Assembly: GCF_040954835.1 (NCBI RefSeq)
Contig: NC_090698.1
Span: 39,175,501-39,239,500, forward strand
DNA length: 64,000 bases
Source of the DNA: Lepisosteus oculatus
Lineage: Eukaryota > Chordata > Actinopteri > Semionotiformes > Lepisosteidae
Reading direction: 5' to 3'
Notes under the pieces: model-generated
Seen by the model: the letters and a program-made list of their open reading frames with translations, nothing else
The model's database searches: none
Told to the model about the DNA's origin: nothing
Made by a program: the position numbers and the translations under genes
Shown: in pieces, positions 1 through 64,000 of the stretch
How positions within the stretch are numbered: position 1 is the stretch's first letter
Layout of the letters: each line of letters opens with the position of its first letter

Positions 1-3000
1 TAAAATACAGGGATAATAATAACATAATTCCAAGATTACTGATGTCTGTTGATTACAGTCATTGTAGGTATGATACTTGTTATAATGTTCTTTTTTTTCA
101 TATTGTCAACAATTTTCTTAGAGAACACACAAGTACACAATGTTTTCATTCTTTTATTAATTGATATAAATATTTGATCAGTGAATTCATATCACAATTA
201 ACAGTCAATGTGAACCTGACAGAAAAATACTACTTGTTTTTCACTTTTCATTTGAAACACCTAAAGCCATGTCATTAAAAATAATATCCATGTTTTAATT
301 GCATATGAATATTATTTCACTAAGACATACTACACATTCATAATTTTAGCAATCAACAACGTCATGTTTTCATTTTTCTAAAATGTCTTTCAAATGAACA
401 TTTGATTAATATCCATTTCTGAATTTTTTATTAAATCCTCTGTGAGTGTTTTCTAGTATGTGGATTGGAATACACAGCAGCAAACAAATCTCATTTAATC
501 TAATGACCTTTACTCTGTTTTAAGCACCTTTAAGATATATCAATTCCTTACATCACATTATCAGTATCAGAATCACCTGTTGCTCTCAGACAATTACTTG
601 TACAGTATGTGTCATGTTTGATTTTCTAAATGGTAATAAATCTATAGTTGCAGCTTAAACCTAAATTAGTAAAATAAGCAAAAAGAACAAGTTTAAAGCC
701 TTCCAGAATTCACTCTATTTTTTTCTTTTTATAATAATGCTACAAAATAATGAAAAGTAAGAGTGCAAGAAGCCTGAAAGAGCTGTAGTTGAGTTTTAAG
801 ACTGGTACATACAAGAGAACAGTACTGTGTGTTGAGAACAAGATCCTATATACAGAGACTAAGCTGTGTAGTCATTTTTATTAGTCTATTGTTTGTGTTG
901 AACTAAATCAAACTTTTTGTTTGAGAGGGAAAGTCTTTGGGGACCATCCTACTTGAATTTATTTTCATAGCTCCTGTAATAGACTAATCAAGGTTTACTA
1001 TAATTACCAATATATTGCTGCTCTTATCATCACAAGTACCTTCATTACAGGTGAGATAAAAGGATTGAAATTAGTGCTAAGAAGCTACAGTAATATAGTT
1101 TAGGAATCATCCTAAGTGAATTAAATAGAATATGCAGAATTCTGCTTGAATTCATACATCGGTAAGTAAATATTGGACTATAGATTATATCATTTGATTA
1201 CTGTTGCATACATCATGCCATCACTACCCAAATTGCACAAGTAGCTTAATATTCTGTTTATACCCTCCTTTTAAAATCAAACACTATAGTCATAGGCAGT
1301 TCTACAAAGGATGATTGATGCACTTTACATCGCAATCCAACCTAAATTGCACATAAATTGCAGTTATTAGTAAAGAATATATATAAAGAAAATCCTGAAG
1401 TACATTTATTTCATCACCTTTAAAATATCCCACTGAGCTGTTTAATCGATAGACTTGTTTTAAGTAAAAGCTACTTTATCTTTTGACTTTAGCATTAACC
1501 TTCCATTAACTATTATAGAAGCAGTTAAATGCACCTTAGTCAATAATGCTAATTCAAAAAGCTGTTGTATTAGCGATAAAGCAATGTGTATTCATATTAT
1601 GGTAAAGTGGTGAAAGTGGTGATCTTAAACGATTGGCTATTAAAAGTTTAAAAAAGTCAATAATAAATGTGAGATATTTCACTGAGAGATGAATTATATG
1701 GTTGAGATGGAGTTCTTGGTACAGTAATTTTTAAATGAGGTCATTTGTTCCTTGTGGTCAATGCCTTTAAGGACATTGATATTGAAGTGATGGGGTTAGC
1801 CTTTGTAATGCTTTAACCTCACCTTGTAATTTTCCCTCAAGGCAGATAATAAATAGTGTGTATAATTGAGCATTACTTTACTGATGGGTTAAGGTACTGG
1901 TGGAGAAAATCTCTTAAGGTCTACATATGCAGCAGTTACAGAGAAAGTATGTGGTCATTTTTTGCACCTTGACCTACTTTAACAAAAGATAAATGCTGAC
2001 ACACTTTTATTTCTCTTCCCAGAGGCACAGACAAAGAAGAATAATTAAAATTTCAAGATTTTGTTCACTTATAATCTACAAAAGTGTAGGAGTATACTCA
2101 GCACATTTTAAAGCATATCCCATCTTTACATTTTAAATTATGTCACCAAGTCAGAAACTGATTTAGACATCATCCCTGTGAACACAATTTTTAAGTGATG
2201 TATTTAACTCATCTATTCTTTAAAGTGTCAGAAATCACATTGCTTTTGTATCTTGCCATTCTTAGGACAGTAAGTGACAAGCCTTGCCAGAGACCACACT
2301 AATTTACCAAGATAGGAATGCGCAGATTTAAAGCTTTTTGAATTAGATAAAAAGTAAATGGATTTAAGAAAGGATCACAGTTGTACAGCCTACATAATTT
2401 AGCTTCAGAAAATCTCACTAGTATAAGTATTGCTTTATGATCTTGCAATACAATTGAAAACATAAAGGCATACCTGATACATTCATCACACAGAAAACAT
2501 CCTCTCTTGCAGACGTACTGGAAAATGGAGTGAAAACCCTGAATTGATACTCTAGGTACTTAGGTACTCAGGTACTTAGGATATGTGCCACCAAGGTACT
2601 TGCACAGTGTTAATGCAACATTTTAACAATAGTGTAGTGTCCAATAATTAATGTGCAGTAAACTGAAATCCTTCTAGTCACAAGCATTGTGTGTGAATGT
2701 CTCCAATCAAAAAGTGTTCTGAAAAGACAACAAAAAATAGGAGATCATCTAATTTGTCAAGTGAAGTTCCATTGGCATTTAAGAATGCTTGCTCTACTTG
2801 TGATTAATGTGTGTATGTCTTGATGACAGGGTTCCTGCTACATTTGTGGCTTTTCTTGTTTTGTTACAACCATGTTAGAAACTACTTTTGCATCCTGCAG
2901 AGGAAAAGTTTTTTTTTCTTTTAATATGGTGATTAATTGAATTTCTAACAGAAGTTTGGGAGAAAAGTTAGATCCTAAGAACTTGATCACAAGAATTGCC

Positions 3001-4538
3001 TTCCATACTGCATAGGTGTATTACAGATTTACTGTACTATAGCACTGATATACAGAGGTTTACTGCTGCTTATATTGTAAATCTGTGATTATGTGACAGT
3101 AATGTACCTGACCCTCCTTGGTTTTCTGAAAGCCCAGACTCCATTAATAATTTTGGAATGTGTTAGAATGCCACTTTAAGGCTACTCACATATTTCTGTG
3201 ACACTAGGTGTGATATTGTGCGGTCAACGCAATTCCATCTGAAATAATGAGTAAAATGATAATGCTATTTCAAGGATACTGCCTATGTTCTCAATCTATA
3301 CAGGACGCATGTTCACAATGTTTTGGATTGTTTTGAGGCACAAGTTACCCATGTCTCACAATTTCCTTTAGTGTAACCTCTTAATAAGATTACTTTGTAA
3401 GTTAATTATTTTAATAAAGTTAATTAAACCCTGGGTATGGAATTTGTAACAATGCAGATTAGTTACTGTCAATCCATTGACATTGCTTTCAATCGTCTGG
3501 AGGAAGGACATTTACTTTTATGAATTAAAAATGATTCTGACATCTTCCACTGGAATGAGTTTATTAAGCATCTGTGGGAAACAGCAGAATATTTCATCTA
3601 ACAAATACCCACATATATTCCATCATAAATATTATCCTTTGGGATGAAACGTTTTACACTGTGAGATTAGCATGCTGTAATTTGAATTCTTTATTAAGGG
3701 CTGTCCTTCTTTTGCAGCAGCTATATTGATTTGCTCAGTTAGACAGCTGTAAACATCTCTGCTGGTAACCAGCTGATGTTGCGATAGGTACTGGGAAACC
3801 AAATGAAACTAAGTAGTTTTTCATTTATTGTCCCTTGGAAATATTGATGCAATCTGAAAATAGTACAGTACACACCTCCAAAGTAATTCATCTGTCAGGG
3901 AAAAAGTTAATTAACTGAAGTGCATGTTAAACATGTTCATTGAATTATGTTTTTGAATTTCAGACTAGAGTCTGATGTTTTTATACATTACTGCGTAATT
4001 GCTGAACACGTTTTTTTTCTCTTCTCAACAGGTAAAATTAAAGGTAACCACTTCTTGAGCTTCCTTATATGGTGGAAATATTGTTCTTTCTTAATAACAA
4101 ATAGTGATTATCTCATCCTAGTCCCTTTGTCGCATAAAAAAGCTAGTATTTTTTCAGCTTTCTCAAGCTCTAAGGTCCATCATGAAAAGGTGAGGAATGA
4201 TGGGCATGCATTTAAATGTGCACTGAGAAAATGGGATAGATTACATGAGATTTACATATTATGAGATTTTTAAATGAGATTATTACATTATTAAAGTAAT
4301 TTTTCCTTCTTAACTTTGTGTATGTATTTGCATACTTAACAGTGAAAGTAGGTTCTCATGATTATAAACATCTCCTTGCAAAACTGGAGTTTACATTTTT
4401 TGTCAAAGGGTGGGTAGCGATAATCATGCTTTTGCATGATATAAGGTAGCATTTCTTGTTCTCACCTCTGAATAAAGGGGCTCTACAAGGTTTGGGATAA
4501 CATTCACCACTATGGTTTGTTACATGAAATGCATATGT
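1..4538. other. AT-rich non-coding DNA, no gene seen
   Basis: No long open frame, splice-bounded coding segment or recognisable repeat was found. A short array of GGTACTTAG-like units lies near 2555-2600. The blocks at about 1740-1910 and 3660-3800 are less AT-rich and non-repetitive and could be conserved non-coding elements, but this is only an impression from composition; a cross-species alignment would decide. Confidence 0.5.
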
Positions 4539-4712
4539 TAATAATAATAATAATAATAATAATAATTGCTTACACTTATATAGCGCTTTTTCTGGACACT
4601 CCACTCAAAGCGCTTTACAGGTAATGGGGACTCCCCTCCACCACCACCAATGTGCAGCATCCACCTGGATGATGCGACGGCAGCCATAGTGCGCCAGAAC
4701 GCTCACCACACA
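4539..4712 (-). repeat. 3' fragment of a 5S-derived SINE
   Basis: On the minus strand this matches the last third of the full SINE at 4955-5528: the block that begins with the GTGTGTGGTGAGCGTTCTGG-type segment, the CCACC-rich part, and the terminal segment ending in GTAAGCAATTATTATT. The 5S-like head is absent. It begins in an (AAT)n tract, the usual 3' tail of this family, and ends in a second AAT/ACT microsatellite. It is inverted relative to the neighbouring full copy. Confidence 0.85.
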
Positions 4713-4765
4713 TAATAATAATACTACTACTAATAATAATAATAATTATAATAATAATACAATAA
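4713..4765. repeat. AAT/ACT microsatellite
   Basis: Simple trinucleotide tract of AAT units with an ACT interruption, directly abutting the SINE fragment. Confidence 0.9.
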
Positions 4766-4954
4766 CAAATATTTTCCTGCAGAATTGGATTCAGAAGTAC
4801 ACTTAATAGTTACTTTAAGTCAGAAATTATTTCTGAAGCACAAACGTGTTTTAAAAGCCAACAGTAAGGGAAATGAATCAAAGAAAATCTGATATCTTAC
4901 TATATTCCATTATTTTCTGAACTTCATCTCAATAATTTATGTTATAGCCAGCCA

Positions 4955-5528
4955 ACAGCCATATCACCCTGCAACTCACGACAGGCAACCCACTGAAGCT
5001 AAGCAGGTGTAAGCCTGGTCAGTACCTGGATGGGAGCCCTCCTGGGAAAAACTAAGGTTGCTGCTGGAAGAGGTGTTAGTGGGGCCAGCAGGGGGTGCTC
5101 ACCCTGCGGTCCATGTGGGTCCTAATGCCCCAGTATAGTGAAGGGGACACTATACTGTAAAACAGGTGCCGTCCTTCGGATGAGACGTAAAACCGAGGTC
5201 CTGACTCTCTGTAGTCATTAAAACTCCCAGGGCATTTCTCGAAAAGAGTAGGGGTGTAACCCTGGTGTCCTGGCCAAATTTCCCATTGGGCCTTACCGAT
5301 CATGGCCTCCTAATAATCCCCATCTATAAATTGGTCTTCATTACGCTGCTCTCCTCCCCACTGATAGCTGATGTGTGGTGAGTGTTCTGGCGCACTATGG
5401 CTGCCGTCGCATCATCCAGGTGGATGCTGCACAGTGGTGGTGGTGGTGGTGGAGGGGAGTCCCCATTACCTGTAAAGTGCTTTGAGTGGAGTGTCCAGAG
5501 TGTAAAGTGTAAGCAATTATTATTATTT
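4955..5528 (+). mobile_element. Full-length 5S rRNA-derived SINE (SINE3 type)
   Basis: The first ~100 bases resemble 5S rRNA, including the internal polymerase III promoter parts: AAGCTAAGCAGG (box A), GGTCAGTACC (intermediate element) and TGGATGGGAG (box C). A family-specific body follows and then a tail of the form AGTGCTTTGAGTGGAGTGTCC...GTAAGCAATTATTATT. Such a tail is typically shared with a partner LINE that supplies the reverse transcriptase. The internal frames are broken and no protein is encoded. Other copies in the window at 35289, 46113 and 47551 define the same consensus. Confidence 0.9.
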
Positions 5529-6804
5529 TAGCACACTCAGAATACAAACTTGCCAAATAGAGTCTGTATGATACAGTGTAATGAGGTGCATTATAATGTT
5601 TAATTATACTGTAATGTATTAAGAATGTGACATTTTTGCCTTGAGAAGATAACCAGGGTAGTTTGCAGTTCGCTATCTCTGGGACTAACCGTTTAATTTC
5701 ACCGGAGAATGTACTGTTCATTGAGTTCATTGACATAGTTTACCCATAGCAACACACATAACAACAACAGTAAATAATTTACCTGCTGCCTGCATCTTAT
5801 GTTGTTTACACATTTAGTCCCCCTCTTTCTTCCCTATTTTCATCTGTGTTAGTTTTTGGAGTCAATAGACTTTGTGGGTGGCCATCTGAAATAGTCTTTC
5901 AGTTTCTGTTTTGTCCTGTTTCACACTGGTAACAATGGAGAACTGAACTTTAGAAGGTATTAAATTGTAATTTAATGTACAGGTATCAGACCTGTATTTA
6001 GTTTTACAAAGTAGTACAAATATATAACTTCTAGTGTCAGTAAAAAATAAGAATCGGCATACAGTGAAAAAATTAACATTTAAACCTTAAAGAAGAAAAA
6101 AATCAAAAGGACCTTAAGGGTTAACTAATTCTTCCAAGTAGAAAATCATTAACTTAACTAAACACTTTTTTTTTGGTTTTGCATTTTAAGTTTTTAAATC
6201 TTTTCCCGTGAGAGAGAAGATGTCATGTTGTTCAGATTAATTTTAAATGAAGGAGTTCTCATCTAATTTAATTACTCTGTGACATAAATGCCTTTTTATA
6301 ATGCAGAAATTTAAAACAAACAGTGAAGAATCATTAAATCGGTAGCAAGGTATTTTTAAGGAAGTGATCAAAATATATTTACTCAGTTCAGCGGTGAGAT
6401 AAAGTGAGGTTTTTACCTATTAGGTCAGTTAAAATCTACAGTCCTGCCCCAAGCCAATACATGTAGACTTCATACCCTCAGTGTATTAGATATTCATTTT
6501 AATAGTAACAATTATTTAAAAAGACAAATGAGTGGATGCAATCATCACTTTTTCTTAGGTATACAGCAACACTTTTACAAGTAACACATATGCCAGTACC
6601 TGACATAAATAAGGATACAATAACAGTTACAATCGTACATTGTGATTTGAATTGTCAGAATAAATTAAATAAATCAAAGGCCAGGTATTACAAAACTATT
6701 TGTGATCTAGTGTCCATGAACTTCTTTTTTACTTTTGCTTTTTTTTTAGCTATATCACAATATTCTTTTGAAACAGATGTATTAATAACAGAATGATTGT
6801 GAGA

Positions 6805-6831
6805 TTTGTTTGTTTGTTTGTTTGTTTGTTT
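6805..6831. repeat. (TTTG)n microsatellite
   Basis: Six to seven uninterrupted TTTG units. Confidence 0.95.
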
Positions 6832-9800
6832 CTTTTTGATACTTTAAGTATGCAAGTGTGCAAAAATTCCAAATACAGCCTTTATGGACATTGCAGTATG
6901 GAGCCTCAGGCAAACAGACTGATACCCTGTGTGTAAATTAATTAACAAGAAACATTGGATTGTTCAGCAAGATGAGAAGAGGTATTGTTAACATAAATAT
7001 AGTTTAATATATTTGTTAGATGTCATTAATGTAGAATTTTAGACTTTGAAAAGTATGAGTGAAAGAAAAAAAACTTTTTTACAGCAATATATTTTCAATT
7101 TATATTTCAATCTTCTTATCAGTTTCATAATATAATATTTGGCTGCTTCAATGAATCTCAATAACCAAGTCATAAGAACAAACCAAATTCCCCATAGAAA
7201 ACAAATTGCTGTACAATGAAGTGCTGCCTTGTTACCCACAGATGCACTCCTTTCAAATGTGGTTGCTATAGAACATTCATGGGATTTCTGTGTGCAATGT
7301 AAAAGTGAAAAAAGATTTATTCAACATACTGTTATATCGATACCTACCTTTTCTTTTGCCAGAAATACATCAAATTCATATGCAGCACCTGCCTTTCTGC
7401 CTATGGTGATTTAATCTTACATAAAAGTAGAACTTTGGAGGGCATTATAAACGGTCTTTGTTTAAAGGTTATTGTGAAGCAGATCCTTTAATGTGATTGA
7501 TGAAATAAATGGAAAGTAATCTATCCTCTATTCAACAGCTTGCTGATGATATGAAAGAATCTGTATTTGAGCAAGGAAGGGTTTTAAAGAAGAAAAAGAG
7601 ACCTTCTTTTATCCTGTCAGCCTCTCATTTTGTACAAAAAGTTGAGTTTTTCATCACGGTTCAGGGGAGTTCTTGTAAAACGCTCATTGAAAATTTAAGA
7701 GCAATTACAGTGTCTGACAGTTGGAGAAATTGCTTTTACTGACTGAGGGTTCTGTGACGGATGCATTGTGGGAGAATTGATTCTTACTAAGGGATAAGTG
7801 AATTGTCATTGTATGTCTCTTTCTTATGACATCTAGCTGGATGTCATCTGCTTTGTAACAGAAGATTTGAATCAGCCAACTGTACTCATCTTAACACGAG
7901 ACAGTGACTGGATTAGTTGAGAAGAGAAATAAGCCTCTACTTCACAGGTCAAGAACTGAGCCTTTCAAAGGTTATAGATCAGCAGAAGGGGTTACGTGAT
8001 TTGTTAAACGGACAGAAGAAAAAGCTGGATGGATATTTTATTTCTTTTGTGTTTACTTATTTAAAAAGGAAATGAAGGGGGAAAAAAAGGCTGGATGTCT
8101 GACCTGCATGGAATTTTGTCAATCCTTGAGGAAACCACATAGAGAAAGATCAATATAATACCTGCTGGCTCCATTAGCTTGATTAGAAAAGGGGGAAGAG
8201 GAAAACAAGCTCTCCCAAAGCAGACACAACTTTATTCCAGGGATTATACGGGATAAGAGCTGCTTTCTGGATGGGAAGAAAAAAAGGAACACTGAAGACC
8301 GAACTTGAGCAGAGACTGAAGTAGAGGTTGACAGGTAATCCTGCCGACGCTTAGTGAGCAGCTCATTGACCAGAAGGTGTCTCTAATTGGGCTATCAATA
8401 GCATAGTGGTAGGTGCCGGCACTAATCATAGACTACGAGAGTGCTGCAGGCTGAATCACACTTGAGACAGTTGCTCTTGATTTGACAGCTTGCAGTTTAC
8501 TTATATGATTAGGAAAACTTGCATTAAAGAAGAAGCACTTGCCTTTCTTTCAAATTATTAAAAATAATATCTCATTCTATGGGCTTATGCATATTGCAAA
8601 TTGCTCAGTTTGTGCTTTTATTGCAAATAATGTCTTTCGATATTGAATGTTATATGGTGCATGTTTTTTTTTCTCTGCACAAATGTCAAGAGAGTGCTTT
8701 GCCTATAATTTAGAAGAATATTCTGAATTTTAAAAAAATTAAGATGCACATTAAAGCTGTCTTTAAAGTGTTTAGTACATTCCAAATATTTGTTTTTAAC
8801 ATATCTTTTAGAACCTGGACACTGAGAGTTGTATGACTTAACAGTAAAACTGTAAATAAGTAAAGAGTTATGGATTTGATAATCTTTCAGCTTTCACCAC
8901 AATAACATAAGAAAGGTCTCTGAGTTCTTTTTGATCATACGTTTTAGTGTAATTCAGATGCAGATCATCACATGCTAAAAAAATTGTAACACCAGAGTTC
9001 TGGCGATCTATGATAGACGTTTGCATCTGTACGGTTTTCATCTCTTGTCCCCCAGTGATCTGTAACATCTGTTGCACTGAGAGCAGTACAGTGAGGGGAA
9101 TGAACATTTCAGACAGCTTTGCTTTCTCCCAGGGAGCCAGCATGTCTCATTAAAGTTTGAACAGAATTTCTCTAGTTGGTTGGTTGTGGCTCCCTGTTGT
9201 GTTTTCTCCATGTGTTGACCTTGTATTTGGGCACTTGCTGAATCATTTAGATGGGTCACTATTACTAGCTTCTACCTCATAATGAGCTGAGGAAAGATAT
9301 GATTCTTCAGCTGCCTATGACAACAGTGTTGAGCTATTTTTCCCTGAAATGTGATCAGAAGGAAGACAGAAGTCCCTAACATCCACTGAGCTAGTTAAGT
9401 GGGCATTTGGAATTTTCTTTCAAAACAGTAAAAACTATAAACTGTGAACTTCATTTTACTTAACCCTAAACTTAATTAAAAAAAGAGGGCAATCACAAAT
9501 TAAATGCACTACTAGTTTACTTTTTTTACCTTTTTCAGACTTCATAAATATTAATGGGGTATCACAAGACTAGGGAAGACTAGTATTTGTAGTGCATAAC
9601 AAGAGGTAAGCAGTGTATTCCCATTTTTTACCTAGCATTAAAGTCCTACACTTTTAACTCTTACAGAAATGCCAGCATTGTAATGGGTTATTTTAACGTA
9701 TGAATCACAGTTTAACACAAATGTGCCTCAAAGTTCTTTGACTGAGTCATATTGATGAAGCTTCACATATTTTTAAAGTTTCGGTTCCCATAACCCGCAA

Positions 9801-12800
9801 TATCCACTTAGATCTTTACTTGAACCAATTTGTGGTAAGACATTATTACTTTGATTATAGCACTTGATGTTTTGCAGAAAAAAAAAATGTGTTTTTGTGT
9901 TGGCATAGTATATCTGCTACATGCATTTGTGCTCTTTAGGTGTACTGTACATAATTCAACACTCTGTGTTTTGCATGAGTTGGAGACTATAATAAAACCA
10001 TTGTGATGATCTATGGCAGTTTAGCATTGCTTAAATTGTCCTGTCTGAATCTAAAGTAAACTTCATTGTCCTTATTAGTTCCTTGCATCTCTGTTCATTT
10101 TAATTAAGTAGTGACAGTCAGTATGTTACGCCTTTTGACACACCCCTAGAAAACCAAGCTGCTTTGCTAAAGCAGTTCAATAAATTACAAGGCTAAAGAA
10201 GTCATCTGAAATTAAAATAAAAAATATTGATTGCCTTTTTTCTTGGTTACTGGATATCTAATTAGCTCTGTCATTCCACAACATCATGTCTGTTTCCTTA
10301 AACAAACTGCATAAAGCTAAGATTCTGTTGATTGAAAGTGAAAAGAGAAAATGTTTTGGTTGCAAAAGTAACCCCCAGTAAGTAAGCCCCAGTCCCGTAA
10401 TTAGGATCTTGTATAAGCAGCTGAAAAGTGGAATGTGAATTGATGTTTACTATCAGGAGAGTGCCAGACTGTTTATGACATGTTACTAGAGACTTATCTA
10501 AATCAAACTAGAATTTCAGTATACATTGTTTTCTTGACCAGAAATGTAATAAGATTTAGATAAAGCCTATCTATTTTTCACAGACTGGATTCAAATAAAT
10601 AATATGTTAGGAGAAATGAGAAAAAAACTGCTAAAATGTTTAGAGAGAATTAGATGTTCATGGATTAGAATGATCCTTTCTAATTAATGGATGGGATAGT
10701 AATATCGGCATTCCAAACAGCAATGAAAATAAAGGTGAGATTGGATACATGCAAATAAATCCACGAAATATCTGCAAAAATTGTTTTTGTGAAATGTGCA
10801 AAACAGGACCAATGACAAACATTTGATTTTGAAGGTCAATCTCAGAGAACTAAAGCATCATTTTATTATTATTTATTTTTTATTTTTCAAGGCCTTTTAA
10901 AAACTTTCTGAACTCCAATTATCTGAAGCTCAGGGACCTGGTGTTAAACTGAATTCTATTGAGAGAAGCATTTGAAAGTCAGTGCCAGAGTTCAGCTGCT
11001 TTCTGAATCATTCAAACAAACAAAAGCCTAATAACAGTCCAAATTCATCTAATTTTTGCATGGTCTCCATGTGGGAAAAGAGTAAATAATAGCCCAGAAC
11101 CTGCAAGAAGGGAGTAGGTAGAAAATCAATGATGAAGGATATAAAAGAAAGAGGATCACTTCATGGAAGAGGCTTCATAGAAGTCAGGGTGCTGGCAGAA
11201 TGTGGTGCAAAGAGGAAAACAATGGGGAAAAGGACTGATAACCAGGTGGTTAGACACTTAAAAGGTTCAATAGGCCCGATAGTACACAATACTCAGAAAA
11301 GATGGCAGATGGGGGGAGAAGCTGGTGATATACAAAGCATGGGCTCTTGTACAGTACCATCCTGACCTGATTTCACCTGGGACACAGGGGATGAAAGAGA
11401 CCCATCCATATGCACAATGCAAAGCTTCTCTGCTGAATATGTCTGCCCTTTTTAAAGAGTTCTAAGCAAGCATAGAAGTAATAACAACAATGAGGCACTA
11501 ATGAAAAATGTCTGCAGTTTTCTTTTTAGATCAATTCTGTATTTATACAATAAGAGTGCAATATTTTTATGTATAAACTGTATTTTGAAATACAACATGA
11601 TATCTAAGCCTTACAAATAGTGTTGCTGCCTGGCCACTACAATGAGCTTTTTGTTACTGTTTTAAATGATATGTTTCAACTATTAAAAATCACCTAAGAA
11701 ACACTTTTCAATACACGTTGCATTTACTATTGTTTACTATTTTACACCAATTTTATAAATGGCATACTTCTTTCTATAACTGCTGTTGTGTTTCTGAAGT
11801 ATAAAGTTATAATATTTGAAAGCTCCACACATTACAGTAATTAATATAACATGTACTGTATAAACTTATTTCATAGCTTTTAAAGAGGTACTTTGAAAAA
11901 AAATGCCTTAATCTGAGATATTGTTTTATCCTCAACAGTCCAACATTTAGTTTTCTTTCAGGGAAATGTTTTGCTCAAGCAAATGATATACAGTACATTG
12001 CACCACACTTTCTTTCTCTCCCTTTTCTTTGTTACTCTATTTTTGTTCCTCATTATCTGTGGCTTCCTCTCTTTGGATTCTGTTTATTAATTTTAAAGGA
12101 TCTACTGTATGAATGGCTGAAACTCTTTTTAACTAATTAATCATTGTCTTACTGGTGTTCCTTATCTTTAGAAATAAAGATGTATAGGACTGGCTGGACA
12201 GTATATAACAACATAATGTACAGTACATTCTATCTCAACACAAAAATACAGTAGATACTGTATTTCTTCCTGTATGTCCAATGGTGTATGTTTCAACTAC
12301 ATATATCTTTTCTATTAGTGTTTTATAGGAATTATTTCTATTGAAAGATTTAATTAAAATATACAAGGTAAGGAAAACAATACTAAAATTGCTTCATATT
12401 TCTAGAATTTCTATCTATTTACAGCAGTGGAGAGAAAATAACACTGTGCTAGCAGGAATTACTAAAAAACTATCAAGAACACCTTAAATCAAGTACAGTA
12501 CAGCAGTACAGCACTAATACTATTCACTTTAGCTTTGCGAAAACCCCCCGAATAATCTTAATTACAATAGTGCACAGAACCCCTATAAGTATGTTAGACA
12601 TTATCCCATGCTGCACCTATGGGTAACACATTGCTATAGGAGCTACAGCAGTTATTTTGTATGTAAAGCTTATATCAGTACATGCTTGCATATAGTTTAA
12701 ATGTCCATATATGGACAGTACATTTACATTTTTATGATGAATGCTGTTACATACAGTTAAAGTAGGTTCCAAATTTGCACACTGTCCCTTTTCATTGTTT

Positions 12801-15167
12801 TGTGTTCTGTGTACCATCCTTAAAAACTACATGGGTGGAATGTACATGGAATGGGTGTTTTTTTGGGTTTGTTTCTGTTTTTGAGGGTTTCATGTGTGTT
12901 TCCATTTCGCCTTTGCCGACACATTATTTATGGTTTCTGCTGGAAATATATTGGCTTTGGTTGGACTCTGATAAACAATCTAAATAGAGGATGTAATATG
13001 TAATTACATGCAATAAATCACCCAAATAGGAAGAACGACAAAAGACATCATTGTAAAACAAGATTCTTTTTTTTCTTCCTCACCAAGTAAGCTGATCTTT
13101 TCATAAGTGATGTCCATTGAAATAAAATGAAAACCTACTTAATCCATTTCCCCTGAAGTAGAATAGCATGGCAAAGGCAACAGACAGTGCTCATTTAAAC
13201 AACAAAGAACATAGACTTCATTCATAGTAAAGCTGTCTTCTTTCGAGCTTGTATTCTAAAGCAACTTTCTGTTTCCCCCATCTCAGTTTTCCTTGTGGAA
13301 GGAAACTGATTCCACACAAAGTCTGGTATTTGGTGTTTGACAGTGAATAGGTGGCCTTTTTAAAATCACAGACCTCAGGACACCTTAGATGTGCACATTT
13401 TTTATTGTCTGTGGCAGTTGGGTGGAAAAATGGAATAGAGGAGGAGGAGAAACATTAACCAGGTGGGCAATGGCATTGTTGTGTTTATGAAACATTCTTT
13501 GATAAGGATAAAGGTGCTGCTATGCTGAAGTGATTTCAAATGAGTTTTTTGTTACTTATAAGTTTCAGATTTAGCACCTTGCAGACAAAGCTTTGTATGA
13601 CTCTGCTGCTCCATTAACAAAACTGCAAGTATTATTGCTGAAGGTAAGCAAAGCTGCTTTAAGTTACTGGCTCGGATGCAGTATACTTAGAATAAGAAGT
13701 TTTAAGCTATGTTATTGTGTTCCAACTCAAGACCAGACCAGTGTTGTTGATGTAATTTATGGTGCTATAAAGAAATAGTGTATTAATAATCTAAGGCAGT
13801 TAAGTAATTTTTAAACAAAAAATAATTTATTTAAATATTCCACACATTTTCATCATGCATCTTAAATAGAGTTATTTGTTACTCTGAAACTTGAAGGGAA
13901 AGTTAGACATGACTTTGTTTTCTCTGGGACTTTCATCAGATATAATTTATAAAACATGTGACATAATTAGTTTTTTGTAAATATTTTTGATAATCTTGAA
14001 ACAATTCATTGACATTCTTTTAAACAACTGCTTCTTATACGGCCTTGTTGTTACTTTAAATGTGAAACATCTGAGGAAATTCTTAGCGTCTGTTAACATT
14101 GTAATATATGGATCAAACATCCATGGGCTGAAAACTGTTTTGAAAATAATATTAGTATTTTCCCTAAGAATGTGAAATTTAACATCACCTAAAGATAATG
14201 GGCATTGATACAAAAGCTAGCTTTAAATTCAAGACTTTCTAAATTCTCATTTTTAATGCTAAGCATTTACGAGAGGCCATTCCCTTAATTTGTGTAAAGA
14301 CTCAATGGAGTCTAAATTCATACAATAATGCATGCTGTAAAAGAAAGTTAGAGAGCAAATTCTGGTATAATATAACACGTTCACTCAGAAAAGGTAATTA
14401 ATGCATTTTGCATCATTAATCTCATGTTTCACAGCATTGTTTAGTGCATTTTTTATTTCCTATCGAAAAAAAAAGCAAACTAAAGTGATTTAGTCATCTG
14501 TGGCAGTCGTGTCCTATATTCTTAATAATCTAAACTAGTTGCATATTTGAAATTATTTGATTGTACTTGCTACCTTGCTGAATATGCCTGTTTACTTATT
14601 AGTGTTTCTGTTTTCATTTTCTACATGAATGTACATTTAAAGTTAAACAAGCTTCTGAACTGACATGCAGTACCACCAATATTGTGCCTGTAGCCAGGAA
14701 GTGCACCACGGAAGTAAATTACTGTGGGAAAACATTGTGGTGCAACCTTGATATGATTCCCTGTGATCATTCTTCTGGTTCAGATTCAAAAAAGCCTTTT
14801 CAGTAGATTTAAAAATAATAAACTCAACTGAAGCAACATACAACACCCATAGCAGGGTTTTCAGGAAGAAATTTTAATATATAGACATTCCCTTTGATTT
14901 CAAAAGGCTAATAAGTAGCCAAAACTTTATTTTTAAGATTACTATTTCTAAGTCTTATTGGGTGCATAGCTACAGTGGTTTGATTTGAAAAAGAAAACCA
15001 AATTACACCTGATTTCTTCATGTACATTAAAACAAGTGTAGGGGTAAACCAAGCATTTTTGTGGTTGATTAAAGACAATTCACAAATTCACTGCTGTGAA
15101 TGTGGTGACTGATGTGTATTGTCCTTTTGACCTTTAACTTAGACAAATGACCTGTAGAATGTCTCTT

Positions 15168-15195
15168 TCATGACCACCAAGTCATGACCACCAAG
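15168..15195. repeat. 14-bp tandem duplication
   Basis: Two identical adjacent copies of TCATGACCACCAAG. Confidence 0.95.
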
Positions 15196-16077
15196 TTTCA
15201 TTTTTAAAAGGAAACTTTAACATATAAACTAAAACAAAACACATTGAAGAAAACATGTAAAATATTGTTACATGTCAGTGTCTCCATAAATGTTTTTACT
15301 GTATCGTTTCTTTCCACACACTCCCTAATTATGGTTGCAGAAATAAGTATTATTGGACTCCAATATGTTATGAGCTACTAGTGTTTCTCCCATAGAAACT
15401 AATTGTGAGGGACTTTGATAATAATGGGCAACATCTTTCTGAATATCCTTTAATTTTTAAGTATGAAAATTTTGGTTTTTACAATGCAAAGTAAAAATTA
15501 AGCAATTCAAATCACAAACAATATGGTTTTGTAGTTTGAAGCTGAGATTAAATTAAACAGATTCTTTAGATTTTCAACAGTCTTGGAAATATGAGAACAA
15601 CTTTTTTGGATATATATTTAGGGATATAAATAAACCCGACATTGCTCCTTCAGTTGTTACTGTCTTGAGATCAAGAAGTTCTTTTAGGTCCATTTCACAG
15701 TAACTCTGAGAACCAAGTCTGAGAATTATCTCGCCAGATTAGTGCAAACTTTGGTGATAACCACAAAGTGACACATGATCGTGAGGAACAGACATTTTGC
15801 AGAACTGCAGGTCAACTAGCCATTGTGGGAAAGAGGAGAGTCTGATACTACAAAAACAATGAGATGAAGTCTCTAATTCAGAAAGAAAAGGGTTGCTGCA
15901 GGCTAACATTTAAATACTAGCACGGAGAGCATTCTTTCTGTGGTGTATCAGACTACAGGATGTGCTTTCTGAATTCTATTCTCTTGCAACTATCTTGTCC
16001 CGCTTCAAACCTCATGTGGTTTATGTAGGTGATATACAGTTTCCACTAAGCCACCTGACCATAAAGAGAGTTTATAT

Positions 16078-16101
16078 CTTACTGTCTTACTGTCTTACTG
16101 T
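16078..16101. repeat. 8-bp unit repeated three times
   Basis: Three perfect adjacent copies of CTTACTGT. Confidence 0.95.
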
Positions 16102-19100
16102 AGGGTCACTGATGCCAGCTATAAAACAGTCCTGACGAACATCTGCTCCCCTTGACCATGTTGAAAACTAGTGATGTTTCAGTTTGCATGAGCAACATCA
16201 TCAATTCCATTGGTTTTACATATTCTAATTTGTAAAGCTGTATAATAAGCATACCAACATGTTATAATTGTTTAAACACATTGCAGACAAGGATCTGGAA
16301 GACTTCTGAGTCTAAAAACAAAAATGCGTGTAGTAAATAAATACAAGACTGCTGCATGAATATGTTGGTGTGTATGTGTCAGACTTGTCCTACACTAGTT
16401 ATTCCTGTATATGTACTAAATTACTTCATTGAGTTCAGTTATATCACTTGTCATTTTATTTGGGAGCTTTGTTATGCATTAGGCAAGTTGTGCATTTGTT
16501 CCACAGTGTCTCTTCCTCTCCAAAATAGAAAAAAAAAACAGAAATAGGATATACTCGGTGCACTTAAACTTGATTGCATTCTTTGGACACTGTTGATATT
16601 TTCCTTACATAATCTATGACAGCTGCTGCTTTCTTAATAATTATAGACCTTAATATTTTTGTGGTTTTCTTTTCATTTAGTAAAGAAGACAGATCCCAGT
16701 GGTGAATTACTGTATTCATTGAATTTCTGTGTATCCTATTACATTGGCTATTGTTATTGCCTACAGTGACTGGTATCCTTAGACAATTACTATAAAAACT
16801 AGTGCTTGTAGGCAAAAGGTGTATATTTTTTCCTCCCACAACAATATAGGTTAACATTCTGACAGCCAGAAAGGGCCCCTAGCATATCATTCCCAATGTG
16901 CCTCAAAGAGTAATTAGTTTGTTATTGTTAGATCACTCATACTATTACATAACATGAATTGCGCACACATGTTATTAATTAGTACTATTATGAAAATAAT
17001 GTTTTGGAGTCATAACAAAACAAAGTAATTACATCTTTTATGCTAGCTACAGTATCCTTTTTAGGAATATGTATTACTTTTCAGTCATTATTTTAACAGA
17101 TTAAGCTATAGATGGCACTAGAAATCAGCTAATCACAAAGGGAAAAGATTTTTCTGTTAAACATAAGCTGATTTTTCTTACTGTATTTAATACTGACAGA
17201 TTATTAACGACCAGAATTCAGGTGATCACAACGTTCCTTATGAAAATTTAAATCTAGGTTCTTTTTCATGTTTTACACATTAGATTCAGAAGTGTGTCTT
17301 GTACACAGAATATAGGTCCATATTTTGCTTTAAGTTAACCAATATAATGAGGTTTGAATAGAAATATGGTAGATGTAGGAAAGTCTTTGAAAAATGAATA
17401 ATGAAAAATTCTATATGTACTGTACATAGTATCCCATTTTGTTTTGTTTTTTAATACAAGTTACCAGAGCATATTTTGAACTGTCTGTGTAAACCAGAGT
17501 GGTTTTGTACCGATGTTAAATCTGTTTTTTCAGAGCTGACAATAATACATTGTAAAGTTCAGGACAAGTTCAAAGTTTTTAACACATTTTTAAATGTACC
17601 AAAACCTTAATGTTAGACATAAATGTAGACATTGTGTAAACATATTTAATCATGATTTTAAAAGTTTTGGTTCACTCAAAAGTATTGTGCCACTTTTATA
17701 TTAATATAATTAAAACAAAATTAGTTTTAATAACTTTTTAATTATTTTTCACAGTTATGGATACAATATATATGATTTATATTATATACAGTTCCTATTT
17801 TTTTTTCATTTCCAGCTAAAGTGGCAAAAAAGTATTATGCATTCAATCACAAAATATATCAACCATGAAAATTATATATAGTAAGAATAATTAAAGTGAC
17901 TCACTGCATATAACTACACATACAGACATTATAACTAAAATATAGAAACCAGCTGATATGTGGAGTAATTTACGCGTCTACTACATGGCACTTGATCGAA
18001 ATGTCTATTTTTGCAGCTGCATCTCCTCTGGCAAAAAAGTACCATTGAGCCCCACCCAAGCATGTTGATAGATGCTTTAAACCTGATATGGTATCACTGT
18101 GCTGAAGAGAATCATCTTCAGAATGAGATCCCACTGAAGATCTAGTTCATTCAAAGTGACTAAAACTATATTCCTGCAGCTGTGCTACTAAAAATCAGGA
18201 AGTAAATCAAACAACTGAGCTGAAAGACAGTGATGACCAAATGAAAAATATGTTTAAGGAATCTAAGATACAAGAGTAATATCATCCTCAGAATGAAATT
18301 CAGAGGTTATTAGTCAATTCTGGTATTTCAGGGTATTGTATTATTTGATTTCTATGAAAATCCCATGTTAACTTGTAAAATTGTCACAGAATAATTGCAA
18401 ATATTGAAAATGTCATCCTGTTTACATCTTTACATACTCTTTACAAAACCTTTTGCAAAATTGGTTACTGGACATCTCTCTATTTTCATAAGTGTCTTAA
18501 GCAGAGGAGATCTACAGTATGGTGATTTATATTGTTAAAAAGTGGTTTCACCCTTTCACGGATTGGTGCCTTAATATAGAGATATTTTAGTTTTAAAATT
18601 ATCATTTTGTGTCCCTCTTGTGATTATATTTATTTATTGAGATCAGTATTGTGTTTCACCACGTGATATTATGTTGTCTAAATTTCAAGTAGTCTTCGTA
18701 CTATTGCGTTACAAAAAGAGAGAATCTCAGTTATTAAGAAGAAGCAATACTTTTTGTTTGTTCAAGTAGGAAGACTTTAATTGTTGAGACGTCACCAGAA
18801 ATATGTTCTTGCTCTCTGTTAGAAAAACAGACTAAAAGTCATCCTGGCATTTAAACTGGAAAAAAAGCTATTTTAACAATGATGGTCACATATTAAAAAT
18901 AGTTCATTGGAAAAACTTAAGAACACCAGCTTAATGTTTACAGTGTTTTTGTATAAGGACAAAAACCAGTCTTACGTTTTAGTAGCTAAGCCTTCTTCTT
19001 TCAGTCACAAGTTCTTCTGGCATGTCTGGATTAATTTAGTTTAAAGCCCAGATCCTATTCCCAAAGTATTTTCACTGGGGATAAATAGTAGCAATGTAAA

Positions 19101-20489
19101 GATAATATAGTGGTTTACATTTCAAATGTCATGCCCTTATAGTTTGGGGTGGGAGAGGAGCGATAGAAAGGAGCTTAACACAAGAAATTGAATCATTGGT
19201 ACTGTTTCTTGCTTGTAAATTATCATGGTGTCATGGTTAACGGTTAAAATCAGACACTAATAATAGTAATGAAAAGAGTCTTTTGGATTCCTAGCATTGC
19301 TTAACAAAACAGTTGATTAATGTTTACAAGGTTATATTGGAACAGTAAATATGGTGTTACTGTAATTGATTTCACTTTACTTTATAATTTGATTTTTATG
19401 CTTTTCCATTTGTCCCTCGGCATGTGTTGAATATCCTTTTGAAAAGATTAATCATAACAGTGTTTACAAATGATGTCTGCACTAAATCTCTCTCCCTGGG
19501 TAACAGATTAATATTTGCCATCCATTAATGGGAAAAATTTACACTAGGCTAAATACAGTGTTAAATGTCTTTGTACTGGCAACACATTGGTGTAATTTTA
19601 CATAATTTATTGTATCCACAGTATAAAGCAGGAAAGTCAGGCTTCACATTGTTAATCAAAGAATAACTTGAGATTGGTATCCTGATTGTATGGGTATTAT
19701 ATGTACTTATTTTTAAGGCAAACACAAAAAAAGAGTACAGAGTAATGGAAACACTTTAGCTTTGAAAACAAAAGCTTAACCACAGAAACTAATTTGAAGG
19801 TTATACCATTAAACAGAGAAAAAGTATTTGTGTCTGTGAGACAAACTAACAAATATGTCTGTGTACTTGAGAAGAGAAAGAAATTATACTCACGTATTTT
19901 GTAAAGGATATGAAAAAACGTTTCTCTTTAACTGAAGTTACTGTAAATTGCCCTGTTGTGATTATATGCATGCTGTATATATGCTGTGCTGTGTTTAATA
20001 GATTAAATATATACTGTACATTACTTTTAAAAGTAAATTACTGAAGTTTTGATCTTATTAGGAGAGACAAACATACTGAACTAAACCATTTTAATTTATA
20101 ATGATAAGGCTTTGCATGAATGACTTCAACTACAAACACAAATTGTTGTGATACACAATACACATTAAAATATACTCACAAGAAGTGTAAAGGCACTTAA
20201 ACTAGAAAACGGTGGTAGAAAGGACCCTTTGCTAAAGACTCTGTTAAAGGTCTTTGAAAAAAAATAAAAAATAAAAATAAAATGTACATGGTCTTGCTTC
20301 CTTAAACTTAATCTGCTCATTCAACTAAACTTTCTTCCTTTTGTTTGTCCCTTAGCTAATTTTAATGTAGTATTATGTAATTTAATACATATATATATAT
20401 AATATACTGTAGTAAATGTATGTTTATAACAAAATGAAGAGGCTGAAAAATGAACTAGAAGACAGAAGTAAAAAGTACACAAAATTATA

Positions 20490-20870
20490 TTTGAAACTGA
20501 TAATATGCACTTCTTAAGCCAAAAGGCTGTGGAAGTATGGAACAAGCTGCACAGCCGTGTTTTTACAGCTAGTACCCTAGCTTCTTTCAAGAAATGGATG
20601 GATATAATATTTGAATCAAATATCTACCAAACCAATTTGATAGGCTGAATAAAACCCTTTTGTTTGTAATCAGTCTTATGAAATACATCTCTTTTTTAAA
20701 ATATGCATTTTAATTAAAAAATAATTGGACATGACAGTTCACATTGCAAACATTAATTATTCTGTAAGCAGTAGTGGGATGACGGATGAGTGTACAGTAG
20801 ATCTATACTTTAAAGTAAAGGAATTAGCCTCTACTTACTCCTTTGCAACGTGCACACTGACACAGCTTCT
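20490..20870 (+). repeat. Degenerate interspersed-repeat remnant
   Basis: One plus-strand frame at about 20521-20645 reads a short stretch (VWNKLHSRVF...SFKKWMD, then a stop) that resembles the C-terminal end of LINE reverse transcriptases. At about 20815-20870 the sequence ACTCCTTTGCAACGTGCACA resembles a diverged version of the flank of the inverted repeat at 58900-58960 (TTCCTTTGCAGCCTACGCAT). Both hints are weak; a consensus library search would decide. Confidence 0.3.
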
Positions 20871-23800
20871 CAATCTTTCATAGTAATTTCATTTAAAAAC
20901 ACCAGTGGGACTTGACATGCAAATATGATTTCTAAAAATGTATCTACCCAGATCTGATCTGTGAATTTACACAGGTCTTATATAGAATGTATTATTAATC
21001 CTCAGTAGATCTAAAACATAAACAAAGCATTTGGTTAATATGCATGATTTACAAACCTCTAATCCCTATAACACTTCTACGCCACTGCTTTAACAAAAGT
21101 TTTTGTATGTCATATTTTTTGTATGATCAGAGATGAAAGATGATTACTTTGTAAACCTATTAAAGTCATATGTTCTATGTTGTTAAGTACAGCTGTGTGA
21201 AACTTTTTAACATATTTTGTTGGAATTTCTTTAATTAAACAAAGTGGGCAGAGAGCATTTTTCTTTGCTAATTACTACTGACAGTGTCTACCTTATATCA
21301 TAAAGAGACTGAGAAATATATATGCCTTCTGGAAAGCAAGTAACCCTAACTGGGGTATAATAAATCACAATGGCACTTAGGCAAATGTCACAGTACACAT
21401 CTGTTAAGTTTTCACCCACTCATTCTCACTTTCAGTAATTGTTGCAATTTAAATCTGCATCTTCATTTATTTTTTCAAATGTGTTGCTTATAAAAAGCAC
21501 TTTCAGGATCCACCAGTTCACAAGTTTTTAAAAATATTTATACATGTATTCATTTTATTGACAACGACGTAATGCCTCTCAAAGACTTTTTTTTTCATTA
21601 CAGAAATTATACGTTGAAATGTTAACTATTCACTTGAAACATTTTTTTAACTTTAATATTATTTTATATATATTTAACCATACATTGTTTTGTGGCAATT
21701 CAGTGAATGTGTCATTGTTTTTTTTTGTTAATGACCTACTGCATGTGTCAGATGTAACAGTTTAATATCCTGTATTATGTATCATAATATCCAGTTTTCA
21801 GATTTCAGTTCAGTTTTCCTTTCACATAAGCACCATCAGACTACGTTACAAACAACTAACTATTTTAAAAGATTTTGCAAAGATGTCAACAAACCTAATC
21901 CAGTGTAAATTTCTGGAACTGAAACTTCAAGCTGAAATGTTCCAAGCAAATGCATGGAAGAACGAAAACGTCTTACCACAAGAGAGAATAATAATGGACA
22001 GTGATGTGCAGGAAACATAACAGTAAAAGAATCAAATTAATAGGAAGTCAAAAAGAATAGATTTGTCTTCAGTGTCTTCAGAGAATCCAGAGTCCATTAA
22101 ACAGTAGCTGCCAATGAGTTAAAGAGACCAAGTGAAACAAAAATTGAAGAGTCATGAGGAAGACTGTAATAGATGATCCTATATCCTTGTTGAGATATGT
22201 TGGAACAGACCTTTAGAGACCTTCAGAGAGTTAAGCGGTGCCAATGTTATGATGGGGTTCAGATTAGTTGAAACCTCTTGGACAGCAGGTGTAGATGAGC
22301 CACATATGGACTAATGTGTCCATGCACCTTGGTTCATCTTATACGGCTAAGTTGCAGCCTGCCTACAGAATGCATATGTAGTCCCTGAAATTGACCAACA
22401 GTTCAACTAGGAGGAAATAAAGGCATGGTAAAGAATCTTAGGGTGTAAAAGAACAATAGGATCATAATTTAATTGATGTCAGAAGCAAAAATTATTTTTT
22501 TGCCTTTTAAATATTTTGTATTATATAGCTTTCATTCATTCTTGAATTCATTACGACCTGCTTTTCATTTTGTATGGTACTTATTCTTTAATACAAAAAC
22601 TGTATGCTCTATCAAGGTTAAGGCTTTCTACGAATGGGTTAAATAAGTAATATTGCTTGGTTATCCATTGGACACCAAGGAATCCAAAGTTCTTAGTTCC
22701 TTTCCCCTTCCCGTCATGCCTCTCTAATGAAACCAGGTTTATGGTTTAGGTGTAACCTGTTTTGTTGTCATTCTTCTCCCACCCAAGCAATTAAAAGCAG
22801 CTTTAACCAGGGCAAAACAGACCTTTTAAATAATTCTGCATGGATTCAGTATTTTAAGTACATGGCTGGGGTGTGTGTCTGGGGAAGATTATGTTGGTGT
22901 GTGTACAATGGGTGGATGCTTAAAAACTGGTTTTGAGGATTTAGGTGGGTTTAAACTAAGTTAGCTAGAAATTGTGCTCAAATTCTGTATGTGTTGCTTT
23001 AAGCATTACATGATGAATGCTAGGATATTTTCAGTAAAAATACAAATACAGATTTTTGCGTAAAAACATATGATCTGTTGCCATGTGAATCTGGACCAGA
23101 TGTAAATGACTAGGTAAGAATGAGGATATTTATGGACACTTACTGTATATTAAGGCATTTAAGACTGTTATAAAACACACTTCTCCAACAAAGTCTGGTT
23201 TCATTACTTGGTGCATTTTTATTTAGCAGACTCTCACAGGAAGCCTAGTAGAGAACAAATACCTTGTCCCCAGCCAGATAAACTCAGATATCTGGGGTGC
23301 TATTTACCTAATGAATATGACCCATGACCTTCTATGACAGGATCCAGCAAACAAGGAAGTAACAGGTTGGAAGCACCAGAAGGTGAAAGATTCACACAAA
23401 GATGTACATTGTAGTCAACTTGAAATGCAAAAGGTAATGTTTACTACTGGTTTTCAGTGGTACACACGTCCTACCCCCAGGTGCTGGGCTGCTGTGTGAG
23501 GTCGTAATTACCTGGTAAAGCAAGAGTGTCACCTCCCCTTCCATATACATTCTCCAGCCACAGGCAACTCATCTTCCTAATGAGTCTAAGGGGAGGGACA
23601 GCACAGTAGCATTTGGAAGAAAATGCCTCAGGCTAAACTGTTTTGTTGGTTAAACATGATGGCACAGATGATTGCATTTGATAAAAACAGCGGAGCCTAT
23701 CCTGAACCTAGGCATTGTATGCAGATATGTGACTGGATTTCATCTGCCGTAAAGTCGATCTCTCAATACAGCTTGTGTGTCACTTTCTTAAATTTCAGAG

Positions 23801-26800
23801 GCTTTATCGTCAAGTATCTTTTACTTTTTATATGATAATTATAAATACAACAACTCATTATATTTATCAACAGATACATTCAGATACTCTGATTTTGAAT
23901 GATAAAAAATAGTTTTGGTGGTTCCCGAGAGAAGTGTGAAAAGTTCATTTATCTGTTATGTACACGGGGGAGGAGATGGCTCATTTTTCTATACCTGTTT
24001 GAGATTGTTCCAGAAATACACAGAGGGAGTGGCAGGATGGTTAATTATTGTATTGATCCATAAGCTCATGTTTGAGAACTGTGAACATAGTTGTATCATG
24101 TGCTGTTGGGATGTTGTAGGAGGTATTTGTTTTACCTCATTGGTAAGACCAGCAGAACCTTGGCAACTAGAAGACTGAAGCTTAGATTACGTAACAGTGT
24201 GTGAAAAGTAATTACATGCACTTTCCAAAATCATTAGATCTATTGCTATGAAAAGACATACGTTTAAAAAAGATGTAATGGACATAAGTTATTAATCACA
24301 CTGCAGAATATACATAGAAACAAATCTAAATTGTGTTCCTAATGAATTAACTGCACAGTACAATTGCAATTTTATTTTGAACACACTTTGTTGTTTTGAG
24401 TTTGTTCTCCTTTATGAGGGAAAATGACTGGTAAGTGTCCACAACATGGCTAATGTGTAGTTGATATATGTTCTCGAGTTTTGCAGTGGACCTGTGTAGC
24501 TGTTTCCATGGCAGCCACAGGCAGTGTATGTACATGTTTGTTTTTTTTATTGTGCATGCTGAAGAATGTAATCTGAACTGTAAGCCTGTCTTAAAACACA
24601 TGTAAACTTAAAAGGACATCACTGGCCAGATTGTTCAGTAAAAATGCACAAATGCATTGATCAAGAAAATTAAAAACATATTTGCAGAAACTTTACAACT
24701 AAATTTCCTTATATAATTAATGTTTAAATCATACAGACATCTTGCTTTTAATATTGTTCCTTCAACATGTCAATAGAATTGTTCTCATGTCAGACTGTTT
24801 GTTCATATGTCACTGTGTTGAATTTACTTTATAAAAAATGCTATTAGTATAACGCTAAATGAATTGTAAATTATGCTCAGTGAGTTTATTAAGTTGCGTC
24901 CGACATACATTGCATAAACAGTGCTTATTTTGTTTTGTTTTTGTTTAACTAATTTGGCAAAACAGGACAAAAACAATGCAGATTTCAATGGCAATATGTG
25001 TTTTAGTAGCGTGTGCTTTTCAGTGACAATGTTGGTGTAACTGTTATGAAATATTTGGTTTCATTTCAGTTGGCTTATAAAGTTCAAAACCAAACACTTG
25101 TAAGAGTATATTTTTAAAAATCCCCTTGTCAAATTACAGATTTAAACTTTCTTTCCAGTTAAAATTTATCCACTTTAACCTAAGAAACCCACACCTTTTA
25201 TTGATTTTTAAAATGTTGTCAATTTTTGTCCTCTCTGGTTATCCTTACCATGGAAACTAAATAAATATTATCTTGGAAATTACTTGTACCTATAAATTAT
25301 TTTACAAAAACTGGAATATAGTGCATGAAGGGGCCATATATTACATCCATGTTCTGTGAGCAGTTTTGATATACCTTTATTCTAATACAACACCAAGATA
25401 ACTGTTGAAAGCTGAAATCCTTTATTACAGGCATTCAGTATTTGTGCTAAAATTGTTCCACTTTGTAGTTTTGTGGATGATGTTCTTGAAGCTTGTTTAA
25501 TAAAAATGTTGGTTGGGAATTTGATTGAAATTATGGAAACTTCTTTCCTGTATTACCACTTTTTAACGTAATCTAAAAAAATTAGCTGAAAAGTATTCCA
25601 TAAAAGTAGTAAATAACTGTGCATCAGTTATTGTTTCAAAAATGGTACAATATTAATGTCTGTTATTTCAAAAGTGTAAAAGATTCTGTTATGCCAGGTT
25701 AATTGTTTTTTTTTCTTTTCAGTTCAGATATGTGATAGCAATTTATGTTCTTGTGTGACTCCACTTAAGGCTGTCAGAAAATCTTTAATGCCCGCAAGCA
25801 GTGCATTGTTGGGAATACAACCTGTGTGTTCCACTGTGGCAAATGTTAACACTTAATGGTAGTTTTTATGGGACTGAGGCTGCTTAACTATAATTTTCAA
25901 CTATTAAGGTTGTCTCATTCCTTATGTCCGTTCAAATGATTTTGCTTAAATTCCTGAAACATTTTTTTTACTGTTCTAGACTTATGCAGTATATTCACAG
26001 ATACAAAAATACATTGTCATAAGATAGATATATTTACAGTATATCTGTGATAGTTCAAGATAAATTGAAAGAAGTACAAAGACAAAACAATATACAGTAC
26101 TGTATACATAGGAGGTGATTGTGAAAAATATTATGTTTTGTTGTTTCCAATGTTTTGTGTCTTTACTCTTAATTTGTTATCTACTGTAAAAGTAACATTT
26201 TCAGAAACATGAAGGGTTATGTGTCTTACCTTTGATAGAATCAGATTGATTCAGTCTATTATTGATTTGTCCGAAGTGTGAAACCACTTCTTATACAAAT
26301 TCAGTAATTCCTTTTTGATTTCAGTCTTACAAAAAAGGACAAACGTTGTACAAAAGTATTTTAGATATGTTAAAATAATAACATGAGCAGCTGCTGTTTT
26401 ACTGAACTTTTGGTTTACTTTTGAAACAGAATATACTCTTAGCACAAAATAACCTTTTTTTTCTTTTGTGAGGTTGCATAGCTAATCTCAAATAGTTGAT
26501 GAACTTTGGCATGCAGAAATGAATATTGGATATGAACACTTCATCTGCATAGATAAAAAAGAAATACTTTTTCTACCTATTGCAAATGTTCTAACTGCCC
26601 CTTTGCAGGTTTTTTTTCTCCAAATATATTTCAAGTGTCTTCAAAATAAATGAGATATACTTTTGCGAGTAGTTGGTTGAATTCATTCTTTATTCATCAC
26701 ACTTCTAACATAAATTGTTGTTCCAATAAAAGCTGATATATATTTCCATTAAAAAGAGCCATGTCAAATTTCAGACAAAAGGCAGATTAAAAAGTGGTTA

Positions 26801-29800
26801 TGAAAACAAGAATTATTATTAACCCCAGGGCATGATGTTGTGGTTGCATTAATGATACCTGTCAGTTTATAATATAAGTCATTTAAATGCCAAATGAAAG
26901 GCCAGCCCAGATCAAAAAAATATAATGGGTACATTAGAGAGTGAAATACTATTGCATTTTTTTATCAAAAGTTCTTTAAGCCATAAAACACAATAAATTA
27001 CATCTAGATAATTAATTCTTTAATCTTTCCCAGGCTCAGTCCAATGCTTTTGTATGTCCATACCCCTCCACATAGAATCACTTCCTCACCGCTTTAATCA
27101 GATATTAAGATTAATTATATTACATACACAGTACAAAACAGTCTGAAACCACCTTTACACTTATTAGAAACAGACAAAAAAACATATGATCAAACATTTT
27201 ATGAGAAATATAAAATATATTTAGATAAATATATAGAAATAAAATATATTTTAAGTATTTACATTATTGTATTACTTATTACATATGTGGCATTTATTAC
27301 AAAGTATGTTAAGTATTATAAAAACATTTAATAATATTAAAACTGTAAAAATATGAAATATCTGCAAGAATATTTAGAGGTGCCTCTAAACTGGTAGTGG
27401 TTAATAAGCTTGGGGCTTGGTTTTACATAGTTCTGCAACATGAATAATTACTTACAAATGAGAATTTTGTAATTGTCTGATTTTGTAACCAGAAGAAACT
27501 TGTCAAATGCACTTTGTAACACCTAAACCAGCAGGATTGTTTTGCATAATTTACATTTTACAATTATGATTATTAATATTTTATGTATTATTCCTGTACA
27601 AAGGAGCCAACCATGTAGTTGGATTCGCAAGAGGCCTTATTCTTTGGCAGGGTATATCTGTACTGGATGATCTGTTCGCTTTTTCTGTAAGAACATTCAC
27701 TCATTTTACAGTACTTCTACATTAAGTGCATTCACTTTTCTTAAATGTTTAGCATCATATTTTAATTAAAATAAACATATACATGTGGGTTTACTTGAGA
27801 TTTACTTCTCTTGTGAGATTGATGGAATGTTCTATAAATTTTGCTTAATTGTTTATATAAAAAAACGGATTCACATGTTCTGCAAAGCAAAATCTAAAAA
27901 TAGTTACAATTGTTTTTACAATTAGTTTTAAAGGTAGTGAAGTATGTATGTTTCTGTATCTATTCATAAACTAAAAAATGTTTATTTAAATTTTCACATA
28001 AAAGCAGAAGAAATATGCAGATTAAGTTTTCATAGTAAATAAGATATGACACCATAATGATATAATTCTCCTGGTGATTTGTACTCTACTAGTACAGTTC
28101 CTGACAAAGGGGAAAGGTTTTATCTTTGTTATGCTCAGACCTTTCACTGATGCACTAGATTTGAGTGAATGGCACCATGTCGATGGTCTTTTACTTCTAA
28201 TTGTATGAATAAACAAACACTGCTGAAAGATACAACTATTGTAGTGATATCCATAGACATACAGGCTCCTCCCTAATTTTTAGACTGTTAAAATGCTATG
28301 TGAAGTTAACTCAAAGTTTATTTTTTGGTGGTGGTAGCAAATTCACATTTACAATGAAATGAAAGTAACATTATGTTTTCAATTCAATTTTAGCAATGTA
28401 GTTGCAGCCTGATGTTAGGTTTAAAATGTTATACAGGATTCAAACATAAAGAGATTTTCTATAGTAGTGAAAAGCTAAAACTTAGTCAAGCCTATGGACT
28501 ATTATTCAGCCAGTGAATAGATAGCTCTCTGAGATCACTTTGAAAGCTGAGATCGTTGCAATCAAAAGCCAAATGGACAAAAAAGGAAAAAAAAAGGATT
28601 ACCTCAAAAGCACAAAATCAGGATTTCAGCAGACATCTCACAAGAATGCCAAGCCAAGCTTCTGTGCTCTTAAAATAGAATGTTAATAGCTGATGTCACT
28701 CTCATGTTGACAGGCCAGGAGCGAGAGACAAGCAATCATAGTCTGGAATATCTAGAGCTTAAAAACAGTTCCTAAAAGTAAGATCAGTAATGGTCTGTCT
28801 GGAAATTTCAAAAATGCTTTAATATGATGATGAATTGTAATGGAGTTAGTGAAAACTATAAAGTACATATTAAGTATTAAATACAGTCTTTTTTATTATA
28901 CAGTACATAGTTAACAAAATAATTGCACTTTAGTCCATCCAATGTATCTTATATTTGCCCTTTGGGCTAAGGAGACTTACAGGGAACTGTAAAAAATAAT
29001 TTTAATTGGCATTATCAAGGTATGATGTCACCAAGGTTATCGTCTGAGGTTGACCTCGTGAATTTGGTATCTGTGACTGAGTTATAAAAGAAACTAGAAA
29101 TAAGACATAAATCTGCCAAAAAGCAAGTAACTGACTGCTATGACAAATGGGACAAACTGATGTCATATGATGAAACACAAATTTCATTTTTGTACATTTT
29201 CACCAGTGGCATGATTAGCACAGAAAGGTGACACTTTTTGTTGAGAAAGAATGGCATCCTGTCTGTGACGAACATAAATTGTGCTGTTCAGCTTTAGGAT
29301 TGTCTTGCATCAGCTGGCGCAAGTTATAATTTGACAACAAACAGATTGCAAAGTTTAGCCCCCCAAAAATGTGGTGGCTTCTATCAAGAAGTTCAAGCTT
29401 GATCACAAATAGACTTTACAACAGAAAACCAAAACATACATTGAACCAGGAACATACAATGCACAACTTGATAAAAGAGCATACAACAGTGCTCTTGTTT
29501 GGTCCTAATGGTTTTTGATGGATGACTTGCTTTACATTTACCTAAAGATAGCAGATCACAAGTGTAAGATGTACAACTTGGGGGAGCTGGAGGTCTAGAG
29601 GGAGGAGAGGTTGAATATAATTCATGAGAAGTTTAAGAACTAATTAAACAGCTACAGCAAGTGCCTCATCATGATTATCAAGAAAGAAGGTTTGATAAAA
29701 TTCTAGCTATCTGAGTATGAAGAAATTTGAAGAGTACACATCTACAAGATTAGAAAATCTTAATTAAACCATATTTTAATTAAAATCCATCAATGGTATG

Positions 29801-30879
29801 GATACATTTGGACGATAATATAGGTACACTTTTTTGTAAGTGCTGTAATTAGTCATTTTTATGTTTACACTTTGTAGTATGTTTCACATTTGTTTCTTAC
29901 TTATTGTTATGATTGTTTTCTTGGCCTTAGTAACTACATAATTAGAAAGTGTATTTGATTATTGATGATTAATCTTTTGGGAAACTTGTTAGTCTGTTGG
30001 GTTTAAGCTGGAAGTTGCTGAAGTGTTCTAGATAGAATACTTAAAATTTAGTAAACATTTTGTCTTTTGACTGCCTTTATTAAATTCTTTAGCTAGTACC
30101 AAGTAAATCGTCTGATTACTTGATCTATCACTGTATTCATAAAGTGCTTGTCTAAAGATAAATGGGTATCATGTAGAGTACTTCTAGTCTCTTACTTTTA
30201 ATTTGTCCCATTTTAATATCTAAATGCATGTGGTCTGTAAAGAAATTGTTAAAAACTCTTATAATCGATGTTAAGAATGAGAAAAGTATGTTAATCTACT
30301 TGTAAAAATAATTTTCAAGAGTAGATTCTTTAAAGTATTTGTCCACAAATGTTCAGGTTACCTTATAGTTTACTTTAGGTTATTTTATAGTAAGAAAAAG
30401 CCTGAAGCTTTGTTTTTTTTTTCTGTCTGGAAAATCAACAGTAACATTTTAGCTCACACACAGCAGACATCATTCATACTCATGCACTGAGGCAGGTAAA
30501 ATATATTCATGACTTGAAATAGTATCCTTCTATTATCATGAAAAACCCTGAATGTTTTATACAAGTGTGTAACTAATACTGTGGGGAATATTGGGAAATG
30601 AAAGAGCCAAGGTATCTTATTAGGCATAAGCATGAACTGCTGCATGTCATTGACAAATGAACAGATGATCTGTTGCACTGTCCACCAGGATTGGTTTTAT
30701 CCTCATTTGTATGCTGACCGATGTCACTGCAAAGTACAAATGGATCCTTATTAGAAGCTTGGGTAACACTTTAGTTTGCGTGCATATTACAAGACACGCT
30801 TTTCATACTTACATTATAAATACAGTTATAAATATCTGGTATATGCCTTAATAGAAATGTAAAGAGAATGTAAGAATGA
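20871..30879. other. Gene-free AT-rich DNA
   Basis: Ten kilobases with no supported gene, RNA or intact repeat. The short open frames lack start context, splice signals and domain similarity. Confidence 0.5.
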
Positions 30880-31275
30880 TTAGAAATAAAAGAAGGTCTT
30901 TTGGCCCATCTATTCCACCTAATTTCTTGTAACTAATTGATCAAAGCTCTTATCCAAGCTATTCTTGAAAGAAGGCAGGGTATCACCCTCAACAAGGCTG
31001 GTTAACTTCCACCATCCTTAGTGTAAAGAAGTCATACTGTTGTGTTTCAAATGGTGTTGCATGTATTTTACATACTTGCGCCCTTTGGTTTATGTTTTGC
31101 TATTGATTCTGTGGTAGTCCACTTTGTCAATGCCTTTCAGGATTTTCAATATTTGAATCAGGTCACCTCATTTTTTTCTGTTCAAGCCACAAATATTCAG
31201 TTATTTTAACCTCCAGGTTAGGACATCCCTTTGAATCCAGGAATCTGACTAGTTGTTCTTCTCTAGGAAGAGCAA
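30880..31275 (-). repeat. Decayed LINE-like repeat, 3' coding part
   Basis: Read on the minus strand, broken frames give phrases like those at the C-terminal end of fish LINE reverse transcriptases: a MRxxDS-type stretch, then a segment with phenylalanine-rich and VVE-N-like residues, then the ending that precedes a GGGCCAAAAGACCTTCTT tail. Stops and shifts interrupt every frame, so it is a fossil. Clade not determined. Confidence 0.4.
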
Positions 31276-31626
31276 AAATATATTGTTATGGTGACCACAT
31301 CTGGTTTTACACATTGATTGTACAAATTTAACATTACATCTTTTAATTTAAGCTGAAAAAATATATACATTTAAATATCCCCTTTTTTCATTGTTATTAC
31401 TTCCCTGCAGGGAATATTACTTCCCTCTAGGAAATAAAATTAATATGTCAACATAAATGTAAATAAGGCTTTTTTATTAATATTATAACCTTGTAAAGCA
31501 TACAGTATCTTAGTTTTAGGTACATAAAAAGAAAATGTATACATTTGCTATCCATGATGTTTTAAGTGCTACTTTAATGAACAGAAAGATTATCACATAC
31601 CTAATTTAAAGTCTATAGCTTGTTCA

Positions 31627-32106
31627 TGTAACAATCAGTTCTTTCCGGACCCTATGCGGACGACACAATCCAGAATTGTGAGGAAACACTAGGGAAAAAT
31701 CATGCAGGAATATGAGAATGAAAACAGGGGGGGCGTGTCCAAAGTGCGCTGGTGCACGGGGTAAGTGTGGCCAAGGCAAACAATCCAGAAGAAATCCAAA
31801 GGGAGAATCCAAAATGAAAGCAAAGGTCCATGGCCGTGTAATCCATCCAAAAACCAGGGATTAAAAACAGGTGCCGGGTCGTGACCAGCGGGAGGAACAG
31901 GAACAGGCACAGGAAGATAAAATCATAACGGAGCCAGGCTCCGGGCTCGCACAATGCGGAGATCAGATGCAGAGCCTCTGGTAAAGTGAGCGCCTGGCTT
32001 TTAAAGCCGAACTGAAACAGGGTAGAAACAAGGAACCAGTGCGAGGAATGAGGCTAATGAGGAAGGGCTGGAGCGCCCTTAAGAGGAGGGGTTTGCGATC
32101 GTGACA
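31627..32106 (-). mobile_element. Solo LTR of a retrotransposon, perfect 5-bp target duplication
   Basis: The plus strand begins TGTAACAATCAG and ends GATCGTGACA, so the minus strand has the canonical 5'-TG...CA-3' form (TGTCACGATC...CTGATTGTTACA). The 5 bases on each side are identical (GTTCA at 31622-31626 and 32107-32111). On the minus strand a TTTAAAAGCC segment could be the TATA region, about 130 bp in. No internal gag-pol sequence lies beside it, so it is a solo LTR left by recombination between two LTRs. The 5-bp duplication and ends suit Ty3/gypsy-type elements, but the clade is inferred. It is GC-rich compared with its surroundings. Confidence 0.9.
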
Positions 32107-33820
32107 GTTCACACATACCAACACCCTATGTTAAAAACAGTATAACACCTTTACTATGCAGTATATTTGTTGCTCATACTCCCAGATGCCAAAGCCTGCT
32201 TGTACTGTAGACTTAAGTCCCTGTTGTAAACACTGCTGTTAAGTGAGGGCACTTTACCCCAGTTGCTCCAGTCTACCCAGCACTGCTGGGGAGTAAAACC
32301 TATGTTAGACAAGAGTTAGCTTAAGGTGAGTGTTACATGCTCTATGGTCAGCCTAATGTTACAGAGCATTTAACTGTTGTTGTATGAACTTTGCCTTTTT
32401 TATACTTTACAATATAAGCTTGAGATAAAATTATTGCATTGTTTACAAGTGTTATAATTTATTTGGCTGACACTTTTATCCAAAGCAATGCATGTTTAAA
32501 CCTATTTATTTAGTTTTATTATCCTCAAGTATTTGAGAGCCTCACCCAGAATTTAAACCCACAACCTTTCTGTTATTTTTAGAGTCCTAAAAAGTGCTGC
32601 TGTAAGTGTGTAGTACATGAAAAACTTTAACAAACAAGTCAGATAAATTTGACGATTACCTTTGTAGTCTGAACATTCACAGAAAAAAAGAGATAAGAAA
32701 AACACAACACTTAATTCATTATTTAAAATAGTATATATTTTTGTCTGCTTTCCTCCATTAACCTGAAAATAAAGCACATTTTTATGGATGGACCTCCATA
32801 ACATTTCAGTAATAGACTGTGTTTAGCAGTTTGTGTAGATAAGTGTCAAAATAAAGTGATTGACAATAGTTCCAAAAACAGTGTGCTTCATACATTAAAA
32901 AAATATCGACCCCAGGTGCAAACAAAACAGGACAAAATAAATAATTGAGGGATTCTTCACAGCATTACCCTGAGGACACTGAATCATTGCACAACAGTAC
33001 TTCCAACACATCCCATCCATGTTTAATGGGTCTGTAATCAGGTGGCTTCAGATGATTGATTTATGAATGAGATTCCTCAACCTCCACATTATTTAATGTA
33101 ATTCTCAGTGAGAGAGTGAAAATCAATTTGAACAATGGATAGAAGGGTGCCATTCTTGTATGTAAGAGCCGACAACCTGGAGATCAATCAGGACCTCCAT
33201 CCATTTTCAATCTACTTGTTCTGGTGATGGTAGCTGCTCAATCAGACTTTTCATACTGGTTTTCTGCACATGTTTTGTAGAGCAGATCTTGAAATGGTCA
33301 AACTATATCTAGTTTCTCACCATACACAAAGCACTGAAAACCTTTTTTTTAGGAAAGAATAATGATTTATTAATTAACAACGACCTAATGATTAAATATC
33401 TGACTGTTTTTTAATCACATTCTATTTACCTTCTGTCATGCATATCTTAAATGTCTGAAAAAGTCTAATCTCTAGGAATGTTCCCACAGTCACACTTTTT
33501 CCTGGGACTACAGATCTTTGGACAGTAGTTTGCTGCCCATTACAGAAATTGACAAAGTTACCCCTGACAACTAACATCTAATGTGACATCTAATACTTCT
33601 GTAACGGAACAGCTGTCTCTCTAAGCTATCTGTGGTAGATTGAGCTGCAGGTGCATGGCTTAGAAAACCTTCAGAGAAAAAATAGGCACCACAATATGAG
33701 AACTGAAGCCTGTTCCAGAAGCTCTACTGAACATATATTTCAGAAATATCTATCTGAAATGAGCTGAAAATAATCAGATCAACAGCTATAGCCTCCAACT
33801 TAGTAAAAGAAACACATGAT
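32107..33820. other. Non-coding, nothing recognised
   Basis: AT-rich sequence with no supported gene or repeat. Confidence 0.5.
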
Positions 33821-34502
33821 TGTTACACTCCCTCAGCTCCAGTCCACTGTATCCGATGTATAATTGAATCTCCGGTACAGGTATGTACAGGTGGAAAAAC
33901 TACTGTATCAGCTCAGCCATGCCCTTGCTGAGAGTAGAGAATCTTCACTCCAGTTTCCCTAATGAAACAAGCCAAAGGGTAGTAAAAGAAAACCAACACA
34001 AGAATCTCCAATTTAAAAGAAGAGATTAAAAGAAGAGTGTTAAAGAACCCACTTGCTGGACAAAAAGAGAGCTGAGTCAAGGAGCCTCCAAACAGCACAC
34101 AGGGAATGCCCAGAGCTGCATGTTACTGAGATGGAAGGAGTGGGGCAACATGCACTTCGGGGACTAGCAGGAGGCTTTTCACAGACTTGCAGCTGAGGCG
34201 TGCAGGCAGGTGTGGTGCTAGGGAATCAGAGTTTGGGGCAGATAAACACAGTCCAGTAATCCAAAACAAGTGAGAATCGTAACTGAGAATCGCAAAGCAC
34301 AAGGGATGTCTGGGAGACAGGTCGACATCCAGTCCAAGTTCAAAGCCAGGGTCGAAGCCAAGAGACACACAGGAAACAAAGCTGAGGAGAAATCTGGGAA
34401 GGGGCTGGGAGACAAAGCAGGGGTCAGAGTACAAACAAAGCTACACACAGGAATAAACACAGAGACAAAGCTCTAGGGGCTCAGTGTTCAGACTCAGTGA
34501 CA
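33821..34502 (-). repeat. Possible decayed LTR-like block
   Basis: The block starts TGTTACACTC and ends CAGTGACA on the plus strand, giving LTR-like TGTCACTG...GTGTAACA on the minus strand, and it is less AT-rich than its flanks. The 5-bp flanks (ATGAT and GAGCC) do not match, so the boundaries, and the call itself, are unproven. Confidence 0.25.
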
Positions 34503-35040
34503 GAGCCTCCAGCTTTGTCAGGTCCAAGTACTTATTCTGAAGAGCACATGGAACGAGTGTGTATGTTAACCAACTATAGGTGTTCTGAATCTCTAGACAA
34601 TGAGATTCTGTGGCAATCAGCGAAGGAAGACAGGTTGACAATGACATTTCTGTCTGCTGCAGCACAGCTAACGTGCCCCACAGAGCTGCATAAACATGAT
34701 TCAAAATCATGTTCTTTAGCTTGAACACCCAGAAATCAGTGAAGCACTTTTCTGAAAAATCATTGCAGGAAAAGAAGAAGTGAACTATGCTTAGACAGAG
34801 AAGGATGTTGCACAACAAAAGCTGAGGTATTCGAAGAAAGAGATGATGGAGGTGCCTCTGATGTTTTTCCCTCAGATTCCCATAGGCACTGCTCAGGAAG
34901 ATCAGCTACAGTAATTCAATCAGTTAACACAAGTCATCATTGTTCAAGCTCAACAGAACAGTGGCAGAGGTTTCTCAGGACAGATTACAGATGGATTGCA
35001 AGAAGTACAAGAAGTATTCTTGGAGATACTGAAGACATTG
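34503..35040. other. Unassigned, moderately GC-rich sequence
   Basis: Broken short frames only. It may be one original stretch with 35877-36250 that was split by the SINE insertion at 35041-35876. In the pre-insertion arrangement one frame stays open for about 40 codons across the junction, with a helical, lysine/glutamate-rich composition, but no family is recognised. Confidence 0.35.
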
Positions 35041-35876
35041 CAGTGGCTCTATGGCTAAGGATCTGAGCCTGTGGTTGGAAGGTTCCCGGTTCGTATCCCA
35101 CAGCCGGCAGAGGAATCCTACTCCGTTGGGCCCCTGAGCAAGGCCCTTAACCCCAACTGCTCCAGGAGCGCCTTATAAATGACTGACTCTGCCCTCTAAC
35201 CCTAAGCTTCTCTCCCTGTCTGTGTGTCTCATGGAGAGCAAGTTGGGGTATGCGAAAAGACAAATTCCTCATATAAGAAATTATATATTATAATAATAAT
35301 AATTGCTTACACTTATATAGCGCTTTTCTGGACACTCCACTCAAAGCGCTTTACAGGTAATGGGAACTCCCCTCCACCACCACCAATGTGCAGCATCCAC
35401 CTGGATGATGCGACGGCAACCATAGTGCGCCAGAACGCTCACCACACATCAGGTATCAGTGGGGAGGAGAGCAGAGTAATGAAGCCAATTCATAGATGGG
35501 GATTATTAGGAGGCCATGATTGGTAAGAGCCAATGGGGAATTTGGCCACGACACCAGGGTTACACCCCTACTCTTTTCAAGAAACGCCCTAGGATTTTTA
35601 ATGACCACAAAGAGTCAGGACCTCGGTTTTACATCTCATCCGAAGGACGGTGCCTGTTTACAGTATAGTGTCCCCATCACTATACTGGGGCATTAGGACC
35701 CACATGGACCACAGGGTGAGCACCCCCTGCTGGTCCCACTAACACCTCTTCCAGAAGCCTTAGTTTTCCCCAGGAGGTCTCCCATCCAGGTACTGACCAG
35801 GCTCACACCTGCTTAGCTTCAGTGGGTTGCCAGTTGTGAGTTGCAGGGTGATATGGCCAATAAAGTGATCTGATCT
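35041..35876 (+). mobile_element. tRNA-derived SINE, interrupted by a 5S SINE
   Basis: The head carries tRNA-type polymerase III promoter blocks (TGGCTAAGGAT for box A, GGTTCGTATCC for box B), then a body with GCCCCTGAGCAAGGCCCTTAA, which is also present in the copy at 61952-62176. The body ends at 35288 near ATAAGAAATTATAT. The missing tail (GGCCAATAAAGTGATCTGATCT) resumes at 35855, after the inserted 5S SINE. CATTG ends the left flank and begins the right flank, giving a plausible target duplication. The head is a retroposon, not a functional tRNA gene. Confidence 0.85.
35289..35856 (-). mobile_element. Full-length 5S-derived SINE, nested in a tRNA SINE
   Basis: On the minus strand it has the 5S-like head (GCCATATCACCCTGCAACTC, then AAGCTAAGCAGG and TGGATGGGAG), the family body, and the tail ending in an (ATT)n tract at its low-coordinate end. 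It splits the tail of the surrounding tRNA-derived SINE, so it inserted later than that element. Confidence 0.9.
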
Positions 35877-36601
35877 CATTGGAAGACCTTCAGAGAAAGG
35901 CTGAAAAGAAGAAACTGCCAGTCCTCTGAGGTGAGAAAGAAGCAAGCCCAGTCACCGGGGCCTGACGCCAAAGAATATATGCCATGGCATAAATACCGTG
36001 AGGGGAAAAGTGTTACAGGGTCTCAGGTTTCTGTAGTCCCAAAGGTAGAGTGGAAGAGCTCTAATGCTTTCCATCAGGTCTGGACTATTGATGAAGGCTT
36101 TTTTCTGGACAATGTATTTGGGGAACAGATAAAGTGTGCATCCATGCACCACATAAAGTCTCAGATGAGAAACTTACATACATGGTCCAGTCCCCAAGGG
36201 AAGGTGTTACCTTCCAACTTTTTTTGCATTGCTACTACATCTTTTGCCTGAATTTGGCTGGACTTCACGTGTAGTTTCTCTGGATTTGGTAGAAGCAGAG
36301 AGATTATAGGCAGGAATATTCTACTGTACGTGAAAAGCATGTACTATTTCATAGCTTTATAGTTTCATTTAATTATTTTATGTGTCTGGTAATTACATCT
36401 AAATTATAGATATTGCTTAGAAATCACTAGACTTAATATTATAAATACCTACCAAATAATGTTTTTAAGTAGCAAAAACAGTTTTGAAGTATTTGCAATC
36501 TAGACCAATTCCATTTTTCTTACAAGGTTAGTTCTTTCAGTTGGGAATTGAAAGTAATTATGTATAACTTTGAACAGCACACAGTACACAGAAAAATCGT
36601 A
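35877..36601. other. Non-coding or fossil sequence
   Basis: A plus-strand frame is open from about 35931 to 36251 (roughly 106 codons), with no domain I can recognise and no splice context. The remainder is AT-rich. It could be the remains of a transposon gene or a chance frame. Confidence 0.35.
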
Positions 36602-36763
36602 TTACACATATGAATATAAATATAGATGTAAATATAGATATAGATATAGATATTAATATAGTTGTAAATGTATTGCATAGGTCCCTGGCATATATTGCAC
36701 AAAAAACAGTTGTAAATGGGAAAAGAAAAAGAAACAGATGTAGCAGTAGATGTGTAGATGCGT

Positions 36764-38160
36764 TCAGTCCAGAAACAGGTCACTGTCAATGTTGCCTCTG
36801 CCCAGACGCAAGGTGGATGCGTTGTACAGTCTTATGGCAGAAGGCAAGAATGACCTCCTGTAGCGCTCTCTGTCGCACCGTGGATGAATCAGTCTATTGC
36901 TGAACGTGCTCTTCATTTCTGCAAGCCTGTCATAGAGGGGATGGGAGATGTTGTCCATGATGGCCTCTAGTTTGGACACCATTCTCCTCTCAGCCACTAC
37001 CTCCAAGGGGTCCAGGTCAGACCCAATGACAGAGCTTGCTCTCCTGATGAGCTTGTTCAGCCTTTTAGAATCCACTGCTCTAATCCCAGAGCCCCAGCAC
37101 ACCACTGCGTAGAAAATGGCACTCGCTACCACCGACTGATAGAACATATATAGCATCTTACTACACACATTGAAGGACCTGAGCCTCCTCAAGAAGTTAA
37201 GTCGGCTCTGTCCCTTCTTATAGATGGCCTCGATGTTCTTAGACCATTCCAGTCTATCGTCGATGTGCACTCCCAGGAACTTGTATGAGTCCACCATCTC
37301 CACGCCACTCCCATGGATGTAGACAGGAGTAGGTTTGACCTTTTTCCTCCTGAAATCTACCACCAGTTCCTTTGTCTTTGTTACATTCAGTTCCAAGTGG
37401 TTCACCCCACACCACTCCTTGAAGCTGCTGACCAGTCCTCTGTAGTCCTCTTCTGCTCACCCTTGATACATCCCACAATTGCAGAGTCATCTGAGAACTT
37501 CTGCAGGTGGCATGACTTTGAGTTCTACTTAGTCCGAAGTATAGAGGGTGAAGAGGAATGGAGAAAGAACTGTCCCTTGAGGTGCACCTGTGTTACTCAC
37601 TACCTGTTCAGACACACAGTTCTGAAGTCTCACAGACTGTGGTCTGCCTGTCAGCTAGTCAGTGATCCACGAGGTCATGGAAGCATCGACTTGCATCTCC
37701 TCCAGCTTCCTCCTTAGAAGTAAGGGCTGGATGGTATTGAAGGCACTGGAAAGTCGAAAAACATGATCCTTACATTGTTGCCAGCCCTGTCCAGGTGTGA
37801 GTAAGCCCTTTGCAGCATGTAGATGATCGCATCCTCCACACCAACACTGGGCTGGTAGGCAAACTGTAGGGTGTCCAGTGATGAGCTGACCAGGGGTCTC
37901 AGGTGGGATGACCAGCCTCTCCAGTGTCTTCATGACGTGAGAAGTCAGTGCAACTGGTCTGTAGTCGTTGAGGACAGAGGGGCGCCCTTTCTTTGGTACC
38001 GGGACCAGGCATGATGTCTTCCAGAGCACCGGGACTCTCTCCAAGCGCAGGCTCAGGTTGAACAGTCACTGGAGCACTCCGCTCAGCTGATCAGCACAGG
38101 CCCTCAGAATTCTGGGACAGATGTTATCCAGTCCTGTGGCCTTACCCTGATGCAGCCTCT
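36764..38160 (-). pseudogene. LINE reverse transcriptase domain, several frameshifts
   Basis: The RNA-dependent DNA polymerase of the same element. Blocks appear in the right order but in different frames: VLWKTSCLVPVPKKGRPS and NDYRPVALTSHVMKTLERL (38044-37900), then SSAFNTIQPLLL (about 37760-37710), then the FSDD catalytic box (about 37485-37497, the equivalent of YADD). The longest clean frame (37405-36764) covers the thumb and C-terminal part, with TKTKELVVDFRRKK, YKFLGVHIDDRLEW and YAVVCWGSG. At least four shifts separate these blocks, so no functional enzyme can be made. Confidence 0.9.
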
Positions 38161-38676
38161 TCAGCTCCTTCTTCACCTGGTCAGCCGTGATGGTCAGCCT
38201 GGCCTGGGGGATGGTGCCCATAGAGCTTTCAGTGCTGCAGGTGTTAATGGTGGAGGTGTTGGAGAGTGGCAGCTGTGGGGAATGGGGGGGTGAGTAGCTG
38301 TCGGTTTTTGTAGCTGGCGGTCATGTTTGTGGGGGGATGGAGGAGGTGTTGGGCAGTCGCAGCTGTGAAGGCTTAGGGAGCGTGTGGCTGTGGGGGGATG
38401 GGTGTTGAGCCACAGAGGGCCCTGAATCAAACCTGTTAAAGAAATGGTTCAACTCGTTGGCCATCTCCAGGTTCCCCTCTGTTGCACCCCCAGCCTGTTT
38501 GAAGCCAGAGATCTCTCTCATGCAGCTCCATACATCCCTCACCCTATTCCTTTGCAGCTTGTCCTCTACCTTCCTCCTGTAGGCGTCCTTGCTCTCTCTT
38601 AACTTCTGCTTTAGCTCCCTCTGTACACGCTTGACCCCTCCTTTATCTCCCCTCCTAAAGGCTCTCTTCTTGTCAT

Positions 38677-39656
38677 TCAGAAGAGCTTCAGGTCGCTGGT
38701 GATCCAGGGTTTGTTATTGGAAAAGAAGTGTACGTCTTTGGTGGGGATGGTGCTGTCTATGTCGTCCCCATCTGGTTCGCACAGCACATCCCAGTCGGTG
38801 GCCTCCAAAGCACCACGTAGATCCTCCATAGCCTCCTGAGACCATCTCCTCACAGTCCTCATGGTCACAGGTTGGCGCTGGACAATAGGCGTGTATAGTG
38901 GTGTAAGCAAGACAAGGTTGTGATCTGATCTGCCAAGGGGGGGAAGGGCTGTGGAACTATATGCATCCGTAGCATTGGCATATAATAAGTCCAGTGTTTT
39001 GTTTTCTCTGGTCGGGCACTTAACAAACTGGAAATAGATTTGTGGTTAAAGTCCCCTGAAATAGCTATAAATGCGCTAGGGTGCTTTGTTTGTAGCCTGG
39101 CTGTGACTGTGTTAATGACGTCACACGCTACCTCTGCATTTGCCGTAGGTGAAATGTAAACAACAGCAAAGATGGCGCATGTAAACTCCCATGGCAGATA
39201 GTACGGACACAGTCCTATGGCTACCAGTTCGATGTCTGGGTTACAGACGCGCTCCTTAACATGAGTATGTCCAGGATTACACCATCTGTTGTTGACAAGC
39301 ACCGCGAGCCCCCCTCCTTTCCTCTTACCGCTCTCGGTGTTTCTGTCCGCCCACACCGTCTGAAAGCCGCTGATGGTAACGTTCGAGTCTGGAATAAATT
39401 CCTGCAGCCACGTCTCGGTGAAACACATGATACTACATTCACGATACTCCCTCTGGCTCCTTACCAATGCTCCCAGTTCGTCCATTTTGTTCGCTAAGGA
39501 CCTCACATTTCCCATGATGATCGAAGGAAGGTAGGGTTTAAATCTCCTTCTCTTCGCCTTTCGCATCGCACCAGCCCTACAGCCTCGGCTTCTCCTCCTC
39601 AGCTCCTCCGGCACCGATGGCTTCTCTCCAGTGAGTAGAGCCGGACGCGCTAGCAC
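38677..39656 (-). pseudogene. LINE endonuclease domain, frameshifted
   Basis: An apurinic/apyrimidinic-type endonuclease would nick the target DNA for target-primed reverse transcription. The main frame (39656-38865) contains MGNVRSLANKMDEL, the catalytic-region CFTETWL, GGGLAVLV and ISGDFNH, in the usual order. The last conserved block, normally SDHN, falls in another frame: near 38935-38943 a run of seven guanines (seven cytosines on the coding strand) marks a likely slippage shift. The sequence then continues in the frame that reads LTPLYTPIVQRQPV and FSNNKPWITSDLK (38910-38677) before a further break. The frame has no ATG at its head, so the true start lay further upstream. Confidence 0.85.
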
Positions 39657-39925
39657 GATCAGCTGGTCCCGTGTGTAGACAATGCCTCTGTGGCTATCGG
39701 CATTGCAACCCGATAGAAACAGAGGTCCGAGTATCAGAAAAACAAGAAAAAGTTTCTCAGCTTCCTAGTATCCATCATGTTGCAATCGCAAATCTAGTTG
39801 CAGGCAAAGGAATGAAGAAAAAACACTAACACACTAGCATTAACTAACTGAAAGAAACAAAAAGACAACAAAAAGACACAGAGCTGCTGTAGCAGGCTGC
39901 CACTAACACAGCGCCATCTTAAATT

Positions 39926-42900
39926 AACGAAGGTTAAGCACATTGTGAGCAAAGTAAGCCATACCCTTTCTACTTTATAAAAAGCTATATGTTATGATCG
40001 GTTCAAGTTCTTGAGGATTTTCATGTTTCCCTGCTTGTTTGTTTTTTAGAGCTCCAATACCACTGTTATCATTCTTGTCTTTGTTTTCCATATCCTTCTC
40101 ATTTCGAGCCCTGTACCTGTGCTTGCTGATGTTCTCAGCTTCTATGAGTGTTACATTTGCATTGCTTGGCATTGTCAGTTAGCTCCTATGGTACAATCTA
40201 TTTGTCCCAACGTGTCCCACATGATTGTGATGTCACCCTTGATAATGACTTTTTTGGACTGTGATATGTTTCAGTACACATATCTGCCATTCTCATGACA
40301 CAAAGACAAATGCAGCTACTTAATAACACTGTTCTCACAATATGTAAACTATGATGACTGAAGATCTGTGCAATCAGCTTGAGGTGTTCTTGGATTTTTA
40401 TCCTTGAGAGGGCTATGTTTGTCTGATGAATAAATATAATATTAACCTTGTTCAAACTCATCCATTTAGTACTTTTATGCTGCTCAATATTATTTGATCG
40501 TGCTCAACCATTTTTCTACATTTTTTTAATCTGCAACTATATTATCGCTTCATCCAGTATCTATTCTTTTTCCAAACATAACAAGATATTCTCATTTGAG
40601 AATATTCTCAATATTCTAATTTTTCTCTCTAGGAAACCATTAGCTGTGCTGTAGTATGTCATGACATAAGCTGTGTAGACTGTTGAGCAATGACATCACT
40701 TTCATTGGTTCAGGTTGAATGACTATACTTTATACCATCTTGTATTGGCAATTCAAAGTCTAGCCAACAGTTAATATGACTTCAACCTTTATATTTCCTT
40801 CTCTGGTCCATTACCCGCATTACTTAGAGTAATTAAATAGTAGGAAAATAACCTAATCTTTGATCTGCCTGTGTTTTGTGTTTTTGTCTTGTGAATTGCT
40901 GGTGTTGACACTGAGCAGTTGTTGACATGTACCTGTAGCAGCAGACGAGCTAGGCACAGTGCTGTATTCAACAGAGCTATTTCGTTTTGATTGATCAGTA
41001 GCCAAATCTGATCTCATGATGGAGGAAACACTACTTGTTAAAACTTAAACAGGCAATGTGGCATGATCTTGCATTTAGTTGTGTATAATTGTATTTTTTA
41101 TTCTTTCTTTTGTACACAGACTTGGAACCATCATTCTTTTCTTTCTCAGAGTTTCCTCTTAGGTAGTAGTGAGAAAAGGCAGAGACTTCATTTTTTCCCC
41201 AATTATTAACTTATTTGCTAAAAAGACTTAAAATGTGGAGCACAGCAAAGGTGAATCTCACCAGTTAGTTTCCTAATGTCAACAGTGATGCAAATATGTG
41301 TTTAAAAAATATTTTTTTAATTTTATTTTACAGAAATGAACATTTAAGTGCATACAAAACTTTGACAAAAAAGAGTCCTTGGCACTTTGTACTATATAAG
41401 TACTATATAATTGGAATAATGTGACATTGGTTACAGCTTGATTGTATTGTGAACAATTTTAAAACATTGTTTTTCATAAACAAGAGTTTCTTGCAACTTA
41501 ATAATACTTCATTAGCATCAAACACAAAGTAAATCTGAGGAATATCAACACAGCAAATACCTACTACTTTTTTAACAAGGAATATGTTTTCTCTCTACCC
41601 TTTCCCCCAAAACATATAGATTTATTAAAGTGTTACAAAATAACATTCTCTGTAACAAAAAGTCTCCTTTGTAGAGAACAGGATAATGGATATATGAGAA
41701 ACAGTATTCTATATGATAAAAGCCCACATAAGTGTATAACAAGTGTCTACAGCAGCTGGCTTTATTGAATGGCCTAATTGCTGCATCCTCAAGTGATATG
41801 TACTAGTTTTTATTGTATGCTTTATGTACCATATGAGCCAAGACTAAGTTAGTCATTGAAATAACACAACTATATGTTATAACTCAGAAAAAATAATTGA
41901 TTAAAGGAAGCACTCAATCAGTTCTTTGATATGAGGCTTTTCCCATTCATGCTGAGGTGCATAAACCACCTGATGCCTGGACTTGTGACCTCTCTAAATG
42001 ATCTCAAGATAATATGATGTACCTGGACTAAAGAGAGGTGGAAGAATGACAAAATGGCACCAGAGAAATACAACTGTATACTATTACTGGAAAGCAGGGA
42101 TTTCAGTAAAGCAATATTGTTAAAGATGCATTCATGCAAGGTGAATCATATACAGTAAAGCACTCAAATAAACCAGAGGATTAAAAATAACTCAATATAC
42201 CTGAGAACTATTAAAATAGCTGTATTCCTACAAAACTGGCATTAAGATTGCAGAATAATAGACATTTTATTTGTAATTGTTTAATATTATATTTTCCATT
42301 TATTCACATTACTAGATTACAGCAGCAATAACATAACAATAACAATAACAGCAGTGGAACATAACAAAACAGTATGTGTCTTAAAACAGCTCTTCTTACT
42401 AAATGCAATAATAACAATTGAGTTAATTATGCAGTGTTAAACTCCATTAAAGCAGATGTGGCTTTGAATAGTTACAAACAGTCCAACTTCATGAAAGTAC
42501 AAATAACTTTCTGCAGATAGAGAAAAGTGTGCAAGAAACCCAAGAAACAAATTGTGCATTGATTAAAGAAGACAAGCACCCTCCTCACACTTGCCAGGTG
42601 ACTTGGTGTTCACCCTTGTAAAGTGAAGAACCCATCTGGCATAGGGGTAGGGTGGGGGGCACTAGTTTTGGCATACACCACACTTGGGTTATTCATGTGC
42701 TCTGCAAATTATCACGTGCTTTTATTACACTCTGAACGTGAATAGATTCAGATTTCAGTCAGGGAGATGAGGCACTTTTATTACTACTCCATTTTAAAAT
42801 GTATTTATATTTTAAAAAATAGACTGATTTTTTGTATCTTTTATTTGTTTGGTTTAATTATTTTTTTTATTTCTTAAACATGGAATTAAATATAAAGTGT

Positions 42901-42987
42901 ATACTGTTTGCTTTATCAAGGTTAAAACATTGCATTCCATTCCTAATGTTGAGTATGTGATATCAGTAGTATACTGAGTATTGTGAT
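39926..42987. other. Gene-free AT-rich DNA
   Basis: No coding, RNA or repeat feature could be supported in these 3 kb. Confidence 0.5.
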
Positions 42988-43694
42988 TGTTACAAGCCCA
43001 AGTGTCTAGGGGTAAAGGGGTGTAACATTTAGGATAGTTTTTTGGATGCAGGTGGGTTCCGGTGAGGGACTTAGGAAGCGTGACAGCAAGTGTTAGTGAT
43101 TATTTTAAGGTGAATAAGTGACTGGTATGTTATAGGACACAATAACACAATGGAAAAGGGAACAAGAGCAGTGCCAAAGAAGAGAAAGAACAAAATGGAG
43201 CTGTACCCAACAACCTAAACTAACCCTGTACACAAAAGTTCACACAAATACACAAGTGAACTACGAATACAAATAAGGGAAAACGAGAGTAGACAAGTAA
43301 CAGGGTACAAAAAAACAATACATTAATACAATACATTTGGACAAGGTAATGGATAAATAAAGGATAACACAAACAAACGAAAGTACAAAGAGACAAACAC
43401 AAATCAACAAAACACCAAAGCCGAAGCTTTACGAAAACACACACAAACGAAGAAAAGCAAAAACCCAAAAGCAAAACAAAAGCTGAGCCAAGCAGGACTG
43501 AAGTCAAACAAAAACATCCAACTTATATACTAAATAAGCTGCACTCTGATTGGCTGAGAAGCTGATTGATGATAACGTAATACAGGAACAATGATACAGT
43601 ATAATGATGGGCCAATGGGGGAGGGAGAACAATAAAGGTCAGGAAGTGTGGAACAGCAACAAAACACACGTGGACCACAGGATGGGATGTAACA
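42988..43694 (-). mobile_element. Probable solo LTR, about 707 bp
   Basis: The plus strand starts TGTTACAAGCCC and ends GGGATGTAACA; the minus strand therefore begins TGTTACATCCC and ends GGGCTTGTAACA, with a 7-base inverted terminus. About 155 bases into the minus strand is TATATAAG, a good TATA box, followed by a T-rich, TTTGTGTTTG-like R/U5-type region. The flanking pentamers (GTGAT, GTACT) match at only 3 of 5 positions, so the target duplication is decayed or the copy is old. No internal coding region adjoins it. Confidence 0.7.
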
Positions 43695-44404
43695 GTACTG
43701 TTATTCAATACATTACTTATGTAATTACTTTAGGTTTGTTTCTGGATATTTATCCAGATTTATTGAAGTGATTACTCATAAAATGGTTACTTATTAAGTA
43801 TCATGTTGCATTTGTTAACAATTTGCAAAACAATTCTATAAACTGAAAAATATTCCCTCCAATTTGTAAGCATTCTGACATTCTTATGAAAATATCAGTA
43901 ATGTCATTTGAAAGTAAAATAGACCCCTAGAATTATTCGTATCTAAGAATGATTAAATACATCTGAAGTTAAAGTTGATCAAAAGTTAGCATACAACATG
44001 TTGATTCTTTTTGTATCATACTGTAAATAGTGTTCTTATACAGAAATCTAAAATAATAATATGTTGATCTGTTATTGCTTCCAGAGTCTGTCTCCAAGAA
44101 TGAAATGAATGTATTGATTGTAACTGAATCCATGGATGCTGTGCCTTAGATTAAAGCAATCATGAAATAAATATGTATCTAAAAACATTTCAATAACATC
44201 GACTTTAATCTACTCTTCTGACTAAAGGTAAATATTAAGAACCGTTGTAACATTTGTTGTGCTCTTAATACAGAGTGATGACAAATAATTCTGACCTTCT
44301 TGCTAAGCAGTGCTCACACACTTCTTATTACACAGTACCTCATTTTTCAATAATGTCAAAGTGGAACACAAGTGCAGGAATATTCTAATATTAATTTTAT
44401 ATGT
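43695..44404. other. Non-coding, nothing recognised
   Basis: AT-rich, no supported feature. Confidence 0.5.
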
Positions 44405-45480
44405 AGAGTATTCACTCCCTTTACTACAACACTATAACACTCCCAAATAGATCTAATTTCCTTGAGAGATCTAAACCTTGAGAGAAGTATAGTTGTGGTC
44501 ATTTCAACTGGAAGAAATACACCTGTCTATATAAGGTCCCTCAGAAACTCTGCCATGAACTGCAAGGAGATTTCTCTACAACTGAGATTATATGAATTTA
44601 GATAAAAATATATCTAGAGTATTGAAAGTTCCTAGGAGCACAGTCAAATCCATTATTAAGGAAACTGAAAGAAGAGGGGACTACATAGACTCTTCATTCA
44701 GCAGGCCATCCTCCCAAACTGAGCAATCAGGCAAGAAGGATCTTGGTCATAGAAGTGATTAAGAACCCAACAACCACCTTGACAAAAGTGGAGATTGGAG
44801 AACCTGCTCAAACATCCCTACAGTACTACATATATTTAGCATCTATGGGAGAGTGGCTATACGGAAGATAATAGCAGACCTGGAGTTTGGCAAGAGGCAC
44901 ATTGCAGACCCAGAGACCATGTGGCAAAAGATTCTCTGGTCTGATGAAACATGATTTTGGCACCACTATATGGTGATGCTTTCCAGCAGCAAGGACTGAG
45001 GCACTTGTCACGATAGATGAAATAATGAATGGAGCCCAATACAGGCAAAATCTTGAGAAGAACCTGTTTAAGTCAACAAAATACCTTAGAATGTGCTGAA
45101 GATTCACATTCGAACAGGACAGTGACACTAAGCATACAGACAAAGCAACACAGCAGTGGCTTCAGAACAAGATGATGTTCCTCAGCTGATGTCCAGAATC
45201 TGTCTGGGAATCTGTAGAAAGACTAGAAGATTGTGTTTCACCATTGCTTCTTATCCAGCTTGACAGAGCTTGAGAAGCACTTCAGCAAGAAAAAATGAGC
45301 AAAAATCCTCAAATCCAGATGTGTAAAGCTTATAAAGACAAACTAAAAAGATGTAACTAGTGCAAAAGGTGCTTCTACAATGTAATGACTCAGGGGTGTG
45401 AAGATATTTCTGATTTTCCTAATTTTTTGTTCCACTGTAAACATTTTAGCCCCCTTAAATTGGTCTGTAAATTGTGTAAA
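44405..45480 (+). mobile_element. Decayed Tc1/mariner-like transposon
   Basis: The ends resemble each other as imperfect inverted repeats (AGTATTCACTCCCTT on the left; the complement of GGGGTGTGAAGATATTT on the right). Inside, one frame at about 44625-44700 reads KVPRSTVKSIIKE, the second helix-turn-helix of Tc1 transposases. Near 44920-44950 another reads MWQKILWSDET, containing the first catalytic aspartate. Stops and shifts separate these pieces, so the transposase is dead. Exact boundaries and the TA target duplication were not established. Confidence 0.8.
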
Positions 45481-46112
45481 TCAAAGAAAAAAAAATAATT
45501 TCAATACATTTATAAATATTGATGGTAACACTACAATACATGCAATTGTTTGGGGTGGGGTGGGGTAAATCATTTCTGAAGACACTATATATGTATAAAT
45601 GTTCAAACAAAATTTAACACTCTAGTAAAATGCATTTAATTAATTTTTTAAATAATAAATATGGAACAAATGCATAGAATTTAGTGACCAAATATGAAAA
45701 TCAAAGAGTTTCGATAAATTTGAATGAAATATGGTACACCTTAAAATTAAAATATTACAAAGTAGTATTAAATACTGTACAAGCACCTTAACCTTAAGGA
45801 TTAACACAGTCTTGGTGTATGAATACAGTTGCACAGATGGATCAGATGAATGTGACTCTCCTAGACTGCCTTTTGACACTCTGGCTTTCAGGTTGTAGCC
45901 TGTCAGTTTCCAGGTTTCTGTTGATTATACAGACCTCCACACTGATAGCTACTAGGTGACCATTACTGTTCAAGCAGGACAGACTTTAAAATGAAATATA
46001 CTGTACAAATGTGTTTTAGCTTATATAGATCTTTTTAAAGAAATCTTTTATATCTGTTTTACAAAACATGAAAAGCCAAAAATAAAAAAACAAGTGCTGT
46101 TGATACAAGCCA
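45481..46112. other. Non-coding, nothing recognised
   Basis: AT-rich DNA; the first 60 bases may still belong to the Tc1 terminus. Confidence 0.45.
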
Positions 46113-46648
46113 GCAGCCATCATCCTCCAACTCACAACTGGTAACCCACTGAAGCTAAGCAGGTGTGAGCCTGGTCAGTACCTGGATGGGAGACCTCCTG
46201 GGAAAAAGGTTGCTGAAACAGGTGTTAGCGAGGCCTGCAGGGGGCGCTCACCCTGTGGTCTGTGTGGGTCCTAATGCCCCAGTACAGTGATGGGGACACA
46301 ATACTGTAAACAGGTGCCGTCCTTCGGATGAGATGTCACCGAGGTCCTGACTCTCTGTGGTCATTAAAAATCCCAGGGTGTTTCTTGAAAGAGTAGGGGT
46401 GTAACCCTGGCATCCTGGCCAAATTTCCCATTGGCCCTTACCAATTATGGTTATCCTAATAATCCCCATCTATGAATTGGCTACATTACTCTGCTCTCCT
46501 CCCCAATACTAGCTGATGTGTGGTGAGCGTTCTGGCGCACTACATCCACCTGCACCACTGTGGTGGAGGGGAGTCCCCATTACCTGTAAATTTGAGTGGA
46601 GTGTCCAGAAAAGTGCTATATAAGTGTAAGCAATTATGATTATTATTA
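46113..46648 (+). mobile_element. Full-length 5S-derived SINE
   Basis: It has the same architecture as the copy at 4955-5528: a 5S-like head with AAGCTAAGCAGG and TGGATGGGAG, the family body, and a tail ending GTAAGCAATTATGATTATT. Small deletions relative to the other copies lie near 46205, 46335 and 46590. Confidence 0.9.
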
Positions 46649-46965
46649 TGATGTAATACAGATAAAGCTGTATCTGAAAAAGTAAGTTTTTAGGCTAGTC
46701 TTAAAAGTACCTTGCTGATCTGTGGAGCACACCGGCACCCACAGAAGGCAGAGAAACAGTAAGAATACATAGTAAACCAGAGTCAGCATAGCAAAAGTTG
46801 ATTGGAGGGGAGTAAACAGATAACATATCAACTAGATACAGAGAGTCAAGACATAAACGGCCTTTAAGCAGAAGGATTTTAAAATCAACTCAAAACTTAA
46901 GGGGAAGCCAGTGCAAGAATTTAAAGACAGTGATGTGTTACCTGTTTACAATTTCTATCTACGGA
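46649..46965 (-). repeat. Decayed LINE reverse-transcriptase tail
   Basis: On the minus strand the end of a frame reads QQGTFKTSLKTYFFRY, like the TFK-RLKTHLF ending of many fish LINE polymerases. About 150 bases upstream is a decayed LHWLP-like segment (CTTGCACTGGCTTCCCCTTA). Intervening stops show it is a fossil. Confidence 0.45.
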
Positions 46966-47550
46966 ATTCTCATATTGCAAGCTTGTTGAGTCTTCAAAAA
47001 TCAATCTTTAAAAAACCTGGCAACATTTCTCTTTGAAAATAACAAGCATTAATAATGGAACTGGTAGGAGGAACTCAATAACACGAGTTCAGTCTTGTTA
47101 AGACCTAAGACGCAAAACATTGTGTGTCATCCAATCTTGTATATCACGGGTTTAATCAAAATATTGAAACCAATACCATGTCAGTTTTATTGTGGATGTA
47201 GATTTGATAATAACATGCATCTAAATGGTTATTTAGACCAGATGCTGTTTTGCATTTAAGGAAGCAGAAATTTGTCTATTTTAAAAGCATAAGGCCTAGT
47301 ACTGAGCTGCATGGAACACCATACAACAGCATTTAGTTTAACCCATTTGCTTGTTCCTTCTAAATAGTATTCAACATTAACCATAATCTTCAAGCTTTAT
47401 ATGAACTATAGAATTGTACAAAGTATCAACCAAACAGTAATAGTGAGTAATTGTAAGTAATAATTATTTAAATATCTTATATAAATGCTAACACATTTTC
47501 AGTGAAAGGAACTGTAGCTAGCAAGTATCTGTAGTTTTTATTTGTATCCT
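46966..47550. other. Non-coding, nothing recognised
   Basis: No supported feature. Confidence 0.5.
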
Positions 47551-48124
47551 GCAGCCATATCACACTGCAACTCCCAAGTGGCAACCCACTGAAACTAAGC
47601 AGGTATGAGCCTGGTCAGTACCTGGATGGGAGACCTCCTGGGAAAAACTAAGGTTGCTGCTGGAAGAGGTGTTAGTGGGGCCAGCAGGGGATGCTCACTC
47701 TGTGGCCTATGTGGGTCCTAATACCCCAGTATAGTGACAGGGACACTATACTGTAAAAAAAAAAAAAAAAAAAAAGGCACCCTCCTTTGGATGAGACATA
47801 AATCTGAGGTCCTGACTCTGCGGTCATTAAAAATCTAAAGGTGTTTCTCGAAAAGAGCAGGGGTGTTGCCCTGGCACCCTGGCCAAATTTCCCATTGGCC
47901 CTTACCAATCATGTCCTCCTAATAATCCCCATCTATAAATTTGCTTCATTATTCTGTTCTCCTCCCTACTAATAACTTTCTGGAGCACTATGGCTGCCGT
48001 TGCATCATCCAGGTGCACATTGGTGGTGGTGGAGGGTAGTCCACATTACCTGTAAAGTGCTTTGAGTGGAGTGTCCAGAAAAGTGCTATATAAGTGTAAG
48101 CATTTAATGTCATTATTATTATTT
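47551..48124 (+). mobile_element. Full-length 5S-derived SINE with a poly(A) expansion
   Basis: 5S-like head, body and (ATT)n tail as in the other copies. An internal run of about 20 adenines (around 47755-47775) is unique to this copy and has replaced the ACTGTAAACAGGTGCC context seen elsewhere. Confidence 0.9.
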
Positions 48125-48743
48125 GTAGGATCTGTAGCTTTTGTATTTAGAGAATACAAAAGCTGTAAATTTAAATCCACATCATTGAAGTACAAAAATG
48201 AGATATTGCAGGATCAGTGTCATTATTTGGTTTTCTTTTCACATCAAAGGAAGTAAATCATTTTTATAATGGCAATACATATAAAGTATTGTAATACATA
48301 ATACTGCTATAATATAATCTATAAATAATATAAAAATAATCTATTTCTGTTTCTAAAATATTATTATACAATTTAACAATTATAACCAAAAATAATTTTC
48401 AAAACAGATTGCCACTCAAATTTATGCACTGAGCAGGCTGCAGTCATTAAAGTGATTATATACATTATGAATTTTGAATGAAATCGTGATATTTATGATA
48501 AATCATCAAATAATCAAATTTCTCTCAAAGGAAGTGAAAATGTTCTTTAGAAGCCAAAAATATGTTTTCTTTAGTTTGTCAAAAGCTGTGTTGTGTAATT
48601 ATGACAGCAAATACCTTGCATTGAAAAGTAAATAAAATGTGTACAAATGAAGTACAGTCAAGAGTAAAAGGGTTTGCATAGAGTGTGCAAAATAAACATT
48701 AATACATTTAAATAAAAACACTAATAACAGTGCTTGTTAAAGG
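48125..48743. other. AT-rich spacer next to the transposon
   Basis: Non-coding host sequence to the left of the IS3EU-like transposon; nothing else seen. Confidence 0.5.
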
Positions 48744-48749
48744 GTTGTC
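48744..48749. repeat. Target-site duplication, left copy
   Basis: GTTGTC, identical to 57250-57255 at the other end of the transposon. Confidence 0.9.
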
Positions 48750-49404
48750 TATGGAAGCCCGTTTCCGCCAGGGAGTAAAAAAAAAACGCGCTATGGTATC
48801 TCAGAATTACGACTTAGTAAGTCAGAATTCCGACTTAGTATCTCAGAATTGCGACTTAGTAACTCAGAATTCCGACTTAGTAAGTCAGAATTCCGACTTA
48901 GTATCTCAGAATTGCGACTTAGCAACTCAGAATTCCGACTTAGCAACTCAGAATTCCGATTTAGTATCTCAGAATTGCGACTTAGTAAGTCAGAATTCCG
49001 ACTTAGCATCTCAGAATTGCGACTTAGTAAGTCAGAATTCTGACTTAGTATCTCAGAATTCCGACTTAGTAACTCAGAATTGCGACTTAGCATCTCAGAA
49101 TTCCGACTTAGTAAGTCAGAATTCTGACTTAGTATCTCAGAATTGCGACTTAGTAAGTCAGAATTCCGACATAGTATCTCAGAATTGCGACTTAGCAACT
49201 CAGAATTCCGACTTAGTAACTCAGAATTGCGACTTAGCATCTCAGAATTCCGACTTAGTAAGTCAGAATTCTGACTTAGTATCTCAGAATTGCGACTTAG
49301 TAAGTCAGAATTCCGACATAGTATCTCAGAATTGCGACTTAGCAACTCAGAATTCCGACTTAGTATCTCAGAATTCCGACTTAGTAACTCAGAATTGCGA
49401 CTTA
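48750..49404 (+). repeat. Left terminal inverted repeat with 29 tandem 21-bp units
   Basis: 46 unique bases are followed (48796-49404) by 29 head-to-tail units of the form GTAWSTCAGAATTSCGACTTA. Units vary at two places: the bases after AGT/AGC (AAG, ATC or AAC) and the centre (GAATTCC, GAATTCT or GAATTGC). Units 14-20 (49069-49215) are repeated as units 21-27 (49216-49362), a 147-bp duplication including a rare GACATA variant. Since 21 is a multiple of 3 and the unit holds no stop in several frames, long repetitive frames exist on both strands. The likely role is multiple transposase-binding sites. Confidence 0.93.
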
Positions 49405-49531
49405 AAATCATTCATAAATCGTACAAGATCTAAAGGCATGGAGAGTTGTATTGTCAAGTGCCCTGATAAAAATCAAATTAATGCAGGTCTACAATAGTTT
49501 TGCTCGTTATAATCCCTACACGGTTTGCAAG

Positions 49532-50840
49532 ATGGACACCATTATAGAGGACTTATTTTGTCGTGGTTACACAAACCATGAAATTTTGGTGTTATTGGAG
49601 GAATCACACAATGTAAAACTGAGTCTTCGGACCTTGGAAAGAATGCTGTGTAAGAATCAGCTCTGGCGAAGGCGAAACAAGACAGATGAAGCGGAGGTCG
49701 CCTCATTCATACACCAACAGCTACAGACTTCTGGCAGACATCATGGCTATCGGTGGATGCACCAAAAATGCTGGATGGCAGGGATAATAACGGATAGAGA
49801 GACTGTCCGTCAGTTACTGCGCCTTATGGACGGGCGAGGAGTAGATCTGCGTGCGCAAAATCGCCTGAGGCGCCGGCAGTATTACAGCCGCGGACCAAAC
49901 TATGTGTGGCATATTGATGGGTATGACAAATTAAAACCTTACGGGATATGCATCAACGGGTGCATTGATGGCTTCTCGAGAAAAATGATCTGGTTAGAAG
50001 CATACAAAACCAATAATGACCCACGAATTATTGCGGGTTATTTTATAGACGCTGTCTATAAAAACAACGGTCTTCCACAAAGAGTACGACTTGATCATGG
50101 AACCGAAAACACCCACGTTGCTGTAATGCAAAGGTTTCTGCGCGAAATGAATGAGGATAGCACAGAATGTGTCACTCTTGGCCCAAGCACTGGGAATCAG
50201 AGAATTGAACGCTGGTGGGCTACACTAAGAGCACAGTGCAGTCAGTTTTGGATGGACCATTTTGAACAGCTGAGAGAAGATGGGCATTTTGTTGACACCT
50301 TCATCGACAAATCACTCATTCAGTTTTGTTTCCAAAACACCATACAGGTAAATGTAACATACCTGTCATTACAGATTTTGATATGAATAGTAAAACATAA
50401 CATTCTACTATGTTTCATACTATTATACTTATTAAAGATCTCTTCTTTGAGTTCCATAAAGTGATTTAACAAACCTTATTTCAAAACAATTGATTTCTAT
50501 TGTGTAGGAGGAGCTCAATGAAGTGCTGACTGCCTGGAATAATCACAGAATAAGGCCAACCCACAACCCTCGCGCTCCCAGTGGACGACCTTCAGTGATG
50601 TATGCTGCCCCAAGTTTATATGGCGCACAGAACTATTTGCAGGCAGTTGACCAAATCAAAGTCGATATCTGTCGAGAAGACTGTTGTGTAAAGGACTACC
50701 CCTGTGATGAGGATGTCTTCCATCTTTGTGTTGAACTGATGGCTGAACAGAACCTTGCAATGCCAGATGATGTGTTTGAAATCACTGACCTTTACTTAAG
50801 ACTACGTGAAATGGTCCTCAATGGGCTGGACCTTGAGTAG
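49532..50840 (+). CDS. IS3EU-like DDE transposase (integrase core), two exons
   Basis: The enzyme would cut and join the transposon ends in the nucleus. Exons 49532-50347 and 50508-50840 are joined across a 160-bp phase-0 intron (CAG|GTAAAT donor; TTGTGTAG acceptor), giving about 382 residues. The start at 49532 has a strong context (AAGATGG); the open frame extends upstream to 49451 but begins with TTG, and 49481 is a weaker ATG. Residues 4-45 are a helical DNA-binding segment (RGYTNHEILVLLEE...RTLERML). An IS3-like helical part follows (HHGYRWMHQKC...TVRQLLRLMDGRGV, about 71-104). The rve core has its catalytic triad as D129 (WHIDGYDKL), D188 (VRLDHGTEN) and E226 (GNQRIERWW), with 58 and 37 residues between them. 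The second exon supplies the C-terminal part (TAWNNHRIRPTHN). No stop or shift is seen, so it may be functional. Confidence 0.92.
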
Positions 50841-51976
50841 GAATAGGAGAATAGGGGACTTTGCACTCTCTGGATAAGATAAACTGCTTACAAATGTGGG
50901 ATCTAGGTATAAGGGTGTTTTGTTTTTCTCAAATGCCACAGCATTTGATGTTACACATTAAAAGTGGTAAAGATGTTACCACTTTTAATGTGTTGTCTTT
51001 AGATCTGATTTAACATTGAGTGTGAAATAGGATGAAACAAGGAACAAATGAAAGTAAATGTGCCAAAAGATGCAAACAGTGTAAACAATCTTTAATGGAC
51101 TATAGATAATGTTCACACATAAAAGCAACCCAACTTTGATTTGACAATAACATTATCTAACATTATATGAAATGTTTGACAATAACATTACCTCACCTCT
51201 CTCATTTCCTTTCACCAAATGCAATGTAAATATAGTACAAATAATATTCACTAAATGCAAGGCATTTGAACTCATCTGCAATCTTGATGTTTCATAAAAA
51301 TGTCAGACAAAATCCACAAATAGCCAAACTAGTCAAACACAAATAAAAAAATTCAGATTCTGCAAAGTTACCGCTACCCCAAGAAACATCTAACTGAAGA
51401 GTTAATGACAAAGATTCATTCTAAATCAAGTGTTGACCAAAGTGAGCACTTAGAATTCATCTTTGCCATGAACTGTCCAGTTATTGTGCAAATAAACTCT
51501 GCTGCCATATTGTGACTAAATTACATAAAACGCAAAAGTTGTAACATTATTAGACACTACATGGCACCAGAGTTTATTGGCACCAAAGTGTTTGGTAGCT
51601 TAGAGAATGCACATCACTCAAAAAAGAACTTTTATTAAACTGCATCACCATATTTTTTTAAAGTGAAAAAACATCCATTAGTTTCTCACTCAATATACTG
51701 TATGAACAATCAGTCTAAAAGAAATTCTTGTACCAAAATGACAAAAATAAAAGTGCAATTTAACCTGAGACTTTTTAATTTCTTCAGTGAAATTATGAAC
51801 ATTCTATCATAAGTACACTCAAAACTCAGTATATCTTATATGCTTATATGTGTAAAGGTACAGACTTGGTCAGATGGCCTTTAAATGTGAATAAGTATAC
51901 TTTACCAAAAGTTTTGAATGGTGAAAGATGCACATATTTCTAATCTGTTTAGTCTGTAGGTCGACAGACTAAAATA
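50841..51976. other. Convergent 3' region between the two transposon genes
   Basis: The tails of both genes meet here. Likely signals are ATTAAA at 50957 for the transposase, and TTTATT (AATAAA on the minus strand) near 51572 and 51632 for the HECT gene. No further gene is visible. Confidence 0.55.
50953..50993. terminator. Perfect 18-bp inverted repeat with 5-base loop
   Basis: ACACATTAAAAGTGGTAA, loop AGATG, then the exact complement. It lies 112 bases beyond the transposase stop. Each arm contains ATTAAA when read on its own strand (plus 50957-50962, and the mirror site on the minus strand), and a TGTGTTGTCTTT stretch follows. A 3'-end-forming hairpin or a symmetric poly(A) signal is likely; the function is inferred. 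Confidence 0.6.
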
Positions 51977-54900
51977 CTAAACTATGTCCATTACCCATAT
52001 ATTACTTTCCAAAATTTTGTTCATTTCACACCTGAAGTCAGGATAGCTATCATAATGAATAGACACTCTCAAATAACAGCCACATGTATGTGCCATAGGT
52101 CTTCTCTCAAATCCTTGCATGTGTGTGAAGTCAACAGTTACAGTCTTGCCGAGAAAAAGATCTGAGCCTGTGCAGAACCTCAGGAACAGAGACTGTTTCC
52201 TTCCATCACACTCTCGCAGGTATGTTGTAATATGCTTTGATATTTCCTTTTCCTGTGCATTCATTGTGCAGGGAAACTTCAGTGACCGTATGATTTTCCT
52301 TGCCGTTGGCTGCAAGTTTTCATACACAGTTTCAATTTCCTCAAGGGCTTTGCTGAGGGGAGCGAGTACACTTTCCCACTGTTCGATAACATAAGCAGGC
52401 TCTTGAATAAGGGTTTTGTGAGCCAGTTCTTGCAGAATTTGTTCAATGTTGTGTGCATTTGGCATTCTTCGGCAGCTGTAGTTGTCCAAGATTTCCAGTA
52501 ATTCATCTTGGTCAGAACTGTTGAAGTCTCTGCGACAACATTCCAAGGTATAACGGTCAGATTCTGAGACATACTTTAGAAAATTGTCAACAAGATCACT
52601 CTTCACATATCCAAGAGCTGCCTGTTCCAAGATTACAGGAGCAAGCTTGATGGGCAAATACTTCTGTTTCTGCCAACCAAAAGAAATAATTTTACCTATA
52701 CTCTGCCACTTTTTTTTGCCATAGTCATGTCGGAGAAATGGTATCTTGAAAGTGCTGCCTGTTGTACATTGTTCGTAGAATTCATGCCAGAATTCAGAGA
52801 GGCAATCTCTGAGAACACCTCCATCATCGTATCCATTCTCATACTGCCCATTTGGTAGTAGAAGCTTTACTTGAATTTCTGATTGAGTATATGAAAGGCG
52901 TTCATCAGTGAAATGTTCAATAAGCTCAGATAGTATCTGGCTGCGATGGACAACAAGGATTTTTTTGTCTGGTTCCCTGAGTTCTTGTGCCAGAGGCAAA
53001 GTGTCTTCTAGACTTTGTTCTCCCATCTCAGAGAGGTCTCCATTGAAAATTGTAATAATATTGCTATCCTCCACATTTTCCCCAGTAAATATGGTAGAAC
53101 TTTGCTGAGCTAAACTGGAATCGTCTGTGACATCTGCAGGATAAAATTGTGCCACGTCATCACTGCCTAAGTTCAAATCATTTCCAGTATTTCCAACATA
53201 GATGACATCTAATGTTTCTAATTCCAATGGTGGATCAATTTGTGAGTCTGTAGAGGGAAAATCCTGTGTGTTTTCCTGTGAGTGATCTGCAGTGTTTGAT
53301 TCTTGCTGTGTCTCCACACCACCACTGTCATGTTTCTTTTTGGTTGACAGATAGAACCTCATGATAGTTAACTTTGAGGCTTCATATAGAGCTCCCACTG
53401 TACTGTCCTCATCTAAGGAAACTTCTTGATAATTTGTCAGATCCACCTCAAACTCAGAAATATTTCCATGTGCATTCTTTCCATCTGGGAAAAACAAACG
53501 TATTGCCTCCGTTATGAGGTCTTTTTTTTCCCAGTCCTTTGAAACACTTAACTTTCGTGTTCCACCACCCTTTTTGGTTCTCACCTGGATAAAGCCTCCT
53601 TTTCCTTCATCATACAGCATCCAGCCCAACTCCACTTTCCTTACTTTCCTCTGTGTGTTCACCTCTTGATGATGAGTGATGTTTTCTGGATGCTTACACT
53701 TTTTTCTTTTATTCAGTTTTGACTTCAGTCTATCAAAAAGCTTTGATTTCCTACTGTTGGGCTCTTTTTCGTGTCTCCTACAATATCCCATCACTGCCAA
53801 TCTGTCTCCATAAGATGGCAAATAATCCCTCATCTGTTCATCTGTCATTAACATCAGGACACTGGCATCAATCTAAAAATGAATAGTGAATTATCAATTT
53901 TCAGTTTCAAAATACCATACTTAAAGCATCATTTTATGTGGATCAATATGCTGATACTGGTTTAAGGAAATAGTCCATTCGGGATTGTGGAGGTACTGTA
54001 TGCAGTGAAAAAATCTACTATACGTGAAAATATCAATATACTGTACAGTACTGTGCAGAAGTCAGAGACCACCCTTGCATTTATTTAATTTCCAGTTCAA
54101 ACAGCCATTCAGTGCAAATTATTTAGTTTTTGGTGTCAGAAAATAATGCAAGAAACATATATTTGACAGAAGAGTACACTAAATATAATATCAAATCTAT
54201 CAGTATTTAATTTGCCCACTCTTTACTTTTGTGCACCCTTCAGGCACTTTAAGTCTTCCATCCTTCCAATCAAACAAGTTACAACTGTGTCCTCCCAACA
54301 CAAGTTGATCCCAAAACTGTCACTGACATTATATTAGAACACTTTCCATTAAAAGTGACACTAACATTCAAACAACTACCCAAACACACCGTAGCTGCCT
54401 TGCACATGTCTTTGTCATGTCCATCTGAAATGGCAAGAGGCGATATTTCTGATAAGATTAGCTATAAAGATAGTTCAGTTCAGTTGAGAACATCACCATC
54501 ACATAGACAGAAGTTAACGTTTTGATCACTCTTGCATCAGATCTGAAAAAAATCCACAAGTGTTTCTGTCAATACTTCCATTGTAAGAAGACAACACAAT
54601 GCTATGGGTCTGAAGGGATGCGTATCTGTCAAAAAGTCACTATTTGAAAAGGAAATAGACAAAAGAGAAGTAAATTTGCCCTAGAACACCAAAACTGGAC
54701 ACTTGAGATAAGTAAGGTTTTATAGATGATGAGTTACAGAGTGGATTTGGATTTGAACCAGCAGAAGCAGAAAATACAACCAACTTCTAAGACTGAAATT
54801 TGGAGGTGTTTACAAGAAGCATGAAAAAATATCCCAGTGGATTTATTTGAAAAACTCAAAGAAAGTCTCCTGTAAATAATGGAAGCTGTAATAAAGGCAA

Positions 54901-55243
54901 AGGGTGGACACGCTAAACAATGAAAGATCTGACATTATATTTAGTTGTGGATGCTTTTGTGTAATTTTGTGTTAAATATATGTTTCCTGGAATAATTCCT
55001 GACATTGAAAAATAAATTAATTGCACTTAATGACCGTTTTGACTGGAAATGAAATAAGTGAAAGGGTGGTCTCTGACTTTTCACAGTACTTAAAGTGCTG
55101 TTAATATCTACAGTAGGTCAGTGGGAGTTAGTTATAATAAACATGAACACATTCATTCTGTTAACTACCTTTTCTTCCTTCATTTTTTCGATAGTGGACT
55201 CTGGAATGTCCCTCTCCCTGAGGAAATCGATAAGATCTTCCAT
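51977..55243 (-). CDS. SAM-like/HECT-type E3 ubiquitin ligase carried by the transposon
   Basis: Exon 1 (55243-55169, 25 codons from ATG) joins exon 2 (53872-51977) over a phase-0 intron (AAG|GTAGTT; TTTTTAG acceptor), giving about 656 residues. The join rebuilds a SAM-like N-terminus: MEDLIDFLRERDIPEST at the end of exon 1 side, then LMTDEQMRDYLPSYGDRLAV in exon 2. A conserved module lies at about 105-205 (VELGWMLYDEG...GGGTRKLSV...LFFPDGK), followed by an acidic Ser/Thr-rich linker (about 205-325). The C-terminal HECT-type domain has YDDGGVLRDCLSEFWHEF, RFCTGSD, and PMAHTCGCYL with the expected catalytic cysteine at about 622, and ends SNIWVMDIV. HECT ligases accept ubiquitin on this cysteine and pass it to substrates. 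Fish relatives are often labelled G2/M-phase-specific E3 ligase (G2E3)-like. The frame is intact. Lying inside the TIRs, it travels with the transposon; substrate unknown. Confidence 0.9.
53873..55168 (-). other. Intron of the HECT-type gene
   Basis: A 1,296-bp intron with GT-AG ends that splits the SAM-like segment between codons. Most of it is the nested Tc1-like element, so the ancestral intron was only about 250 bp. Confidence 0.75.
54044..55092 (+). mobile_element. Decayed Tc1/mariner-like element nested in the intron
   Basis: Inverted ends of about 55 bases: TACAGTACTGTGCAGAAGTC on the left and, on the right, the complement of a near match (GACTTTTCACAGTACTTA). Both contain GAGACCACCCTT and a TTTCCAGT stretch further in. 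TA dinucleotides at both borders fit the Tc1 target. Near 54800-54920 the plus strand reads a relic of the transposase C-terminus (LQEAWKN-PVDLFEKL-ESLL, then AVIKAKGGHAK) with stops. It postdates the host transposon. Confidence 0.85.
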
Positions 55244-56721
55244 CCTGGAATTGTGGCCTAGGAAGCACACATGGGACAGTGGTGCAGCATTGATTAGTTA
55301 GCATAGTGTAATTACCTAGCCTCCTGTTTGCCCAGACTCCAACAGTATGCATTATAGTACATTTAGAAGTAGTCCAGGACAGGCAACGATGACCAACACT
55401 CGCCACACATTTGCATTCACAGGGTGCACATACAGTAGGTCACACCCCAAGGGTATGTGAATGACAAATGTAGAGTAGGCTTTTCAATTTAATCTGACTT
55501 GTCACACACAGTATGCATTCACAGGCAGCACCTCACTCAACTAATCACTGTCTATAGAACACCCGGTTAGCTTGAGCTCAAAGATACAGATTTGATACAG
55601 TCTAAACTCTGCAGAAAGTTATATCTCTTGAAAGAGGGTTGGTCAATACTAACCTAGTGACTAGTTTTAACCTACTGTACTTTACCTTGTAATCATCTTA
55701 AGAGCAGCTAACTTATCAAAAAGTTACAGAAAGCTGAATTAAACCACAGCTGTAAAAACATGTTCTGTAAACCAAAAATTGATATAACTAAGTTTTGGAA
55801 TTGTTACTAAACACACACGAATGTCTTCATTATGATAACGGTTGTTTTGTGCGTGTCACTTGGTAATTTACAGCCTTAGGAAGCCGAAAAGACCGGATGG
55901 AGGGTTTGTAAAAATTAGACCGTTGTGCCTATCAAAGTCCGGCTCGGGAGACACACGGGCCGCTCCCATGGCAAGACGTTTGCGACAGTTTAATGTAGCC
56001 TGATCATGTTTAGTAAACATAAACATGCTTGTGATCCTGGTATGTTTCTGAGAGATACGCAATCACAGAATTGTATCTGAGCAATTAGACGGAGAGATAC
56101 TGGGGTTTGTCCAAGTACATTATTGGAAGGATATTGAAAATAAATAAGCATATCAAATCTCTTAACGTACAAAGGGGGAGAGTAAACAAAAATAATAAAA
56201 GACGTTCCCTTTAATGTATGTCTGTATTGTTACGGGTTTCATTAATTGTATCGAAGCAAATTTATGTTTTGATCGTGAATAGGCGACCCCAGATTGACTC
56301 GCGTAGAAGCTCATAGCACCATCCTCGCTCATATGGGTCCAAAGCTAGCTATGTTACTGTGCTGAAATAGCTGCTGGTAAAGTGTTTGCAGGAGCTGCCT
56401 TGTACTAACGGACGAAACCCCCACAAGTGTATAGGCCTACTGTTAGTTTTGCCTCATTAATTAGGTCGCACTTGAAAAGGTTAAATCGATCAACCAAAAC
56501 CATCCAAGTAGCTCTTGCATATGATTTTTTTTTACTTAGCTACGTTAGTCTATGTACAATTTACGCAGACGTTATTTAAGTCTGTGAATTGTATGAAGAT
56601 ATCAGTAGAATGTGGCACTGTACCTGGATTCAATTGTGAACAGTAGATTTCCTATGCCAGATGAGCAACCTACTGTACTTTCATTGCTGGCGCCAGAAGT
56701 GACGTCAAAACTGTGAGACTT
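55244..56721 (-). promoter_or_regulatory. Probable promoter and leader region of the HECT-type gene
   Basis: Between exon 1 and the right array lies about 1.5 kb without a convincing gene. Parts (55870-56110 and 56270-56340) are rich in CpG compared with the rest of the window. A consensus cAMP-response element TGACGTCA is at 56700-56707 and the palindrome CTGGCGCCAG at about 56687-56696, just inside the right array. A TTCCTAG acceptor-like site lies 18 bases upstream of the exon 1 ATG, so a non-coding first exon is possible. All of this is inferred from motifs. Confidence 0.4.
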
Positions 56722-57249
56722 GAAGTCGGAATTCTGAGTTGCTAAATCGCAATTCTGAGATACTAAGTCGGAATTCCGAGTTGCTAAGTCGCAATTCTGA
56801 GATACTAAGTCGGAATTCTGAGTTACTAAGTCGGAATTCTGAGATGCTAAGTCGCAATTCTGAGTTGCTAAGTCGGAATTCTGACTTACTAAGTCGCAAT
56901 TCTGAGATACTAAGTCGGAATTCTGACTTACTAAGTCGCAATTCTGAGATACTAAGTCGGAATTCTGAGTTGCTAAGTCGCAATTCTGAGATACTAAGTC
57001 GGAATTCTGACTTACTAAGTCGCAATTCTGAGATACTAAGTCGGAATTCTGACTTATTAAGTCGCAATTCTGACTTACTAAGTCGGAATTCTGAGATACT
57101 AAGTCGGAATTCTGACTTACTAAGTCGGAATTCTGACTTACTAAGTCGCAATTCTGAGATACTAAGTCGGAATTCTGACTTACTAAGTCGGAATTCTGAG
57201 ATACCATAGCGCGTTTTTTTTTACTCCCTGGCGGAAACGGGCTTCCATA
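56722..57249 (-). repeat. Right terminal inverted repeat with 23 tandem 21-bp units
   Basis: Mirror image of the left end. The terminal 45 bases (57205-57249) match the left, and 23 units of 21 bp (56722-57204) have the same variant positions. The unit order differs from the left array and the 147-bp duplication is missing, so the arrays evolve independently by gain and loss of units. The inward frame reads KKKRAM followed by heptads such as SQNSDLV on both ends. Confidence 0.93.
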
Positions 57250-57255
57250 GTTGTC
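57250..57255. repeat. Target-site duplication, right copy
   Basis: GTTGTC, identical to 48744-48749. Confidence 0.9.
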
Positions 57256-58733
57256 AGTGTGCACCGATGAGTTGAACAGTACTGTTTAACTGTTAGTGAA
57301 ATATCTCTGGATTTCACAAAACATATAGCAGTATTGCAGGCCTAAAAAGTGTTAAAAAATCACATCCATAGGGGATAACTAGTTGCACGCAGGCTTTTGT
57401 TGTGAGTTCCCAGTTGTGTTACTATGTATTTAATAAAATAACCAATCAACAAATTATAGTACAAAGCCACTTTTGCTGGATTTTGTCTTGTTCCCAGAGA
57501 AAAATTGAATAATGCTTAATGTAAACATCAAATACTGTGTAGTAGGAGAATAATAGCTTCTGAAGGCATCCAAATTGGTGGACCTTGACATGTGAGAACA
57601 TTTCAAAATGTATGGTGCATATGCCGAATATCATAATCATAGATCAGCCCCTACCTTTTTGAGACCAGGAAATATGAAGAGGTTTTTTTCTGGGTACCCA
57701 TGGAAATTTCAATATCTAAATATGCTATCACAGCAGGATGGAGAATTTACAGTAGTTACGTAACATCATGACATTAGAACGAGCCCTAATGATTCGATTC
57801 TGGCTAGGCTATCTTGAAATTGCTTCAGGTGAGCTCTATATTTTTCCATCTTATACTTTAGCATCAGTGGTATTCTTCAGGTGAAAGGAAAAATCTTAAT
57901 TGAAGGTCAAATATGAAATTATTTGTCCTTCATTGAAGCAAACACTATACTTCCTAAATTTGAACATAAAAATACATGTGAAAGTGGACTGTCCATCATC
58001 AGGAAGCTGCTCTTTCTTGTCAAGAGTAAAGAAAACCAGGAGCCTATCGTGGAAGGTAGGACTACACCTTGAACAGGATGGCAATGAGTATGAGCTATTG
58101 AATTTTTTTTATTATTATTCTGTCATGCATTGTAAAATGTTACAACACTGCACTATTGTAAAAAAAAAGTAATGTATAAAAAATAAAATCTCATTTTACC
58201 AGAAATATGAAATATGTAGTTCTTAAAGACAGATAGTGTGTTCACATTGATTTTTACACCTTGATAAGTGCAATTATTTAAACTGTGCTTGGTATTAATG
58301 TAAATTATGCAACCTTCTTGGCCAAAGACTTTGGATTTTGTAACAAACATCTTACAATTCTTCCATCAGAAAATCAATACTGAAACTGAGCAAATAAGAA
58401 ACAGTTAAATTTTAGAACAGTGCAAATGATATACTGGCAGGTCATTTATTGGCACAGGGCATGGAGTTTGCTTTATATTAAAGGCAGTCCACCAACATCC
58501 TCTTACAACAAGAAACACAAACCTTTATTCTGAGATACTAACCATGTGATTTTTAAAATAGTATTTTTAACAAATAAAAACCTGTAGCCAGACTCATGTG
58601 TTGAACACATTTGACAGTCAAATTTCCTTTTAAGACAGTAAAATAGTGAATGGTACAGTCTTTCCTAACATAATCCCAGGATATTTTTTATTTTCTTAAT
58701 TTCTGCTTAAATCTGCTGAAATAAACAGAGATC
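57256..58733. other. Non-coding host DNA
   Basis: AT-rich, with no supported gene or repeat. Confidence 0.5.
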
Positions 58734-58919
58734 AAGGAACAAGTAATAGGTTTATTCCATGCTGAAAAAAGAAGAAAGAAAACACAGTGTTTTGGCCATG
58801 GAGCCTTCTTCAGGTATTGCTGCTTAGTATAGTTGACACCTGAAGAAGGCTCCACGGCCGAAACACTGTGTTTTCTTTCTTCTTTTTTCAGCATGGAATA
58901 AACCTATTACTTGTTCCTT
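58734..58919. repeat. 82-bp near-perfect inverted repeat with 22-base spacer
   Basis: Arms 58734-58815 and 58838-58919 are complementary at 80 of 82 positions. Both mismatches are CpG-type transitions in the left arm. In the right arm the plus strand has CTGAAGA (58840), a short GGC/GCC stem and GAAAC (58860), which is the order of a hammerhead ribozyme core (CUGANGA, stem II, GAAA). The left arm has lost GAAA. Penelope-like retroelements carry hammerhead motifs in terminal repeats; membership here is only suggested. Confidence 0.8.
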
Positions 58920-59115
58920 TGCAGCCTACGCATGCTGACGCAGCTACCCACCTGAACTATTAGAGAATAATCAATACATGCAGTTATGGAGTTTATTACC
59001 AGAGTGTGTAATGGACATAGAAATGTTGGGATGTTTCAAAACGTTTGAAAAAAGAATTATCAAGATCTGATTAAGCACCGATCAACTGAACTGATGGAGT
59101 AAACTGTTTTTTACA
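58920..59115 (+). repeat. Possible repeat flank
   Basis: The sequence GCAGCCTACGCATGCTGACG and the following ~150 bases look like the outer part of the same repeat family. They include a frame ending GCFKTFEKRIIKI, similar in style to the remnant at 20521-20645. Weak. Confidence 0.3.
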
Positions 59116-59639
59116 GTACAACTGCAATAATGTTTATTAATTTGTTTAAAATGCTATAGAGTAACAACTTTTTTCATAAATCCTACAATAAATATGATCG
59201 TTATTCATAAGCTAAAGGGGTTTACTAACAGATAGTACATTGCACTAAAATGCACATTGGATTAAAATTCAGGATAAATCCTAAATTAAATAAGCAATCT
59301 GAGGTTTTTTAACATTGTCTATTTTAGCTGACTAAGTTGGTGTTCATTGGATGTAGACTAAAACTTATTTGGTTGGAGACGTGCAATTAAAGTACACTAA
59401 GGTAGTCATCCATCCTTTGTGTTAATCCAAACCTTTACTACAGAAAGAATATGATTTAGATTTTTATTTAGATGTGTGCATATTACACTATAAAAAGGAT
59501 CTGAACAAATGTTGTATGTACCACAGCCATAGTTCGTTCAGAGCTTCCATGCGGGACTTCAAGGTTTGTTTAACTGTGTTTTCTAATAAAAATGTCCTGC
59601 TTGTGTTTTCTTTTCTAATAGAAGATGACTTGATTAAGG

Positions 59640-60355
59640 GAATGGTGCATTTTGATTAGGCTGCTCATTCTGGATCAGTACAGTCAAGTACAACTGGAAG
59701 AGGCCATATGGAAGTAGACGTGTGTCCTGTCTAATTACATGCATTATCTCATTTGCCATTGTAAGGGACTGTTGTGCCATCTTCCATTTATTTAATTATG
59801 CTTTTCACATATTGGCAGGGACCATTTGGTCTAAAAATCCACATGGGGCTTTTGCAAGAATAAAAAATGTTCTGCCTTTTCAGTAATGCGGAGCAATTTG
59901 TCAAGTAATTAGCCACACTAATTAAATTTTTGTAGCTCTAATCAAACGAATATGCTAAAACATTCTTTCTGCCGCCAGTTCTCTGTCTGTTCACATTTAA
60001 CTTGATGGTTTAAAAGAGGCTCCTACTCTGGCTTCCACTCCACTTAATCACCTCATTTGCATTTTATATTGGTAAATCAAATTAAGCACCAGTAGCTTTT
60101 AGCGTGATTGACTGTGGTCAGGGCTGCTCAGATGGGACTTTTTTCACAGAAAATTAGACCAATTTTAATGTGAGCAAGGCCCAGCTTTCCTGTATTCAGC
60201 AAAATGCATTCACTCAGCTAATTAAAAGCATTTTTTGTGTTTGCCAGTGTTTGATAGATTTACCCAGCTGGTGTTGTCCATTCCCATTCTATAATTTTGT
60301 GATGGAGATTTCGCTTTATTTTTCAGCTTTTCTACTGGGTTATATAAAATGAAAA
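59640..60355. promoter_or_regulatory. Candidate conserved non-coding enhancer
   Basis: A repeat-free block with balanced, word-rich composition unlike its flanks. It holds four TAATTA homeodomain cores (59732, 59906, 59919, 60219) and an octamer ATTTGCAT (60055-60062), and has no coding frame of note. This is the usual make-up of vertebrate developmental enhancers. Conservation itself cannot be seen from one sequence. Confidence 0.4.
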
Positions 60356-61951
60356 CGCGATTAGTAGATCAGGGACAACATTGGATGAAACACTGTTCTG
60401 TGTTTGTTTCTGTGCTTGTTTGTATTTTATTTCAAAGATACTGAAAAAAGAAAGTCAGAAGAAAGTAAGCAATTCTTGGTAGTATATTTCACAATTGTGT
60501 ATACAATTTGGAGATTAATGACACAATAACAAGCTGATACAAATCAATGTAGAATGTGTCACAATACTTCAATCTAATATATTTATGAATGTGTGAAAAA
60601 TATCCAATAATCTTATGTATATTATAATCAATAAATGATAGTGACATCAATGACTAAATAAAAGGGTAAGAAAGCACCACTCAATGCTTTAACACGATAT
60701 TGTTTTATACCCTTGATTTCTTCTGTTACAAACATACAATATCAGTGTAAATTTTCTTTATTATTATCATTTAATCAAGTAATGTTCTAGTTTGCTTGCC
60801 AAGGTATGTTTCACACATGGGTTAGGTTGTATACCGATAGTGTAAGTCATCTGCCATATTTCACACATTTCTTTCAAAACTACAAGTATAAATAAATGCA
60901 CTTCAAATTTAGAAAACAAAACCAAATGCAATTAAGAAACATGCTGTAAGAAGCCAAATCATTATCTTAATGTTTTCCCCCCAAAACAATACAGGTACCA
61001 AAGTACTATAGCTGTGAAATTGGAACGGACTTGATAAGCACCAGAGTAAATTAAACGTGCCTAATGTGATCTTTGTAAAATTGCATAGTATTTTCCAGAT
61101 AACTATTACATAACGATCTACATTTATATTCATTTTTTATTTTGACTTTAAAAAATAAGCATGTGAAAAGAGAATTTGAGGGATACAGCACTACCAGAGA
61201 GCTAGATTTTATCAATAGACTTATAGTCAATCAAAGGGAGAAAAAACACACCTGAACATCTTTTTAAAAACATTCCTGTACTTTTACATGCTTAGCAGAA
61301 GAAACACAACCTACATTTTCAAAGCTTTAAAATAGCTTTGTTGAGCATTATCTTCTTTTAAAAGTAATAAGGTTTAGGTTTTATTTCAGAATGCAAGAAC
61401 ACAAATCAGATAGTTTACTATATGTTTCATTAGCTCTTCTGATGATATGAGAGCAATCTTCAGTGAATACTTACAAGCTAATTTGCTACTAAATCTATCC
61501 TAATAAATTGTAGGGACCAACAGGTTGGGTAAATCATCTACTGTATATCAGAAACCTGTTCTATCACTTATAACACATTCATATGCACTGGCTGAATACT
61601 TGTAATTAAAGAGCTATTGGATCTCTTAAATTGATATGCTTTTCTACATTTTTACATTAGCTCAATTCTATGTATGTAAAACAGACATAATCAAAGAATT
61701 ACGTGGTTTTATATGATGATCTGAAAGCTTGCTGCAACACATCAAAATCTGCCTCTTAATTTTTAGAGTTAATTATATTTGTTCTAAGATTGTGTAAATC
61801 ATGTGAGCAAACCTTTCTTCAAATATGTTTTGAAAACTTTTTGGAAATCAGTTAATTTGGTATTAGAAACAAGAGAGCAAATTTTGTACTGGAGCACAAA
61901 GATTTGAAAGTTTTTGTGTCATGTTTTAGTTCATGATATTAGGTGATTAAG
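60356..61951. other. Gene-free AT-rich DNA
   Basis: Nothing recognised. Confidence 0.5.
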
Positions 61952-62176
61952 ATAAGATCACTTTATTAGCCATATACAATTTCTTGCATTAGGATTCTCA
62001 CGTACCCCAACTTGCTCTCTATGAGACACACAGATAATGACAAGCTTGGGGTCAGCCATTGTACAGCACCCCTGGAGCAGTTGGGGTTAAGGGCCTTGCG
62101 CAGGAGTAGGATTCCTCTTCCAGCTGTGGGATTTGAACCAGCAATCTTCCAGCCACAGCCACAGAGCCACCACTCC
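61952..62176 (-). mobile_element. tRNA-derived SINE
   Basis: The minus strand has GGTTCAAATCCCAC (box B), the body with CAAGGCCCTTAACCCCAACT, the segment GTGTGTCTCAT-GAGAGCAAG, and the tail GGCTAATAAAGTGATCTTA. It is the same family as 35041-35876, but its tail is uninterrupted. Box A is decayed and there is no tRNA fold. Confidence 0.85.
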
Positions 62177-63739
62177 ATCCTTTATATGGTAGCTTATAAA
62201 TTCCTAGTATTATAAAAATGATACATCTCAGTGAAAGCTTTTAATAATTCATACCATATAAATGTACATATTTTGTGTGTGAACTACATACACTGTAACG
62301 GAGGGTAGTGTCCACTCCATCTTCACTTTGACACTAAGTGTCACAGAAAAATAAAATAGTAATAGTTATTACTTGATTAATTAGTAATTAATAGATATAC
62401 AATGCAAGACTGAGTATTAATTTATCAACAATACAATATGCATCTATCAAATAATAAAAATAAGACCAGGTGAAAAGAGCATTATGTAGCACACCGTAAA
62501 TAAGACATCAAGGAATATCATTGGTGATAGTATTGTTTTTATTTAGTATTTTGCACTGGATTCATCAAAGATTGTGAATCAACAACAATATGAGGTTTAT
62601 TTATTTAAATGTAATATAAGATTCCTTGTGTTATTTTTCCTGTGTTTCTTCACTTCCGTTATTGGCCCTTCATATCTACATTTACTGTATTGGTAAAATG
62701 TTTTTATTATTGTTGTTTTTTCCTGTTTGTCACACACGAACACAGAAACAGAAGATTAAAAAAAAGTGGCATTATTACTTTTGGTTGCAGTAGAAATACT
62801 TTTAGCAACTGTAGGTTTTGTAATAGCATGTCACCCAAAGTAATAGCAATAAGAAAGTCATTAAAGGGGATTAGCAGTAGAACTGGCATTTTAAAAATAA
62901 AAACTGCTAAGATTTCTGACAAGGGTACATGAATTCTCCTGGGAATAAACCCAACAGGAATTAATGGGTGCACTGCTTTACAGAGAAAGTGGTGTCTGCA
63001 GTGCTATTCCCTAGGATGTGACAGTCAAGTTAATTGCAGCTTTTAGGATCATTACTGTTAGCATGTGAAATTCACAATGGACCAGACTCCCAGTCTCTTG
63101 ACAATCAGGCTCCTACCAGTAGCGTGGAGCTGAAGTAAAAAGTGGGAAAATCCTGTTTAGTGTTTTGTTCTTACTGAACATGACCATGAAGCAAAAAGAA
63201 AAACATCTGATTTACGCTGAAATAAATATAGTTGATTAAATTGTTGACAACATTTTTGGATCCATCTAGTTATGAAATATTGTACTGCCTAAAATTGAAT
63301 ATTTCAAATAAACTGGGGCTTTTGCCTTAACATCTGAGGAAAAAAGCAGACATCATTCTCATTCTGACAATTCTCAAATGCTAAGAACAGATATGTCTTG
63401 TTGGGAATGCTAAAATATTTAAATCTTTTAAAAAGAGATTTGTAATTTGTGTTTGTTAAAGTAAAATATAAAGAAAGATATAAATAATATACCCACAACC
63501 CTGTATTGGATAAATTGGTAGATATGCATGGATAAATAATCTAAATGTATTTACATGTTATAAATAAGGAAGCTACTAAGGTGGTACAGATCTATTTAAC
63601 ACTTTACTGCCGTTTGTGATAAATATTTTTTTTATATTTAATATAAAATGTTGTGTGTTTAATCACTCAGGTAATGTGAAACTCTTATATTTAAAAGATT
63701 TCTTGGTTTAGACCAAGTCACAAGAAGATATACTAATTT
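62177..63739. other. Gene-free AT-rich DNA
   Basis: Nothing recognised apart from short chance frames. Confidence 0.5.
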
Positions 63740-64000
63740 CTGTCAAAATTCCTTTAATTCTTGCATTTCCCTCCCCTGGGTTCAGAGCTGGATTGTCATA
63801 TCTTTATTGCTAGCAGAAACTGTTATGACTGCTGAGAGGTCATAGGGGAACTGGCACCAAGTTAGCCATTTTTGTTTTTCCCCCAGGAAGGGTCTACCAA
63901 AGTGATATTCCAATGGGATGAGTGGCAGAAATGCATCATCAGCTCTTGGTTTTGCAGTATAAGCTCTGGCTGATCACATACTCCCTATTTAATTTACAGT
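63740..64000. other. Possible conserved non-coding block at window edge
   Basis: Less AT-rich, repeat-free sequence continuing past the window end. No reading frame or splice pattern supports an exon. It is flagged only because its composition differs from the preceding 1.5 kb. Confidence 0.25.

Follow-up and report, generated by a model that had tools for sequence, protein, structure and literature searches.

An apparently intact IS3EU/GingerRoot transposon in the gar genome with a second gene resembling HECT-type ubiquitin ligases

Introduction

Is the segment of exactly 8,500 bp that lies between two copies of the hexamer GTTGTC in a stretch of 64,000 nucleotides from Lepisosteus oculatus (hereafter, the window) a complete DNA transposon, and, if so, to which superfamily does it belong and what is its second gene for? 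IS3EU elements are described as having TA..TA ends and usually 6-bp duplications, and Repbase in 2022 held 45 IS3EU families, 17 of them autonomous (PMC10045372, available parts). Fungal IS3EU elements with a TET/JBP gene have TAYGG..CCRTA ends and an alpha-kinase gene opposite in orientation to the transposase (PMC12730594, available parts). Going by titles and the openings of abstracts, we found no experimental study of IS3EU transposition, and no work on IS3EU together with gar appeared among the literature matches listed. We conclude, with a probability of roughly 0.87, that the segment is an intact autonomous IS3EU/GingerRoot DNA transposon and that its family moved very recently in the gar genome.

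Results

The element has exact borders, inverted ends and phased subterminal arrays

The element occupies positions 48750-57249 of the window, beginning with TATGGAAGCCCG.. and finishing with ..CGGGCTTCCATA, so that its outermost bases form the inverted pair TATGG..CCATA. The terminal inverted repeat is perfect over 36 bp, is offset by a length difference of one A in an A-run, and then goes on matching into the arrays. The features, with their basis in parentheses, are as follows.

48744..48749, no strand: left target-site duplication, GTTGTC (sequence read)
48750..48795, plus: left terminal inverted repeat, 46 bp, TATGGAAGCCCG... (end comparison)
48796..49404, plus: left subterminal array, 29 units of 21 bp without indels (Tandem Repeats Finder)
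49532..50347, plus: transposase exon 1, 272 aa, catalytic D129/D188/E226 (Pfam PF24764, 1.4e-29)
50348..50507, plus: transposase intron, 160 nt, GT..AG (frame and homologous proteins)
50508..50840, plus: transposase exon 2 with stop, 110 aa (open frame)
51977..53872, minus: HECT gene exon 2 with stop, 631 aa, HECT fold, Cys622 (frame, profiles and fold)
53873..55168, minus: HECT gene intron, 1,296 nt, GT..AG (frame)
55169..55243, minus: HECT gene exon 1, 25 aa, where a helical, weakly SAM-like region begins (frame; P0121)
56723..57204, minus: right subterminal array, 23 units of 21 bp without indels (Tandem Repeats Finder)
57205..57249, minus: right terminal inverted repeat, 45 bp (end comparison)
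57250..57255, no strand: right target-site duplication, GTTGTC (sequence read)

A sequence-only reading of this DNA had described GTTGTC hexamers around 8,500 bp with TAT...ATA inverted ends, which proves exact to the base. It had also called the element complete and intact, with internal genes open and cleanly spliced; the window copy indeed keeps both ends, both arrays and two uninterrupted genes, each with a GT..AG intron, including the transposase intron at 50348-50507, across which the frame stays open as claimed.

The 21-bp unit of the arrays is a near-palindrome, in which on average 14.7 of 20 positions match at the best centre, compared with 11.2 after shuffling (50 units). Because a period of 21 bp corresponds to two helical turns, the near-palindromes would present their sites on one face of the DNA. 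The likeliest role of the unit is that of a putative dimeric binding site for the transposase. Since the unit is equivalent to seven codons without stops, the arrays can also be read as extended open frames encoding a 7-residue repeat (48712-49497 and 56602-57285), most likely a by-product.

The transposase and its defining features support membership in IS3EU/GingerRoot

The transposase is a protein of 382 residues in which D129 and D188 are separated by 58 residues and D188 and E226 by 37. Exon 1 matches the Pfam integrase core (PF24764, E 1.4e-29), and reading of the protein places the first catalytic D at residue 129 with no CxxC N-terminal of it. Homologous proteins continue through the exon junction, while an environmental relative (P0023) tracks the family sequence to the same point and then diverges, as expected if the intron position is common to both. 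The NCBIfam IS481 model matches 33 of 35 transposase relatives (best E 1.8e-11) and the IS3 model 30 of 35 (best E 1e-10), at an E-value limit of 10 and with scores far under the models' own cut-offs in the one member displayed. The predicted fold is that of a DDE integrase, as the model of a 79% identical relative shows; a fold search with the transposase returned its relatives, and the fold neighbours include TnsB and IstA. A sequence search of the PDB with the transposase profile gave only two weak, unrelated matches, and among viral contigs no relative was confirmed (73 and 78 pattern matches).

Assignment to IS3EU/GingerRoot is supported by defining features rather than by a tree with named transposases. 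The published superfamily, in the available parts of its description (PMC10045372), has TA..TA ends, 6-bp duplications and an IS481/IS3-related DDE transposase whose first catalytic D lies 100-300 residues in and which lacks an HHCC finger, and the gar element agrees on every one of these points, so that the label IS3EU-like in the sequence-only reading fits. Unlike that description, in whose main text the words HECT and subterminal are absent, the gar element has a HECT gene and subterminal arrays. The fungal elements, as far as the available parts of PMC12730594 describe them, share with it the TAYGG..CCRTA ends, 6-bp duplications, terminal repeats longer than 30 bp and an antisense second gene, but where gar has a HECT ligase they carry an alpha-kinase and a TET/JBP dioxygenase. 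We regard the element as a new member of a known superfamily, in which HECT cargo and phased arrays may mark a recognisable animal variant. We know of no bacterial IS481 or IS3 element with an intron or a cargo ligase. Their transposases are related to that of gar by the NCBIfam models, whereas their ends are TG..CA and not TA..TA (PMC10045372, available parts).

Genome copies share the borders and the 6-bp duplication

We searched the genome (1.2 Gb, 813 contigs) for the terminus, as the sequence-only reading had proposed, and found 2,110 matches to its first 26 bp with at most three mismatches (1,046 and 1,064), while a reversed control gave 0. Both ends were read for 32 copies, including that of the window; these came from the best-scored 40 of 1,265 terminus candidates, so the sample is biased to well-kept copies. 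At the same borders 30 of the 32 have a perfect 6-bp duplication, for which equal base frequencies would give each copy a chance of about 1 in 4,096. The two exceptions are L016, with one mismatch, and L041, with no duplication of its own; in the latter the ATTCAG that follows the right end also precedes an outer left end, as 61 bases read there show, and the lack of a duplication is thus explained by nested insertions and not by failed duplication. The first 26 bp of the terminus are nearly invariant across 64 ends, and TAT is present in 64/64, although these ends were collected by their likeness to the terminus, so that support for TA..TA comes from the adjoining duplications.

All 30 perfect duplications differ in sequence as written, but L014 and L038 represent one site on opposite strands. 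These two copies sit at the same position in two copies of a palindromic repeat (contigs C38 and C401), so that either the region was duplicated or the site is a favoured one.

A test for empty sites carrying one hexamer had likewise been proposed, and it came out in favour except at the window locus. Joining the flanks of L036 around one GATAGC gives a sequence with matches through the junction at 40 listed places of a gar repeat (2,594 candidates, of which 40 were scored), and all five empty sites that were fetched have a single ungapped GATAGC; these sites are paralogous, not orthologous. L039 lies at CGTTTC within the terminal repeat of a different copy, and joining its flanks restores the first 26 bases of a normal terminus. 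The window locus itself gave no empty site in this genome, where its flanks occur nowhere else.

To describe target preference we used 29 sites (58 half-sites), dropping L016 and L041 for their imperfect duplications and L038 for sharing its site with L014. C stands two bases outside the duplication in 29 of 58 half-sites and G is the first duplication base in 29 of 58 (p 5.8e-10 for each against flank composition). Among the 33 columns the runner-up falls far behind these two, and the inner AWWT amounts to no more than a tendency, the whole giving a palindromic pattern of C, any base, GAWWTC, any base, G.

Short copies keep the terminal repeat and arrays

Most of the roughly 2,100 genome ends probably belong to short copies, about a thousand short relatives in all, as we infer from the contrast between 2,110 ends and only 27 places with a transposase match and 35 with a HECT match. 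In the sample, 22 of 32 copies are short (649-3,352 bp) and have no core match at E 1e-10. We read the middles of ten; by eye, each resembles the region immediately inward of the left array over a short stretch and no further. The terminal repeat and arrays are retained in all 22, even if in two copies one side has only 4 or 5 units left, which points to these sequences as the DNA needed for movement; they are thus candidate cis-acting DNA, as judged from natural copies.

Four copies (L012, L034, L040 and L041) are nested insertions that appear to have lost one arm, leaving composites, three of which (L012, L034 and L040) keep a perfect outer duplication. The arm was perhaps lost by recombination between identical ends.

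Near-identical full-length copies indicate recent movement

Ten copies are full-length with the core. Both genes are open in six of them (the window copy, L009, L010, L012, L025 and L026), while in the four older ones (L011, L022, L029 and L034) the HECT gene is always broken and the transposase gene is broken in three. Five of the six open copies are 1-3 substitutions apart in 7,319 bp, and the window copy differs from each of these five by 7-8 substitutions and one indel; such small distances (1-8 substitutions) among intact copies indicate recent movement. The window copy has the older state at 51947, 54804 and 56172 and private changes at 51256, 51662 and 53530, one of which alters the HECT protein, and it is thus a close sister of the latest burst rather than a member. 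Among near-identical copies the array lengths vary by 21-bp steps, plus or minus one base of the A-run, so that unit number changes faster than sequence. The scale of the family, the arrays common to short copies and the sister status of the window copy go beyond the earlier reading.

The second gene looks like a HECT-type ubiquitin ligase

The second gene, which the earlier reading left unnamed, encodes 656 residues on the opposite strand, convergent with the transposase gene. The joined protein corresponds to P0121, an annotated Lepisosteus oculatus protein that differs from it by one residue and is identical to the HECT protein of four other genome copies, which marks the host as this gar or a very near relative; the DNA is that of a fish, as had been supposed. 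Taken by itself, the gar protein scores 21.1 bits against the Pfam HECT model, whose cut-off is 23.9. A bilobal HECT fold spans residues 323-654, with the catalytic cysteine in the motif AHTC and at least 90% conserved over 28 relatives, and Foldseek gives 11-16% identity to HECT ligases among the 50 matches listed. SAM_3 matched in two of the 28 relatives (best E 0.03). From sequence and fold, the protein looks like a HECT-type ubiquitin ligase. With UBR5, HUWE1 and E6AP it shares the bilobal fold and the AHTC cysteine; unlike them, it is encoded by a transposon and has a weakly SAM-like N-terminus, and its ligase activity is a prediction.

The two genes were then compared for linkage and divergence. 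After hand-merging 33 transposase matches to 27 places and 38 HECT matches to 35, a HECT gene lies within 7 kb at 25 of the 27 transposase places, while around 9 of the 35 HECT places a transposase match is missing up to a distance of 12 kb (both distance limits were our choice). The pairing, with related transposases, is seen again in other fishes and in a beetle, Photinus. Measured against two old relics, the HECT gene has dN/dS of 0.49 (one-sided Fisher p 8e-5) and 0.63 (p 0.012), which suggests past purifying selection, although neither relic has a transposase match within 12 kb and so they are not established as parts of elements. For four broken copies of younger age the ratios were 0.60, 1.03, 0.52 and 0.56, from only 5-16 substitutions each. 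Across ten sources with a matched pair, nine of them species and the tenth an environmental contig, transposase and HECT distances showed no significant correlation (Mantel r 0.44, with 554 of 10,000 shuffles; r 0.11, with 2,270 of 10,000, once the beetle is left out). The genes may have been exchanged or some pairs wrongly matched; since most pairs were matched indirectly, and Paramormyrops by species alone, this is a weak test of co-divergence.

Discussion

Movement of the element may be pictured as follows. The transposase, with a helical N-terminus that we take as a helix-turn-helix followed by a DDE RNase H core, would bind the terminal repeat and the 21-bp near-palindromes and pair the two ends. 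The ends would be joined, at points staggered by 6 bp, to a target that is weakly palindromic and marked by the outside C and the first-base G, fill-in of the gaps would yield the 6-bp duplication, and short copies would be mobilised by the transposase of the full-length element.

Several other readings of the element were weighed against this one. The DDE integrase fold, which our fold search gave for gar, is common to Ginger1, Ginger2/TDD and Polinton, yet membership in any of these is highly implausible in view of the 6-bp duplications, the TA..TA ends, the missing HHCC finger and the IS481/IS3-type sequence. Polinton/Maverick elements have a protein-primed DNA polymerase and virus-like genes; outside its arrays the gar element holds two long genes in 8.5 kb, for an integrase and a HECT protein only, and no polymerase gene was seen. 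Ginger1 has a 4-bp duplication and an HHCC finger, and Ginger2 a duplication of 4-5 bp (PMC10045372, available parts), where gar has 6 bp and no finger. That the window copy is a dead relic, intact only in looks, would agree with its place outside the burst and its three private changes, one in the HECT protein; we consider this improbable, as its transposase is identical in protein sequence to that of the five burst copies and its frames, splice sites, ends and arrays are all retained. As for the route, we lean towards excision by cut-and-paste. Copy-out/paste-in through a circle, as in bacterial IS3, seems doubtful, even though the IS3 model matches 30 of 35 transposase relatives and the neighbours TnsB and IstA come from elements that do not all use simple cut-and-paste. 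Against it, right and left ends abutting 0-30 bp apart occur at one genome place only, C15:10573978, whose sequence proves to be a short palindromic end duplication and not a circle junction; because only exact matches were sought and circles are short-lived, this scarcity is weak evidence.

The role of the HECT gene is the more difficult question, and the same data speak to both sides of it. It is unlikely, in our judgement, that the gene is a neutral passenger of host origin with no role for the transposon. A passenger would accord with the four older full-length copies, in all of which the HECT gene is broken while perfect duplications are still present (in L022 with the transposase still open), with the lack of a significant correlation between the distances and with the 9 of 35 HECT places lacking a nearby transposase match. 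Opposed to these are the 25 of 27 transposase places with a HECT gene inside 7 kb, a HECT frame open in all six young copies, the dN/dS values against the two relics (0.49, p 8e-5; 0.63, p 0.012), the recurrence of the pair in other fishes and Photinus, and a catalytic cysteine at least 90% conserved in 28 relatives. We take the gene to be retained by selection, and its most likely role would be to modify a host or transposon protein, with less silencing or more transposition as the result. We tentatively propose, at somewhat less than even odds, that animal IS3EU elements are a long-lived lineage with HECT as a selected effector, that with the phased 21-bp arrays they form a distinct variant, and that the gar copies are still mobile. 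Such an effector might act, for instance, against host silencing or in the control of transposase or repair factors, much as the fungal relatives are thought to use TET/JBP. In a few searches of the literature, no paper connecting HECT with a transposon of this kind came up.

The gar genome supplies near-identical intact full-length copies with proven ends and a target preference, the short copies form a natural deletion series pointing to the terminal repeat and 21-bp arrays as cis-acting DNA, and the HECT gene raises the testable question of whether a transposon uses the host ubiquitin system.

Some minor observations accompany these results. In the short copy L043 (G000:C15:10572000-10576000, from 1995), one base separates the right end from a 17-base mirror copy of that end, and beyond this come TA and an apparent second target duplication, TAAATG; a hairpin or a template switch during transposition could have produced this palindromic end. 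Elsewhere in the window (36767-39764, minus strand) lie broken pieces of a LINE-like retrotransposon; one match was to reverse transcriptase, weak and below cut-off (E 0.0075), another was to ALKBH8_N (4.7e-11), and two further pieces gave no match. In G000:C3:10505031-10529493 an exact terminus occurs five times on the same strand at about 6-kb spacing, which suggests a tandem segmental duplication containing a copy. Fragments of HECT and transposase with about 94-98% identity to the window copy are clustered in G000:C23:54248-648460, perhaps as an amplified older copy.
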